NCBI GenBank assembly: GCA_035495615.1 | Contig: DATJFP010000039.1 | Location: forward strand, 1-53,327 | Length of the DNA stretch: 53,327 nt | Origin: Verrucomicrobiia bacterium | Lineage (GTDB): Bacteria > Omnitrophota > Omnitrophia > Omnitrophales > Aquincolibacteriaceae | Direction of reading: 5' to 3' | Shown here: positions 1 to 53,327 of the stretch, one piece after another | How the letters are laid out: the number at the start of each line of letters is the position of its first letter | Position numbering within the stretch: the first letter of the stretch is position 1 | Translations under genes and position numbers: made by a program | The notes under the pieces: model-generated | What the model was told of the DNA's origin: nothing | The model's input: the letters and a program-made list of their open reading frames with translations, nothing else | Database searches by the model: none

Positions 1-1
1 G

Positions 2-3000
2 GGCGGTCTTGTGCTGCAGGTCGATAGCCCGAATGTGACAAGCGTCCTTTTGGAACTGACGGATGCCGCGGGCAAGAAAGATACGGCGCGTCTTGTGCAG
101 GTGGATACGTTTGGCAAACGCTGGCTCATCCAGGGCAACGCCTTCTTCGGCATTGATCTGACGAAGATCCAGACTTTCAGCTTTGTGTTTGAAGGAGCTG
201 GTGCGAAGACTCTTAATATCAGCTGGGGTAACTTTGACGCGACGTTAAAGATCGCGCCAGATGCCACGAAGACGGAAGCGGATATCACGAAGCTTCCGCT
301 GCTCAGCACGGGTCAGAGGCCGTTCATCAATGGTTTTGCCAAGGCCGATGGAAGCCTGAGCACGGTTACCGTTCTGAGCGAAAATTTTGCCAAAATTCAG
401 TATTCGGGTCAGAATGAAACCAGCTTCGGCGGCGCCTTCATCGCCTACGATGATCCGACCACCACCAATACGGAGACTTTCAATTATAACGCGGTGTTCC
501 CGAACGGGGTCATCCTGCAAGTCGACAGCCCGAACATCACAAGTGTCCTTGTCGAAGTCGAAGACATCACGGGCAAGAAGGATACGGTTGAACTCGTGCA
601 GATTGAGAATTTCGGCAAGCGCTGGGTGATTCCGGCGAACGGCTTCTTTAATATGGATATGGCGCATGTGAAGACGATGTCGTTTGTTTTCCTCGGCACG
701 GGTCCTGCCACATTGAACCTTGTTTGGGGCGATTGGGCCTTTACGCCGCAAGTCCCGGGCACGCCTTTTAACGAAGCGGACCTGCATAACTTTGTCGAGC
801 GGCCTGATGTCAATGGCTTCGGCGGTAACGTGGACCCGCGCAGAATTCCGGGCTTCATTACGCTCAACAAAGTCAATCCCAGGCAGTTCAATTTCACCTA
901 TGATCTTGTCGGTTCCCAGACCGCCTTTGTCGTGACTTCGATCACCAAAGGATTTTTCAACGGCAGCGGCGTGTTCCAAGGAACGCCGCTTTCTCTGCCC
1001 GCCAGCTTTACCATGGCCCTTCAGGGGGATTCCAGCGTGGGCGTGCCTCAGAAAGTCCGGGTGAACATTGTCGATACAACCGGTAAAAAAGTGACGCTCG
1101 AGCTCCTCATTACGTCGGATCTGAAGAATTATACGATCGATCTGACCAATCCTTCGTATGTGCCGAGCGGCTTCAACCGCGGCTCCATCGCTTACGTGGA
1201 ACTGGTGGTCGATCGTGACCTCGCCGGCCCTGATGCCCGCCGAGGCAAAATCAACGTCCAGCTCAAGGGCACCTTGAACGTGGTGCCGCTTGTGAATGGC
1301 CAGACGTTCGATCAAAACGCCCTCCACGTCTTTAACGAAAAGCCTGACGTCAATTCGTTCGGCGGGGCGGTTGCGTCGAACCAGATTCCGGGATTCATTA
1401 CGACTACCGTACGGAATCCCCGGGATTTTGATTTCGTCTACGATCTTATAGGCTCTTCCGGTGCTTTCGTGGTGACGAACATCACCAAGGGATTCTTTGA
1501 CGGCAGCAATAATTTCCAGGGGACCTCGCTGGCGCTGCCGTCTGTACTGCAAGTCGCGCTGCAAGGCGATTCCGCCATCGGCGTGCCTCAGAAGGTCCGC
1601 ATCAACGTGATCGACGTTACGGGCAAGACCGCCACGTTCGAACTTGTGGTGACTTCGACCTTACAGAATTTTTCTCTGGATCTTTCCAATCCTGATTTTA
1701 TCCCTGCAGGTTTCGATCGCAGCCACGTGGCCCGCATCGAAATGATCGTGGACCGCGCTTTGGCGGGAGCGGATGCGCGCCGCGGTAAAGTGTACGTGAA
1801 GGTCGGCGGCATTCTGAATTTTATCCCGCAGGTTACGGGTCAGACCTTTGATCCCTCCACGCACCATGTGTTCAACGAAAAGCCGGATGTCAACGGATTC
1901 GGAGGCAATGTGGATCCCCGCCGCATTCCGGGCTTTATCACAACGGTGGTCCGTGGTCCGAAGGACTTTGATTTTACCTACGATCTGGGCGGATCTCAGA
2001 CGGCTTTTGTGGTCGCGTCCATTACCAAAGGCTTCTTTGACGCGAATAACGTGTTTCAGGGCCAGACGCTCGCGCTGCCGCAGGTGTTGACGATGTCACT
2101 GCAGGGCGATTCCTCTGAAGGTGTTCCTCAGAAAGTACGCGTCACAATCACTGACAAGACGGGAAAGAAAGCGACGTTTGACGTGCTTCTGACGTCCAGC
2201 CAGCAGAACTTCTCATTTGACCTGAATAATCCGGACAATGTTCCGGCCGGCTTCAACCGCAACGAAGTGGCCCGAATCGAATTTGTCGTGGATCGGACGC
2301 TTGCCGGCGCCAGCGCGATTCGCGGGAAAGTGAAAGTGAAGGTCGGAGGCATCTTGAATTTCGTTCCTGTTCTTGACGGGCAGACGTTCGATGCCGCTGC
2401 CATTACGGCTCATGCGAATAATCCGAACGTCACTGCGACGGGATCCAACGTGGTTCCTAACCGTCCGGCCGGTGCCATCAGCCTCAATCAGATAAGCAGC
2501 GATGAATTCGAGTATGCGTACAACCTCCAGGCCAGCGATTCCGCCTTCACGTTTGTGAACATCAGCGGGGCGTCGCCGGAAACCTTGCCGGAGAGTTTCG
2601 TGATCGCAGCACGTGGGCACGAAGGGGCAAAAGTGAAAGTCGAAATCAAGGACATCAATGGCAAGCTGGCCACGTTTATTTTGAAATTGCGTCCCGCTTA
2701 CCAGAATTACGTCCTGGATCTTTCGGCTGCCAATGTCGTTCCCGGCTTCGACCGTACGAAAATCGCTCAGGTCGTGTTTGTAGAAGACCGCAGTCTGGCG
2801 CCTGTTCCGCCGACGGATCTCGTGCAGATCATGACCAAGGGCGTGCATTTTACGCCTCCGCCTCCACTGGCTCCGGAACTTCTGGCCGTGAAAGCGGACC
2901 TCGTCAGTCGTGGCGTTGACTTCTTCGAAGTCGGCGCGGGCATCGATCCGACCACGCATTTTCCGTACGACGCCATCAACGATACAGGGGTTCTGGAAGA

Positions 3001-4666
3001 CAATTCCAAATTCACGCAGCCCACGCTCATCGGTTTCTATCTTCAGATGCTTGCGGATGCCGTGAATGGCAAAATCGACTTCAATGGAAAAACGCAGACG
3101 CAGCTTCTGACCGAAATCAGTTTCGTGATGGATAAACTTTTAAGCGCTCAGACGCAATTCGGCTGGAATGGTCTTCTGCCTTTCCTGGATCTGCAGCCTT
3201 ATGAAGCGAGCAAGAGCGAATGCGATGCCTCTCATCCCGGGACGGAAGTGTGCGTGGGGCTGGGGGACAATGCGAATCTCGCTCAGAGCCTGGCCGTCAT
3301 GGTAGGCGCGCTCGAACGTGCCGGCCTCAGCGGCTCGAATCTGACGACTGCCAATTCCGTTGCTACGAAAGTCGAACAGTTCCTCGATAATCAGGAAGAC
3401 GGCTATCAGGCGTTCGTCCATCCGATCTTCGGTGTGTTCCGCAGTTCGGTCAACACGGAAAATGGTAATTTCAATTCGTTCGTCGACCGTATCGGCGACG
3501 AATTCCGCGGAGCCGTGGCCTTCCTGAAGGTCAGATTCCCGAGCCTGCCCGATACGGTGTGGGACAACCTCGCGACCGTTGTTCGCACGTATCAGACTCA
3601 GGACGGGAAAAGCGTGACAAACCTCGCGGCTTTTGACGGAAGCATGTTCCAGATTTATTGGCCGAGCTTGCGCAACAACGAACGGGACTTCATGGGATTC
3701 CGCAATGCCCTTTACAATCAGTTCGTCGCGCATTCGGACTTTGCCTCAAAGTTCCGGATTCCCGGCTTCTTGTCCGCCGCGGAAACCCCGGACAATCACG
3801 AATATGTCGGCGATCTCGGCGTTCGTGAAATCGCGGAATGGGCTTTCTCGGATCCCGTGAACGGTCTGCTCCTCATGGATACCGGCTCGACCTATGCCCT
3901 GGCCTCGGCTTTCCAGGCGGCGCCCGAAGAAACGATGACCTGGCTTAAAGCCATCAGTGAAATCCAGGGAATCAAGGGCACGTACGGTATTCTCGACAGC
4001 GCTCGTTCGGCCACGGAAATTGCCAAACGCTGGCTGGGCATCGACCTTGCCTCGACTGTGCTCGGCCTTACCGGAGCCGGTCCCGACGATTTCGAAACTT
4101 ATCTCCGCAAACGGGGATTGGAGCTCAACTACAACCTCCTTTACGACGAAAAGAGCAGCGCTCTGGGAATCAACAAGACGAGCGGTACGATCACGGCACC
4201 GCCGCAATTCCCGGACCGTTCTTTCGGCGTCTTAAGGAATTCTCACATCTCCAGTATCGAGAATTTCCATCTCACCAATGAAGCCGACAACGACTTCCGG
4301 CAAGGAGCTCACTTCAAATTTGGACAACTGCCCTCCGGCTTCGGCGGGGTGGTCTTCCATATGAACGCTCCGTTCAACGCAGTTTCGAGCCAATTGGTCA
4401 TCCAGTATTCTGTGAAAGACAATCCGGGACCGATTAAGCTGGAATTCCAAGATGCTTCAGGCCAGAGCCTCTTCACGAAGATGGTCAGCCTGCAGGATCA
4501 GACTAATTCCAGGGCCGTTCAGAAACTGACTGTCGATTTGCCCAATGATCCGGCGCTTGCAAACGTGGCCAAGGTGGTTGTGATCATCGAACAAGGGCAG
4601 TCGGGCGGAGATACGAGCGGAGAGTTCCTTTTCCATGCCATGGATTTCCAGCATGTGAGTTCATAA
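2..4666 (+). CDS. Giant secreted repeat protein with glucanase-like domain (5' end outside window)
   Basis: The reading frame is open to the left edge. The first residues align with an internal repeat near base 503 beyond the first possible start (GTG at 11), so the true N-terminus lies upstream. Visible parts in order are two approximately 167-residue beta-rich units, then an array of 180-residue units from base 812. An alpha-helical domain follows at about bases 2870-4180, and a C-terminal beta-sandwich-like segment ends the protein. The helical domain has features I associate with the (alpha/alpha)6 glycoamylase-like/GH144 group: FTQPTLIGFYLQ, FDGSMFQIYWP and DNHEYVGDLG. It may cut a beta-glucan or trim the exopolysaccharide made by the next genes. 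The GH family call is by pattern only, and catalytic residues were not assigned. Confidence 0.75.
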   Translation, partial: GGLVLQVDSPNVTSVLLELTDAAGKKDTARLVQVDTFGKRWLIQGNAFFGIDLTKIQTFSFVFEGAGAKTLNISWGNFDATLKIAPDATKTEADITKLPLLSTGQRPFINGFAKADGSLSTVTVLSENFAKIQYSGQNETSFGGAFIAYDDPTTTNTETFNYNAVFPNGVILQVDSPNITSVLVEVEDITGKKDTVELVQIENFGKRWVIPANGFFNMDMAHVKTMSFVFLGTGPATLNLVWGDWAFTPQVPGTPFNEADLHNFVERPDVNGFGGNVDPRRIPGFITLNKVNPRQFNFTYDLVGSQTAFVVTSITKGFFNGSGVFQGTPLSLPASFTMALQGDSSVGVPQKVRVNIVDTTGKKVTLELLITSDLKNYTIDLTNPSYVPSGFNRGSIAYVELVVDRDLAGPDARRGKINVQLKGTLNVVPLVNGQTFDQNALHVFNEKPDVNSFGGAVASNQIPGFITTTVRNPRDFDFVYDLIGSSGAFVVTNITKGFFDGSNNFQGTSLALPSVLQVALQGDSAIGVPQKVRINVIDVTGKTATFELVVTSTLQNFSLDLSNPDFIPAGFDRSHVARIEMIVDRALAGADARRGKVYVKVGGILNFIPQVTGQTFDPSTHHVFNEKPDVNGFGGNVDPRRIPGFITTVVRGPKDFDFTYDLGGSQTAFVVASITKGFFDANNVFQGQTLALPQVLTMSLQGDSSEGVPQKVRVTITDKTGKKATFDVLLTSSQQNFSFDLNNPDNVPAGFNRNEVARIEFVVDRTLAGASAIRGKVKVKVGGILNFVPVLDGQTFDAAAITAHANNPNVTATGSNVVPNRPAGAISLNQISSDEFEYAYNLQASDSAFTFVNISGASPETLPESFVIAARGHEGAKVKVEIKDINGKLATFILKLRPAYQNYVLDLSAANVVPGFDRTKIAQVVFVEDRSLAPVPPTDLVQIMTKGVHFTPPPPLAPELLAVKADLVSRGVDFFEVGAGIDPTTHFPYDAINDTGVLEDNSKFTQPTLIGFYLQMLADAVNGKIDFNGKTQTQLLTEISFVMDKLLSAQTQFGWNGLLPFLDLQPYEASKSECDASHPGTEVCVGLGDNANLAQSLAVMVGALERAGLSGSNLTTANSVATKVEQFLDNQEDGYQAFVHPIFGVFRSSVNTENGNFNSFVDRIGDEFRGAVAFLKVRFPSLPDTVWDNLATVVRTYQTQDGKSVTNLAAFDGSMFQIYWPSLRNNERDFMGFRNALYNQFVAHSDFASKFRIPGFLSAAETPDNHEYVGDLGVREIAEWAFSDPVNGLLLMDTGSTYALASAFQAAPEETMTWLKAISEIQGIKGTYGILDSARSATEIAKRWLGIDLASTVLGLTGAGPDDFETYLRKRGLELNYNLLYDEKSSALGINKTSGTITAPPQFPDRSFGVLRNSHISSIENFHLTNEADNDFRQGAHFKFGQLPSGFGGVVFHMNAPFNAVSSQLVIQYSVKDNPGPIKLEFQDASGQSLFTKMVSLQDQTNSRAVQKLTVDLPNDPALANVAKVVVIIEQGQSGGDTSGEFLFHAMDFQHVSS
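812..2850 (+). repeat. Tandem 540-bp in-frame repeats in the giant protein
   Basis: Equivalent points recur at bases 812, 1352, 1892 and 2432, an exact spacing of 540 bases (180 codons). The first three units share the motifs PGFIT, FVV-SITKGFF and LQGDS--GVPQKVR. The fourth unit is divergent and has lost part of its middle. Each unit looks like a beta-sandwich, carbohydrate-binding-like module, but I do not recognise the family. The absence of length drift suggests recent duplication or selection on spacing. Confidence 0.85.
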
Positions 4667-4837
4667 AGGGAAATTCGCGCTTTCCAACCCCCATCAAGAA
4701 AAGCCGTTTTAAGCCGATGAATGCTTGGGTTAAATCGGGCAAAAGACCTCCTCAATTCCTCAGGGATGGGGAAGGGATTCTTTTCTTAACCCATTTCAAT
4801 TCAAGGGCTTAGATTAAATACTAACCCGGCCGTCGCC

Positions 4838-4866
4838 TTGCAAGTCGCGGTTCCGTCACGTATACT
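4838..4866 (+). promoter_or_regulatory. Sigma-70-type promoter for the polysaccharide operon
   Basis: TTGCAA at 4838-4843 and TATACT at 4861-4866 are separated by 17 bases. Transcription would begin near 4873, giving a very short leader that starts at the ribosome-binding purines (AAAAGGGG, 4873-4880). The preceding 170 bases after the giant gene show no gene or clear terminator. Confidence 0.6.
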
Positions 4867-4888
4867 TTTTTCAAAAGGGGATATCACC

Positions 4889-5464
4889 ATGAAAAAATTT
4901 TCGATTTGGGGTCATTTCGTCCTTTTCATCGCAAGTCTTGTCTTCCTTCCCGCCATGGCCCAGGCCGCGATCGTCGTTGACGCCAATTTCCAAGGCACGC
5001 TCGTCATTACGACTCCTGAGGGTGAAATCAACCTCGTCGAGCCGGGAGACGCGATTCCGGAAATCAAATCGGGTTCGATCTTGGAGGTCTTTGACGGCCA
5101 GTTCAAGGTTACGACGGCTGAAGGCGACAACGTTGAACTTTCCTGCCTGGAAAATGATGCCTCTGCTTCAGGCGCCTCGGCTTTAGTTCTCGCCTGTGGC
5201 GACAATGCCGGTTCTCTCAAAGTCGAAACGGGCAATGCGACTATCGTGGACCCGAGCGGGCAGCAGATCCAGGTTCCTGCCGGCACCACGCATGAGATTA
5301 AATTGACGGTGACGGAAGAAGCGGATGCAACGGCGGCCGGCGATGAGATCGGAACTTCGATCGACAATCCGGGCGCTGACGTCGACAGCACGAACATCGA
5401 CGCTACCGATGCGAATGCGAACGTAACGGACAACCAAGAAAACCCTTCAACAGCCTCTTTGTAA
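4889..5464 (+). CDS. Small secreted FecR-like beta-rich protein
   Basis: The protein has 191 residues. The ATG at 4889 is chosen because it directly precedes a Sec signal peptide (MKKFSIWGHF..., cleavage near AQA-A) and follows AAAAGGGG. An upstream in-frame TTG at 4838 is part of the -35 box and is rejected. The mature part is acidic and beta-rich (TLVITTPEGEI, GSILEVFDGQFKV, GNATIVDPSGQQIQVPAG). It resembles FecR-type domains, which bind or sense in the periplasm. The C-terminus is a low-complexity D/N/A/T-rich tail. It heads the polysaccharide operon, 3 bases before the barrel gene. Its function is unknown; a secreted matrix or assembly accessory is plausible. Confidence 0.75.
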   Translation: MKKFSIWGHFVLFIASLVFLPAMAQAAIVVDANFQGTLVITTPEGEINLVEPGDAIPEIKSGSILEVFDGQFKVTTAEGDNVELSCLENDASASGASALVLACGDNAGSLKVETGNATIVDPSGQQIQVPAGTTHEIKLTVTEEADATAAGDEIGTSIDNPGADVDSTNIDATDANANVTDNQENPSTASL

Positions 5465-5467
5465 ACC

Positions 5468-6697
5468 GTGCAAAGAATTTTACGCTGGATAGTTTTCACA
5501 TCACTCGCATGGGGCGTATTCGCTCCCTATGCCCGAGCTGATTTCCAGCTGACGGACGCCATCAAAGAATTCGGAGAAAGGCGTTTCGTCGATCTTCCTC
5601 CTGCCCGCCTCAAAGCCGGCCCCGTCATCGTCCATCCTTCCATGCGTAATAAGGTGGAGTACGACAGTAACGTTTTTCTGGAAGACACGGACGGCAAAAA
5701 AGATACGATCTTCGAAGTTTTGCCCGGTGTGGTCCTGGATCTGCCCGTCAATAAACACCGCGTGACCGTGGGCTATGAAGCGGACATGGAATTCTTTGGC
5801 AAGGGGCGAGACCGGACCCAAAACGATCAAAATCAGAATTTTTTTACTCTCGCCAATTTTCATTTTACGAACGGGTATGTAAACGTCCTCGAGCAGCTTT
5901 CGGAAACTTCAGGCCGCGCGGGAACGACCTTTACTTCCCGCATCCCGCGATACGATCAATCGATTTATCCAAAGATCGGGTACCGCTGGAAACGCCTCAT
6001 CTTCGAAGAAGGGTTCCGCCATCAGGTCCGGGATTTCCGCAGGCAGGTCGACGATTCCCTCGACTTTCAGTTCACCGAGTGGACGAGCGTCATTTTTTAC
6101 GATTTGTTCGCGCGACTCAAGGCTCTCGTGGAATACCAGCTGGCGCAGATCGACTACGATGACAGCCCTACGCGGCAAGGAACCTTCAACCAGTTCCGCA
6201 TCGGTCTGGAAGGGCAACCCCTGCCTAACCTGACAACGAAAATTCGTATCGGCCCGCAGTTCCGAAATTATCAGACCAGCAGCAAGCCCGATTTCTATTC
6301 CTGGGTGGCGGATATGTCTGTGGAATACCAAGTGCGAAAGAACTGGAAGGTCAGCTTGGACCTCACCCGCAAAGCCGTGGAAGCTACTTTCTTTGACATT
6401 GCTTACTATAAGCAGCATCTGGCCGGGGTGGGCATCGCCTACCGGATCCGTCCGGCGTGGGAAGTCTTTACCAAGACGCGTGTTTACCGCCAGGATTATG
6501 CGGAAAGGGCCACCGTCGGCAGCCAGACGGGTTACAGGCACGACCGGTATTTCAATATCAAGACGGGCCTGCGCTATGAGCCCCGCGACTGGATGCAGTT
6601 CGAGCTGGCCTATGAGCTCGCCAGACGCCATTCCAATTTTTCGACTTTTGGTTATACGGACCATATCATTTCCCTATCGTCAGCCCTCCTTTATTAA
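5468..6697 (+). CDS. Outer-membrane beta-barrel protein (BBP2-like) of the polysaccharide locus
   Basis: The protein has 409 residues, starts at GTG and has a signal peptide ending near ARA-D. The body has alternating amphipathic strands with many aromatic and basic residues (NKVEYDSNVFLED, KVSLDLTRKAVEATF, LRYEPRDWMQFELAYEL). It ends in an aromatic/leucine strand (SSALLY), as outer-membrane barrels do. The pattern VxYDSNVFLxxxxxxxD is typical of the putative beta-barrel porin 2 family found in exosortase-type exopolysaccharide loci. It probably provides or supports the outer-membrane exit for the polymer together with the Wza-like protein downstream. Confidence 0.8.
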   Translation: MQRILRWIVFTSLAWGVFAPYARADFQLTDAIKEFGERRFVDLPPARLKAGPVIVHPSMRNKVEYDSNVFLEDTDGKKDTIFEVLPGVVLDLPVNKHRVTVGYEADMEFFGKGRDRTQNDQNQNFFTLANFHFTNGYVNVLEQLSETSGRAGTTFTSRIPRYDQSIYPKIGYRWKRLIFEEGFRHQVRDFRRQVDDSLDFQFTEWTSVIFYDLFARLKALVEYQLAQIDYDDSPTRQGTFNQFRIGLEGQPLPNLTTKIRIGPQFRNYQTSSKPDFYSWVADMSVEYQVRKNWKVSLDLTRKAVEATFFDIAYYKQHLAGVGIAYRIRPAWEVFTKTRVYRQDYAERATVGSQTGYRHDRYFNIKTGLRYEPRDWMQFELAYELARRHSNFSTFGYTDHIISLSSALLY

Positions 6698-6750
6698 GGG
6701 CAATTTACTTTTATTCCGTCCTGCCGTTAATTAATTTTTGAGGTATTGAA

Positions 6751-7371
6751 ATGGGAATCGTATCGAAGATTGCCGCTAACATAAAAGAGCAAAAGGCCTC
6801 ATTCATGATCATTCTGGCCTTTCTGTTGTCTGCCATTTTTTGCCCTCCGAGCCAGGCTGCGAAGAAAGAAGTCGATTCTCAAAGCTATAAGATTGGGGTC
6901 GGCGACCTTTTAGGGGTCGAAGTCTATGACGAGCCGGATTTGACCAAAGAAGTCCGAGTTCTGACGGACGGTTTTATCTCATTCCCGCTGCTGGGTTCGA
7001 TCCAGGCCCAAGGCAACACCGTGCGTAAGCTTGAAAACATGATCCGCGATAAGCTTGCCGCCAAATACCTTGTGAATCCGCAAGTCACCGTCTTTGTCAA
7101 AGAATTCAGCAACGTGTTCGTCTCAGGCGAAGTCAAAAATCCCGGGCCGTTTCCCATTTACGGCACGCTGACGGTTTTCGAGGCCATTACGCTCGCGGGT
7201 GGATTTACTGAAGTCGCCAACCCGTCAAAGGTCCGCATTCTTCGCAATGAAAAAGGCCATGAGACGAGTTTCGAAGTGGACATGCTTCGATTCACCAAAA
7301 AGGGCGATTCGTCGCAGGACATGGAGCTGCAGGCTAATGACCGCGTCATCGTGCCCAGGAGCTTATTCTAA
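6751..7371 (+). CDS. Wza-like polysaccharide export protein (Poly_export + SLBB)
   Basis: The protein has 206 residues with an N-terminal signal or membrane segment (about residues 15-35) and no convincing lipobox. The polysaccharide export domain begins at YKIGVGDLLGVEVYDEPDL. An SLBB beta-grasp domain follows (VFVSGEVKNPGPFPIYG, LAGGFTEVANPSKVRI), and the protein ends in the usual VIVPRSLF. This short, one-SLBB form is typical of exopolysaccharide loci. It forms a periplasmic/outer-membrane channel and works with the Wzc-like protein 9 bases downstream. A GAGG ribosome-binding site precedes the ATG. Confidence 0.92.
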   Translation: MGIVSKIAANIKEQKASFMIILAFLLSAIFCPPSQAAKKEVDSQSYKIGVGDLLGVEVYDEPDLTKEVRVLTDGFISFPLLGSIQAQGNTVRKLENMIRDKLAAKYLVNPQVTVFVKEFSNVFVSGEVKNPGPFPIYGTLTVFEAITLAGGFTEVANPSKVRILRNEKGHETSFEVDMLRFTKKGDSSQDMELQANDRVIVPRSLF

Positions 7372-7380
7372 AAGGAAATC

Positions 7381-9306
7381 ATGACCGAACTTTTAACGCA
7401 CGGCGAAGTCCATCTTCAGGACTACCTTTACATCCTGCGTAAAAGGGCGTTCGTCATTTTTGCGACGTTTGCCCTCATCGTCTGTGCCGGCGTCTACCTG
7501 ACCTTTCGCGCCCAAATCCTTTACAAAGCGACGACGACCATCATGATCGAAAAAGAAAACCCGAATGTCGTCGACTTCAAAGAAGTCATGGCCTTCGATT
7601 CTTCTTCGACGGATTATTACCAGACGCAGTACCAGATGCTGAAAAGCAGGTCTCTTCTGGAAGAGCTTATTGAAGTCGAGCGTCTCGACGAAGATCCTTA
7701 CCTTCGCGGCATGAGAAAGGGAGGCCTGAAAAAACTCATCAAGCGGCAGAAATTCCTTGCGGGCCTTCTGGGACCGTTCCTTCAAGAAAGGTCTCTCTCT
7801 TCGCTCATCGACAAGCGGATAATCTCAGTAGACCCCGTGCGCAATTCCCGGCTCGTGTATGTCAGCATGACCCATCCGGACCCAAAAAAAGCGGCGCGCA
7901 TGGCCAATTCGCTGGTCAATCTTTTCATCAAGCGCAACCTTGAGAATCGCTTTTATATTTCCAAACAGGCCACAGAGCTGTTGTCCGGCCAGCTGGAAGA
8001 ACTCAAAGTCAAAGTTTCGCTCGCGGAAAAGAATCTGCAGACCTACAAGGAAAAGCACGAGCTCATCAACATTCCTTCCATCCGCGAAAAAGACGACTTC
8101 CTGCAAGAGGCCCGCCTCGAGCTCGTCAAGATGCAGGCCGAGCAGGCAAGGATTGCGACGCGTTATCTGCCCGCGCACCCCAAGTATATCAACATCAAGT
8201 CCCAGATCGATGCATTGAAGGGGAAGATCGAGGAAGAAGAAGCGAAAAAACTGAGCCTCGGCGCCGTGGCGATCGATTATGCCCAGCTGGAGCGTGAGGC
8301 CGACAGCGCGCGGCAGATTTATGAGACGCTGCTGTCGCGCTTCCAGGAAATGCACAGCGAGGCTAAAACTCAGGCCAGCAACGTCATGGTCGTGGACATG
8401 GCGCAGCCTCCGGAACGGCCGTTCAAGCCGCGGCCTTTCCTCAATCTGATGATCGCCGTCCTCTCGGGCATTTTTTTCGGCATTATCCTGGCGTTTTTCT
8501 TCGAATATCTGGACGCAACCATCAAGGTCCCGGACGACATCGAAAAAGGCCTCGGGCTGGAACTTTTCGGAATCATTCCCAAGTCCGCCAAGGACAAAAA
8601 CGGCCCCTTGGGCGGCGAGATCTTTCTTTCCACGGGAAAACCTTCGCAGGCGACGGAAGCTTTTCGCGCGCTCAGGACCACGCTGCTTTTCAAGCTGCGC
8701 CATATCACCGGCTGCCGCGTCATCGTGGTCACAAGCCCGAATCCCTCGGAAGGCAAAAGCACGGTCAGCCTGAATCTCGCGGCGGCCTTCGAACAAAATC
8801 ATCTGAAGGGCCTGCTGATCGATTCCGACCTCCGCAAGCCCAAACTCCATTCCCGCATCGGCGTCGCGCATGACAGCGGCCTCACCGACATCCTCGAAGG
8901 CAAGGTCAAACCGGACGACGTGATCCAGAAGAACGTCCAGGGTGTGGGTTTTGACTTCCTGACTTCGGGAACGCATTCCAACCGGCCAACGGAACTGCTG
9001 GGCGGACGCTCCATGGCGGCCTTCATCGAGGATATGAAGAAGCAATACGACGTGATCATTATCGATTCGCCGCCTTTTCTGGCCGTTGCGGACGTCGCCG
9101 TCCTCAGCGAATACATGGATTCCATGATCGTGGTCACGAAATACCAGCAGACCGAGAAGCGGCACCTCAAGGAAATCAAACGACGTTTCGCGGAACTCCG
9201 CAATAAGATCGTGGGCGTCGTGATCAACCAGGTGAGCGTGCAGGAACGCGATTATTATTACCACCAATACTATTATTACGGCTACGGCGATGCGGCAAAA
9301 AAATGA
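7381..9306 (+). CDS. Wzc-like polysaccharide co-polymerase / BY-tyrosine kinase
   Basis: The protein has 641 residues. An N-terminal Wzz domain has transmembrane helices at about residues 24-43 and 350-375 flanking a long periplasmic coiled coil; PPERPFKPRP sits just before the second helix. The cytoplasmic C-terminus is a bacterial tyrosine kinase with Walker A near residues 455-462 (NPSEGKST), Walker A' (LLIDSDLRKPKLH) and Walker B (VIIIDSPPF). The tail is tyrosine-rich (DYYYHQYYYYGYG) and is the autophosphorylation cluster. It controls chain length and assembly together with the exporter. A strong AAAGGAAA precedes the ATG, and its stop overlaps the next start (ATGA). Confidence 0.95.
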   Translation: MTELLTHGEVHLQDYLYILRKRAFVIFATFALIVCAGVYLTFRAQILYKATTTIMIEKENPNVVDFKEVMAFDSSSTDYYQTQYQMLKSRSLLEELIEVERLDEDPYLRGMRKGGLKKLIKRQKFLAGLLGPFLQERSLSSLIDKRIISVDPVRNSRLVYVSMTHPDPKKAARMANSLVNLFIKRNLENRFYISKQATELLSGQLEELKVKVSLAEKNLQTYKEKHELINIPSIREKDDFLQEARLELVKMQAEQARIATRYLPAHPKYINIKSQIDALKGKIEEEEAKKLSLGAVAIDYAQLEREADSARQIYETLLSRFQEMHSEAKTQASNVMVVDMAQPPERPFKPRPFLNLMIAVLSGIFFGIILAFFFEYLDATIKVPDDIEKGLGLELFGIIPKSAKDKNGPLGGEIFLSTGKPSQATEAFRALRTTLLFKLRHITGCRVIVVTSPNPSEGKSTVSLNLAAAFEQNHLKGLLIDSDLRKPKLHSRIGVAHDSGLTDILEGKVKPDDVIQKNVQGVGFDFLTSGTHSNRPTELLGGRSMAAFIEDMKKQYDVIIIDSPPFLAVADVAVLSEYMDSMIVVTKYQQTEKRHLKEIKRRFAELRNKIVGVVINQVSVQERDYYYHQYYYYGYGDAAKK

Positions 9307-10547
9307 GCGCCGCGCGTACGCTCGTCCTTGAAGCCGGAATTGTCTTCGGTGTTTTTTTTGCTCCTCTGGCCTTCGGCGCTGTTTACCCCTGGGGCGTCCT
9401 GGCTCTCTCCGCGCTGTTCTTTCTTCTCTTTTGCCTGAATTCCGACACGCTTCTTCAGTTCCCTTCGCTGCCCGGCTATTTTCGTTTTTCGATTCTTCTC
9501 GTGCTGGCGTGGGTTCTCGTTCAGACGCAATTTTTTTCCGTCAGCCCGCAGCAAAGCCGGCTTGAACTTCTCCAGTGGCTGTCGTTCGCGGCGCTCTTCA
9601 TGCTCTGCCTCAAACTACCGAGGACAGCCGTAATCTGGATTTTCTTTTTCATCGTCCTGGCCGGAACGCTGGAATCCGTCTACGGCCTCTACGAAGTCCT
9701 ATCCGGCAAGGAAATGATCCTCTGGCATTCCAAGGAATACCACCGCGGCTTTGTTACGGGCACTTACATCAACCGCAACAATTACGCGGGATTCATGGAA
9801 ATGGCGCTGGGCGTGCATGGCGGCCTGATGCTCCGGGCCTTTCACAAGAAACAGGGGAGTTTCGGCGCAGTCCTGCTTCTTCTGCTCGGCGTGTCCATGT
9901 TCGGCTTGATCAAAAGTGGCTCGCGGGTCGGCCTCATGGGCTTTCTCCTTTCGATCGGTTTTCACTCGCTTTTTTTGTGGAAAAAAAACGTCAAGGGATG
10001 GTTTGCGCTGCTCTTTATCCTGCTCGCGTGCCTGGGCGCCGGGGCCGCGCTGGGATGGAGCACGCTGTCCGCGCGCTTTCTGGAATTCGGAGCTTCTCTG
10101 AAGACTCTCGACGGGCGATTGATTGCCTGGCACGACATGATCCCGATGCTGCGGCGCTATGCTTTAACAGGAACGGGCCTCGGAAATTTTCAGTGGGTTT
10201 TTCCCGCTTATCAATCCGACCGGCTGCTTTACGGCTGGCAGCACGCGCACAACGATTACCTGGAGCTCGCCGCGGAGCTCGGCGTGCCCGCGGCCGCGGT
10301 CTTGATTACATCTTTCCTTTCTTTATGGGGGGCTTCCCTATCCCAGGCTGACCGCAAGGATTTTTCGTCATTCGTCCTGGTTCTTGGGGGATTGGCGGGA
10401 GCGGGAAGCGTGGCGCTGCATGGATTTTCCGACTTCAATTTTGCCATTCCGGCCAATGCGATGACGTTTGTGCTCATCCTGGGCCTGGTCACGCGCCTGC
10501 TCCAATTCAACCGGCAAAAGATTTTGATCAAAAAAAATTATGATTAA
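9303..10547 (+). CDS. O-antigen ligase/polymerase-like membrane protein (Wzy_C)
   Basis: The protein has 414 residues and about ten to twelve predicted transmembrane segments. It carries the Wzy_C hallmark in its large periplasmic loop (GTGLGNFQWVFPAY, then HAHNDYLELAAELG). Such proteins polymerise or ligate lipid-linked glycans at the periplasmic face. The start overlaps the kinase stop by four bases, so translation is coupled. The locus has a second protein of this type at 15741, so polymerase and ligase roles may be divided, but the sequence does not show which is which. Confidence 0.85.
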   Translation: MSAARTLVLEAGIVFGVFFAPLAFGAVYPWGVLALSALFFLLFCLNSDTLLQFPSLPGYFRFSILLVLAWVLVQTQFFSVSPQQSRLELLQWLSFAALFMLCLKLPRTAVIWIFFFIVLAGTLESVYGLYEVLSGKEMILWHSKEYHRGFVTGTYINRNNYAGFMEMALGVHGGLMLRAFHKKQGSFGAVLLLLLGVSMFGLIKSGSRVGLMGFLLSIGFHSLFLWKKNVKGWFALLFILLACLGAGAALGWSTLSARFLEFGASLKTLDGRLIAWHDMIPMLRRYALTGTGLGNFQWVFPAYQSDRLLYGWQHAHNDYLELAAELGVPAAAVLITSFLSLWGASLSQADRKDFSSFVLVLGGLAGAGSVALHGFSDFNFAIPANAMTFVLILGLVTRLLQFNRQKILIKKNYD

Positions 10548-12165
10548 ATACCCAAACATAGCCGTTGCGGCCGCGAGCGTTATTTCCGGGCTTTTATTTC
10601 TGCTTTGTTCGAGCCTGACATGGGCCGGTGTTTACGCTTACCAGGGATCGCTCGCCTTTAAAGCGGGTGATTACGAGACCGCCGAGACGCTGTTCGACAG
10701 GGCCTCGGCTTTAGGGTGGAGCGATCCGACAAGCCTTTACGAAGAGGCGCAAAGCTTCTGGAAAAAAGGGCTGGCGAAGAAAGACGTTCAGTCGATCGGC
10801 CGCGCGCGTGACAAATTCAGGGAAACCGTGCGCTGGGTGCCCGTTTTCAGTAAGGCGCGGCTTTTGCGGCTGCAGGCCGAGGCTAAAATGGCCGCGCTGG
10901 AAAAACGCCCGATAGACGCCGCAGCGTGGGCGTCCTGGGAAAAGGAAATCGAATCCATCGTCGACGAACAACCCAACAATGCCTGGATCAACTACATGGC
11001 GGGAACATTTCTGCTTTCCCGCGGGGGAGCGCTGGATCCGGAGGAACAACTCCGCGGCGCCGCCTTGCTCAAAAGAGCCGTCGATATTTATCCCGAGCAT
11101 TACACCAAGCCCGCATTGTCTTTCCTCTGGCCGCAGCTGCATGACGATGCGCTGCTTCGCAGCGTTGCAGGCGACGGCTTTGCCGCGCTCGCGCGGCTGG
11201 TTTCCTTTTATGAGCAGCGTCATTTGTGGAAGCAATGGCATTACGCCTATAGCGATTATCTCGAAAAACGCCGCGGGGAATACAAGCGCCTGACCGGTGA
11301 AGCCCTCGCACTCATGAAAACGGGCGCCTTCGCCGCCGCCGCGATAAAGTTCCGCCAAGCGGCCTGGGTTGATCCCGCGCCCGCGATGGCCAAAGCAGGG
11401 GAGGCCGTCGCGATATTTCATGAAGACGAAGTTCTGACCCAGCACGCGCGGGAATGGATCCGGGAAGGCCTCGAGGAAGAAAGCCTGGACGGCCTGGAGG
11501 AATTTTTGGAACCGCTCGTACCCCGTTTCAAAGATCCTTACCTGAAAGGCCTCTATTTCAGCCGGCAGGGAAATCACGAAAAAGCGCTGGAGTCTTTTGA
11601 TCAGGCCGGCGAAGGCGGCAAATATCGATTTTGGTACAAGGCTAAGTCGCTGGCAGCTTTGGACCGGCGTGAAGAAGCGGTCAAACTGCTGGCAGGCCGT
11701 ATGGCCGAAAAAAAGGCCGGGCTGCGTGAGCTGCTGCTGCTGGAAGCCTGGGCTCCGGATCCCGAAATGAAGGCCCTTGCGTCGGCCGCCGTGCAGGCGG
11801 GGGAAACCCGCTCGCTCGGCCCCCAGGCCTGGCAATCCAAGGCCTTCCGCCAAGGCATCTTGAACGGTCCGGGAGAGGCCGGCGCGGTCGTGGCGCTGGA
11901 ACCTGGCCAAGCCTCGATATGCGTGGCCGCCCGTCAACCCGAAGCGGCCGGAGCCCCGGGCGCTTTGCTTTTCCGGCTGGGCGCGGAAATCGTGGGAACG
12001 GGATATGTCCAGGGAACCCGGTGGCAGCCGGTTTGTTTCGAGGTTCAAACCGCGGGCGGAAAATACTGGCTCAGTGTTTCGCTTGCCGGCGCTGCAGAAA
12101 AAACGGGTTCCAGCGTCCAGCTCGGGGCCCTTCGGGTCAAGTCAGGTCAGGAAGTAACCACATGA
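10540..12165 (+). CDS. Membrane-anchored TPR-like protein of the polysaccharide operon
   Basis: The protein has 541 residues. One N-terminal transmembrane helix (about residues 8-30) is followed by helical repeats of TPR character (YQGSLAFKAGDYETAETLFDRA, LYFSRQGNHEKALESFDQA). A C-terminal beta-rich region (about residues 440-530) follows. Similar proteins often accompany Wzy-like ligases and organise periplasmic assembly complexes. The gene overlaps the ligase gene by 8 bases and the flippase gene by 4. No catalytic motif is visible. Confidence 0.75.
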   Translation: MIKYPNIAVAAASVISGLLFLLCSSLTWAGVYAYQGSLAFKAGDYETAETLFDRASALGWSDPTSLYEEAQSFWKKGLAKKDVQSIGRARDKFRETVRWVPVFSKARLLRLQAEAKMAALEKRPIDAAAWASWEKEIESIVDEQPNNAWINYMAGTFLLSRGGALDPEEQLRGAALLKRAVDIYPEHYTKPALSFLWPQLHDDALLRSVAGDGFAALARLVSFYEQRHLWKQWHYAYSDYLEKRRGEYKRLTGEALALMKTGAFAAAAIKFRQAAWVDPAPAMAKAGEAVAIFHEDEVLTQHAREWIREGLEEESLDGLEEFLEPLVPRFKDPYLKGLYFSRQGNHEKALESFDQAGEGGKYRFWYKAKSLAALDRREEAVKLLAGRMAEKKAGLRELLLLEAWAPDPEMKALASAAVQAGETRSLGPQAWQSKAFRQGILNGPGEAGAVVALEPGQASICVAARQPEAAGAPGALLFRLGAEIVGTGYVQGTRWQPVCFEVQTAGGKYWLSVSLAGAAEKTGSSVQLGALRVKSGQEVTT

Positions 12166-13463
12166 ACCTCAGTCCTTTTTTGCTTACGCCATTTTTTGTG
12201 ATCATCGGGCGCTCCGGCGGGCTGATCGTCCCGTTTTTCATCGCGCACTTCTACGGCGTCAGCCGCGAAACCGACGCCTTTTTCTTCGCCAACGGCATCA
12301 TCATGTTCCTGTGGGGCGTTTTCCAGCAGGTTTTCGAGACCGTGCTTCTGCCCTACCTTGCCGAGCAGAAAAGAAAGAGCGCGGGACACATGTTCTTTTT
12401 CGTGAGGCGGGTTCTTTACACGGTGCTGCCTCTTCTCGCCCTGGTCTGCATCGGCCTCAAATTTTTTCTGCCGCGGCTTTTGAGCGCGACAAGCGGTCTC
12501 GATCCGGACATGGCCAGCCTGGTCACCCTGATCTACACTTTTTTAGTGCCGTTCCTCCTGATGACGGTTTTCGTTTCCGCGGTCAACGGCATTCTGAATA
12601 CTTACAAGGTCTTCTGGTTTCCCGCGGTGTCGCCGCTGATCCGGTCGCTCGTCATCGTGGCGTTCATGTTCCTTTTCCACGACAAACTCGGCATTCATGC
12701 GATCAGCGCGGGGTTTGTGGGCGGCGAATTCCTGCGCTGGGCCGTGAGCCTTTACCTGCTTTTCCACCTGGGCCTCTGGACGGGCAAGAATCTGGCGGCT
12801 CCTTCCGACGGCCAGGGGGACGCGAGGAGTTTCTGGGGCCAGTCCGTTTACCAGGTCTTCGCCCTGGGCGCTGTCCAGCTGATTCCCTTGCTGAACCAAT
12901 GGTATGCCTCGTGGCTGGGCGTGGGGGATTTGAGCATGCTGAATTACGCAGATCGTCTCTATCAAATCCCTTTCCAGCTTTTTCTGGCCGGGCAGTCCCA
13001 GATTTTCCTCTCGCATTGGGCCGACAGTTATTACGAACAAAGCAAGACCGACTTCCGGCGCCGCGTCCAAAGGGACATGGCGGTCACCTTGGGCGTCGTG
13101 ACCCTCTTCGCCGCGGGCTGCTGGCTCAGCCGCGGCCTCCTCGTTCGCCTTTCGCTCGGATTCGGGGAAGTGAAGGGAGCTTCTCTCGAGTCTATTTCGT
13201 CCCTGTTCGGTGTCCTTATCATGGGATTGGCTCCAGCCGTCATCAATACGCTTTTGCTGCGAGTCCTGTTCGTCATGCGCCAATCCGCGGGATTCATGGC
13301 TCAGTCGGTCATCAAGCTGGGGCTGCAGCTTTTACTCAACGGCCTTCTGATGAAAGTCTACGGCCTGCAGGGCATTGCCATCGCCACGATGCTGAACGTG
13401 ACGGTGACGACCCTCGGCCTGTACGCCTACATTTTATTTTTGTGGAAGCGGCAAAGCGTATGA
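12162..13463 (+). CDS. MurJ/MviN-like lipid-linked oligosaccharide flippase
   Basis: The protein has 433 residues and 12 or more predicted helices. The ATG at 12162 overlaps the preceding stop (ATGA). A longer open frame upstream from 11919 is only the shadow of the previous gene. The N-terminal GRSGGLIVPFFIAHFYGVS and the GVFQQVFETVLLPYL segment match the MOP-superfamily MurJ pattern. It is shorter than typical MurJ (about 510 residues) and lies inside the polysaccharide operon. It probably moves the undecaprenyl-linked repeat unit of this polymer rather than lipid II. Confidence 0.82.
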   Translation: MNLSPFLLTPFFVIIGRSGGLIVPFFIAHFYGVSRETDAFFFANGIIMFLWGVFQQVFETVLLPYLAEQKRKSAGHMFFFVRRVLYTVLPLLALVCIGLKFFLPRLLSATSGLDPDMASLVTLIYTFLVPFLLMTVFVSAVNGILNTYKVFWFPAVSPLIRSLVIVAFMFLFHDKLGIHAISAGFVGGEFLRWAVSLYLLFHLGLWTGKNLAAPSDGQGDARSFWGQSVYQVFALGAVQLIPLLNQWYASWLGVGDLSMLNYADRLYQIPFQLFLAGQSQIFLSHWADSYYEQSKTDFRRRVQRDMAVTLGVVTLFAAGCWLSRGLLVRLSLGFGEVKGASLESISSLFGVLIMGLAPAVINTLLLRVLFVMRQSAGFMAQSVIKLGLQLLLNGLLMKVYGLQGIAIATMLNVTVTTLGLYAYILFLWKRQSV

Positions 13464-14662
13464 AAAAAATCCTTGTTGCCAATCTTGCTTCGCCCGCAAA
13501 TCCCGGAGACCAGGCCATCCTGAAAGGGACGCTCAAGCTCTTCCGGGAAGTCTGGGAGCAACCGGCGGTTACGCTTTCGACGCGCGCTTTTTCTGAAAAA
13601 GCGGTTTATGAAGCCTGCGGATGCCGCGTTGTGCCCAGTTATCCGGATGTCGATTGCCTGAGTATGGATGATTCCCTGGGCAAGATGATGCGCATTCCCC
13701 AGGCGCTGTTCCGGCCCGGGCTTTTGCGGTCCGCGGTGCGGGAATCTGACGCGGTTTTCCTCGCGGGAGGCGCTTACTTCTATTCTTACCGTTCCTGCCT
13801 GCCCGGGCTGACCTACCTGGCCCATTTGAGCGCCGCCTGCTGGGGCCGCCGCTTTCATAAGCCTGTGATCCTGCTGCCGCAGTCCTACGGACCGTTCCGC
13901 TCCGGGCTGGCAAAGAAATTTTTTGACGATGTCGTGGCCGCGGCCAAAACCGTTTTCTACCGTGAAGAAATCACGGGCAATTTTTTGAAGCGCGAATATC
14001 CCGCGCACCAGAAAAAATTTCATTTCCTCCCCGACCTCGCGCTTTTCCTGACCCGGGAAGAACTTCTCGGCGCCAGCGCCTTGCCGCCGCGCGGCCGGAC
14101 GATCGGCGTGACGCTGCGGCCCTGGGAAGCGGGGAAAAAAAACGTCGAAGACTATATCCGCATTTTATCCGGCCCTCTCTATGCACTGGCCGCGTCTGAA
14201 AACGCGAAGGTCCGCATCATCGTGCAGGTCCAGGACCGCAAACGGGGAGAAGGGGACGAGGCTGTTTCGCGGCTTCTGGAAACGCGGCTGAAGTCTTCAC
14301 TGGGCCCGGAACGGGTGGAGTTTTGTACGGCGCAGCCCTATTTCGGCCTCCCGGACTTATGCCGGCTTTACGCGGAATGCGACCTCATGATCTCGATGCG
14401 GCTTCATTCCGCGCTTTTGTCTTATGTCGTGGGCACTCCGGCGGTCGTGGCCGGATATCAGCACAAGGCCGAAGGCATTCTGAAGTCCCTGGGACTCGAA
14501 GGCCTTTACCTGGGCGGGTTCGACGAGTTGGAAGACGGCGCATTCAAGAACCAGTTGGAAGCGGTATGGAAAGAGCGCGCGATGTGGTCCGAACGGATCG
14601 CGCAGGCGCTGGCCAAGGCGCGGATGCTCATCCTGTCGCGATTCAAGGAGCTTGCCGCATGA
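13460..14662 (+). CDS. Polysaccharide pyruvyl transferase family protein
   Basis: The protein has 400 residues and starts at the ATG at 13460, overlapping the flippase stop by four bases. The N-terminal NPGDQAILKGTL and internal AVFLAGGAYFYS, PQSYGPF and MISMRLHSALLS are characteristic of the PS_pyruv_trans family (GT-B-like fold, PF04230). The MRLH motif is part of the donor site. The likely reaction adds pyruvate ketals to sugars of the repeat unit, giving the polymer negative charge. Some family members have other roles, so the substrate is inferred from context. Confidence 0.85.
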   Translation: MKKILVANLASPANPGDQAILKGTLKLFREVWEQPAVTLSTRAFSEKAVYEACGCRVVPSYPDVDCLSMDDSLGKMMRIPQALFRPGLLRSAVRESDAVFLAGGAYFYSYRSCLPGLTYLAHLSAACWGRRFHKPVILLPQSYGPFRSGLAKKFFDDVVAAAKTVFYREEITGNFLKREYPAHQKKFHFLPDLALFLTREELLGASALPPRGRTIGVTLRPWEAGKKNVEDYIRILSGPLYALAASENAKVRIIVQVQDRKRGEGDEAVSRLLETRLKSSLGPERVEFCTAQPYFGLPDLCRLYAECDLMISMRLHSALLSYVVGTPAVVAGYQHKAEGILKSLGLEGLYLGGFDELEDGAFKNQLEAVWKERAMWSERIAQALAKARMLILSRFKELAA

Positions 14663-15744
14663 AAATCCTCTACGCCCATCTTTATGATGCCCGGTACAGC
14701 ATGGGAGGCGCCGAAAAAGTGCTTTATGACCTGGCCGTGACCATGAAAGAGCGGCGGGGCCACGAGGTGTCGTGCGCCGTGAATCCCGGCCAATTGGCCA
14801 AGGCACTCAGGCATCGCGGCATCGAAGTCCGGGAAATCGCGCTGGAAAAATACAAAACGCTCAAGACGCTGGAGGAATTGCGGCGCATGATTCGGGAAAT
14901 CTCGCCGGACGTGATCCATTCCCATCACCGCTTCACGACGTTCCTGCTGGATGTTTTTTTTAAAAGGAAAATCCCGGTCATTCACACCGAGCACGTTTTG
15001 AGAAACGATAAAAAGTTTCTGTTCCGTGCCGGAACCATGGCCACGGCCGTGCACGAAACCGTCGGCAAGAATTTGATCCAGGAATTCCGGGTGCCCTCGG
15101 ACAAAGTGCGTGTCATTCCCAACGCGGTCCTTCCTTGCTATCCGAGAAGGGACATTTTGCCCGAGCTGCGGCGCGCTTATCCCCGCCGGGAAGGAGAAGT
15201 CTTTGCCGCGTTTACCGGCCGGCTGGAAGAACAGAAAGGCCACCGTTATCTCATTGCCGCGGTGGCGCGCCTCGCGGCGGGAGAAAAAAAACGCCTTCGT
15301 ATCTTCCTGCTGGGAGACGGAAGTCTGGAGCCCGCCCTCAAGCAGCAGGCGAAGGACGCGGGCGTGACCGACAATTTCGTTTTTCTGGGGCATACCGACC
15401 GGGTCGCGGAATTTCTGGCGCTGGCGGATTTCTTCGTGCTTCCCAGCCTTTGGGAAGGCATGCCGCTGTCCGTCCTTGAAGCCTTCAGCGCGGCAAAGCC
15501 TGTGCTCGCTACGGACATTCCGGGAACGCGGGAGCTGATGGACGCCGCCACGGGGAGGCTCGTGCCCGCGCGTGACCCCAAGACGCTGGCCGCAGCCCTG
15601 TCCGAATGGATCAACGCGCCGGGACTCTTGAAACCGCTCGGCGAAACGGCTTTTAAAAAATGGCAAAAGGAATACGCCTTTGACGTGATGGTCTCTCGTT
15701 ACGAGGACCTTTATAAGGAAATGGCCGCGAAAGGAAAATCGTGA
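14659..15744 (+). CDS. Glycosyltransferase family 4 protein
   Basis: The protein has 361 residues and a GT-B fold. The N-terminal acceptor domain has the glycine loop (MGGAEKVLYDL) and VIHSHHR. The C-terminal donor domain has FTGRLEEQKGH, IFLLGDGSLEP and the retaining EX7E motif in WEGMPLSVLEAF. It would transfer a nucleotide-activated sugar to the lipid-linked repeat unit in the cytoplasm. It is coupled by ATGA to the gene before it and by GTGA to the gene after it. Confidence 0.92.
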   Translation: MKILYAHLYDARYSMGGAEKVLYDLAVTMKERRGHEVSCAVNPGQLAKALRHRGIEVREIALEKYKTLKTLEELRRMIREISPDVIHSHHRFTTFLLDVFFKRKIPVIHTEHVLRNDKKFLFRAGTMATAVHETVGKNLIQEFRVPSDKVRVIPNAVLPCYPRRDILPELRRAYPRREGEVFAAFTGRLEEQKGHRYLIAAVARLAAGEKKRLRIFLLGDGSLEPALKQQAKDAGVTDNFVFLGHTDRVAEFLALADFFVLPSLWEGMPLSVLEAFSAAKPVLATDIPGTRELMDAATGRLVPARDPKTLAAALSEWINAPGLLKPLGETAFKKWQKEYAFDVMVSRYEDLYKEMAAKGKS

Positions 15745-17018
15745 AAGATCCGCTTTTGAAAAAATGGCGTTGGGTGATGATGGGCGCCGGCGCCTGGTGG
15801 CTGATGGGGCTGAACCTCTTTGTGTACCACCTCTCCGCCTTCGGCCTTTTCATGGAGGCCATTCACCGGAAGAACCGCCAAAACGCCGGGGTGTACATGC
15901 CTGCGTCGGCGAGGTTCCTTGTGGCCATTGCCGTCATTTATTCTTTTTCGATCGTCATCCACCTGTCCAGCGCCGACTCAAGCCGCATTGTCGCGGCCGT
16001 CTATAACCTCAGCTTCTGGATTATGGGCGCGATGATCGTCGTGGTCATGGCCAACAATTTCCGGTCCGAAATGATTCCTGACATCCTGGACGGCTTTTAC
16101 GCCCTTTCCTTTTTTGTCGCCGTGGTTTCTTTTTTGATCCTTGCGGCCTGGATGAAGGGCATCCGGGACGTCACTCTGCCTTCGCCGTTGTATGGGCTGG
16201 CCAGCCATCTCGGGGACACGAATCTCGTCAAAGACTCGCTGCTCATCCGGCCGCTCATGTGGGACTGGTTCGCGTCCGTGTCCCGCCCGCGCTTCAATGT
16301 TTTTTCGCCTTATCCGACCGCGGCAGGCGGCTGCATCATGATCATCCTCCTTATGATCCTGACCCGCGCGGTGCTCCTGCATAAATTGAAAAACGCGGTT
16401 TTCATCGGCGTCTTTGCCCTGAGCTCGCTGGGTTTTCTCATGACACTTTCCCGCATTTCGATCCTCGCATTTTTGGTCGCGTTTTTCGTGGTTTTCCTGG
16501 TCGAGAAAAAGAATTTTGTGATATGGCTTCTGGGCCTCGTCTTCGTGCTGGTGATCTGTTATCCGCTGCTCGAAAGCCTGACGCAATGGATCATGGGACT
16601 CCGCGAGGGCAGCACCTCGATCCGCTTCCAGCTCTACCGTTACAGCCTGGAACAGCTGCATGACGCGGACTGGATTTTCGGGCTCGGTATCAAGCCGCGC
16701 GAAAACATTTTCGCCATCCCGCTGGGATCGCACTCCACGTACATCTCCCTGCTTTTTAAGACCGGAATCATCGGGACGACCGCGTTCGTATCGTTCCAGG
16801 CGTGGCTGATGATGAAATGGTTCCGCCTGCGCCTGATCGTGCGGCGCAAGAGGGAGCTTTTCCTTTTCTGGCGGAGCATCGGGCTGGTGCTTGTGGCCAT
16901 GAGCCTTTGGATGGCCACCGAAGACATGGACGCGCCTCAATGCCTGGCCTTCCTGTACTTTTCCATCATCGGTTGCTTCGAAGGTTTCCGAAGGGAATGC
17001 CTGTATGGAAAATCTTAA
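15741..17018 (+). CDS. Second O-antigen ligase/polymerase-like membrane protein
   Basis: The protein has 425 residues. Its GTG start overlaps the previous stop. About ten to twelve transmembrane helices are predicted. The Wzy_C-type signature lies late in the protein (IFGLGIKPRE, GSHSTYISLLFKTGIIG). It differs from the protein at 9303 in its loop (SHSTY instead of HNDYLE), so it may take the other of the polymerase/ligase roles. Confidence 0.82.
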   Translation: MKDPLLKKWRWVMMGAGAWWLMGLNLFVYHLSAFGLFMEAIHRKNRQNAGVYMPASARFLVAIAVIYSFSIVIHLSSADSSRIVAAVYNLSFWIMGAMIVVVMANNFRSEMIPDILDGFYALSFFVAVVSFLILAAWMKGIRDVTLPSPLYGLASHLGDTNLVKDSLLIRPLMWDWFASVSRPRFNVFSPYPTAAGGCIMIILLMILTRAVLLHKLKNAVFIGVFALSSLGFLMTLSRISILAFLVAFFVVFLVEKKNFVIWLLGLVFVLVICYPLLESLTQWIMGLREGSTSIRFQLYRYSLEQLHDADWIFGLGIKPRENIFAIPLGSHSTYISLLFKTGIIGTTAFVSFQAWLMMKWFRLRLIVRRKRELFLFWRSIGLVLVAMSLWMATEDMDAPQCLAFLYFSIIGCFEGFRRECLYGKS

Positions 17019-17793
17019 GATCGCGGCCAAAGAGCCTGAGGATCTCCGCCTGTTCGACGTGCCCCTCCACCGGGTCGGCGTCGGAAGGCTGCACGCCTTC
17101 ATTGAAAAGACCGCGCTCGAAGGCACGAAGGCGCTCATCTTGAACGTGAACATCCACTGCATGGTGCTGTCTTTCAAAAACGCGTGGATGCGGGAAATCC
17201 TCAATCAGGCGCAGATGATTTATTGCGACGGGGACGGCGTGAAGGCCGGCTTGCGGATCCTCGGCATGGACACGCCGCCGAAAGTGGCGTTTACCCGATG
17301 GATCTGGGATCTCGCCGCCTTTGCCGAGCGGAAGCAGCTCCGGCTTTTTTTACTCGGCGCAAAGCCGGGCATCGCGGAAAAGGCGGGGGCCTGCCTGAAG
17401 GCCCGCTTCCCGAAACTCGAGATCGCGGGCGTGCACGACGGCTACTTCAAAAAGGAAGGGCCGGAAACCGAAGACGTGATCCGGCAGATCAATGCCTCGG
17501 ACGCGAACATCCTGATCGTGGGTTTCGGCATGCCGATCCAGGAACGCTGGCTTTACGACAACTGGCACAAGATCGACGTGAACATTTTCCTGCCGGGCGG
17601 GGCCGTGCTCGATTATGCTTCCGGCATGCTGGGCCAGGCGCCTCGCTGGATGATCCAGTGGCACTTGGAATGGCTGTTCCGGATTTACGAAGATCCGAAA
17701 CGTCTTTTCTGGCGCTACGCGTACGACATTCCGGTGTTCTTTTCGAAGATTCTTTTGACTAAGGCCGTCCGGGTTTTGGGAAGGGAAAAGTAG
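17005..17793 (+). CDS. WecG/TagA/CpsF-family glycosyltransferase
   Basis: The protein has 262 residues and overlaps the preceding gene by 14 bases. The family core is clear: ILNVNIHCM, MIYCDGDGVKAG, LFLLGAKPGIAEKAG and GFGMPIQERWLYDN. Family members (GT26) add N-acetylmannosamine-type or other sugars to a lipid-linked intermediate at the cytoplasmic face of the membrane. This is the last gene of the + strand run. Its TAG at 17791-17793 directly abuts the stop of the convergent sugar-transferase gene. Confidence 0.92.
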   Translation: MENLKIAAKEPEDLRLFDVPLHRVGVGRLHAFIEKTALEGTKALILNVNIHCMVLSFKNAWMREILNQAQMIYCDGDGVKAGLRILGMDTPPKVAFTRWIWDLAAFAERKQLRLFLLGAKPGIAEKAGACLKARFPKLEIAGVHDGYFKKEGPETEDVIRQINASDANILIVGFGMPIQERWLYDNWHKIDVNIFLPGGAVLDYASGMLGQAPRWMIQWHLEWLFRIYEDPKRLFWRYAYDIPVFFSKILLTKAVRVLGREK

Positions 17794-19227
17794 TTATTTC
17801 GCGCCGATCCCGAAGATCACGATCGGGATGGTCTGCAGGAAGAGCCTCAGGTCCAGCCAAAGCGACCAATTATCGATGTACTCCAGGTCCAGCTTCATCC
17901 ACTCGTCGAATTTCACAATTTTGTTCCTGCCCTGAACCTGCCACAGGCATGTGAGGCCCGGACGCATGCTGAGGCGCCTGCGCTGCCAGGGTTCGTAGCG
18001 CTTGACCTCCGCGGGAATCGGGGGGCGGGGGCCCACGAAACTCATGTTGCCTTCCAGGATGTTGAAGAGCTGCGGCAGCTCGTCGATGCTGAACTTTCTC
18101 ATCCATTTTCCGTATTTGATGATTCTGGGATCGTTGGTCATCTTGAACGCGGGTCCTGACATTTCGTTGTGCTGGCGCAGGGCCTCGAGCTTTTTCTCCG
18201 CGTCGACCACCATCGTGCGGAATTTGTAAACGGTGAAAATCCGGCCGTTCAGGCCGCAGCGCGCCTGTTTGAAAAGAATGGGTCCGCCTGAAGAAAATTT
18301 GATGAGGAGCGCCACAATCGCCAGGAAAGGCAGCAGAACCGCGATGGCCACGGCCGAGAGCACTGTATCCAGCACGCGCTTGACGATGAGCTGCCAGAGA
18401 TGGTCGGACGTGGTCTCGAAGGTCAGAAGCGGAAAGTGATGGATCTCCCGCTGCACGGCCTTGGCGAATTTGACGTTGAAAAGGTCCACGGCGATGCTGA
18501 CCCGTTTTCCCAGCTGCTCGCAGTAAAGGATCGAATCCTCGATTTTGCCCAGCCAGCCGCGCGGCACAACGAAGACCACTTCGTCGATGACCAGTTCTTC
18601 CAGGAGATGCGGGATGTCGGACAAAAGCCCCAGGACTTTTTGCCCCTCAATCGTCTGCCATTTGAGCCGCGGGTCCTCGTCGACGAGCCCGACGATTTTC
18701 AAGCCCCATTCCGGATGATTGTGGACCATTTTAATGAAGGATGCGGCGCGGCTGCCGGTCCCGATGAGCAGCAGGTAGCGCGTGAGAAATCCTTTTTTGC
18801 GCAGGCTGCGCAGGATCTGGAACATGACGACGCGCTCGACGCAGAGAAAGGACCAGGCGAAAAAGGACACCATGCTTACCATGATGCGGCTCACGTACTG
18901 GAGTTTCAGCAGGTAGGCCAAGCTTCCGAACAGCAGCGTGGCCATGAGCGCGGCGCGCGTGATATCGAGGAGCACGACCAGGAGGTTCTGCACCCGCAGC
19001 GGCTGGTAAGCCCCGGCCGCGGCGAGGGTAATCATCCAGATCGCGAGCATGTAGGGCAGGAGCGTGATGTATTTCGAAAGGGGATAAGTCCTGCTTACCG
19101 ATTCAAATTCCAGGAGAAAGCCCCAGTGGTTCCTGAGGTAATGTCCCAGAAGGAAAGCGGACGTAATGAGCAGGAGGTCGGCGATAATGAGAACGCGTGT
19201 ATAAACGGCTTGATGTTCTTTAAGCAC
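17794..19227 (-). CDS. Polyprenyl glycosylphosphotransferase (priming sugar transferase)
   Basis: The protein has 477 residues and starts at GTG. About four N-terminal helices are followed by a CoA-binding-like Rossmann segment (LLLIGTGSRAASF, GLVDEDPRLK). The C-terminal catalytic bacterial sugar-transferase domain has KRVLD, FKQARCGLNG, VYKFRTM, DELPQLFNIL, MSFVGPRP and RPGLTCLWQV. It transfers sugar-1-phosphate to undecaprenyl phosphate, the first step of the repeat unit. It lies 82 bases downstream of the protease gene on the same strand, so both may be transcribed from beyond the tandem riboswitch-like elements. Confidence 0.93.
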   Translation of the reverse strand: MLKEHQAVYTRVLIIADLLLITSAFLLGHYLRNHWGFLLEFESVSRTYPLSKYITLLPYMLAIWMITLAAAGAYQPLRVQNLLVVLLDITRAALMATLLFGSLAYLLKLQYVSRIMVSMVSFFAWSFLCVERVVMFQILRSLRKKGFLTRYLLLIGTGSRAASFIKMVHNHPEWGLKIVGLVDEDPRLKWQTIEGQKVLGLLSDIPHLLEELVIDEVVFVVPRGWLGKIEDSILYCEQLGKRVSIAVDLFNVKFAKAVQREIHHFPLLTFETTSDHLWQLIVKRVLDTVLSAVAIAVLLPFLAIVALLIKFSSGGPILFKQARCGLNGRIFTVYKFRTMVVDAEKKLEALRQHNEMSGPAFKMTNDPRIIKYGKWMRKFSIDELPQLFNILEGNMSFVGPRPPIPAEVKRYEPWQRRRLSMRPGLTCLWQVQGRNKIVKFDEWMKLDLEYIDNWSLWLDLRLFLQTIPIVIFGIGAK

Positions 19228-19309
19228 TGCTAAACCCCAGGATGGGTTGGGAAAATCATTTTATTATCGGCTATCCGGGACATTTGTTCGGCGGTATTTA
19301 TCAGGGGGA

Positions 19310-19885
19310 TTAAAGGGAGCTGGCAAAGGCCCGGCCGATCTTCGCCTCGCGCTCGAACTTCTTCAGGATGCAGCCTTTGTTCGATTTGCCGGCCTTGGCC
19401 ACAATGGCGCCTTTTTTCCACTGCGGGTAGATCTCGTTCATGAGCGACGGAAGATCGTTGGCATTGATCCGTTTTACGTCCGTGCCGTCCATCGCGTTGT
19501 ACTTGCCGTTCTCCACGAACACGCAGATCGTGTGGGCAAATCCGGAACCGTAGATGTTCAGGAGGAACGTCTTTTTTCCCTGCTGCTTCAGGATCTCGCT
19601 GGCAAAGAGAGCAAAATCTTCGCAATCGCCCGCCTTGTTCTCCATGAATTCCTCGGGGGACTGCCAGTATTCGGCCTTGCCGAAATTGCTCTGGTCGTTT
19701 TCGTAACGGAAATTGCGCCACATGTACTTGGCGAGATCTTCGGGGGTGCTGAGCTTCGTCGTGAGAGTTTGAAAATCGAGGGAAGGGTGGCTGAAAAGTT
19801 GGGCTTCCGCATTGGAAGTACGAACAGTAGATACCATTACTGTTAAAGCTGCGATCGCCCATACAGTCGCGATGTATTTTTTCAT
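19310..19885 (-). CDS. Secreted transglutaminase-like cysteine protease
   Basis: The protein has 191 residues with a signal peptide cleaved near NAEA. The papain/transglutaminase triad is visible as Cys88 (AGDCEDFALFASEIL), His118 (GFAHTICVF) and Asp133 (NAMDGTD). The GDCEDF context is shared by transglutaminase-like proteases, including the BTLCP/LapG group, which release adhesins from the cell surface. I cannot say that it is a LapG orthologue; no LapD-like partner is in the window. The start ATG follows GGGGAGGG, which is partly covered by a hairpin. The gene sits behind two c-di-GMP-I-like elements. Confidence 0.82.
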   Translation of the reverse strand: MKKYIATVWAIAALTVMVSTVRTSNAEAQLFSHPSLDFQTLTTKLSTPEDLAKYMWRNFRYENDQSNFGKAEYWQSPEEFMENKAGDCEDFALFASEILKQQGKKTFLLNIYGSGFAHTICVFVENGKYNAMDGTDVKRINANDLPSLMNEIYPQWKKGAIVAKAGKSNKGCILKKFEREAKIGRAFASSL

Positions 19886-19891
19886 GCCGAA

Positions 19892-19914
19892 CCCTCCCCT
19901 CGAAACTCGAGAGG
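19892..19914 (-). promoter_or_regulatory. Ribosome-binding site with sequestering hairpin
   Basis: On the minus strand the purine-rich GGGGAGGG (19899-19892) lies 6 bases before the ATG. An 8-bp hairpin with a three-base loop (19914-19896) pairs the first four of these Gs. This is a plausible expression platform through which the upstream elements could control translation. Confidence 0.5.
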
Positions 19915-19935
19915 TTCTGATTCGGCCAAATCACA

Positions 19936-20022
19936 GGATTTGGCGGCCCAGCCATACCTTAGGCCTTGCGGCCCAGTCGTATCTGCGGCTTTGCGTCCTC
20001 CGGTTACCCGGAGTTTGCCGCC
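19936..20022 (-). promoter_or_regulatory. c-di-GMP-I (GEMM) riboswitch-like element, gene-proximal copy
   Basis: Read on the minus strand, this has GGCAAAC, then a stem capped by a GUAA (GNRA) loop, then GGACGCAAAGCC. A second imperfect stem with a GCAA loop follows, ending in GCUGGGCCGCC. The 5' GGCGGC pairs with the 3' GCCGCC to close the element. This order and the ACGCAAAGCC core are the signature of the c-di-GMP-I class. It ends 51 bases before the protease start. Whether the ligand is c-di-GMP or the related cGAMP (GEMM-Ib) cannot be decided by eye. Confidence 0.75.
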
Positions 20023-20087
20023 TGCCGGCACTGTTTGATTGGCAGGCTCCGCTTGATTAGAGCGGATTTGTCATTCCTAATCCCGAT

Positions 20088-20174
20088 GGATTTGGCGGCC
20101 CAGCCATACCTTAAGCCTTGCGGCCCAGTCGTATCTGTGGCTTTGCGTCCTCCAGTTACCTGGAGTTTGCCGTT
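20088..20174 (-). promoter_or_regulatory. c-di-GMP-I (GEMM) riboswitch-like element, distal copy
   Basis: This copy matches the proximal one at 81 of 85 positions (20088-20172 against 19936-20020), offset by 152 bases. Two of the four differences are on opposite sides of the GNRA-capped stem and change a G-C pair to A-U, a compensatory change. A third changes G-C to G-U in the second stem. The fourth is in an unpaired bulge. This pattern argues for two functional RNA aptamers in one leader rather than a decaying duplication. Confidence 0.75.
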
Positions 20175-20245
20175 GTCAGAATCCTCGGTATATTAAAGAT
20201 CAATTACTTTACTTCTCTTAATCAAAAGGTAGCATATGATCGCTC

Positions 20246-20263
20246 TTAGTCAATCTTGACTAA
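20246..20263. promoter_or_regulatory. Perfect 8-bp inverted repeat (operator-like)
   Basis: TTAGTCAA and TTGACTAA flank a two-base spacer in the A/T-rich space between the divergent protease leader and the riboflavin operon. The size and symmetry suit a dimeric repressor. No binding family is recognised. It lies about 67 bases upstream of the riboflavin -35 box. Confidence 0.4.
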
Positions 20264-20329
20264 AAGTTGCTATATGTCTGTAAGTTATTGGATTTAAGCG
20301 GGTTAAGACTTTTTATGGGAGAAAGTTAA

Positions 20330-20358
20330 TTGACTTCGGCGAAGCTGCCTGATAGGAT
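20330..20358 (+). promoter_or_regulatory. Promoter of the riboflavin operon
   Basis: TTGACT (20330-20335) and TAGGAT (20353-20358) are spaced by 17 bases. Transcription would begin near 20365, just before the FMN aptamer. Confidence 0.65.
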
Positions 20359-20367
20359 ACCTCCTAA

Positions 20368-20503
20368 TCTTCAGGGCAGGGTGAAAGTCCCTACCGGCGG
20401 TAATGTCCCTTCCAAGGGATTTAGCCCGCGACTCCCGGCAAAACGCCGGGACTGAATCCTGTGTGATCCAGGTGCCGACGGTAAAGTCCGGATGGAAGAA
20501 GAT
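20368..20503 (+). promoter_or_regulatory. FMN riboswitch (RFN element)
   Basis: All the classical RFN segments are present in order: TTCAGGGCAGGGTGAAAGTC, CCTACCGGCGGTAATG, AGCCCGCGA, a variable stem (CCCGGC/GCCGGG), GTGATCCAGGTGCCGACGG, AAAGTCCGGATGGAAGAAG. It binds FMN and would repress the rib operon through the terminator at 20574-20605. Confidence 0.97.
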
Positions 20504-20573
20504 GGATCCACCGCAGGGAGAAGCGTCCGCTTCTGATCCAAAGGATTTTCTCCTGCGTTGAGTCAGGCCGTCT

Positions 20574-20605
20574 GCCCGAAGATTCAATCTTCGGGCTTTT
20601 TTTTT
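20574..20605 (+). terminator. Riboswitch-controlled intrinsic terminator
   Basis: A 10-bp perfect stem (GCCCGAAGAT/ATCTTCGGGC) with a TCA loop is followed by nine T residues. It ends 18 bases before the ribBA start and is the expected off-switch of the FMN riboswitch. Confidence 0.93.
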
Positions 20606-20622
20606 GAGCCCCGCGAGGCCAA

Positions 20623-21825
20623 ATGAAATTTAATACGATTCCGGAAATCATCGAAGACATCCGTCAGGGCCGCATTGTGATCATGGTCGATGACGAGCAG
20701 CGCGAAAACGAAGGCGACCTCATTTTCGCCGCGTCGCAGGTCACGCCCGAAAAAGTCAACTTCATGATCAAGCACGGGCGCGGACTCATCTGCGTTCCGC
20801 TCGCGGACGAAAAAATCGAAGCGCTCGGCCTCAAGGAAATGACCGAATCCCTGCAGGACACCTTCCGCACCGCGTTCACCACTTCCGTGGACGCGCGCTC
20901 CGGCATCACGACCGGCATTTCCGCTTTTGACCGCACGCGTACGATCGAGGCGCTTGCCGAACCGCAGGCAGGTCCTGCCGACATCGTTTCGCCCGGCCAC
21001 ATTTTTCCGCTCCGCGCCAAGAAAGGCGGCGTGCTCATCCGCGCCGGACACACCGAAGCTGCGGTGGACCTCGCACGGCTCGCGGGACAGACACCCGCCG
21101 GCGTCATCTGCGAAATTATTTCCGAAGACGGAAAAATGGCGCGGCTTCCGGAGCTTTTCGAATTCGCGAAAAAGCACGGCCTCAAGATCGGCACGATTCA
21201 GGAGCTTATCGAGCATCGCCGGCGCTTTGACCGCATCGTGGACAAGGTGAGCGAAGCCACGATCCCCACGGTTTTCGGGGAATGGAAGATCATGCTCTAT
21301 CGGTCTCTGGTCGACGGGCGTGAACACGTCGCGCTCGTCAAAGGAAAGATGGACGATTCGCCCACGCTTGTGCGCATGCATTCGGAATGCTTCACCGGCG
21401 ACGTGCTCGGTTCTCTGCGCTGCGATTGCCAGGATCAGCTCATGGCGTCCATGGAGCGCATCGAAAAAGAGGACAAAGGCGTGATTGTTTATCTCCGCCA
21501 GGAAGGGCGCGGCATCGGGCTGGCCAACAAACTCAAGGCCTATGCGCTTCAGGAAAAGGGCATGGACACGGTTGAAGCCAATGAAGCCCTCGGCTTCAAG
21601 CCCGACCTTCGCGAATACGGCACCGGTGCCCAGATATTAAAAGATCTCGGCCTTTCCAAACTCCGGCTCATGACGAACAATCCCCGCAAAATCGTGGGGC
21701 TGGAAGGTCACGGCCTGCACGTCGTGGAGCGCGTTGCTCTTCAGGTCGAGCCTAATGTCTATAACGCGAAATACCTGATGGCCAAGCGGCAGAAGCTCGG
21801 CCATTATTTCAACCAGCATTCATGA
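20623..21825 (+). CDS. ribBA: RibBA: DHBP synthase / GTP cyclohydrolase II
   Basis: The protein has 400 residues. The N-terminal half is 3,4-dihydroxy-2-butanone-4-phosphate synthase (VMVDDEQRENEGDL near the start, then RAGHTEAAVDLARL). The C-terminal half is GTP cyclohydrolase II, with the zinc cysteines in SECFTGDVLGSLRCDCQ and the YLRQEGRGIGL loop. Together they supply both precursors of riboflavin from ribulose-5-phosphate and GTP. It is the first gene after the FMN riboswitch and overlaps ribH by ATGA. Confidence 0.97.
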   Translation: MKFNTIPEIIEDIRQGRIVIMVDDEQRENEGDLIFAASQVTPEKVNFMIKHGRGLICVPLADEKIEALGLKEMTESLQDTFRTAFTTSVDARSGITTGISAFDRTRTIEALAEPQAGPADIVSPGHIFPLRAKKGGVLIRAGHTEAAVDLARLAGQTPAGVICEIISEDGKMARLPELFEFAKKHGLKIGTIQELIEHRRRFDRIVDKVSEATIPTVFGEWKIMLYRSLVDGREHVALVKGKMDDSPTLVRMHSECFTGDVLGSLRCDCQDQLMASMERIEKEDKGVIVYLRQEGRGIGLANKLKAYALQEKGMDTVEANEALGFKPDLREYGTGAQILKDLGLSKLRLMTNNPRKIVGLEGHGLHVVERVALQVEPNVYNAKYLMAKRQKLGHYFNQHS

Positions 21826-22304
21826 AATCGTACCGCGGACGTTTCGACGCGAAGGGCCGGCGCTTCGGCATCGTCATCGCCCAGTTCAATGAGTTCATCA
21901 CCCGGCGTCTGCTGGAAAGCGCGCTTGTCACGTTCGAGCAGGCAGGGGTCCCGCGGAAAAAGATTCCCGTGGTGTGGGTGCCCGGCGCGCTGGAAGTCCC
22001 GTACTTCTGCCAGAAGCTGGCCTCGCGCGGACGCTTTGACGCAATTGTCGCGATCGCCTGCATCCTGCGCGGCGATACGTATCACTTCGAATGCGTGGCG
22101 CTGGAAGTCACGCGCGGAATCGCCCAGGTCGCGCTGGAAAAAAAAGTTCCCATTGCGACGGGCGTGATCACGGCGGACACGCTGGAGCAGGCCATCGACA
22201 GGGCGGGGCTGAAAGCCGGAAACAAAGGCGCCCAGGCGGCGCTGGCCGCTTTGGAAATCGCGGACCTTGACCGCCAATTGACAACCGGACAAAAGAGGAG
22301 ATGA
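21822..22304 (+). CDS. ribH: 6,7-dimethyl-8-ribityllumazine synthase
   Basis: The protein has 160 residues. It has the substrate-binding VPGALEVPYFCQKL, the phosphate/catalytic segment AIACILRGDTYHFE, and PIATGVITADTLEQAIDRAG. It condenses the DHBP-derived four-carbon unit with the pyrimidine from the GTP branch. The length is standard for a capsid-forming or pentameric lumazine synthase. The start overlaps the ribBA stop. Confidence 0.96.
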   Translation: MKSYRGRFDAKGRRFGIVIAQFNEFITRRLLESALVTFEQAGVPRKKIPVVWVPGALEVPYFCQKLASRGRFDAIVAIACILRGDTYHFECVALEVTRGIAQVALEKKVPIATGVITADTLEQAIDRAGLKAGNKGAQAALAALEIADLDRQLTTGQKRR

Positions 22305-22346
22305 GAAAAGCGGACCGTTGCGGATGCCGCTCTTTTCTTACGTGGG

Positions 22347-22802
22347 ATGCGTAAAAGAACCCAGGCTCGTGAATATGCCCTCCAGATGCTCTACCAGTAC
22401 GAGCTCAACCCCGAGCCTCTCGACAAACTCTTCGTCCACTTCTGGGACCAGAACCCCGACCCTTCCGACGAGACACGCCTTTTCGCCCAATCGCTGGTGA
22501 AAGGGACGGTCGATAACCTCGAAAAAATCAATGAAGTCGTGGCCAAGTACGCGGAAAACTGGGACATGAACCGTATGGCCGTCATCGACCGCAGCATCCT
22601 CCGGTTCGCGACGTACGAGCTTTTGTTCCGCGAAGACATTCCGCTCAAAGTTTCCATCAACGAGGCCGTGAACATCGCCAAAAAATTTTCCCAGGAAGAT
22701 TCCGGAAAATTCGTCAACGGCATCCTCGACAAAATCAGCCATTCCGAAAAACCGCGCGACCGTCCTCCTGCTGAAAGCGGCGTCGCGGACCCGGACGATT
22801 GA
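22347..22802 (+). CDS. nusB: Transcription antitermination protein NusB
   Basis: The protein has 151 residues and is helical. It has an arginine-rich start (MRKRTQAREYALQMLYQYE) and the family core NRMAVIDRSILRFATYELL, followed by NEAVNIAKKFSQEDSGKFVNGILDKI (shown here as one conserved region, residues about 95-125). NusB binds boxA RNA with NusE in rRNA antitermination. Placement next to ribH is common in bacteria. The last 20 residues are an unstructured extension. The ribosome-binding site is weak. Confidence 0.95.
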   Translation: MRKRTQAREYALQMLYQYELNPEPLDKLFVHFWDQNPDPSDETRLFAQSLVKGTVDNLEKINEVVAKYAENWDMNRMAVIDRSILRFATYELLFREDIPLKVSINEAVNIAKKFSQEDSGKFVNGILDKISHSEKPRDRPPAESGVADPDD

Positions 22803-22813
22803 CGGGACAAGCC

Positions 22814-23923
22814 ATGGCCCGCGGCGCCGGTTTTCACGAATCCTGGATGGAAAAATGCCATGCCCTGGCGGAGCTCGGCCGCGGCGCGGTGAGCCCGAAT
22901 CCTCTGGTCGGAGCCATCGTGGTCAAAAACGGCCGTGAGATTGCCCGTGGGCATCATGCCTATTACGGCGGGCCGCACGCGGAAGCGGAGGCGCTTCGTA
23001 AGGCCGGCGCCCGCGCCAAAGGAGCGACGCTTTACGTGACGCTGGAGCCCTGCGCGACCTGGGGCAAAACGCCGCCTTGCATGCAGGCCGTGGCAGGTGC
23101 CGGCATCAAGCACGTCGTCATCGGCATGAGCGATCCCAATCCCGCGAATCACGGAAAAGGCATTCGTTTTCTGCGCCGCAGAGGCATCCACGTCACGACC
23201 GGCGTCCTCGAAGAAAAACTCCGCGGGCAAAATGCCGCCTTTTGCCGCTGGATCACGACGCGGCTGCCCTGGGTCGTGCTCAAGATGGCGCAGTCGCTTG
23301 ATGGAAAAATCGCGGCGCCGGACGGTTCTTCGCGCTGGATTTCCTCGCCTGCCTCCCGCGAGTGGGTCCATCATCTGAGGTCGGGCGCGGATGCTATCCT
23401 GGTGGGCAAAAATACCGTGCTGATGGACGATCCGCTGCTCAGCCCGCGCGTTCATGTGAAGAACCAGCCGCCGCATAAGCCGCTGCGCGTGATCCTGGAC
23501 CCGCGGATGGAAGTTTCGCCGCGTGCCCGGGTTTTCACGGGCGAGCAGCTCACGCTGCGCGTGGTGACGAAAAATGTTGCGCGCCGTCCGCGCCACTCGA
23601 AGGCCCGCAGATGCGGCGAGCTTCTGCTTCTGGCGCGCGAAGAAAAGGGGCGGCTCGACGTGAAGGACATTGTCTGCCAGCTCGGCGCCATGGGCGTAGC
23701 GGCCCTCCTGGTGGAAGGCGGGGGAGAGACCGCCTGGGATTTCCTGCGCGCGGGACTCGTGCAGAAAGTTTACTGGGTCGTGGCGCCCAAAATCATCGGC
23801 GGCCGGGCCACTAAGACTTCGGTTGAGGGCGACGGCGTGCGCCTTCTGAACAATGCTTTCAAAATTAAAAACCTCACGTGCCGGCCGCTGGGCGAAGACT
23901 GGCTGTTCGAAGGGGAGCTTTGA
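22814..23923 (+). CDS. ribD: RibD: bifunctional pyrimidine deaminase / reductase
   Basis: The protein has 369 residues from the ATG at 22814, chosen because GACGGGAC precedes it. A TTG at 22799 overlapping the nusB stop is the alternative. The N-terminal zinc deaminase has GPHAEAEAL and LEPCATWGKTPPC. The reductase half has KMAQSLDGKIA, ISSPASREWVHHLR, DAILVGKNTVLMDDP and LLVEGGGETAWDFL. It performs the second and third steps of the GTP branch of riboflavin synthesis. Confidence 0.95.
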   Translation: MARGAGFHESWMEKCHALAELGRGAVSPNPLVGAIVVKNGREIARGHHAYYGGPHAEAEALRKAGARAKGATLYVTLEPCATWGKTPPCMQAVAGAGIKHVVIGMSDPNPANHGKGIRFLRRRGIHVTTGVLEEKLRGQNAAFCRWITTRLPWVVLKMAQSLDGKIAAPDGSSRWISSPASREWVHHLRSGADAILVGKNTVLMDDPLLSPRVHVKNQPPHKPLRVILDPRMEVSPRARVFTGEQLTLRVVTKNVARRPRHSKARRCGELLLLAREEKGRLDVKDIVCQLGAMGVAALLVEGGGETAWDFLRAGLVQKVYWVVAPKIIGGRATKTSVEGDGVRLLNNAFKIKNLTCRPLGEDWLFEGEL

Positions 23924-24564
23924 TGTTTTCGGGAATCGTACAAAATCAAGGCCTTGTCACGAGGAGGCGTGACGCTTCGGGACAGGCTCGGTTTGCCTTT
24001 CGTTTCAAGCGGCGGGAAAAAGGGATTGCGCTCGGTGAAAGCATTGCCGTGGACGGCGTCTGCCTCACGGTCGCCAAAAAGACAAATTCGGGTTTTGAAG
24101 CGGATGTCATGGCGGACACCTTGAACGTGACAACCCTCTCGGGCGTTCAGGCGGGCGGCCGGGTCAATCTCGAACGGGCGCTGCGCGCGGGGGACCGCAT
24201 CAGCGGCCATTACGTGACAGGACACGTGGACGGGGTGGGCCGCATCCGCAAGATCGCGCGGGCCGGGAAAAACCGCCGCTTTTTTGTTGAGGCCGGGCCT
24301 GCGATCTTGAAATACGCGGTCCTCAAAGGCTCCATGGCCCTGGACGGCGTCAGCCTGACGGTCCAGGAAGTAAGCCCCGGCGGCTTCTGGGTGGCCCTTG
24401 TCCCGCATACACTCGCGGTCACGACTCTCAGGGAAAAAAAAACGGGGGACGCCGTCAACCTGGAAATCGACCTCATGGCGCGGTATCCGGAGACGGAACA
24501 AAAGCCCGGAAAATGGCGGCCGTCGGGGCTGTCGGTAAAGGCCCTCAAGGCCCAGGGGTTTTGA
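23923..24564 (+). CDS. ribE: Riboflavin synthase (alpha subunit type)
   Basis: The protein has 213 residues and starts at MFSGIVQ, the invariant N-terminus of the family. The start overlaps the ribD stop in TGATG. It has two lumazine-binding repeats, each with a GESIAVDGVCLTV or GSMALDGVSLTV core. It dismutates two lumazine molecules to riboflavin and completes the operon. I see no clear terminator after it. Confidence 0.96.
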   Translation: MFSGIVQNQGLVTRRRDASGQARFAFRFKRREKGIALGESIAVDGVCLTVAKKTNSGFEADVMADTLNVTTLSGVQAGGRVNLERALRAGDRISGHYVTGHVDGVGRIRKIARAGKNRRFFVEAGPAILKYAVLKGSMALDGVSLTVQEVSPGGFWVALVPHTLAVTTLREKKTGDAVNLEIDLMARYPETEQKPGKWRPSGLSVKALKAQGF

Positions 24565-24580
24565 CAGAACCGCACCGGAC

Positions 24581-24609
24581 TTGCGGAGTGCATGACGATA
24601 GCGTAGAAT
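24581..24609 (+). promoter_or_regulatory. Promoter of the kinase/STAS/Mla operon
   Basis: TTGCGG (24581-24586) and TAGAAT (24604-24609) are 17 bases apart. Transcription would start near 24616, about 48 bases before the first gene. The site separates the riboflavin operon from the signalling and transport genes. Confidence 0.5.
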
Positions 24610-24663
24610 CCCTCTGCTCTCAGGTCGAAAGCCTAACAGTCTTCCAAAGGAGCCGACGGGCGG

Positions 24664-25062
24664 ATGGAAAAAAAATTCGAGCTCAAATCCTGTTCGCATG
24701 ATCTGGCCCAATTCCGGCAGCAGCTCAAGGAGCTTTTGTCCGGCGCCGGCTTTAACGAAAAAAAATCCGGTGAAGTGACGCTTGCCGTGGATGAGGCGCT
24801 GACAAACATCATCCGTCACGGGTACGGGCACGAAAAAGGCAGGGTGGAAGTCGCTTTTCACGATTATCAGGACCGCGTCGAAATCCGCATCCGGGATTTC
24901 GGCAAGAAATTCGATCCGACGAAAGTTGCCCCGCCGAAACTGCCGCCCACGAAACCCGGCGGGCTCGGGATTTATTTCATTCATACGCTGATGGACAAGG
25001 TCGAATACCAGTCCCTGGCGCCGGACACGAACGAACTTCATCTGACCAAGATGAAAATTTAA
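24664..25062 (+). CDS. RsbW/SpoIIAB-like anti-sigma serine kinase
   Basis: The protein has 132 residues, a single GHKL ATPase domain. It has the N box (VDEALTNIIRHGYG), the G1 box (IRDFGKKFDP) and the G2 box (GGLGIYFIHTLMD). Stand-alone kinases of this type phosphorylate a STAS protein and sequester a sigma factor or another client. The STAS gene 22 bases downstream and the SpoIIE-type phosphatase at 27748 are natural partners. No sigma factor gene is visible here, so the client is unknown. AAAGGAG precedes the ATG. Confidence 0.9.
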   Translation: MEKKFELKSCSHDLAQFRQQLKELLSGAGFNEKKSGEVTLAVDEALTNIIRHGYGHEKGRVEVAFHDYQDRVEIRIRDFGKKFDPTKVAPPKLPPTKPGGLGIYFIHTLMDKVEYQSLAPDTNELHLTKMKI

Positions 25063-25084
25063 GGACGGAAAGAAGGTACTGCCC

Positions 25085-25447
25085 ATGAAAATTGCCTATC
25101 GCCAGCAGGACGCGGTCGAGATTTTTGAATTAGACGGGGAAGTGGATTTTCATTCCTCTCCGGAGCTGCGCGATAAGCTGCAGGCCCAGGTACAGAAGCG
25201 CGCCGACAAGATCCTGATCTGCCTCAAAAAAGTGAAATACATCGACAGCTCGGGCCTTGCCACGTTCGTGGAAGCGCTGCAAAAGGTGAAGCGCTATAAC
25301 GGGCAGCTGGTCCTGAGCGGGCTTGCTCCCGCCGTCCGGAGCGTGTTCGAAATCGCGAAATTGGACAGCGTCTTTTCGCTCGCTCATACTCAGGAAGAGG
25401 CCCACGCTCTTCTTGTCAACCCCAAAGGCCTTGCGCCGGAGGCCTGA
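25085..25447 (+). CDS. STAS-domain protein (anti-anti-sigma factor or MlaB-like)
   Basis: The protein has 120 residues with the STAS fold (VEIFELDGEVDFHSSPELR, then VKYIDSSGLATFVEAL). The serine pair in DSSG is the expected phosphorylation site for an RsbW-like kinase. The gene lies between that kinase and mlaE, however, and MlaB, the STAS subunit of the Mla transporter, has a similar sequence and size. It may serve the partner switch, the transporter, or both. Confidence 0.88.
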   Translation: MKIAYRQQDAVEIFELDGEVDFHSSPELRDKLQAQVQKRADKILICLKKVKYIDSSGLATFVEALQKVKRYNGQLVLSGLAPAVRSVFEIAKLDSVFSLAHTQEEAHALLVNPKGLAPEA

Positions 25448-25471
25448 TACTCCCGCCTGCGCTGGAAAATC

Positions 25472-26263
25472 ATGAACGAATTTTTTGGAAAGGTCGGACA
25501 ATCCGCCGCGTTCGTCATGTCAGGCGTGGCGCGGCTTGGCGGTCTTTTCCACGAAGTTTTCGTTGCCATCCTTAATTGTTTCCGCGTTCCGATCCGCGTC
25601 CGCGCTGTTTTCGAACAAATGCTCCTGGCCGGGGTGGACTCGCTTCCTATTATATGCCTGGTTTCCGCCTCCGTTGGCATGGTGCTCGCCCTCCAATCCG
25701 CGTACCAGCTCAAGGAATTCGGCGCCATTCTCTATACCGGCAGCCTGGTCAGCGTTTCCGTCACCCGGGAACTGGGGCCGCTGGTTGCGGCGATCGTCAT
25801 CTCAGGCCGCATCGGAGCCCGAATGGCCGCGGAACTGGGCACCATGAAAGTCCAGGAAGAAGTCGACGCGCTCGTGACCATGGGCCTGAATCCCATTCGT
25901 TTTCTCGTGGTGCCACGCGTCATCGCCATGGTTGTCATGCTGCCCTGCCTTACCGTGATCACGGACCTTACTGCCATGCTCGGCGGTTATCTGATCGGAA
26001 CTTACGGCGTGCACATCAATCCCGATCTTTACATCGCGAAAAGCATCGAGGCCATGGTCCTGAAAGACATTTATACGGGGACTTCCAAAAGCGTGATTTT
26101 CGCGGCGCTGATCGCGCTCGTAAGCTGCCATCAGGGGCTTTCCGTGGAAGGCGGCGCCGAAGGCGTGGGCAAGGCCACCACGCAGGCCGTCGTGACCTCC
26201 ATCGTCCTCATCATCGTGGTGGACTGCCTGGCCACCGCTGTTTTCTATTACGCGTTTCCATGA
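25472..26263 (+). CDS. mlaE: MlaE-type ABC transporter permease
   Basis: The protein has 263 residues, five or six transmembrane helices and the MlaE/permease core (SVTRELGPLVAAIVISGRIG, EEVDALVTMGLNP). Mla systems move phospholipids between the inner and outer membranes and maintain outer-membrane asymmetry. This permease is followed by the ATPase (8 bases) and the MCE protein (27 bases), giving a minimal inner-membrane Mla complex. Confidence 0.94.
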   Translation: MNEFFGKVGQSAAFVMSGVARLGGLFHEVFVAILNCFRVPIRVRAVFEQMLLAGVDSLPIICLVSASVGMVLALQSAYQLKEFGAILYTGSLVSVSVTRELGPLVAAIVISGRIGARMAAELGTMKVQEEVDALVTMGLNPIRFLVVPRVIAMVVMLPCLTVITDLTAMLGGYLIGTYGVHINPDLYIAKSIEAMVLKDIYTGTSKSVIFAALIALVSCHQGLSVEGGAEGVGKATTQAVVTSIVLIIVVDCLATAVFYYAFP

Positions 26264-26270
26264 GACCGGA

Positions 26271-27086
26271 ATGACCGCGAAAAAAACTCAAACGTCCAAC
26301 ATCATTGAAGTCCGGGATTTGACAAAGACCTTCGGCGACCGCACGGTGCTTAACGGCATGAGCCTGGACATTCCCGAAGGAAAAATCACGGTGATTATGG
26401 GCGGCTCGGGCGGCGGCAAGAGCACGCTGCTTCGGCATCTGGTAGGTCTCCTGTCGCCGGATAAGGGCAGCATTGTCATCGACGGCTCCGACATCGTCGG
26501 CGCGAGCGAAGACCGGATGAACGAAGTCCGCCGCAAATTCGGCATGCTGTTCCAGAGCGCCGCGCTTTTTAATTCCATGAGCGTGGGCGAGAACGTGGCC
26601 CTGCCGCTGCGTGAGCACACGGAGCTTTCGGAAGAAATCATCCGTATCATCGTGAAGGTAAAGCTCGAACTGGTCGGGCTCACGGGATTTGAGAGCTTCA
26701 TGCCGTACGAAATTTCCGGAGGCATGAAAAAAAGAGTGGGGCTGGCGCGTGCGATCGCGCTCGATCCGAAGATCGTTTTTTACGACGAACCCGGCGCGGG
26801 CCTTGATCCGATCACGGCCAGCATGATCGATCAGCTGATCCTGGATCTCAGCCAGAAGCTTAAGATCACGTCCGTCGTCGTGACGCATGAGATGAAAAGC
26901 GCGTTTCGCATCGCGGACCAGATCATCGTGCTGCACAAAGGCCGCGTGCTGCAGGTGGGGACCGCGGACGAGATCAAGAATTCGAAAAATTCGTATGTCC
27001 AGCAATTCATCAATGGGGAGCCGGAAGGCGCGATTCCCTTCAAACAGACCAGCGACGCTTATCTCAAAGGGTTGCTCGAGACCTGA
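26271..27086 (+). CDS. mlaF: MlaF-type ABC transporter ATPase
   Basis: The protein has 271 residues. It has Walker A (GGSGGGKSTLLRH), the Q-loop (GMLFQSAALFNSM), the signature ISGGMKKRVGLARA, Walker B (IVFYDEPGAGLDP) and the H-loop (VVTHEM). The AALFNSMSVGENV stretch is typical of the MlaF/Ttg2A subgroup. The C-terminal extension (from about residue 240) could contact the STAS subunit, as known for MlaF-MlaB. Confidence 0.95.
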   Translation: MTAKKTQTSNIIEVRDLTKTFGDRTVLNGMSLDIPEGKITVIMGGSGGGKSTLLRHLVGLLSPDKGSIVIDGSDIVGASEDRMNEVRRKFGMLFQSAALFNSMSVGENVALPLREHTELSEEIIRIIVKVKLELVGLTGFESFMPYEISGGMKKRVGLARAIALDPKIVFYDEPGAGLDPITASMIDQLILDLSQKLKITSVVVTHEMKSAFRIADQIIVLHKGRVLQVGTADEIKNSKNSYVQQFINGEPEGAIPFKQTSDAYLKGLLET

Positions 27087-27113
27087 GGAAACCGGGTCCA
27101 ACGGGAGGAAGGC

Positions 27114-27734
27114 ATGAAATATTCGGCAGCGGAAGTCAAATCGGGCATCTTGATCACCTTGTCGCTCGTCCTTTTCCTGGCGCTGACGTTCGTGGTCGGC
27201 GGGACGATGACGGGGAAAACCCGCGAATGGAAGGTCCGCTTTGGCTACATCAGCGGTCTCGAGCTCAATGCGCCGGTTTATTTCGCGGGCAAAGAGGTCG
27301 GCAAGGTCACGGACATCGAAATCCTGTCCGGCGACGTGCGGCCGGTGGTCCTGACTGCGAAGATTTCCGACAAGATCATCCTCCGCAAGGATACGCAGGG
27401 CTTCATCGATACCCTTGGGCTGATGGGCGAAAAATTTCTGGAATTGTCGCCCGGTACCGCCGGCCAGCCCGAACTTACCGGAGGGGAAGCGATCCCGGGC
27501 CTTGACCCCATTCCCATGCACGTCATGATCCGCAAAATGAACATGTTGGCGGACCTGATGGAAGAGCTCACCCGCGAACTCAATCCCATGCTGAAAGACA
27601 TGAACGGGATGCTCTCGGGCCACCAGGAAGAAATCGCCAAGACGATCGCCAATGCGCAGGAAATTTCCGCCAACATCCGGGACATGACGCAGGATCTGAA
27701 GTACCATCCGTGGCGCCTCGTCCGCAAAGGCTGA
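27114..27734 (+). CDS. mlaD: MlaD-like MCE-domain protein
   Basis: The protein has 206 residues with an N-terminal transmembrane anchor (about residues 9-31) and one MCE domain (VRFGYISGLELNAPVYFAG, GKVTDIEIL). A C-terminal helical tail is rich in MNMLADLMEELTRELN-type heptads. MCE proteins form the periplasmic lipid-conducting ring on the MlaEF transporter. A GGGAGGAAGGC ribosome-binding site precedes the ATG. Confidence 0.93.
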   Translation: MKYSAAEVKSGILITLSLVLFLALTFVVGGTMTGKTREWKVRFGYISGLELNAPVYFAGKEVGKVTDIEILSGDVRPVVLTAKISDKIILRKDTQGFIDTLGLMGEKFLELSPGTAGQPELTGGEAIPGLDPIPMHVMIRKMNMLADLMEELTRELNPMLKDMNGMLSGHQEEIAKTIANAQEISANIRDMTQDLKYHPWRLVRKG

Positions 27735-27747
27735 CCTTTGCGGGACT

Positions 27748-29616
27748 ATGTTCTTTAACCCTACGGCCGCCGTCCGCAGAAATTTCTTTGCCGCGCTCCT
27801 CATCGGGGCGGGGCTTTTCCTCCTCCACTATTTCCGCGTTCTGAATTTTCATGAGCTCGAAGCGCTGGACCTGCGGCTTCTGCTGCGCGGCAAGCGCCCG
27901 GCCCATCACGACGTCGTGCTGGTCGAAATCGATTCCGCGGCACTGGAAGCGCTGGGGCCCTGGCCCTGGTCCGACCGCATCCAGGCCAAAGTCCTCGAAA
28001 TCCTCGAGGAGGGCTCGCCCCGCCTCGTTTATTTTGATTTGCCCCGCGCCGGAGAAGACCACGAAGGCGAGCCGGAACTGGCAAGGACCATGGAAAAATA
28101 CGCCAACGTCATCCTGCCGTTTTACCGCGATCCCGACCGCATTTCCGAAGAGGTAACACTGCCCAAACTGCTGCGGGAATCCTCGCGCGCGTACGGTTAC
28201 GATAATCTGCCCGTGGATCCGGACGGCCATGTGCGCCGCATCCAGATCAGCCTCTTCTCCGGCGGGAAGACTCTTTATGCGGCCTCGGTCCAAACGCTGC
28301 TGTCGGATTTCCGCGACGAAGAGGAGGCCTTGCGCCGCTTGAAGGAAATCCCGCGCCACGGCGGCGGCGAATTCTGGATCAGTTTCCCCGGCCGCGAAGG
28401 TTCGTTCCTCCATTTTTCGTTGAAAAAACTTTTGGACGCCGGTCCCGCGGACCTTGAGGCTTTCCATAAATTTTGCCGGAACCGCATCGTGCTCGTGGGG
28501 CCCGTCGCCGATGAGATCGCGAATTTCAAGCTCACCGCGGGCGCGGTGGACATGCCGCACCTTTTGATCCAGGCCTCGGCGCTTCACACGCTCCTCGCCA
28601 AAGATTATTTGAGGGAAGTAAGCCCCTGGCTGCATCTTGGGATCCAGGTCCTGCTTTGCTTCCTGGTCTTTGCCGCCGTGGACCGGGCCGGCCCCCGCAA
28701 CGCGCTTCTTCTCGGGATGGGCGCGGCCGTTTTTTTTGTGATCCTGAACCTTGCCCTTTTTTCTTTCCAGGGATGGATTTTCCCGCTCTTTTCGCCGCTG
28801 ACGGCCATGGCCGTAACGTACGTCACGCTTCTTTTCATGGGACAGCTCGACATGCGCTTCCAGGGAGAGCTGCTTTCGCGTGAACTTTCCATGGCCGCGC
28901 GCGTGCAGGCGACGTTCCTGCCGCAGGTCAAACCCGAGAGCAAGGATTTCCAGGTCTCCTTCGAATGCCGTTTCGCCAAAGACGTGGGAGGTGATTTTTA
29001 CGACTGGATGGACCTCGGAGAAGGACGGCTCGGGATTTCCGTGGGGGATGTTTCGGGCAAAGGCGTGCCCGCGGCCATTTATATGGTAAGGGGCATCAGC
29101 GAACTGCGGCGTGAGAACAATCCCCAGAGAACCCCCGCCGAAGTCCTGACGGCGCTCAACCAGCGGCTGGTCACGCAGAGTTACACGGGCGGCATGTTCC
29201 TCACGCTCAATTACAGCGTGGTGGAACCGCGGGAAAAACAAATCGCCCTTTGTTCGGCCGGGCACGAGCCCATGATTTATTACAAAGCCTCCACGCGCAA
29301 GGCCGAGATCATCAAAATCGCGCAGGGGCCTCCAGTCGGCCTTTTTACCGATGCGCCGTACAAGAGCGCGCGCTTTCCCTACGAGCAGGGGGACACGCTC
29401 CTTCTCCTCAGCGACGGAGTGACCGAGCTGCGCAATTTCAAGCGCCAGGTTTTCGGGATCGAGCGCGTGAAAAAATATCTGGAAGAGCACGCGCGTGACG
29501 ACAGCGCGGACGCGCTGGTCTCGGGGCTTTTCCAGCAGATGGAAATTTTCCGGGAAAGCACGCCGGCCCATGACGACCGGACGCTGCTGTGCGTGAAGTT
29601 CGGCAGCCGGTTTTGA
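27748..29616 (+). CDS. CHASE2 sensor - SpoIIE/RsbU-type PP2C phosphatase
   Basis: The protein has 622 residues. After an N-terminal helix, an extracytoplasmic CHASE2 domain covers about residues 25-300 (LEALDLRLLLRGK, LVEIDSAALEALGPWPW). Three helices follow (about 295-365). The cytoplasmic PP2C domain has metal-binding aspartates in DVGGDFYDW, ISVGDVSGKGVPA, LLLLSDGVTE and DDRTLL. Such phosphatases dephosphorylate STAS proteins, so this is the likely sensor input for the RsbW-like kinase and STAS protein encoded upstream, across the Mla genes. The signal is unknown. Confidence 0.92.
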   Translation: MFFNPTAAVRRNFFAALLIGAGLFLLHYFRVLNFHELEALDLRLLLRGKRPAHHDVVLVEIDSAALEALGPWPWSDRIQAKVLEILEEGSPRLVYFDLPRAGEDHEGEPELARTMEKYANVILPFYRDPDRISEEVTLPKLLRESSRAYGYDNLPVDPDGHVRRIQISLFSGGKTLYAASVQTLLSDFRDEEEALRRLKEIPRHGGGEFWISFPGREGSFLHFSLKKLLDAGPADLEAFHKFCRNRIVLVGPVADEIANFKLTAGAVDMPHLLIQASALHTLLAKDYLREVSPWLHLGIQVLLCFLVFAAVDRAGPRNALLLGMGAAVFFVILNLALFSFQGWIFPLFSPLTAMAVTYVTLLFMGQLDMRFQGELLSRELSMAARVQATFLPQVKPESKDFQVSFECRFAKDVGGDFYDWMDLGEGRLGISVGDVSGKGVPAAIYMVRGISELRRENNPQRTPAEVLTALNQRLVTQSYTGGMFLTLNYSVVEPREKQIALCSAGHEPMIYYKASTRKAEIIKIAQGPPVGLFTDAPYKSARFPYEQGDTLLLLSDGVTELRNFKRQVFGIERVKKYLEEHARDDSADALVSGLFQQMEIFRESTPAHDDRTLLCVKFGSRF

Positions 29617-29620
29617 CGAG

Positions 29621-29650
29621 TTTACAAATTCCCGGGCCCTGTGCTAATGT
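29621..29650 (+). promoter_or_regulatory. Promoter with extended -10
   Basis: TTTACA (29621-29626) and TAATGT (29645-29650) have an 18-base spacer, with TGC just before the -10. It would drive the small secreted protein at 29690, which has a strong AAGGAGG site. Confidence 0.5.
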
Positions 29651-29689
29651 AGTCCGTTCGTTCGCCCAACCTATTAATAAGGAGGCTCC

Positions 29690-30031
29690 ATGATCCGCCG
29701 CAAAGTCCAAGCGCTCAGCCTGATCCTTTTTCTCACCTTCATTCCCGTGGCTTTGGCCGACGGCACGGTGGGGGACTATTTTTACCTCATGGGACACCAG
29801 CTCGTGCGCGGCGTCGTCAACGTCGTGACCAGCCCCGCGGACATTCCCTGCACCGCCATCGCGGAAAGCAAACAGGGCGGCAGTGCGTTTACCGGGACAG
29901 GCAAAGGCTTTGTGTTCATGCTGCGCCGGATCCTGGTCGGAGTCACGGAACTCGGGACTTTCATCCTCCCGCGCGACAGGACGATCCCGCCGGTCTGCCA
30001 GACTTCGGCGCCGCCTTCCGTCAATGCGTAA
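29690..30031 (+). CDS. Small secreted TIGR04073-like (exosortase-system-associated) protein
   Basis: The protein has 113 residues with a signal peptide ending at ALA-D. Two short related motifs, RGVVNVVTSPADIP and RRILVGVTELGTFILP, match the R-G-N-T/E-P pattern I recall for the TIGR04073 family of putative exosortase-associated proteins. No exosortase is encoded in this window. The function is unknown; a cell-envelope role is likely from the signal peptide. It overlaps the next small gene by 8 bases. Confidence 0.7.
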   Translation: MIRRKVQALSLILFLTFIPVALADGTVGDYFYLMGHQLVRGVVNVVTSPADIPCTAIAESKQGGSAFTGTGKGFVFMLRRILVGVTELGTFILPRDRTIPPVCQTSAPPSVNA

Positions 30032-30329
30032 AGCCTGCCTCATTTTTTGTCAAAAAAAGTCAGCGGCTAGTAATCAAGACTTCCGAAGCGCAATCGCCAG
30101 GCACGGCTTCAAAGAAAAAGATTTAAAATGTTTGCCGTACACCTTGGAGGCTTCCGCGCTCGAAAAATCTCTGAAGGATTTCGTGCAGGAAACAGGATGC
30201 GGCGAATTGTTTGTCGCCGCTTCCCGCGGGCTTCCCCAGAAATTTTTAAAAGACGTCCTGCCGGCGGCCCTGCAGCAGCTCAAAGCGGATCGCCTGGATC
30301 TGGATTTTCATTACCTTCCACCGCGCTGA
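30024..30329 (+). CDS. Small uncharacterised cytoplasmic protein
   Basis: The protein has 101 residues from the ATG at 30024, overlapping the end of the secreted protein gene by 8 bases, which suggests coupling. I do not recognise the family. The sequence alternates predicted strands and helices (KACLIFCQKK, DLKCLPYTLE, CGELFVAASRGLPQKF, LDLDFHYLP). It has three cysteines and no signal peptide. Codon usage matches its neighbours, and the frame ends before the promoter at 30358. Confidence 0.55.
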   Translation: MRKACLIFCQKKSAASNQDFRSAIARHGFKEKDLKCLPYTLEASALEKSLKDFVQETGCGELFVAASRGLPQKFLKDVLPAALQQLKADRLDLDFHYLPPR

Positions 30330-30357
30330 AAAAATCTCCGCCGCGGGCAAACAATCG

Positions 30358-30385
30358 TTGGTTTTTTCTCAAAGCGTGATAAAAT
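30358..30385 (+). promoter_or_regulatory. Promoter that would give a leaderless ferredoxin mRNA
   Basis: TTGGTT (30358-30363), a 16-base spacer and TAAAAT (30380-30385) preceded by TGA form an extended -10 promoter. The +7 position after the -10 is 30392, the A of the next ATG. No Shine-Dalgarno sequence is present. Confidence 0.5.
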
Positions 30386-30391
30386 TTCTCC

Positions 30392-30742
30392 ATGTCTGAA
30401 ACGAAACACGAGAAGCCGCCGTTTCGTCCTTATAAAAAACACATTTTGGTTTGCACAGGACCGCGCTGCGCTCCCGAAAAGAGTCCCGAGCTGTACAAAA
30501 AGCTCAAGGAACGGCTCAAAGAGCTGGGACTGCATGAGGGCGGGGAGAGAATCCAGCGAAGCCAGTGCCACTGCTTCGGCATCTGCGAGGCCGGCCCGCT
30601 TGCGGTGGTTTATCCCGACGACGTTTGGTACGCACATTTAACGCCCGAATTGATGGAACGCATCATTCAGGAGCATTTGATCGGCGGCAAGCCGGTCGCA
30701 GAAGCCGTTTTCCACCAGGGACAGAGGCTTCCGTCTGCTTGA
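30392..30742 (+). CDS. Thioredoxin-fold [2Fe-2S] ferredoxin
   Basis: The protein has 116 residues. The cluster ligands are visible as CTGPRC near residues 21-26, and as CHCFGICEAGP further on. The LAVVYPDDVWY strand that follows is typical of thioredoxin-like ferredoxins and the NuoE C-terminal fold. It carries electrons for an unidentified partner. The final 25 residues (IIQEHLIGGKPVAEAVF) match the family's usual ending. Confidence 0.9.
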   Translation: MSETKHEKPPFRPYKKHILVCTGPRCAPEKSPELYKKLKERLKELGLHEGGERIQRSQCHCFGICEAGPLAVVYPDDVWYAHLTPELMERIIQEHLIGGKPVAEAVFHQGQRLPSA

Positions 30743-30765
30743 GACCAGCAAGGGGACGATGCCGC

Positions 30766-30793
30766 TTGACGGGGCAGGGGCGAAACATATAAT
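30766..30793 (+). promoter_or_regulatory. Sigma-70-type promoter
   Basis: TTGACG (30766-30771) and a consensus TATAAT (30788-30793) are 16 bases apart. A TTGAGGAG ribosome-binding site and the start of the membrane protein gene at 30825 follow. Confidence 0.7.
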
Positions 30794-30824
30794 AGCCCCT
30801 TTAAGCAGATTTTGAGGAGACCTC

Positions 30825-31166
30825 ATGGCCGATCTTGACAGTAAGAGTACGCCGAAAGACCAGGAAATTCAGGACGCTAAATTTTTCGCGGCCGTCGGTT
30901 ATCTGAGCATCCTTTGCTTTGTACCGCTTGTCCTCAAAAAGAACAACGAATTTGCCCAATTTCACGGAAAGCAGGCCCTGGTTCTCTTCATCCTGGAAAT
31001 CGCGGCCAGCATTTTGAGAGTGGTTCCCGTGTTGGGTGATCTTGTTTCGACGGTTGCTTTCGTGGTTTTTGGAATTTTATCGCTGATCGGCATTACGAAA
31101 GTTCTGATGGGCGAGAAATGGGAAATGCCGGTCGTTTACGAAATTTCCAGCCGCATCAGCTTCTGA
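30825..31166 (+). CDS. Tic20/DUF4870-like small membrane protein
   Basis: The protein has 113 residues. A charged N-terminus (about 20 residues) precedes three hydrophobic helices. The KKNNEFAQFHGKQALVLFI segment is the hallmark of the DUF4870/Tic20-like family (xxFaxfHakQal). The biochemical role of these proteins in bacteria is not established. The gene is probably expressed alone from the promoter at 30766. Confidence 0.82.
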   Translation: MADLDSKSTPKDQEIQDAKFFAAVGYLSILCFVPLVLKKNNEFAQFHGKQALVLFILEIAASILRVVPVLGDLVSTVAFVVFGILSLIGITKVLMGEKWEMPVVYEISSRISF

Positions 31167-31222
31167 TCTGATTATTGCGATAAGTTTTTGACTCCGCCTC
31201 AGGCGTTATCTTTGGACGTTCC

Positions 31223-33382
31223 ATGCTGCTTGGAAATAAAAAGAAACAAGGGGAAGAGCAAAACTGGTGCATTGTTCTCAGCCCCCTCCGAAATGAGATC
31301 GATAAAAAAAGAGTGGCCCGCACCATCTCCGAAGTCTTTTCCCTTTCTCCCGAAGAAGCCAGCGACCTTGTTTCCAACACCCCGATCATCCTGCTCGACA
31401 ATCTGACCCGCAGCCTGGCCGCCAAGGTCAAAGAATATTTCCGCGGCGCCGGCGCCGAGATCATCCTCACCAACGATATTTTTTACAAACGCAAATGCTA
31501 CCGGACCGTGTGGCCCGATCCACCCAATCTTTCCTTTCTCCACAAGCTCCAGCAGGAGGAAAAAGCCGGCGAGAAAGAGGAGGCCCTGCCAGCGGAGGAG
31601 GCCCTTCAGGAAATCCGTTCCCTGCAGACCGAGCCGCCGCCGGTTCCGCGCCACGAGCCCGAGGCCCCGCGCATGGGACTTCACGAAAAAGCGCACAAGC
31701 AGCTCATCGAAGAGCTGGATCGCTGGCGCCAGGAATGCATGAGCCGCCGCGCGGAAGTCGAAAAGCTGCAGACGGCGCTGGAAAAAATCCAAAAAAATCC
31801 CGGGACAGACGGACACTCCAAAGACTCGCCCGCCCATGAAAAAGACAAACGCGTCCGTGAGCTCATGGCTTCGCTTGCTGGCGCGGATGAGAAATACGAC
31901 GCCTTGAAAGAAGAATACCGCCAGGCCCGGCTTTTCTTCGAAGAAAAGATCGCTTCCGTCATTCGCCAGCGCGGCGACGACGGCAAGGTGAAGGACCTGG
32001 AACAGCATCTCCGGGTGCAAATCGAAAAGAACCGAGCGCTGGAAAGAAATCTGGAAGCGGCCAAGTCGGCCCAGACCCAGGGCGGCGCTTCGGAAGCCCT
32101 CACGCAGGAGCGCGCGGCCAACGAATCCCTCCGCCGCGATAACAGCCAGCTTGTCGAGGCCAACAAGCGCCTGGATCACGAAGTGCAGGACAAAGCCAAG
32201 CAGCTCGAGAACCTGAAAGCGCAGACCAACCGCCAGGGCTCGGCCCTGGAAGAGCTGGAAGGCGGGGTCAAGAACCTCGACTCCCTGCGCAAGCAGCTCG
32301 AGTCGGCGCTTGGGGAAAAAGAAAAGATGCGGCAGGCCGCGCGCGAGCAGGCGGACCTTCTCGAGCTGAAGCTTGAAGACGCGCAGAAAGATCTCGGACT
32401 CTGGAAAGACCGCGCGCTCGAAATGGAAAAGCGGCTGCAGCAGCTCGAAGAAAACAAAAATACACTGGCGCATACGGTCGAAAATTACAGGCTTGCGGAG
32501 GATGAGAACCGCGGCCAATACGAAGAAATCCAGGTCAAGTATCAGGAGATGCTGGCGCAGCGCGACAAGGACCAGCTGAAAGCGCTCAAGTATGAAGACG
32601 CCCTGAAAAATCTCGAAGTCTCGCTGAAGGAAGCGGCGGCGCAAATCGAGCTGAAGACGCAGAAAATCGCGGAGCTGGAAGTCCGCCTTTCCGGCCAGGA
32701 CAAAGAAATCGCGGCTCTCCGGGAAACGAAGACGGGCCTGGAACGCCTGTTTCAGCAGAACGCCCACGCTTTAAAAGAAAAAGAACAGGCCCTGGACGCC
32801 TCGAGCCGCGAAAAAGAGATGTTCCTCGCGCGCATCGACGAGCGGGACAGGTCCTTCCTCTCGCTCCAGGCCGTTGCCCGCGGTTTCGAAGAAGAGCTCA
32901 AACGGATCAAGGCCGCGCAGGAAGAGCAGGTGCGCTTTCTCCAGGAGGCCAAGTCGCTGCAGCTGCGGGTGCGTGAGCTCGAGGAGCTGAACCAGGCCAA
33001 GCAGCAGGCGCTTCAAGATTTTCACAAGGATGCTTTGGAGAAGGCCAAGCTCGCCGAAGCCAAAGACCGCGAAATCGATTTTCTGAAACGACAGCTCCAA
33101 AACGTCCATGATCAGAACGAGCAGCGCGAGCTTCTGCAGAAGCGGACGCAGCTTGTCGCGCAGCTCGGCCAGAAAGAAGAGCAACTCAAAAGGCTTGTCG
33201 AGCAGCAGGGCCGCATCGAGACCGAGATCCGGCAGAGAGAAGAAACCATGCGGCAGATCCTGACGCAGCAGGAATCGCTCGAAAAAGAAATCGTCGAGTC
33301 CAAGCAGGCCCAGCGCCACATGCTCGAACACGCCAAGAAAAGCAAGGCCGCGCCCGGCAAGGAAACGCCGTCTCATGATTGA
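31223..33382 (+). CDS. Long coiled-coil protein with an L7/L12-like N-terminal domain
   Basis: The protein has 719 residues. The first about 80 residues are globular. The order of elements and the conserved turns (RTISEVFSLSPEEASDLVSN, AAKVKEYFRGAGAEIIL) resemble the C-terminal domain of ribosomal protein L7/L12 and related modules. A proline-rich linker (about 105-145) precedes about 550 residues of nearly continuous E/K/Q/L heptads. No signal peptide or membrane segment is present, so a cytoplasmic rod or scaffold is likely. Its end overlaps the bifunctional nuclease gene by 8 bases. Confidence 0.75.
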   Translation: MLLGNKKKQGEEQNWCIVLSPLRNEIDKKRVARTISEVFSLSPEEASDLVSNTPIILLDNLTRSLAAKVKEYFRGAGAEIILTNDIFYKRKCYRTVWPDPPNLSFLHKLQQEEKAGEKEEALPAEEALQEIRSLQTEPPPVPRHEPEAPRMGLHEKAHKQLIEELDRWRQECMSRRAEVEKLQTALEKIQKNPGTDGHSKDSPAHEKDKRVRELMASLAGADEKYDALKEEYRQARLFFEEKIASVIRQRGDDGKVKDLEQHLRVQIEKNRALERNLEAAKSAQTQGGASEALTQERAANESLRRDNSQLVEANKRLDHEVQDKAKQLENLKAQTNRQGSALEELEGGVKNLDSLRKQLESALGEKEKMRQAAREQADLLELKLEDAQKDLGLWKDRALEMEKRLQQLEENKNTLAHTVENYRLAEDENRGQYEEIQVKYQEMLAQRDKDQLKALKYEDALKNLEVSLKEAAAQIELKTQKIAELEVRLSGQDKEIAALRETKTGLERLFQQNAHALKEKEQALDASSREKEMFLARIDERDRSFLSLQAVARGFEEELKRIKAAQEEQVRFLQEAKSLQLRVRELEELNQAKQQALQDFHKDALEKAKLAEAKDREIDFLKRQLQNVHDQNEQRELLQKRTQLVAQLGQKEEQLKRLVEQQGRIETEIRQREETMRQILTQQESLEKEIVESKQAQRHMLEHAKKSKAAPGKETPSHD

Positions 33383-33779
33383 GCTCGCCCTCAGCAAAAT
33401 CAAGATCGACGAGAACCGGAACGAGCAGGTTATCATCTTCCGCGAGAAAGAGGGGGAGCGCTATCTTCCGGTCGTGATCGGCATGGCCGAAGTCAACGCC
33501 ATCAAGCTGAAGCTGAGCGGCGTCAAGCCGCCCCGGCCGCTCACGCATGACCTTTTCGTCCAGATCTTCGAAAAACTCGGCACGAAGCTCGAAAAGGTCG
33601 TCATTGACCGCCTCGAGAACAACACGTTTTACGCCAAGCTGCATCTGAACCGCAACGGCGACGGCCCCGTCATCATCGACGCGCGGCCGTCCGACAGCGT
33701 GGCCATCGCCATCCGCACCGGCGCCCCGATTTTCGTCAATGACGATGTCATTGGACAGGCGGGCGTTACCGAAATATAA
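33375..33779 (+). CDS. Bifunctional nuclease (BFN/DUF151) domain protein
   Basis: The protein has 134 residues and is a single BFN domain with the family's RYLPVVIGMAEVNAIKLKL, RPLTHDLF, YAKLHL and DARPSDSVAIAIRTGAPIFV. Members have been reported to have DNase and RNase activity. The physiological target in bacteria is poorly defined. It overlaps the coiled-coil gene, so the two are translated together. Confidence 0.92.
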   Translation: MIELALSKIKIDENRNEQVIIFREKEGERYLPVVIGMAEVNAIKLKLSGVKPPRPLTHDLFVQIFEKLGTKLEKVVIDRLENNTFYAKLHLNRNGDGPVIIDARPSDSVAIAIRTGAPIFVNDDVIGQAGVTEI

Positions 33780-33780
33780 T
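33751..33780 (+). promoter_or_regulatory. Promoter for thioredoxin reductase, inside the end of the nuclease gene
   Basis: TTGGAC (33751-33756) and a consensus TATAAT (33775-33780) are 18 bases apart. The -10 overlaps the stop codon of the preceding gene. A GAGGAG site lies before the ATG at 33838. Confidence 0.65.
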
Positions 33781-33837
33781 ACCTCCCTTTCTTCGGATTC
33801 AGGCCCTGCACTTTTCGACTTCATGAGGAGATAGAGC

Positions 33838-34764
33838 ATGAAAGAATTCCAAGTCATCATCATCGGCGGCGGCGGCTCCGGCCTCACGGCCGCGCTTTAT
33901 ACGTCCCGCGCCAAATTGTCCACGCTTCTTGTCGAAAAGCTGACGCCGGGGGGGCAGATCGCGCTGACCGACCTGGTGGAAAATTATCCCGGCTTTCCCG
34001 AAGGCATTCTCGGCCCGGAAATTTCTCAGCGCATGGAAGAACAGGCCAAGCGTTACGGCACCGAAGTCGAGTACCGGGAAGTCACATCGCTCGAAAAGAG
34101 CAATGGCAAGTTTCTGGTGAAGACGGCGGAGGAAACCTATACCGCCCAGGCGCTCATTCTCGCGGCCGGAGCATCTTTCCGCATGCTGGGCGTCCCGGGG
34201 GAGAAAGAGCTGACCGGCAAAGGCGTTTCTTACTGCGCCACCTGCGACGGCGCTTTTTTCAAAAACAAAGAGATCATCGTGGTCGGCGGCGGCGATTCCG
34301 CGCTTCAGGAAGGGCTTTTCCTCACGCGTTTCGCGACGACCGTTACTATCATCCACCGCCGTGACAAGCTGCGGGCCAGCCCCATTCTCCAGCAGCGCGC
34401 GCAAAACGATCCTAAGATCAAATTTATCTGGGACACGGTCGTGGAAAAAATTTCCGGCCAGGGCAAGGTCGGTTCCGTTACGCTGAAAGACCTGAAGAAA
34501 AATTCGAGCTATGAATTCAAGACCGACGGCGTCTTCATTTTCATCGGCCACGATCCCAACACGGGGTTCCTGAAAGGCTTCGTCGAGCTGGACGACAAGA
34601 ATTACATCAAAACGCCGAACGGTTCGGTCAAGACGTCGGTGGACGGCGTGTTCGCGGCGGGCGAAATCCGCGCGGGCGCCGTGAAGCAGCTCGTGGCCGC
34701 GTGCGGGGAAGGGTGCGAAGCCGCCTTGGCCGCGCAGGAATACATCGACCATCACCACGCATGA
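33838..34764 (+). CDS. trxB: Thioredoxin reductase
   Basis: The protein has 308 residues. It has the FAD-binding IIGGGGSGLTAALY, the redox-active CATCD pair in SYCATCDGAFF, the NADPH site VVGGGDSALQEGLFL, and a C-terminal DGVFAAGEIRAG FAD segment. The last motif usually reads GD-R; here it is GEIR, a minor change. It reduces thioredoxin using NADPH. It overlaps the TlpA-like gene by four bases, which suggests that electrons may feed an envelope redox relay. Confidence 0.95.
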   Translation: MKEFQVIIIGGGGSGLTAALYTSRAKLSTLLVEKLTPGGQIALTDLVENYPGFPEGILGPEISQRMEEQAKRYGTEVEYREVTSLEKSNGKFLVKTAEETYTAQALILAAGASFRMLGVPGEKELTGKGVSYCATCDGAFFKNKEIIVVGGGDSALQEGLFLTRFATTVTIIHRRDKLRASPILQQRAQNDPKIKFIWDTVVEKISGQGKVGSVTLKDLKKNSSYEFKTDGVFIFIGHDPNTGFLKGFVELDDKNYIKTPNGSVKTSVDGVFAAGEIRAGAVKQLVAACGEGCEAALAAQEYIDHHHA

Positions 34765-35258
34765 AAAAAGGCTGGCTGCTTCTCGTCCTGATCGCGTTCG
34801 CGCTTCCGGGATGCGGGCCTTCTCCGCAAAAGCCGGGCGGCCGTTTCAAGGGGCAGGCGGCGCCGGATTTCGCGCTGCCGTTTTTTCAGGAGCCCGGCAG
34901 GAAGTTTTCCCTTTCCGCAACCGCCGGCCAAACACCCGTCCTGCTCGTCTTCTGGGCGACGTGGTGCCCGCCTTGCGTGGAAGAAATCCCGCAGCTCAAC
35001 GAAATTCAAAAGCGTTATGAACCGGGCACTTTGAAGATTGCCGCGGTTAACGTGGGGCAGTCGCACGAAGCCCTTTTGGAGTTCGCGCGCGAACATGATA
35101 TGAATTACGATATTTTGATGGACGAAGCCGGGGAAGTCGCGGGACGCTATGGCGTTGCGGGCCTTCCCGTCGCCGTCCTCCTTGCCAAAGGAGGGGAAAT
35201 TATTTATTATGGTTTCACCCTTCCTCGAATAGAGGAGTATCTACCCCCCTCCCATTGA
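34761..35258 (+). CDS. TlpA/ResA-like thioredoxin lipoprotein
   Basis: The protein has 165 residues from the ATG at 34761, which overlaps the trxB stop. The signal peptide ends in a lipobox (ALPGC), so it is probably membrane-anchored in the periplasm. The AhpC/TSA-Redoxin domain has WATWCPPC and the cis-proline loop GVAGLPVAVLL. It is a likely thiol-disulfide reductase for periplasmic or cytochrome-type substrates. Confidence 0.9.
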   Translation: MKKGWLLLVLIAFALPGCGPSPQKPGGRFKGQAAPDFALPFFQEPGRKFSLSATAGQTPVLLVFWATWCPPCVEEIPQLNEIQKRYEPGTLKIAAVNVGQSHEALLEFAREHDMNYDILMDEAGEVAGRYGVAGLPVAVLLAKGGEIIYYGFTLPRIEEYLPPSH

Positions 35259-35309
35259 CGGGGCCGTCTTTGTTCAGGCACAGGTAACTCATTTTTTAGG
35301 AGGCAGTAA

Positions 35310-35612
35310 ATGAGTCACGAGTCGGATTTTAACCAAGACATGAAGAAGTTCATCCAGATGCTCAAGAAGATCCTGAACAATTCCCCGTTCCTGGAAAAAA
35401 GCAAAGATTTCAAAGAGGCGGCCGACACCACCGAATTCAATGTTAATTTTTACATCTTCCCGCTGATCTCCATGTCGCCGGAAGAAATGGACGAGCTGGA
35501 GGAAATTTACGAGAATTTTCTCATGGACGACGACAGGAACGCCGAAGACCTGACGCCGGACCTGACGAAAAGCGATCTGGATTTTCTGCGCCGTCATGGC
35601 ATCCGGTTTTAG
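35310..35612 (+). CDS. Uncharacterised acidic small protein
   Basis: The protein has 100 residues. A perfect AGGAGG lies 7 bases before the ATG, so it is well translated. The first half is helical (FNQDMKKFIQMLKKIL). A strand (FNVNFYIFPLI) and an acidic helical end (PEEMDELEEIYENFLMDDD) follow. I do not recognise the family. It overlaps the start of the DUF547 gene by 17 bases. Confidence 0.7.
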   Translation: MSHESDFNQDMKKFIQMLKKILNNSPFLEKSKDFKEAADTTEFNVNFYIFPLISMSPEEMDELEEIYENFLMDDDRNAEDLTPDLTKSDLDFLRRHGIRF

Positions 35613-36444
35613 CACCGGGAGAGCCTCCTGTTTTTTGAGGGCTTTTCCCTTCCTCATCGGCCTTTTGATTTTGATTTCACCCGCGGCTTCCGCCGACCGC
35701 CTGACCAAGCCTTTTGACCATTCTGCCTGGGACGAGCTGCTCAAAAAATTCGTCTCTCCCGAGGGCAGCGTCAATTATGAAGGCATCAAGGCCGATCCCA
35801 CGCTGCTGAACACGTACCTCAACAGCGTCGCAGCCCTCAATTCGAAGGAATTTACCGAGTTTTGGCCGAGAGAAGAAAAGCTCGCACTCATCCTCAACCT
35901 TTATCACGCGGCCATCATGAAGCACGTGATCGAACATTATCCCATCAAGTCCCTGCAGGACATCCCGGGTGTCTGGGACATTCCCGTTGTCCACCTTGGA
36001 AAATTCCGGCTGAGCATCAACCAGCTTCGCGATACTTATTTGATCCAGACTTTCCGCGACGAAAAAATCGAGGCCGCGCTTTCTTGCGGCGCCAAGAGCT
36101 GCCCGCGCCTCCAGCGAGAGGCCTTTACGGGCCCGCGCGTGGAAGGCCAGCTCTACCTCGCGGCGCGCAATTTCGTAAACGACTCCTCGCTGAACATCGT
36201 GGTGCCCGGGAAAAAAGAGATCAAGCTCTCGCGCATTTTTAAATGGTACGCCGGCAACTTCCGTCTGGATTTCGGCAACCCCGAGATCCAGGAAAAGTTC
36301 AGCATCGAGGAAAATGCCGTGCTGGCATTTCTGGCCTACTACTCGGACAGCCCTGAGAAAGTCCAGTACCTCGAAGGGCGGAACTACAAAATCAAATACC
36401 TGCCGTTTGACTGGTCGCTCAACGACTGGCGGACAGAGGAATGA
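35596..36444 (+). CDS. DUF547 family secreted protein
   Basis: The protein has 282 residues with a signal peptide (cleavage near ASA-D). The conserved features of DUF547 (PF04784) are FDHSAWDELLKKFV, VNYEGIKAD, LALILNLYHAAIMKHV, HYPIKSLQDI, the cysteine-containing ALSCGAKSCP and a final FDWSLND. The activity of this family is unproven; the fold has been suggested to be transglutaminase/papain-like. The ATG at 35596 lies inside the preceding gene; later starts would cut into the signal peptide. Confidence 0.9.
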   Translation: MASGFSTGRASCFLRAFPFLIGLLILISPAASADRLTKPFDHSAWDELLKKFVSPEGSVNYEGIKADPTLLNTYLNSVAALNSKEFTEFWPREEKLALILNLYHAAIMKHVIEHYPIKSLQDIPGVWDIPVVHLGKFRLSINQLRDTYLIQTFRDEKIEAALSCGAKSCPRLQREAFTGPRVEGQLYLAARNFVNDSSLNIVVPGKKEIKLSRIFKWYAGNFRLDFGNPEIQEKFSIEENAVLAFLAYYSDSPEKVQYLEGRNYKIKYLPFDWSLNDWRTEE

Positions 36445-37259
36445 AGCTGCGGGTTGCATGCATACAGAACAGCGCGGGACCCCGCTTCGATCAGAATCTG
36501 GCCCGCTCTCTGCGGCTCGCCGGACGCGCGCTCGAGCAATCGCCCCAGATTATCGCTTATCCGGAAAACTTTTTGTGGCGCGGCGATTCCTCGGGACTCG
36601 AGGAAGCAGCGCGCGCGACGCCTGAAGCCGTTGAGATTTTCAAAGAATTGGCCCGCAGCACGAAGACGGCCTTCCTTCTCGGCAGCGTCGTGGAAAAAAG
36701 CCCGGTCCGCGGGAAATATTACAATACTTCCTTGTTTGTTTCGGAGCAGGGCAAGATCCTGGCGGCATACCGGAAGATCCATTTGTTCGATATCGCCTTG
36801 AAAAAAAAGGTCAGCGTGAAGGAGTCCCGCCATACGGCCCGCGGGAACAAGCCTGCGATGTTCCGTTATCGTGGAATCAAGATGGGGCTCAGTATTTGTT
36901 ATGACTTGAGATTTCCGGAACTTTACCGGATTCTGTCCGCGCGGGGCTGCCGTCTCGTGTTCGTGCCTTCCAATTTCACGCATGCGACGGGCCGGGCCCA
37001 CTGGGAGGTTCTTCTCCGCGCGCGCGCCGTCGAAAACCAGATTTTTATCGCGGCTCCAGCACAGTCGGGGACGAATCCCGCGACGGGCATCCGGAGCTTC
37101 GGCTCCACCATGATGGTTTCGCCCTGGGGAGATGTGGAGGTGCGGGCGCCTGTATCCGGCGAAGCCGTCATCGCCGCCGAATTCGACTTTGCGGAGCAGG
37201 ACCGCCTGCGCGCGGGGTTTCCGGTATTGAGCCATCGCCGGCTGAAAAGTTTCTCCTAA
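36441..37259 (+). CDS. Carbon-nitrogen hydrolase (nitrilase/omega-amidase family)
   Basis: The protein has 272 residues. The Glu-Lys-Cys triad is visible in AYPENF, YRKIHLFD and SICYDLRFPEL. The FTHATGRAHWEVLLRARA segment points to the Nit/omega-amidase branch, which includes enzymes that repair deaminated glutathione. A link to the glutathione genes at the end of the window is possible but not shown. It overlaps the DUF547 gene by ATGA. Confidence 0.92.
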   Translation: MKLRVACIQNSAGPRFDQNLARSLRLAGRALEQSPQIIAYPENFLWRGDSSGLEEAARATPEAVEIFKELARSTKTAFLLGSVVEKSPVRGKYYNTSLFVSEQGKILAAYRKIHLFDIALKKKVSVKESRHTARGNKPAMFRYRGIKMGLSICYDLRFPELYRILSARGCRLVFVPSNFTHATGRAHWEVLLRARAVENQIFIAAPAQSGTNPATGIRSFGSTMMVSPWGDVEVRAPVSGEAVIAAEFDFAEQDRLRAGFPVLSHRRLKSFS

Positions 37260-37297
37260 GTCCAGGACCTGTTGCAGCTTAAGAACCCATAAAGACA

Positions 37298-37327
37298 TTG
37301 ACACGCGGGGAGCCCATCCCCTATAAT
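37298..37327 (+). promoter_or_regulatory. Consensus promoter for rplU-rpmA
   Basis: TTGACA (37298-37303) and TATAAT (37322-37327) both match the consensus fully, with an 18-base spacer. The leader to rplU is about 62 bases and pyrimidine-rich. Confidence 0.9.
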
Positions 37328-37395
37328 CTTCATTCCTTTTACACGTAACCCTTTGATTACCTATTTCTTACGCAATCCGAAAGCAGGAACGAACA

Positions 37396-37716
37396 ATGTC
37401 AAATTATGCAATCGTCCAGACCGGCGCCAAGCAATACCTCGTCGAGCCCAATCTGGTCATCCAGGTTGAAAAAATTGCGCCCCAAGGCAAAGACGCGCGC
37501 GTCGAATTGGATCATGTCCTTCTGGTGAAAGACGGATCCGGCATCCGCGTGGGGCAGCCGCTGTTGAAGGGCGCCAAAGTCATTTGCGAAGACCTGGGCG
37601 TGGTCAAGGGCCCGAAAGTCGTTTCTCTCGAATACCGGCGCAGAAAGGCGTCCCGCAACAAAAAGGGACACCGCCAGAAGTTTTCCAATCTGCTGGTCAA
37701 AGAAATCGTCAGCTAA
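37396..37716 (+). CDS. rplU: Ribosomal protein L21
   Basis: The protein has 106 residues. MSNYAIVQTGAKQYLVEP and the KASRNKKGHRQKFSNLLVKEI ending (two parts of it) are standard for bacterial L21, which binds 23S rRNA. It is followed 21 bases later by rpmA, the normal order. Confidence 0.97.
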   Translation: MSNYAIVQTGAKQYLVEPNLVIQVEKIAPQGKDARVELDHVLLVKDGSGIRVGQPLLKGAKVICEDLGVVKGPKVVSLEYRRRKASRNKKGHRQKFSNLLVKEIVS

Positions 37717-37737
37717 TTTTTTTCAGAAGAGGTCGTC

Positions 37738-37986
37738 ATGGCACATACAAAAGCACAAGGCAGTACGAATAACGGAAGAGATTCAAACTCCAAACGCCTC
37801 GGCGTCAAAGTCTATGGCGGTCAGAAGATCCGCGCGGGAAGCATCATCGTCCGCCAGCGCGGCAACCGTTTCCATCCCGGGCTTTTCGTCGGCCGCGGCA
37901 ACGACTTTACGCTTTTTGCAAAGCGCGATGGGATCGTGGAGTTCAAGAAGAATAAGACCGTCAACGTTCTCCCGCTTGCACAATAA
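37738..37986 (+). CDS. rpmA: Ribosomal protein L27
   Basis: The protein has 82 residues. It has the conserved flexible N-terminal arm ([20 protein letters not shown]), [11 protein letters not shown] and [10 protein letters not shown]27 lies near the peptidyl transferase centre. The arm starts with AHTKAQG and shows no extra Firmicutes-type cleaved leader. A strong terminator follows. Confidence 0.97.
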
Positions 37987-38001
37987 TTTCACCTTCACTC
38001 T

Positions 38002-38045
38002 GAAAGGCTAAAAAACGACCCAATCGTTTTTTAGCCTTTCTTCTT
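38002..38045 (+). terminator. Strong intrinsic terminator after rpmA
   Basis: A 17-bp perfect stem (38002-38018 with 38024-38040) encloses the loop CCCAA. The 3' arm is T-rich (TCGTTTTTTAGCC) and is followed by TTCTTTT. The symmetric A/T tracts could make it act in both directions. obg starts only 21 bases after the stem. Confidence 0.85.
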
Positions 38046-38060
38046 TTCCGGCGGCAATTT

Positions 38061-39023
38061 ATGTTTCTCAATAATGTCCATCTTACGGTGCAGTCAGGCG
38101 GCGGCGGCCACGGATGCGAGAGCTACATGGGCCGCACCGACAGAAAGCGTGTGCCTGACGGCGGGGACGGCGGCCGCGGCGGGCGCATCATTTTCCGCGC
38201 CGACAACAACGCGCCTTCACTCATGAATTTCCGCTTCCGCCAGCACATCCTTGCGGAGACAGGCGGCCACGGCGGGGCCAGCAAAAAAAGCGGCGCCAAT
38301 GGCAAAGACACGCGCATCCTCGTTCCCGTCGGCACAAGCGTCTACGACCGCAGCCGCAGTTTCCTCATCCGCGAGCTCAAGAACAACGGCGATGAAGTCA
38401 TCGCCGTGGAAGGCGGCAAAGGCGGCTCCGGCAATTTTGGCGGAAAAGAAGCCACTTCCGGAGAACCCGGCGGCATTCTCGAAGTCGAGCTCACGTTCCG
38501 CATTCCCGCGGATGTTTTTCTCGTGGGGCTTCCGAATTCCGGCAAGTCCGCGCTCATGAACCGGCTGACCAACACGCACCTGAAAAGCGAGCCTTATCCT
38601 TTTTGCACGCAGTCCCCGGAAATCGGCGTTTATGAAGTCTCCGATTATGAAAAGGTCACGCTTTGCGAGCTGCCGTCCATTTACCGCGGATCACAGGAAG
38701 GCCGCGGCTGTGGAACCGATTTTCTGGCGCAGCTGGAAGCGGCCAAATTCATTTTGTACGTGCTGGATCCGCTTTCGGAGTTCGCTTCTTCGGTGAAAGA
38801 AGGTTACGAGCTGCTCCGTGAAATCGTCGGCGCTTTCAACGAGAAGCTCCTCGATATTCCGCACGCGATCGTCATCAACAAGATGGATTTGAAGGAAGCG
38901 CAGGCGAAAGTGAAGGGCGAGCGTTTCAAACCCCGCGTCCAGGTTTTTCAGATTTCCGCGGCCGAAGGTAAAAACCTCGGGCCTCTTTCCGAATTTCTCA
39001 AAGAAACGTTTTGCTCCGCGTGA
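38061..39023 (+). CDS. obg: Obg-family GTPase with degenerate G3 motif
   Basis: The protein has 320 residues. The glycine-rich Obg fold covers residues 1-150 (GGDGGRGGRI, GKGGSGNFGG). The GTPase domain has G1 GLPNSGKS (156-163), G4 NKMD (273-276) and G5 SA (299-300). The G2 region reads YPFCTQSPEIG where Obg normally has YPFTT--P. G3, normally D-x-P-G, is here E203-L-P-S206. The C-terminal OCT domain is absent. The gene is in the canonical rplU-rpmA-obg position, so it is probably the organism's Obg, but GTP hydrolysis may be weak or altered. Confidence 0.9.
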   Translation: MFLNNVHLTVQSGGGGHGCESYMGRTDRKRVPDGGDGGRGGRIIFRADNNAPSLMNFRFRQHILAETGGHGGASKKSGANGKDTRILVPVGTSVYDRSRSFLIRELKNNGDEVIAVEGGKGGSGNFGGKEATSGEPGGILEVELTFRIPADVFLVGLPNSGKSALMNRLTNTHLKSEPYPFCTQSPEIGVYEVSDYEKVTLCELPSIYRGSQEGRGCGTDFLAQLEAAKFILYVLDPLSEFASSVKEGYELLREIVGAFNEKLLDIPHAIVINKMDLKEAQAKVKGERFKPRVQVFQISAAEGKNLGPLSEFLKETFCSA

Positions 39024-39028
39024 GCGAT

Positions 39029-40141
39029 ATGTCAGAACGCATCAAAAAAAGCAGGCGCATTGTCATCAAGGCGGGAACCAGCATTCTCACCGGCAAGGAC
39101 GGTTCTTTCGCGCCGGAGAACATGGCCCGGCTGGGAAACGAGATCGTTTCGCTCATCGAAGAGGGCAAGGAAGTGGTGCTCGTCAGTTCCGGCGCCATCG
39201 GCCTCGGCATGGAGATCGCGTCCTTCAAGAAGCGGCCCAAGGAAATGGCCAAGCTCCAGGCCTGCGCCGCCATCGGCCAGGGCAAATTGATGCATGCCTA
39301 CGAGCTTTTTTTCTCGAAGCGCGGCATCCATACCGCCCAGATCCTTTTGACGCGCGACGGCCTCGAGATCCGGGAACGCTTCCTCAGGGCAAGCGATACG
39401 GTGGAGGAGCTGCTGAAGATGAAAGTGCTTCCCATCGTCAACGAGAACGATACGATCGCGACCGATGAGATCGCCTTCGGCGATAACGACAAGCTGTCGG
39501 TGCACGTCGCGCACCTGGTGCGGGCCGACCTTTTGATCATCCTCTCGGACGTGGACGGCTTTTACCTGAAAGACGGTTCGCGCGTCCGGCGCGTGAATTC
39601 GCGCGGAGAAATCCAGAATGAGCTGGTCAAGCACCTGAAAGATACAAAAAAAGAAAAGACCGTGGGCGGCATGGCCGCGAAACTCAAGGCCGCGTCAACG
39701 GCCATGGAGCTCGGCATTCCGCTGCTCATCGTGAACGGCCACGAAAAAGCCGTCCTCTCCCGCGCGCTTGACGGCGATGATGTCGGCACGCTTTTCATGC
39801 CGGCCAAAGACCGGCGCAATGCTCGTGAGATGTGGCTTTCTTTTTCCGCGCCGCGACAGGGAACACTCGTGGTTGACGCGGGCGCGCACGAAGCGCTGCG
39901 CCAGCGCAAGGTCAGCCTGCTGCCCCGGGGGCTGGTGAAAGTTCGCGGCGACTTCGGCCGCGGCGCGGTCGTGGAACTCGAGACTCCGGACGCCAAAGTC
40001 TTCGGCCGGGGAGTCGTGCGTTACTCCAGCGACGAACTGGGCCGCTTGATCGGAAAAAAGAGCGGTGAAATCGAAGCGGTTTTGGGCTATAAGTATCAAG
40101 ACGAGATCGTGCACCGCAACGACATGGTGCTGTGGGATTGA
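39029..40141 (+). CDS. proB: Glutamate 5-kinase with PUA domain
   Basis: The protein has 370 residues from the ATG at 39029; a TTG at 39011 inside obg is less likely. The amino-acid kinase domain has VIKAGTSIL, LVSSGAIGLG, NENDTIATDEIAFGDND, LSDVDGFY and GGMAAKLKAA. The C-terminal PUA domain (about 280-370) is present, as in the long ProB form. It phosphorylates glutamate in the first step of proline synthesis. proA follows 2 bases later. Confidence 0.96.
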   Translation: MSERIKKSRRIVIKAGTSILTGKDGSFAPENMARLGNEIVSLIEEGKEVVLVSSGAIGLGMEIASFKKRPKEMAKLQACAAIGQGKLMHAYELFFSKRGIHTAQILLTRDGLEIRERFLRASDTVEELLKMKVLPIVNENDTIATDEIAFGDNDKLSVHVAHLVRADLLIILSDVDGFYLKDGSRVRRVNSRGEIQNELVKHLKDTKKEKTVGGMAAKLKAASTAMELGIPLLIVNGHEKAVLSRALDGDDVGTLFMPAKDRRNAREMWLSFSAPRQGTLVVDAGAHEALRQRKVSLLPRGLVKVRGDFGRGAVVELETPDAKVFGRGVVRYSSDELGRLIGKKSGEIEAVLGYKYQDEIVHRNDMVLWD

Positions 40142-40143
40142 TC

Positions 40144-41442
40144 ATGGCGACGGCGGAGATGAAAACGGGTGAAAAAATGAAAACGCATTCCTGGGAGAAA
40201 GAACTGACGGGCGTCCTTGCCGCGGCCAAAATCGCCGCGCGCGAAGCTGCGGGCTTGAAGAACACGCTCAAGAATAAGATCCTGGAAGATGCCGCCGGCC
40301 GCATGGTCAAAGAGACACAGACGCTTTTGCGCGAGAATCTGAAAGACCTTCAGAACGCGGAAAAAGACGGTCTGAGCTCGGCCATGATCGACCGCCTGCG
40401 TCTCACGCCGGACAGGATCAAGCAGATGGCGGAAGGCGTGCGCGCCGTAGCCCGGCTCGAGGACCCGGTAGGCCGCGTGCAGGCCCGCTGGAAAAGGCCG
40501 AACGGGCTGAAGATCACCAAAGTCACGGTTCCCATCGGCGTCATTCTGATTATTTTCGAGTCGCGCCCGAACGTCACGGTCGAGTGCGCCGCGCTGTGCC
40601 TGAAAAGCGGCAATGCCGCCCTGCTGCGGGGGGGCAAAGAGGCTTTTCATTCCAATCAGGCCCTGGCGTCGATTTTTTCGAAGTCGCTTGCGCGCTTCAA
40701 GGCATCGCCGAACATCGTGAATATGATCGGAACGACAGACCGCGAGGCCGTGGACTTTCTGCTGCGGCGCCAGCAGGACATCCAACTTGTCATTCCGCGC
40801 GGCGGCCAGTCCCTCATCCGCAAGGTGGTCGAAAACTCGCGGATTCCGGTCATCAAACACTATCAGGGCATTTGCCACGTGTATGTCGACGCGCAGGCGG
40901 ATCTCAAAAAAGCTTTGACCATCGCGCGCAACGCGAAATTGCAGCGTCCGGGCGTGTGCAACGCCATGGAGACGCTGCTCGTCCACAAAAAGGTGGCGCC
41001 GCGTTTTCTTTCCATGCTCAGCGAGGCTTTCGGCGCGGAAGGCTGCGAAATACGCGGCGACCGTGAGACGCTCAAATACGTGCCTTGGGCGAAGCAGGCC
41101 AAGGCCGAAGATTACGGCTACGAATTTCTGGACAAGATCCTGGCTGTGAAAGTCGTGCCGGATGCGGCCTCGGCCGTCAGGCACATCCAGGAGCATGGCT
41201 CCGCGCACACGGACGCCATCGTGACGCGCAGCAAGAAGGCCGCGCGCTATTTCGTCGATCACGTCGATTCCTCGTCGGTCATGGTGAACGCCTCCACGCG
41301 GTTCGCGGACGGTTTCGAATACGGATTCGGCGCGGAAATTGGAATCTCCACGGACAAAATTCATGCCCGGGGCCCTATGGGACTGGAGGGGCTCACCTCT
41401 TATAAGTATGTCGTCGAGGGCAACGGGCAAATCCGGTCCTGA
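40144..41442 (+). CDS. proA: Gamma-glutamyl phosphate reductase
   Basis: The protein has 432 residues from the ATG at 40144. It has an aldehyde dehydrogenase fold with the ProA signature: PIGVILIIFESRPNVTVE, LKSGNAALLRGGKEA, the catalytic cysteine in QRPGVCNAMETLLV, and FGAEIGISTDKIHARGPMG near the end. It reduces glutamyl-5-phosphate to the semialdehyde. The first about 14 residues are a variable extension, and an alternative Met lies within it. Confidence 0.96.
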   Translation: MATAEMKTGEKMKTHSWEKELTGVLAAAKIAAREAAGLKNTLKNKILEDAAGRMVKETQTLLRENLKDLQNAEKDGLSSAMIDRLRLTPDRIKQMAEGVRAVARLEDPVGRVQARWKRPNGLKITKVTVPIGVILIIFESRPNVTVECAALCLKSGNAALLRGGKEAFHSNQALASIFSKSLARFKASPNIVNMIGTTDREAVDFLLRRQQDIQLVIPRGGQSLIRKVVENSRIPVIKHYQGICHVYVDAQADLKKALTIARNAKLQRPGVCNAMETLLVHKKVAPRFLSMLSEAFGAEGCEIRGDRETLKYVPWAKQAKAEDYGYEFLDKILAVKVVPDAASAVRHIQEHGSAHTDAIVTRSKKAARYFVDHVDSSSVMVNASTRFADGFEYGFGAEIGISTDKIHARGPMGLEGLTSYKYVVEGNGQIRS

Positions 41443-41456
41443 TATTGCGAAAAAAA

Positions 41457-42038
41457 ATGAAATTAGGAGTTTTAGGCGGGACATTCGATCCCATTCACGA
41501 AGGTCACTTGGCCCTGGCCCGCGCTGCCCGGCAGCAGTTTGCCCTGGATAAAATCCTGTTCATTCCGACCCGTCTGCCTCCCCATAAAGCTGAACGTACC
41601 GATCTCGCGCCGGAATCCCACCGGGCGCGGATGGTGGAACTCGCGATCCGAGGCAATCCTGATTTTGAAATGTCCCGCCTCGAGCTCGACCGTCCCGGCG
41701 TTTCTTATACGATCGATACCCTTCAGGATCTGGAAAAACGCTATCCCGGCGCCGGCCTCTATTTGATCCTGGGCGCGGACACGCTGGAAACGCTCGATAC
41801 CTGGCGGGACGCGGACAAGATCAGGAAAATTGCGGGGCTGCTCGTGGCCAAAAGGCCTGGGAGCGACGTGCGGGGCTGCGGCGACGAAGGGGTGTGCTGG
41901 ATCTCCATGCAGGAAAATCCCGCGTCTTCCTCGCGCGTGCGCGAAGAATTGCGGCGCAGCCATCTTGCGCCGGGAATGCTTCCGGCGGCCGTCCTGGATT
42001 ACATCCAGGAAAAGAAACTCTACGCGGGCCGCGCATGA
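41457..42038 (+). CDS. nadD: Nicotinate-nucleotide adenylyltransferase
   Basis: The protein has 193 residues from the ATG at 41457; the TTG at 41445 would add only MRKK. It has the nucleotidyltransferase signature GGTFDPIHEGHL, the LDRPGVSYTIDTL segment, ILGADTLETLDTW, and the SSSRVREEL form of the ISSTxxR motif. It makes deamido-NAD from nicotinate mononucleotide and ATP. The association with obg-proBA is common in bacteria. Confidence 0.95.
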   Translation: MKLGVLGGTFDPIHEGHLALARAARQQFALDKILFIPTRLPPHKAERTDLAPESHRARMVELAIRGNPDFEMSRLELDRPGVSYTIDTLQDLEKRYPGAGLYLILGADTLETLDTWRDADKIRKIAGLLVAKRPGSDVRGCGDEGVCWISMQENPASSSRVREELRRSHLAPGMLPAAVLDYIQEKKLYAGRA

Positions 42039-43264
42039 ACTTCTTGCTGCATTTTTTCATCCTCCTGGTGCTCTTCACGCTGTCAGGCTTTTTTTCGGCT
42101 TCCGAGACCGCGATTTTTTCCCTTTCCAAGATCGAAAAGCGGCGCGTCCAGAAAAAATACCCGCATCTCTATCCGATGGTCAACGACCATCTGAATCATG
42201 CGGGCCGCACCTTGACGACTATGGTCGTGGGAACGCTCCTGGCCAATACCGCGGCGGCCGCCATCGTGACGCTCCTCGTGATGGAAAGAATGCCCCGCGC
42301 GCTGGGCTGGGTCATGGGCGTTTATACGATCGTGATGATCGTCTTCTGCGAGATCATCCCCAAAGTCCTGGCGGTCCGGAAGAACGAAGCGGTGGCGGCC
42401 TATTCCGTGATTCCGCTCCGTTTTTTCAGCGTGTTTTTTTATCCCGTTTATCTCCTGACGCAAAGGGTGATCAAGCGTTTCCACAGTTTCATCGACGCCC
42501 CTCCCGCGGAAAAAAATGACGAAGTGTCCGAACAGGAGTTCCAGGCGCTGGTCAAAATCGGCGAAGAGGAAGGCGTCCTGGACAGGCAGGAACGCATGAT
42601 GATTCAGAAGCTGTTCGAGCTGGGGGAGCGTCCGGTGCGCGAGATCATGACGCCGCGCGTGGACATGGTCGGCTTGGACATCGAGGACCCGCAGGAAAAG
42701 CATGAAGAGATGATGCGAAAGTATCATTACACGTATTTCCCCGTCTACAAGGGATCGGTGGACCACATCCTGGGGTATGCCGCGGTGCAGGAATATCTCC
42801 TGAACGACATGCGCGACCTCATGCAGATCCTCAAGCAGCCGCTCTTCATCCCGGAAACCAAATGGATCGACGAGCTTCTGGAGGAGTTCAAACAGAAGAA
42901 ACAGCACTTTGCCATCTGCGTGGACGAACACGGCGGGACGGCCGGCCTCGTGACGCTCGAAGACGTGCTGGAGGAGATTTTTGGGGAATACCACGACGAA
43001 TATTCCAAGGTCGAAAATCCCATCCAGCAGCTGAATCCTTTCGAGTTCGTCGTCAACGCCAAGATTTCCCTGACGGACTTCAACGAATTTTTTAAAAGCA
43101 GCCTCGAATCCGAAGACGCGACAACGCTGGGCGGGTTTATCCTGGAGAGGCTGGGAGAAGTCCCGAAGCCGGGCAGCGCTCTGAAGCTTCCGGAATTCGA
43201 AATGCGCATCCAGAAGATGGTCCGGCAGCGGATCCTGACCGTCATCGTCAGGAGGATGAAATGA
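42035..43264 (+). CDS. CNNM/CBS/CorC-domain membrane protein (hemolysin C-like)
   Basis: The protein has 409 residues from the ATG at 42035 (ATGA overlap with nadD). The N-terminal CNNM domain has about three or four helices (LSGFFSASETAIFSLS). Two CBS repeats follow (REIMTPRVDMVGLD, ICVDEHGGTAGLVTLEDVLEEI in two pieces). The C-terminal CorC_HlyC domain is at about 325-405. Members are linked to Mg2+ or Co2+ efflux and ion homeostasis. It is coupled by ATGA to a paralogue. Confidence 0.92.
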   Translation: MNFLLHFFILLVLFTLSGFFSASETAIFSLSKIEKRRVQKKYPHLYPMVNDHLNHAGRTLTTMVVGTLLANTAAAAIVTLLVMERMPRALGWVMGVYTIVMIVFCEIIPKVLAVRKNEAVAAYSVIPLRFFSVFFYPVYLLTQRVIKRFHSFIDAPPAEKNDEVSEQEFQALVKIGEEEGVLDRQERMMIQKLFELGERPVREIMTPRVDMVGLDIEDPQEKHEEMMRKYHYTYFPVYKGSVDHILGYAAVQEYLLNDMRDLMQILKQPLFIPETKWIDELLEEFKQKKQHFAICVDEHGGTAGLVTLEDVLEEIFGEYHDEYSKVENPIQQLNPFEFVVNAKISLTDFNEFFKSSLESEDATTLGGFILERLGEVPKPGSALKLPEFEMRIQKMVRQRILTVIVRRMK

Positions 43265-44205
43265 CCGGGCTGTTTTTCTGGTTTTTGCTCTGCCTTCTGC
43301 TTTACGCCTTCTTTTCGGCGTCCGAGCTGGCCTTTCTGTCTGCCGACAAAATGAAAATCCGTCAGATGGCGGACGAGAAGAACGCGGCCGCAAAAAAAGT
43401 CATGGACCTCTATGATAAGCCGCAGCACTTTCTGACGACGCTTCTCATCGGCAACAGCATTGTGAACATTGCGGCCACCTCCATCCTGACTTATTTCTTG
43501 AGCACGGGGCTCGGCATTAAGAATGAATGGGTCGTCACCCTGATCATGACGCCGGTCTTCCTGCTGGGCGGGGAAGTCCTGCCCAAGGATTACGGCCGCC
43601 TGCACGGCCAGCGCTTCCTGCTGTTTTATGCCGGCCTTTTGAAGTTCATCCGCAGGATTTTCAAGATTTTCACCAAGCTCATCTTGAAATGGGTGGATTC
43701 GCTGCTCGCTCCGCTGGGGCCGACGGAGACCAAAAGCATCTTCGTCAATGAAAAGGAATTCCGTTCGCTCATCGAGGAAATCACAAAGTCGGGAGTGGTG
43801 AGCGCCCACGAAAAGAAAATCATCGATACGATCCTGGATTTCGAGAAAGTCAAAGTCAAAGACGTGATGCTGCCGATCTCGGAAGCCCCGAAGCTGGAGA
43901 TCCAGGGCAAGGTCAAGGACGCGAAGAAGCTGGCGCGGGAAATCGGCGCGCGCATGATCCTGATTTACGAAGAAGATCCTTCCATCGTGGTCGGCATGGT
44001 CTACGTCTTCGACCTGCTTTTCGAAGACGACGACGAGAAGGGGCTGCGTCCGTTTCTGCGCTCGCCGATCTTTATTCCGGAGAGCACTTCGAATGAAAAG
44101 GCTTTTTTCACGCTGCAGCAAAAGCGCCAGTCCTATTGCGCCGTAATGGATTCCCGTCATGATGTCGTGGGCGTTGTCGGCATCGAAAGGCTTCTGGCCT
44201 TCTAA
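43261..44205 (+). CDS. Second CNNM/CBS membrane protein, lacking CorC domain
   Basis: The protein has 314 residues. It has CNNM helices (YAFFSASELAFLSADKMK) followed by a CBS pair (KVKDVMLPISEAPKLE, AVMDSRHDVVGVVGIERLL), and stops without the CorC_HlyC domain. The first helix is shifted and the protein is shorter than its neighbour. The two overlapping genes probably act as a heteromeric pair. Confidence 0.88.
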   Translation: MTGLFFWFLLCLLLYAFFSASELAFLSADKMKIRQMADEKNAAAKKVMDLYDKPQHFLTTLLIGNSIVNIAATSILTYFLSTGLGIKNEWVVTLIMTPVFLLGGEVLPKDYGRLHGQRFLLFYAGLLKFIRRIFKIFTKLILKWVDSLLAPLGPTETKSIFVNEKEFRSLIEEITKSGVVSAHEKKIIDTILDFEKVKVKDVMLPISEAPKLEIQGKVKDAKKLAREIGARMILIYEEDPSIVVGMVYVFDLLFEDDDEKGLRPFLRSPIFIPESTSNEKAFFTLQQKRQSYCAVMDSRHDVVGVVGIERLLAF

Positions 44206-44214
44206 AGGAGATTT

Positions 44215-44685
44215 ATGCTGAGAAAAATGAAAGGCATTGCCGCTGCTATTCTCATATTTGCCGCCGCGGTTCCGTCTGCGAGCGCGGTCAGCGTCCAGGA
44301 AGAGGTGGGGGCTCCGCCTCCGGAAGTCTATCAGGCCGCCCTGAGTGTCCTCACGCCCTACGGTATCGACAAGCAGGATCCCGAGAAGTTTGTCGTGGAA
44401 AGCAACTGGATCGAGGACAGCGTCGAAAGAAAACAAAAGCGTTATATTATCCGGACCCAAAAAAAATTCGCGCGGCGCTACCGCGTCAAAGTCACCCTGA
44501 CGCCGTGGCCCCGCTATGCCGTCATCAAAATCGAAATCGATCCCCGCTACCGTCCCATTGACTCGGCCGCTTTTGCTCCGTGGCGGAAGTTGTCGAGTGC
44601 CCGCGATGACTACGAATTGGCGCGGGAATATTTCCACCGCATCCTGACCAGCATCGAAGCCGCCCGCGCCGCCCAGCACGCCTGA
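44215..44685 (+). CDS. Uncharacterised secreted protein
   Basis: The protein has 156 residues. AAAGGAG precedes the ATG, and a signal peptide ends near ASA-V. The mature part resembles small periplasmic beta-alpha proteins of the BamC/DUF type (PEVYQAALSVLTPYGID, KQDPEKFVVESNWIED, RRYRVKVTLTPWPRYAVIKIEID in pieces). I cannot name a family. It follows the CNNM pair by 9 bases, so it may be co-expressed with them. Confidence 0.72.
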   Translation: MLRKMKGIAAAILIFAAAVPSASAVSVQEEVGAPPPEVYQAALSVLTPYGIDKQDPEKFVVESNWIEDSVERKQKRYIIRTQKKFARRYRVKVTLTPWPRYAVIKIEIDPRYRPIDSAAFAPWRKLSSARDDYELAREYFHRILTSIEAARAAQHA

Positions 44686-44827
44686 TCCTTCTTGTCCGAT
44701 GATGCCCGAAATGAACGTAGGCGAAAATATTACACACAACTTACTATAAAGCTTTACTAAGGGAGGCCGTTAATTAGAGCACGGAATTCTTCTTATTGTT
44801 TGCTTTCATTTCCGCGAAGAGGGATGC

Positions 44828-45931
44828 GTGAGAGTTTTAGCGGTCGCTAATCAAAAAGGGGGATGTGGAAAAACGACAACATGCATCAATCTTGCCGCCT
44901 GCCTTGCCCACCTGAAAAAAAGAGTTCTCTTGATTGATCTAGACCCGCAGGGACATTCCTCCTGCGGCCTCGGAATCCGTTCGGAAATGCTGCCTTTTAC
45001 GGTTTACGATTTACTCCGCGTCGGCGTTGAGCAGGCTCCGCCTCTCACCGAAGTCATCCAGCAGTTGAATCCGTACTTCGACGTGCTTCCCGCTACGACG
45101 TCCCTTTCCTGCCTGGAAGAAGACCTTGCGCATTGCTCCGACCGCGAGAGAAGGCTGACCCAGCAGATCGTTTCGAAGCTGAAAATCGAACAGGCTTACG
45201 ATTACATCATTCTCGATTGCCCGCCGAACCTGGGTGTGCTGACCTATAACGCGCTCGAGACCGCGGATGAAATTTTGATTCCGATCGAACCCTCGTTTTT
45301 TTCACTTCACGGACTCGCCAAAATCACGGAGACGGTCCAGCGCTTCAACAAGAAGAGAAGGGCGCCCCTTCATCTTCATGCGCTGCTTACGATTTTCGAT
45401 TCGCGCACGAAATTCGCCAAGGAAGTCTACGAAGAAGTGAAAAGCCATTTTCAGGAAAAACTTTTCCGCTCGATTATTCACGAAAGCGTGGTGCTCAAAG
45501 AAGCGGCCAGCGCCGGACGCAGCGTCGTGGATTACGCCCCGGAATCGCAGGCCTTCCGCGATTATTTCAATCTCGCGCTCGAATATCTCGGACGCGAATG
45601 GGATCTCCTGTTTCCCATGGAAGAACTGGGCTGGGGGAATTTCATGCGGAACAAATTCGGTCCGAGACGGGCGATTGGCGGCGTGCTTTTTCAATGCCTC
45701 AACCCGGACGCGAAGACCGTCGAGATCGCCGGCGATTTTAACAACTGGGTGCCGGAAGCCATGGCCAAGCCGGTCGGAAGCAGCGGGATATGGCAGAAGA
45801 TCATTCCCATCCCGCATGGAGAATTCCGTTATAAATTTATCGTAGACGGGGAATGGCAAGTCGACCCCGGACACCCGCAGGTCAAAGAAAACACCTACGG
45901 CACATTGGATTCCTACTTAAAGGTTGTGTGA
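44828..45931 (+). CDS. ParA-type ATPase fused to an AMPK/CBM48-like glycogen-binding domain
   Basis: The protein has 367 residues and starts at GTG after a GAGGGATGC site. Residues 1-260 are a ParA/Soj ATPase. The deviant Walker A is KGGCGKTT (10-17) with the signature Lys10, followed by LLIDLDPQGHSS, YIILDCPP and IPIEPSFFSLHGLAKI. Residues 280-367 are a CBM48/AMPK-beta-type domain (VEIAGDFNNW, GEFRYKFIVDGEW). The glycan-stacking residues of AMPK-beta are matched by Trp307, Lys336 and Trp343. I know of no described ParA with this domain. It may position a polysaccharide-containing cargo. It is the first of three coupled genes. Confidence 0.9.
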   Translation: MRVLAVANQKGGCGKTTTCINLAACLAHLKKRVLLIDLDPQGHSSCGLGIRSEMLPFTVYDLLRVGVEQAPPLTEVIQQLNPYFDVLPATTSLSCLEEDLAHCSDRERRLTQQIVSKLKIEQAYDYIILDCPPNLGVLTYNALETADEILIPIEPSFFSLHGLAKITETVQRFNKKRRAPLHLHALLTIFDSRTKFAKEVYEEVKSHFQEKLFRSIIHESVVLKEAASAGRSVVDYAPESQAFRDYFNLALEYLGREWDLLFPMEELGWGNFMRNKFGPRRAIGGVLFQCLNPDAKTVEIAGDFNNWVPEAMAKPVGSSGIWQKIIPIPHGEFRYKFIVDGEWQVDPGHPQVKENTYGTLDSYLKVV

Positions 45932-45932
45932 C

Positions 45933-46727
45933 ATGGTTCCTGCGGACGAAAAAAAGCTCAAACGAGGCCTGAAAGATGTTTCGCAGCTTTTTAACGGGCC
46001 GTCCCCGGGCGTCCTGGAAACGCGGGAAAACGAGATGTTTATCAAAATGGTCGGCATTTACAATCCGGGAGATCCGGGAGACGCTCTCTTTCTCAACGGG
46101 ATTCTTGCCGCGCTCGTTTCAACGCATTATCCCAGCTCCATCCTGACCGTGGGGGAACGCGCCGAGGCCGAACCGAAGACGGCGGCCCGGCCTTTGCCGT
46201 CCGCTACGCCGCATCTGGGACTGCCGTGGGATGAATTCGACAAGATCCGCGAAAGCCCCATCCACCGCCATTATTCGGGATCGTCGCCCCGTCACGTTAT
46301 GTTTATCAATGCTGATTTTTCTCAGACCGCGCGGCTTCCGCGGGTCGTGCCGCTGCTGGACAAATGCCTGCTTCTTGTCCGCCCCGACCTCGAAAGCCTC
46401 ATGGAAGCGTATAAGTTCGTGAAGGGCGTCCAGAGCCTGAACCCCCGCTTGCAGTACTTTCTTATTTTCGAGGGCGCTTCGCAGGGAGAGAGCGGCTGTT
46501 TTCTCTTCGAAAAATTTTCTTCGCTTCTGGCAAGGCGCCTGGGGGTCGGGCTCGTGTGGCTGGGCTATCTCGATCCATACCGCGACGCCGGACGACGGGG
46601 CGACGAACTCGAATTGGAGCATCTTTTTCTGAAAGATATTTCTTCCGGCGAAATTCCGGAAAAAATCGCGCTGCTCGAGCTCATGACTTTGCAGTGGATG
46701 CAGCTTGCGTCAGAGACCGCATCATGA
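45933..46727 (+). CDS. MinD/FlhG-like protein without a P-loop (degenerate ParA paralogue)
   Basis: The protein has 264 residues. The ATG at 45933 lies one base after the ParA-fusion stop; an in-frame TTG at 45924 is less likely. The order of segments follows MinD/FlhG: a P-loop-like position (GIYNPGDPGD, residues 41-50) that has lost the KGG-GKT residues but keeps the following FLNGILAAL helix. A Walker B-like strand (VMFINADFS, 122-130) and the MinD-like DKCLLLVRPDLESLMEAYK (about 143-161) follow. It probably cannot hydrolyse ATP and may be a regulator or dimer partner of the fusion protein. The family assignment is by eye. Confidence 0.7.
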   Translation: MVPADEKKLKRGLKDVSQLFNGPSPGVLETRENEMFIKMVGIYNPGDPGDALFLNGILAALVSTHYPSSILTVGERAEAEPKTAARPLPSATPHLGLPWDEFDKIRESPIHRHYSGSSPRHVMFINADFSQTARLPRVVPLLDKCLLLVRPDLESLMEAYKFVKGVQSLNPRLQYFLIFEGASQGESGCFLFEKFSSLLARRLGVGLVWLGYLDPYRDAGRRGDELELEHLFLKDISSGEIPEKIALLELMTLQWMQLASETAS

Positions 46728-47347
46728 ATCCGATCCGGGTGTGCAAGCCGATTTCCTGGACCGAAATGGAGCCGTCCGAAATACGCAAGGCGGTGCTCAA
46801 GGCGGCCGCGGAATTTTACCCGCAGTGGCTGACTCCCGAGGCTTTGAGCGCGCTTGGCGAGTCCGAGGCCGAGAGGACGGCGGGCGGCAGAGGCGCCACC
46901 GCCTTTCTCATCAAAATTTTCACGGCATTCCCGGAAACCGGTGATTTAAAAAATGCCCTGGAGGAAATCCGAAGGGTGACGGACGCGGCCGGCCCGAGAA
47001 ACATTTTTCTGTTTTTCCCGTGGATGGAAAACCAGCCGCAAGCCGGAAGCGATCTCTCGGCCCATGAGTTTCTATGGAAGGCCTGCCGTTCCGTTCGCGC
47101 GGTTCAGTATCACTTCCTTGCCATGGGGGACGAGAAAGCCGTCAGCTTCCGGGAGATCTTTTCGCAAGACACGGATTTTGAAAGCATGCTTCCCGAAATG
47201 CCCCTTGTCGCGGTTGAAAGGCCTTTGAGGAGCGAAGACGAACCCTACTCTTTTTACCGCAAATCGAGGCTCTCCCAGGAAGAACTGCGGGAATTCTTCG
47301 AGCTTGGGCTCGAAATCAGGGGGATCAAGCTTGCCCCGGGCGCCTGA
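46724..47347 (+). CDS. Uncharacterised protein of the ParA-CBM operon
   Basis: The protein has 207 residues. The ATG at 46724 overlaps the preceding stop by four bases, so it belongs to the same unit. There is no signal peptide or membrane helix. It has a helical N-terminal half (SEIRKAVLKAAAEFY) and a mixed core (GPRNIFLFFPWMEN). I do not recognise it. Its position suits an adaptor or cargo-specifying component, but this is inference only. Confidence 0.72.
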   Translation: MNPIRVCKPISWTEMEPSEIRKAVLKAAAEFYPQWLTPEALSALGESEAERTAGGRGATAFLIKIFTAFPETGDLKNALEEIRRVTDAAGPRNIFLFFPWMENQPQAGSDLSAHEFLWKACRSVRAVQYHFLAMGDEKAVSFREIFSQDTDFESMLPEMPLVAVERPLRSEDEPYSFYRKSRLSQEELREFFELGLEIRGIKLAPGA

Positions 47348-47408
47348 GGACCGGGTATGCCCGCGCCCAAGCGCTTCTCATCCCGGCTCTTTCCAAGCCG
47401 CCAACTTG

Positions 47409-47417
47409 TGCTATAAT
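47409..47417 (+). promoter_or_regulatory. Extended -10 promoter element
   Basis: TGCTATAAT at 47409-47417 is an exact TGnTATAAT extended -10. The -35 region is poor (TTTCCA at 47390-47395). Transcription would start at about 47424, only about 4 bases before the ATG at 47428. Confidence 0.6.
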
Positions 47418-47427
47418 GTCCCTCTCT

Positions 47428-48156
47428 ATGAGCAAAGTTAAAAGCGAAATCGAAATTCTCAAAAAGGTCCAGGAACTGGACCGCGACCTTTATCTCGCCA
47501 CCGAGCGGTTGAACGAAATCCCCGAAGAAGTTTCCGCCCTCAAGCAAAAGCTGGAAGGGGAGAAGAACCGCCTCAAGGAACTCGAAGCCGCGCTGAAAAG
47601 CTGCCAGCTCAAGCAAAAAGAAAAAGAAGGCGAGCTGGGCCAGAAAGAAGGCCAGGTCAAGAAGCTGGACGGCCAGCTTTCCCAGGTGAAGACCAACAAA
47701 GAATACAGCGCTCTCCAACAGGAAATCGCTTCGCTCAAAGCCGACAATTCCCTTCTCGAAGAAGGCATTCTCAAGGCCATGGATGAAGTGGAGGCCGCGA
47801 ACGAAGAAGTCCGCAAGGAAAGAGATCATCTGAAGCAGCGCGAAAAAGATTACGGCACGCTCGAAAGCGAGCTGAAAGAAAAAGAAAAAAAATTCAAAGA
47901 AAGCGTCGAGACGCTGCGGAAGCAGCGCCAGGAAATCCTCACGCAGGTCGATCCCGAGATCCGCACGATGTACGACGCTGTGGTCCAGAAACGCCAGGGG
48001 ATTGCGCTCGCCAAAGTGGTCGGCGAAACCTGCGGCGTCTGCAAAATTAAATTGCGCGCTCAAATTTTGAATGAAGTCATGGGCGGCCAAAGCCTCGTAG
48101 CCTGCGAAAACTGCCTGCGCTTTCTCTATATTGAAGAGGTTGCCCCGGCTTCCTAG
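47428..48156 (+). CDS. Coiled-coil protein with C4 zinc ribbon (zf-RING_7/CT398-like)
   Basis: The protein has 242 residues. The ATG at 47428 is chosen because the upstream ATG at 47416 lies within the -10 box. A long antiparallel coiled coil (about residues 1-185) ends in a zinc ribbon with CGVC and CENC pairs. The family (PF02591, typified by HP0958 and CT398) includes a flagellar/type III chaperone that also binds mRNA and RpoN. No flagellar genes are seen here, so the role is open. Confidence 0.9.
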   Translation: MSKVKSEIEILKKVQELDRDLYLATERLNEIPEEVSALKQKLEGEKNRLKELEAALKSCQLKQKEKEGELGQKEGQVKKLDGQLSQVKTNKEYSALQQEIASLKADNSLLEEGILKAMDEVEAANEEVRKERDHLKQREKDYGTLESELKEKEKKFKESVETLRKQRQEILTQVDPEIRTMYDAVVQKRQGIALAKVVGETCGVCKIKLRAQILNEVMGGQSLVACENCLRFLYIEEVAPAS

Positions 48157-48316
48157 GCAGCCTTCTTTGTTTCGCCTCCTCCTAAAGAGCCTCATAAACC
48201 CCGCTTCAGCGTTTTTTTCCTCCACTTTACTCCCCTAAGAGAAAAACCTACATATTGTTGATCCATTCCTCTATGACCCCCATATATTGTATAGAGTTGC
48301 TATAAGAAATTAAATA

Positions 48317-48345
48317 TTGACTCATTGTTAAGCCAAGAGTAGACT
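48317..48345 (+). promoter_or_regulatory. Promoter of the mraZ division cluster
   Basis: TTGACT (48317-48322) and TAGACT (48340-48345) are 17 bases apart. Transcription would start near 48352, just before the MraZ boxes, so a bound repressor would block initiation. Confidence 0.65.
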
Positions 48346-48359
48346 GCGGCCGATAATTG

Positions 48360-48384
48360 AGTGGTGAAAAGTGGTAGAAAGTGG
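48360..48384 (+). promoter_or_regulatory. Three MraZ-binding boxes
   Basis: AGTGG occurs at 48360-48364, 48370-48374 and 48380-48384, an exact 10-base period with 5-base spacers. MraZ of other bacteria binds similar G-rich direct repeats with this spacing in its own promoter, so autoregulation is likely. Confidence 0.75.
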
Positions 48385-48409
48385 CGAGTAAGCGAGGAGT
48401 TTAAAGCGC

Positions 48410-48862
48410 ATGTTTTACGGGGAATACGAACATAGCCTCGACAACAAAGGACGCGTGATCATTCCCGCGAAGTTCCGGGAAATTTTCAAGGAGCGTTATG
48501 TTGAAAAGTTCTACATCACGCGCGGCTTGGACCAGTGCCTTTTCGTGTTTACCGAAGAAGTATGGAAGAGCCAGGAAAAAAAATTCCGCGAGTTGCCTTT
48601 TACCAATTCGGAATCCAGGAAATTCAATCGTCTTTATTTTTCAGGAGCCAGTGAGGTCGTTTGCGACAAGCAGGGCAGGATCTTGATTCCCGAATACTTG
48701 AAGTCATACGCGAGCATCAAGGAACAGGTCATGATCATCGGTGTTTCGGACAGGATCGAAATCTGGGCGCAGGACAAGTGGAATGATTTTTTTGGTCAGA
48801 ACAAAGATAGCTTCGAAGACTTGGCAGAAAAGTTAATGGATTCGTCCAATGAAAATAAATAA
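48410..48862 (+). CDS. mraZ: Transcriptional regulator MraZ
   Basis: The protein has 150 residues with two AbrB-like repeats (LDNKGRVIIPAKFRE and CDKQGRILIPEYLKS), each with the D-x-x-GR core. It forms a ring and represses its own division and cell-wall operon through the boxes at 48360-48384. GAGGAG lies 10 bases before the ATG. Confidence 0.96.
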   Translation: MFYGEYEHSLDNKGRVIIPAKFREIFKERYVEKFYITRGLDQCLFVFTEEVWKSQEKKFRELPFTNSESRKFNRLYFSGASEVVCDKQGRILIPEYLKSYASIKEQVMIIGVSDRIEIWAQDKWNDFFGQNKDSFEDLAEKLMDSSNENK

Positions 48863-48872
48863 AGGGGGAATT

Positions 48873-49211
48873 ATGGCCTATCGTTCGAGGAGCAAGATGG
48901 GAGTCGACGTGCTTCGTTTCCAGGGCGATCTCGACGTTTTGGAAATGGTCAGGATGAAAAACCGCCTGAGCCGTCTTCTCAAAAAAAACCACAAAAAGTT
49001 GCTTCTGGATTTGGGGCGCACGAAACGCATCGAACTCGCGGGGCTCGGCATCCTTGTCGACCGGCTCATGAAGGTCCGCGCGGCCAAGGGCGACATCAAG
49101 CTCTGCAACCTGCGGCCCGAAGTGAAGACCGCGCTGAACATGATCGGCGTGGGCGAGTTGATGGAATCGTTCTCGAACGAGGAAGAGGCCATCCGCAGCT
49201 TTGTCGCATAA
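48873..49211 (+). CDS. STAS-domain protein lacking the phosphorylatable serine
   Basis: The protein has 112 residues from the ATG at 48873, preceded by AAAGGGGG. A start at 48849 inside mraZ has no such site. The STAS fold is clear (VDVLRFQGDLDVLEMVRMKNR, LLLDLGRTKRIELAGLGILVDR in two pieces). At the position where anti-anti-sigma factors have D-S-S-G it has E-L-A-G, so it cannot be controlled by serine phosphorylation there. It sits between mraZ and rsmH, an unusual place. Confidence 0.85.
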   Translation: MAYRSRSKMGVDVLRFQGDLDVLEMVRMKNRLSRLLKKNHKKLLLDLGRTKRIELAGLGILVDRLMKVRAAKGDIKLCNLRPEVKTALNMIGVGELMESFSNEEEAIRSFVA

Positions 49212-50115
49212 GCCCGTTTTGCTGGCGGAGGCGGTTGAAAGCCTCCGGTTGAAACCGGGTTTGAGCGTCTTGGATGCGACCCTTGGCGGCGGAGGCCACG
49301 CCGCGGAGATATTAAAGCGCATCCGGCCCGGGGGGCGGCTCATCGGGATCGACCGCGATCCGGCCGCGCTCGACCGATGCCGGAAGATTTTGGAAGGTGG
49401 GGACGTTTCGCTGCATCACGCGAACTACAGCAAGGCCAGCGAAGTCCTGGATTCATTAAATATCGATTTTGTGGATGCCGTAATACTTGACGCAGGATTC
49501 TCCTCGGACCAGCTGGAAGACGCGGCGAGGGGATTCAGTTTCGAACGGGAAGGCCCTCTGGATATGAGGATGGATCCCGGAATCGAAAAGACCGCGAAAG
49601 ACCTGATCTACGATCTTTCAAAATCGGATTTGGAAGACCTGTTCCGGAGATACGGCGAAGAACGGTGGGCCCGAAGATTTGCCGAACGCATTTGCGAGGC
49701 GCGCCGGGAAAAGCCTATCGAGACGACGCTCGACCTGGCAGGCGTGATCGAAAGCGCAATGCCTGTCTCGATGAGATTCAAAAAAGGGCACAGGCCTCCC
49801 TGGGCGAGGCACAATCCGGCTACGAAAGTTTTTCAGGCCCTGCGGATCTCGGTCAATGACGAGCTGGGTTCCCTGGCCGGAGCGTTGCCGGTGTTGTGGG
49901 CAAGGGTGAGGCCGGGCGGAAGAATGGCTGTGATTTCGTTTCATTCACTCGAAGACCGGATCGTCAAACATCAGTTTAAGGATTGGGCGCTCCGGAAGGA
50001 AGGGACGCTGATCGTTAAAAAGCCGGTAGTTCCTTCGGAAGCAGAGATCCGGGACAATTCCCGGGCAAGAAGCGCGAAACTGCGCGTGGTGGAAAAAAAT
50101 GAAATTCGCTCTTAA
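49201..50115 (+). CDS. rsmH: 16S rRNA m4C1402 methyltransferase RsmH
   Basis: The protein has 304 residues. The TTG at 49201 gives the family's usual N-terminus (MSHKPVLLAEAVE) and overlaps the STAS gene by 11 bases. It has the SAM-binding LDATLGGGGHAAEIL and IGIDRDPAALDR, then DAGFSSDQLEDAARGFSF, KVFQALRISVNDEL and VISFHSLEDRIVK. It methylates the ribosomal P site and is the normal neighbour of mraZ and ftsL. Confidence 0.95.
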   Translation: MSHKPVLLAEAVESLRLKPGLSVLDATLGGGGHAAEILKRIRPGGRLIGIDRDPAALDRCRKILEGGDVSLHHANYSKASEVLDSLNIDFVDAVILDAGFSSDQLEDAARGFSFEREGPLDMRMDPGIEKTAKDLIYDLSKSDLEDLFRRYGEERWARRFAERICEARREKPIETTLDLAGVIESAMPVSMRFKKGHRPPWARHNPATKVFQALRISVNDELGSLAGALPVLWARVRPGGRMAVISFHSLEDRIVKHQFKDWALRKEGTLIVKKPVVPSEAEIRDNSRARSAKLRVVEKNEIRS

Positions 50116-50488
50116 AGTCATTCTTACGGTTGCAATCGTGACGTCCTGTGTCGTACTATACGTGCACGGGGAAGTCGCGATTTTCCAGGTTTCATATTCT
50201 CTGGACGCGCACGCCCGTCTTCTGAAAGAAAGAAGCGAAGAATACCGTCGCATCAAATTCGAAGTCGAGCAGCTCAAAGCGCCGCGCCTTCTGGAAGAGA
50301 AGATGAACCAGATGAATTTGGAGTTGACGCTTCCCAGGCAGGTCAAAGTCGTCCGCATCCCCGAGCTTCCCTCCGTCGCGGACGCTGCCATGAGGAACGT
50401 AAACCCGCAGAGTTTCACCCAGTCTCCGCTTGATTTCCTCGGGCGCTGGGTCAAGGTCGCGGTGGCCCAGGCTAAAATGGAATCCTGA
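50099..50488 (+). CDS. ftsL: FtsL-like divisome protein
   Basis: The protein has 129 residues and starts 17 bases inside the end of rsmH. One N-terminal transmembrane helix (about 4-23) is followed by a periplasmic heptad region (HARLLKERSEEYRRIKFEVEQ in part), as in FtsL/FtsB. Identification rests on size, topology and the rsmH-ftsI context. It would bridge FtsB and FtsQ with the FtsW-FtsI synthase. The tail after residue 85 is longer than usual. Confidence 0.8.
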   Translation: MKFALKVILTVAIVTSCVVLYVHGEVAIFQVSYSLDAHARLLKERSEEYRRIKFEVEQLKAPRLLEEKMNQMNLELTLPRQVKVVRIPELPSVADAAMRNVNPQSFTQSPLDFLGRWVKVAVAQAKMES

Positions 50489-52269
50489 TGTCCCAATCGG
50501 TTTCGGCAAAACGGTTTTGGTCCGTTAATGCCGGCGTAGTTCTGATTTTCCTTCTCTTGACGTATCAGCTCGTCCAGCTCACCGTGATCCGTCAGCCCTC
50601 CTTGATGGAAGCTGCGGAAAAGCAGCATCAGCTGACGATCAAGATCCCGCCCCTGCGCGGCCCCATCGTGGACCGGCGCGGACGGGAACTCGCCAGCAAT
50701 CTGAAGCTCCCTTCGGTCTATGCCGTCCCGCGCATGCTCGGCGACGGGGAGAAAGAAGATCTTGTCCGCGATCTGGGCGTCATCCTCAAGCTGCCGCGCG
50801 ACTATCTCGACGAGCGTCTTTCCCGCAACAAGGCCTTTGTCTGGATCAAGCGCAAGATCTCCGAAGAAGAAGCGGCCAAGATTCAGGCGCTGCGCCATCC
50901 CGCGCTCGGTACGATCGAAGAATACCGCCGTTTTTATCCGCAGGGCGACCTTCTGTCCCAGGTACTGGGTTTCACGAACATCGACAATGAGGGACTGGAA
51001 GGCGTGGAGCTTTTTTTTAATAAGGAGCTCCGTGGTCAGGAGGGCGTGCGCTACACGCGCCGCGATGCGCTCGGCCGTGAGATCCGCGCCTTCGAACTGA
51101 AGACCGTTCCTGCCGTGAACGGCAGCCGTGTGGTGCTCACCATCGACCAGTACCTTCAATATCTGACCGAGCGTTCCCTCGAAAATGCCTACGTCCAGTG
51201 GAAAGCCAAAGGCGCCAGCGCCATCATCATGAATCCCAAGACCGGCGAGATTCTCGCGATGGCCAACCGCCCGGGTTTTGATCCCAATGAATTCGAAAAA
51301 TCTTCCAAAGAAAGCCACCGCAACCGCGTGCTGACCGACATGTACGAGCCCGGCTCGGTTTTCAAGATCGTGGCCACTTCGGCCGCGTTGAACGAAGGCA
51401 CGGCCTCGCCGGAGGACGTCTTCTTCTGCGAAAACGGGCAGTACCGCTACGGCACGCGCGTGCTGCGCGACGTGCATCCTTACGGGACGCTGACCTTCGA
51501 GGAAGTGCTCATCAAATCCAGCAACATCGGCGCGGTCAAAATCGCCGCGACGCTGCAACACGAGACATTTCAAAAATACATCGATGGTTTCGGCTTCGGC
51601 AAAGCGACAGGCATCGACATGCCGGGCGAAGCGCCGGGTTTTACGCGCAAGCCCAAGGACTGGTCCAATACTTCGCCATACAATATCCCGATGGGCCATG
51701 AAGTCATGGTCACGGCCCTGCAGATGGCCAACGCTTACTCGGTTATCGCCAACGGCGGCTATCTTGTGAAGCCTTACATCATCGCCCGCGTGGAAGACCA
51801 GTACGGCGTCGTTTTAAGGGAGAAAAAGCCGGAAGTTGTTCATCAGATCATCAAGCCCGAAGTGGCGAAAAAGATGAACGACATCTTGGTGCGCGTGGTT
51901 CAGGAAGGAACGGGCAAAAAAGCCATCATCGACGGGATCTCGGTGGGCGGCAAGACGGGAACCGCGCAAAAAGTCCTGCCCGGCGGGCGGGGCTATTCGC
52001 ACAACAGCTTCATCGCGTCGTTTATCGGATTCGCTCCGGCTGAGGACCCTCAGCTGGTCATGGCCGTCGTGCTCGACGATCCTAAACCCAGCTATTACGG
52101 CGGCAGCGTCGCGGCGCCTGTTTTCAAGGAAGTGATCGAAGCGGGGCTTCTTTATATGGGGTATGTTCCCAGCAATGCGGAAAAACTCAACGCCGATGGT
52201 TCCGCGCCCGCCGCTCCAGCCAATCCGCCCAAGCCTCAAGCAGTAACTTCTTCGGGTAGAGCCGAATAG
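50488..52269 (+). CDS. ftsI: Division transpeptidase FtsI / PBP3-type
   Basis: The protein has 593 residues with an N-terminal transmembrane helix (about 14-32). It has the PBP dimer domain (LRGPIVDRRGRELASNL) and a transpeptidase with S290-VF-K293 in EPGSVFK, S344-S-N346, and K489-T-G491 in GGKTGTAQK. It crosslinks septal peptidoglycan. The start overlaps the ftsL stop in TGATG. The A/P-rich last about 27 residues are encoded where the convergent gshB gene overlaps. No PASTA domains are present. Confidence 0.94.
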   Translation: MSQSVSAKRFWSVNAGVVLIFLLLTYQLVQLTVIRQPSLMEAAEKQHQLTIKIPPLRGPIVDRRGRELASNLKLPSVYAVPRMLGDGEKEDLVRDLGVILKLPRDYLDERLSRNKAFVWIKRKISEEEAAKIQALRHPALGTIEEYRRFYPQGDLLSQVLGFTNIDNEGLEGVELFFNKELRGQEGVRYTRRDALGREIRAFELKTVPAVNGSRVVLTIDQYLQYLTERSLENAYVQWKAKGASAIIMNPKTGEILAMANRPGFDPNEFEKSSKESHRNRVLTDMYEPGSVFKIVATSAALNEGTASPEDVFFCENGQYRYGTRVLRDVHPYGTLTFEEVLIKSSNIGAVKIAATLQHETFQKYIDGFGFGKATGIDMPGEAPGFTRKPKDWSNTSPYNIPMGHEVMVTALQMANAYSVIANGGYLVKPYIIARVEDQYGVVLREKKPEVVHQIIKPEVAKKMNDILVRVVQEGTGKKAIIDGISVGGKTGTAQKVLPGGRGYSHNSFIASFIGFAPAEDPQLVMAVVLDDPKPSYYGGSVAAPVFKEVIEAGLLYMGYVPSNAEKLNADGSAPAAPANPPKPQAVTSSGRAE

Positions 52270-53134
52270 CTTCCGGATAGCCGCCGGGGCACGTCACGTT
52301 GATCTCCAGCAATTTTTCCTGCATCACGTCGATGCCGACGAAATGCAATCCCTCTTTGCGCAGAAAAGGTCCCATCTCGCGAACCATTTGTTTTTCGCGG
52401 GCCGTTAATTCCACGGCATGAAAGGAGCCGCCTTGTCCCAGGTTGGAGCGGAATTCGCCCGGCTTGGGACGCCGCTCATAAGCCGCGAGAAATTTTCCTT
52501 CCAGAATAAAAATCCTTTTGTCGCCCGGCGTTTTGGTTTCGAGAAACTCCTGGGCCAGGATAACCCGCGATCCTTTTTTCGTGGCCTTTTCCAGCGCGCG
52601 TGAGGCCTGCCGGGCCGCGCCGGGCAGAATGAAAATGCCTTCGCCGCCTTTTAAATCGAGCGGCTTGATGACCACGTCTTTGCGCAGCTGCCGGCGGAAG
52701 GCGAGGATTGTTCCGGCATCGCTCGCCACAAGGGTGCGCGGCATCCACCGGGGGAATTGGAAGCAGCACAGCTTTTCGTTGTTGTTGCGGATGCCCCGCG
52801 GGTCATTGGAAATGAAAACATGGCGGGCCGCGCGCTCGAGCAGGTAGGTCATGGCGAGGTAGCGGCTGTCGAAGGGCGGTTCTTTGCGCACGAGCACCAG
52901 ATCGAAATCGCGGAGGCGGCGCGCCGCGGCAGGCCCCTGGCGGTAATGGAGCGGGGAAACCTGCCTTACCGGCCGGCAGCGGGCAAAGACATCTCCGGTA
53001 TTTTCCCACAGGTCCGGAACGTCCGCGGCCCAAGTCTTATGGCCCCGGCGCCCCAATTCCGCGAGCAGGTGCAGGGAGCTGTCATATTCGGGCATCAGCT
53101 TGCTCAGGGGATCAAGAACGAATAGGGTTTTCAT
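52187..53134 (-). CDS. gshB: Glutathione synthetase-like ATP-grasp ligase
   Basis: The protein has 315 residues from the ATG at 53134; an upstream in-frame start at 53218 would run into the gshA start region and is rejected. The start is FVLDPLSKLMPEYDSSLHLL. It also has LVRKEPPFDSRYLAMTYLLE, the ATP-grasp loop KPLDLKGGEGIF, and the metal/ATP site LLEINVTCPGGYPEA. This is the prokaryotic GshB pattern. Its 3' end overlaps ftsI by 83 bases on the opposite strand. Confidence 0.93.
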   Translation of the reverse strand: MKTLFVLDPLSKLMPEYDSSLHLLAELGRRGHKTWAADVPDLWENTGDVFARCRPVRQVSPLHYRQGPAAARRLRDFDLVLVRKEPPFDSRYLAMTYLLERAARHVFISNDPRGIRNNNEKLCCFQFPRWMPRTLVASDAGTILAFRRQLRKDVVIKPLDLKGGEGIFILPGAARQASRALEKATKKGSRVILAQEFLETKTPGDKRIFILEGKFLAAYERRPKPGEFRSNLGQGGSFHAVELTAREKQMVREMGPFLRKEGLHFVGIDVMQEKLLEINVTCPGGYPEAIRLYPKKLLLEAWADWLERRARNHRR

Positions 53135-53150
53135 GACGGATTTTGCCTGA

Positions 53151-53179
53151 TTGTGTTCGTTATTTAAAAAAGGTATTCT
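53151..53179 (+). promoter_or_regulatory. Putative promoter for the gshA-like gene
   Basis: TTGTGT (53151-53156) and TATTCT (53174-53179) are 17 bases apart in the short space between the divergent glutathione genes. Start of transcription near 53186 would leave a leader of about 23 bases containing GGGGAG. Confidence 0.45.
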
Positions 53180-53208
53180 AATCCAAAAAAAACGGGGAGT
53201 CAGTCCTT

Positions 53209-53327
53209 TTGAGCACACTTTTGGAGCAGCATCCCCAGGTCCCGCTGAGATCGGAAGCGGACCTCGAGGGCTATTTTCAAAAATTCTGCAAGCCGCATGA
53301 CGAAGTCCGCGTAGGCCTGGAGGCCGA
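53209..53327 (+). CDS. gshA: Glutamate-cysteine ligase-like protein, 5' end only
   Basis: Only the first 39 codons are in the window. A TTG start at 53209 follows GGGGAG. The visible sequence (PLRSEADLEGYFQKFCKPHD, then VRVGLEAE) fits the N-terminus of the plant/proteobacterial-type glutamate-cysteine ligase, whose usual form is ADL--YF---KP---R-G-E-E. It is divergent from gshB, which would complete glutathione synthesis. Confidence is limited by the short stretch. Confidence 0.75.
   Translation, partial: MSTLLEQHPQVPLRSEADLEGYFQKFCKPHDEVRVGLEA

Follow-up and report, generated by a model that had tools for sequence, protein, structure and literature searches.

A ParA-type ATPase fused to a CBM48 domain and its tagged partners: a putative alpha-glucan positioning system in Omnitrophota and other bacteria

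The known cargoes of ParA/MinD systems range from DNA and carboxysomes to chemoreceptor arrays, flagella and the division ring; a polysaccharide was not found among them in the literature searched. What, then, might a ParA ATPase fused to a glycogen-binding domain be doing in the cell? The question is raised by a forward-strand locus in an Omnitrophota contig, the whole of which (53,327 nucleotides) was analysed and is referred to below as the window. The first gene of this locus (44828..45931) encodes a ParA-CBM48 fusion of 367 residues and runs from a GTG start to a TGA stop; homologues begin at the same residue as the GTG at 44828. After a gap of one base follows the gene that we call P2 (45933..46727; 264 residues, ATG to TGA), which overlaps by four bases (ATGA) with P3 (46724..47347; 207 residues, ATG to TGA). 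A preliminary description of this DNA had placed three coupled genes here, and its coordinates, gap and overlap all match ours. Immediately downstream (47416..52269, same strand) lies a gene for a C4 zinc-ribbon coiled-coil protein, followed by mraZ, STAS, rsmH, ftsL and ftsI of the dcw cluster, a gene order conserved in the taxonomic order to which the window belongs. On the upstream side, a 156-residue protein without a Pfam match (44215-44685) is encoded between CNNM genes and the fusion, as it is in the relatives L066, L067 and L068.

The fusion consists of two readily recognizable parts. The N-terminal part matches Pfam AAA_31 (4e-51, residues 2-179), the first 256 residues constitute a complete ParA, and the closest solved structures for this front portion are those of ParA/Soj (8ray, 9e-53; 1wcv, 2e-45). 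The C-terminal part (residues ~286-367, 45683..45928), a CBM48/AMPK-beta-type glycogen-binding domain, matches Pfam AMPK1_CBM at residues 294-366 (5e-13; 49.5 bits, the curated cut-off being 26.8) and also CBM_48 (1.7e-8); searched alone, this tail finds AMPK-beta CBM structures (4e-10) as well as SEX4/DSP4 and GlgB. The earlier assignment of a complete ParA/Soj ATPase joined to a C-terminal AMPK-beta/CBM48 domain is thus borne out by both profiles, AMPK1_CBM being far above its cut-off. For the fusion as a whole, no curated NCBIfam model exceeded its cut-off among the matches listed.

Residue conservation was counted in 70 distinct ParA+CBM proteins, read from Omnitrophota DNA. On the ATPase side, the deviant Walker A motif KGGCGKTT (residues 10-17, 44855..44878) is invariant or nearly invariant among fusions, and K10, K15, T16, D37, D39 and D130, representing the deviant Walker A with its signature lysine, motif 2 and Walker B, are conserved. 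The combination of KGGCGKTT with DPQxH differs from that of the canonical ParA of the same genome, which has KGGVGKTT and DSQGN. The canonical DNA-binding Arg position is occupied by K/R in about half of the fusions and by Val222 in the window protein, while K/R224 is kept nearly always; since the former position is variable, nucleoid binding by the fusion is uncertain. Of the ParA positions contacted by the ParB arginine in M. xanthus, Tyr60 and the acidic residue 99 are kept in the fusion and the acidic residue 92 is not. In the CBM48 domain, Trp307 and Trp343 are each found in 70/70 fusions and position 336 is K in 56 and R in 11 (67/70), so that the three core glycan-contact residues singled out in the preliminary description are indeed retained. 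Trp307, Lys336 and Trp343 align with residues that we take to be the glycan contacts of AMPK-beta. Trp322, Tyr335 and Asp346 are likewise invariant or nearly so, Gly358 is invariant, and residue 361 is Asp or Asn in 70/70 fusions.

The domain pair extends well beyond this contig. A query with the fusion tail matched 247/285 Omnitrophota genomes, a count that includes all CBM48-like relatives, and most of the top matches were open frames of ~355-450 residues. A scan of genome contigs revealed, among the matches listed, further full-length fusions in Omnitrophota and also in MAGs labelled 'bacterium' (L175, L182), Myxococcales (L178) and Planctomycetota (L179), although these labels may err. AMPK1_CBM was above its curated Pfam cut-off in fusions L175, L182, L179, L181 and L265. 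In the phylum of the L178 genome, a full-length fusion was found in 25/141 genomes. Homologues of the fusion are therefore present both in Omnitrophota (the 70 distinct proteins) and in a second phylum, and P2 and P3 recur beside it in the window's order, in family f46 and in other MAGs. With full-length fusions recurring in dozens of genomes and P2/P3 recurring alongside, the module is far from a chance arrangement. In a FastTree phylogeny of ParA domains, 54/54 fusions formed one clade (support 0.82), apart from 37 canonical ParAs that were picked by similarity and included the one from the window's own genome. That genome has its canonical parA-parB pair on a different contig, which argues that the fusion is not the chromosomal partition ATPase. 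No plasmid-borne fusion was found; the two candidates, H1 and H2 (94-96% coverage), are canonical ParAs that lack a CBM. One genome (G285) possesses two fusions: L294, accompanied by a P2 with an intact P-loop, and L293, with no tag match (see below) alongside.

P2 has no Pfam or NCBIfam match of its own. Modelled with AF2 (pLDDT 84.5), the P2 of the window is most similar, according to Foldseek, to FlhG (4rz2, 1.8e-8) and also to ParA, FleN and MinD, and P2 copies from family f46 are recognized as CbiA/MinD/ParA (CbiA 7e-7). P2 homologues adjoin the fusion throughout the window's order, in family f46, and in L175 and L178. The P-loop is absent in the window copy, degenerate in f46 and present in L175 (SGKGVRGKT). 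P2 thus looks like a MinD/FlhG-type protein whose ATP binding has disappeared in the majority of the lines covered; the partner had been described as lacking the P-loop, which is correct for the window copy but not for the L175 relative, where Walker A is kept.

The best-conserved part of P2 is not its body but an N-terminal peptide, KLxRGLxD(V/I)SxLF, which in the window protein reads KLKRGLKDVSQLF (residues 8-20, 45954..45992). In an alignment of 40 P2 proteins, the mean column identity of which is 26% overall, the tag residues L13, D15, S17 and F20 are nearly invariant. The L178 phylum has the version RxLxDVLHYFLP, located <200 nt after the fusion in 20/20 sampled loci. Outside Omnitrophota the tag stands directly downstream of the fusion in 22/25 loci, with a single match elsewhere across all six frames of these loci. 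The peptide resembles the N-terminus of the same genome's ParB, KKALGKGLSALI. An N-terminal peptide of ParB is sufficient for ParA binding and stimulation (PMC12462528), and N-terminal peptides of this kind are general partner tags of ParA/MinD ATPases (PMC10241942). P2 therewith appears to carry a short basic/aliphatic tag resembling that of ParB, as do partners in ParA/MinD cargo systems, and may dock onto the fusion through it.

P2 is not the only candidate partner. In 57 Omnitrophota loci (one region being sampled twice, and a false match, the SMC-like protein L100, being excluded from later neighbourhood counts), P2 lies downstream of the fusion in 21, another protein, c01, is encoded directly upstream in 32, and 4 have neither; the two occur together in 0/57. 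Such mutual exclusion suggests that P2 and c01 may do the same job. Most copies of c01 feature a conserved N-terminal EIYEHLAKxYL with basic residues, one likely membrane segment and a beta-rich domain (topology assigned by eye), the latter showing sub-threshold likeness to sugar-binding folds. In many families, the fusion is followed by a protein with a lysine-rich tail and a domain resembling EF-Tu domain 2 (sub-threshold, 1.5e-4; L080 9327-9737, L086 8140-8544, L092 3348-3761).

The neighbourhood of c01 brings in a different reading, according to which the fusion is a BcsQ-like regulator that places or regulates a site of envelope polysaccharide synthesis or export at the membrane, with the CBM binding the polymer or an intermediate. 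BcsQ profiles do match the ParA part, a similarity generic for the ParA family, and among the neighbours in type-B loci are an Alginate_exp-type porin and c01 with its outward beta-rich domain. However, no polysaccharide synthase gene was found conserved beside the fusion, the porin is further off and not conserved in the window's order, and a CBM48 in the cytoplasm belongs to the alpha-glucan type, all of which makes an envelope role improbable.

The third protein of the module, P3, is conserved beside P2 but strongly diverged (23% mean column identity over 40 sequences), with invariant L183 and E187 in a C-terminal L..EE motif. Its AF2 model (pLDDT 75) has no significant match in PDB, the best being the restriction endonuclease PaqCI with an E-value of 0.03, and NucS_C matches in three f46 copies are below threshold. 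These similarities give a hint, and not more, of a decayed nuclease fold.

The tag was also sought as a DNA pattern across 285 genomes, with the reversed pattern as a control. The pattern matched in 31/285 genomes and the control gave 3 matches; the first tag matches were P2 genes, bar three stray ones. In four f46 genomes, a second match was found ~2.7 kb from that of P2. The second tagged gene encodes a DUF4912 + Glucodextran_B protein and directly precedes a GH57 branching enzyme (BE_C 5.8e-39). Four of the seven f46 genomes have the tag on the DUF4912 protein, and the other three have a DUF4912 gene without it. In the readable DUF4912 N-termini outside f46 the tag was not seen; they are instead lysine-rich, recalling histone H1 tails. 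DUF4912 is close to GH57 genes also in other families and in the window's own genome, and a block of DUF4912, GH57 branching-enzyme-like and UppS-like genes recurs in the phylum (L172, L173; in f46, L088 and L166-L168).

Genes for alpha-glucan enzymes stand beside the fusion in 26/57 Omnitrophota loci, to be seen against a backdrop of about 1-4 GH57 genes per genome. Being related by descent, the 26 loci should not be counted as independent, though the arrangement varies from group to group. A GH57 gene is located ~2 kb upstream of the fusion in 15 loci; in f46, the module is followed by DUF4912, together with the GH57 branching enzyme in 6/7; malQ-like, GH57 and glgP-like genes adjoin the fusion in L181/L299; and a carbohydrate phosphorylase is nearby in L085 and one further genome. 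In the window's own genome, the nearest relative of the CBM is a stand-alone AMPK1_CBM/CBM48 protein of 95 residues (L003 1576-1860, contig C36), encoded directly upstream of a starch/glycogen synthase gene (Glyco_transf_5, 5e-91), and another contig has DUF4912, a phosphorylase-like gene and GH57 together. A phosphoglucomutase/phosphomannomutase-like frame is present within a few kb of the fusion in 17 other-phylum loci (e.g. L279 2257-3775).

Neither the window's order (14 loci) nor the other-phylum loci, one of which has a galT-like gene, were found to have alpha-glucan genes next to the module; the other-phylum loci are high-GC, and their shared neighbours are not reliably readable by simple frame calling. 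The same absence would be expected if the CBM48 fold had turned structural or protein-binding, with a protein complex, possibly involving P3 or DUF4912, as the cargo and no direct reading of glycan. E-set domains are often structural, which also fits. Yet the conservation of Trp307/Trp343, K/R336, Gly358 and Asp/Asn361 is hard to explain without a ligand, and we regard a purely protein-binding CBM as distinctly improbable.

What the window's order does have next to the module is the dcw division cluster, directly downstream wherever the loci are long enough. This arrangement, with the module directly upstream of mraZ-rsmH-ftsL-ftsI, may be taken to indicate a division- or chromosome-linked ParA similar to MipZ or PomZ, which would place the division site or couple division to stores, the CBM being only a regulatory glycogen sensor. 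Precedent exists in PomZ, a ParA/MinD ATPase that positions the division ring together with activators (PMC13170346). Nevertheless, division genes adjoining the module were not found outside the window's order, where both fusion and binding face persist all the same, and a separate ParA-ParB pair is encoded in the window's genome; a division-linked role is, in our view, rather unlikely.

The module encodes what, judged by sequence, is an intact ParA ATPase core joined to a CBM48 domain with a conserved glycan-binding face, co-encoded with a tagged partner of MinD/FlhG fold. We consider it about an even bet (a probability of roughly 0.5) that these parts form a ParA/MinD-type positioning or tethering system, the cargo of which would be alpha-glucan (glycogen) or enzymes sitting on it. 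In such a system, an ATP-bound ParA dimer on the nucleoid (or membrane) would grip glycogen through the CBM. The tag of P2 or, in other families, of membrane-anchored c01 might then dock at the ParA dimer interface and trigger ATP hydrolysis and release, with granules being spread, tethered or shared out at division as the outcome. The DUF4912 protein of f46, through its copy of the tag, could recruit to this ParA the branching enzyme encoded next to it. A positioning system with a glycan link had been proposed at the outset, and our results support it in part: the ParB-like tag, the mutually exclusive alternative partner and the alpha-glucan genes at many homologous loci speak for it, whereas the lack of such genes in the window's order and in the other-phylum loci, the variable DNA-binding Arg position and the restriction of the DUF4912 tag to four of seven f46 genomes speak against it. 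A more specific version, still tentative and short of even odds, is that of a dedicated glycogen-partition machine in which ParA reads the polysaccharide directly, a docking tag is common to P2 and DUF4912, and a membrane-anchored partner replaces P2 in other lineages.

How does the putative system compare with known ones? As in ParABS, a ParA ATPase core is combined with a partner whose N-terminal peptide, basic and aliphatic, resembles that of ParB; however, ParA here bears a CBM48, the partner has a MinD/FlhG fold and no ParB domain (no Pfam match), and the genome's ParA-ParB pair is elsewhere. With McdAB and other ParA/MinD cargo systems (PpfA/ParC, FlhG, PomZ) it shares a ParA-family ATPase, an N-terminally tagged partner and a cargo, here putative, other than DNA, but what would read the cargo is a glycan-binding domain that forms part of the ATPase polypeptide. 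P2 is similar to FlhG/FleN and MinD in fold and in combining an N-terminal peptide with a MinD-like body; it differs by the loss of the P-loop in the window and f46 copies and by being partnered with a ParA-CBM, and no flagellar gene was seen alongside. The domain and its glycan-contact residues are those of AMPK-beta/CBM48; in place of a kinase subunit, a phosphatase or a glucan enzyme, its fusion partner here is a ParA ATPase. The module would work like known ParA cargo systems; what sets it apart is that the presumed cargo reader is fused, that the partner is a pseudo-MinD and that two proteins share a tag. The literature searched, on ParA with CBM48 or glycogen and on Omnitrophota with ParA, contained nothing on this fusion, and the three-gene set, widespread in bacteria, is apparently undescribed.

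In E. coli csrA mutants, glycogen that accumulates in the old-pole region keeps the chromosome out and brings division to an end (PMC4836754). Such harm indicates that glycogen placement is a real problem for cells. With its defined proteins, its defined domain and a peptide of 13 residues, the module offers a way of testing whether bacteria position their carbon store or share it out. For DUF4912, which is conserved alongside GH57 branching enzymes and about which the literature searched says almost nothing, it provides a lead as well. If truly a glycogen-partition machine, it would be, to our knowledge, the first known active positioning system for a storage polysaccharide. Taken at the level of sequence, our results suggest that some bacteria may actively place or tether their glycogen.
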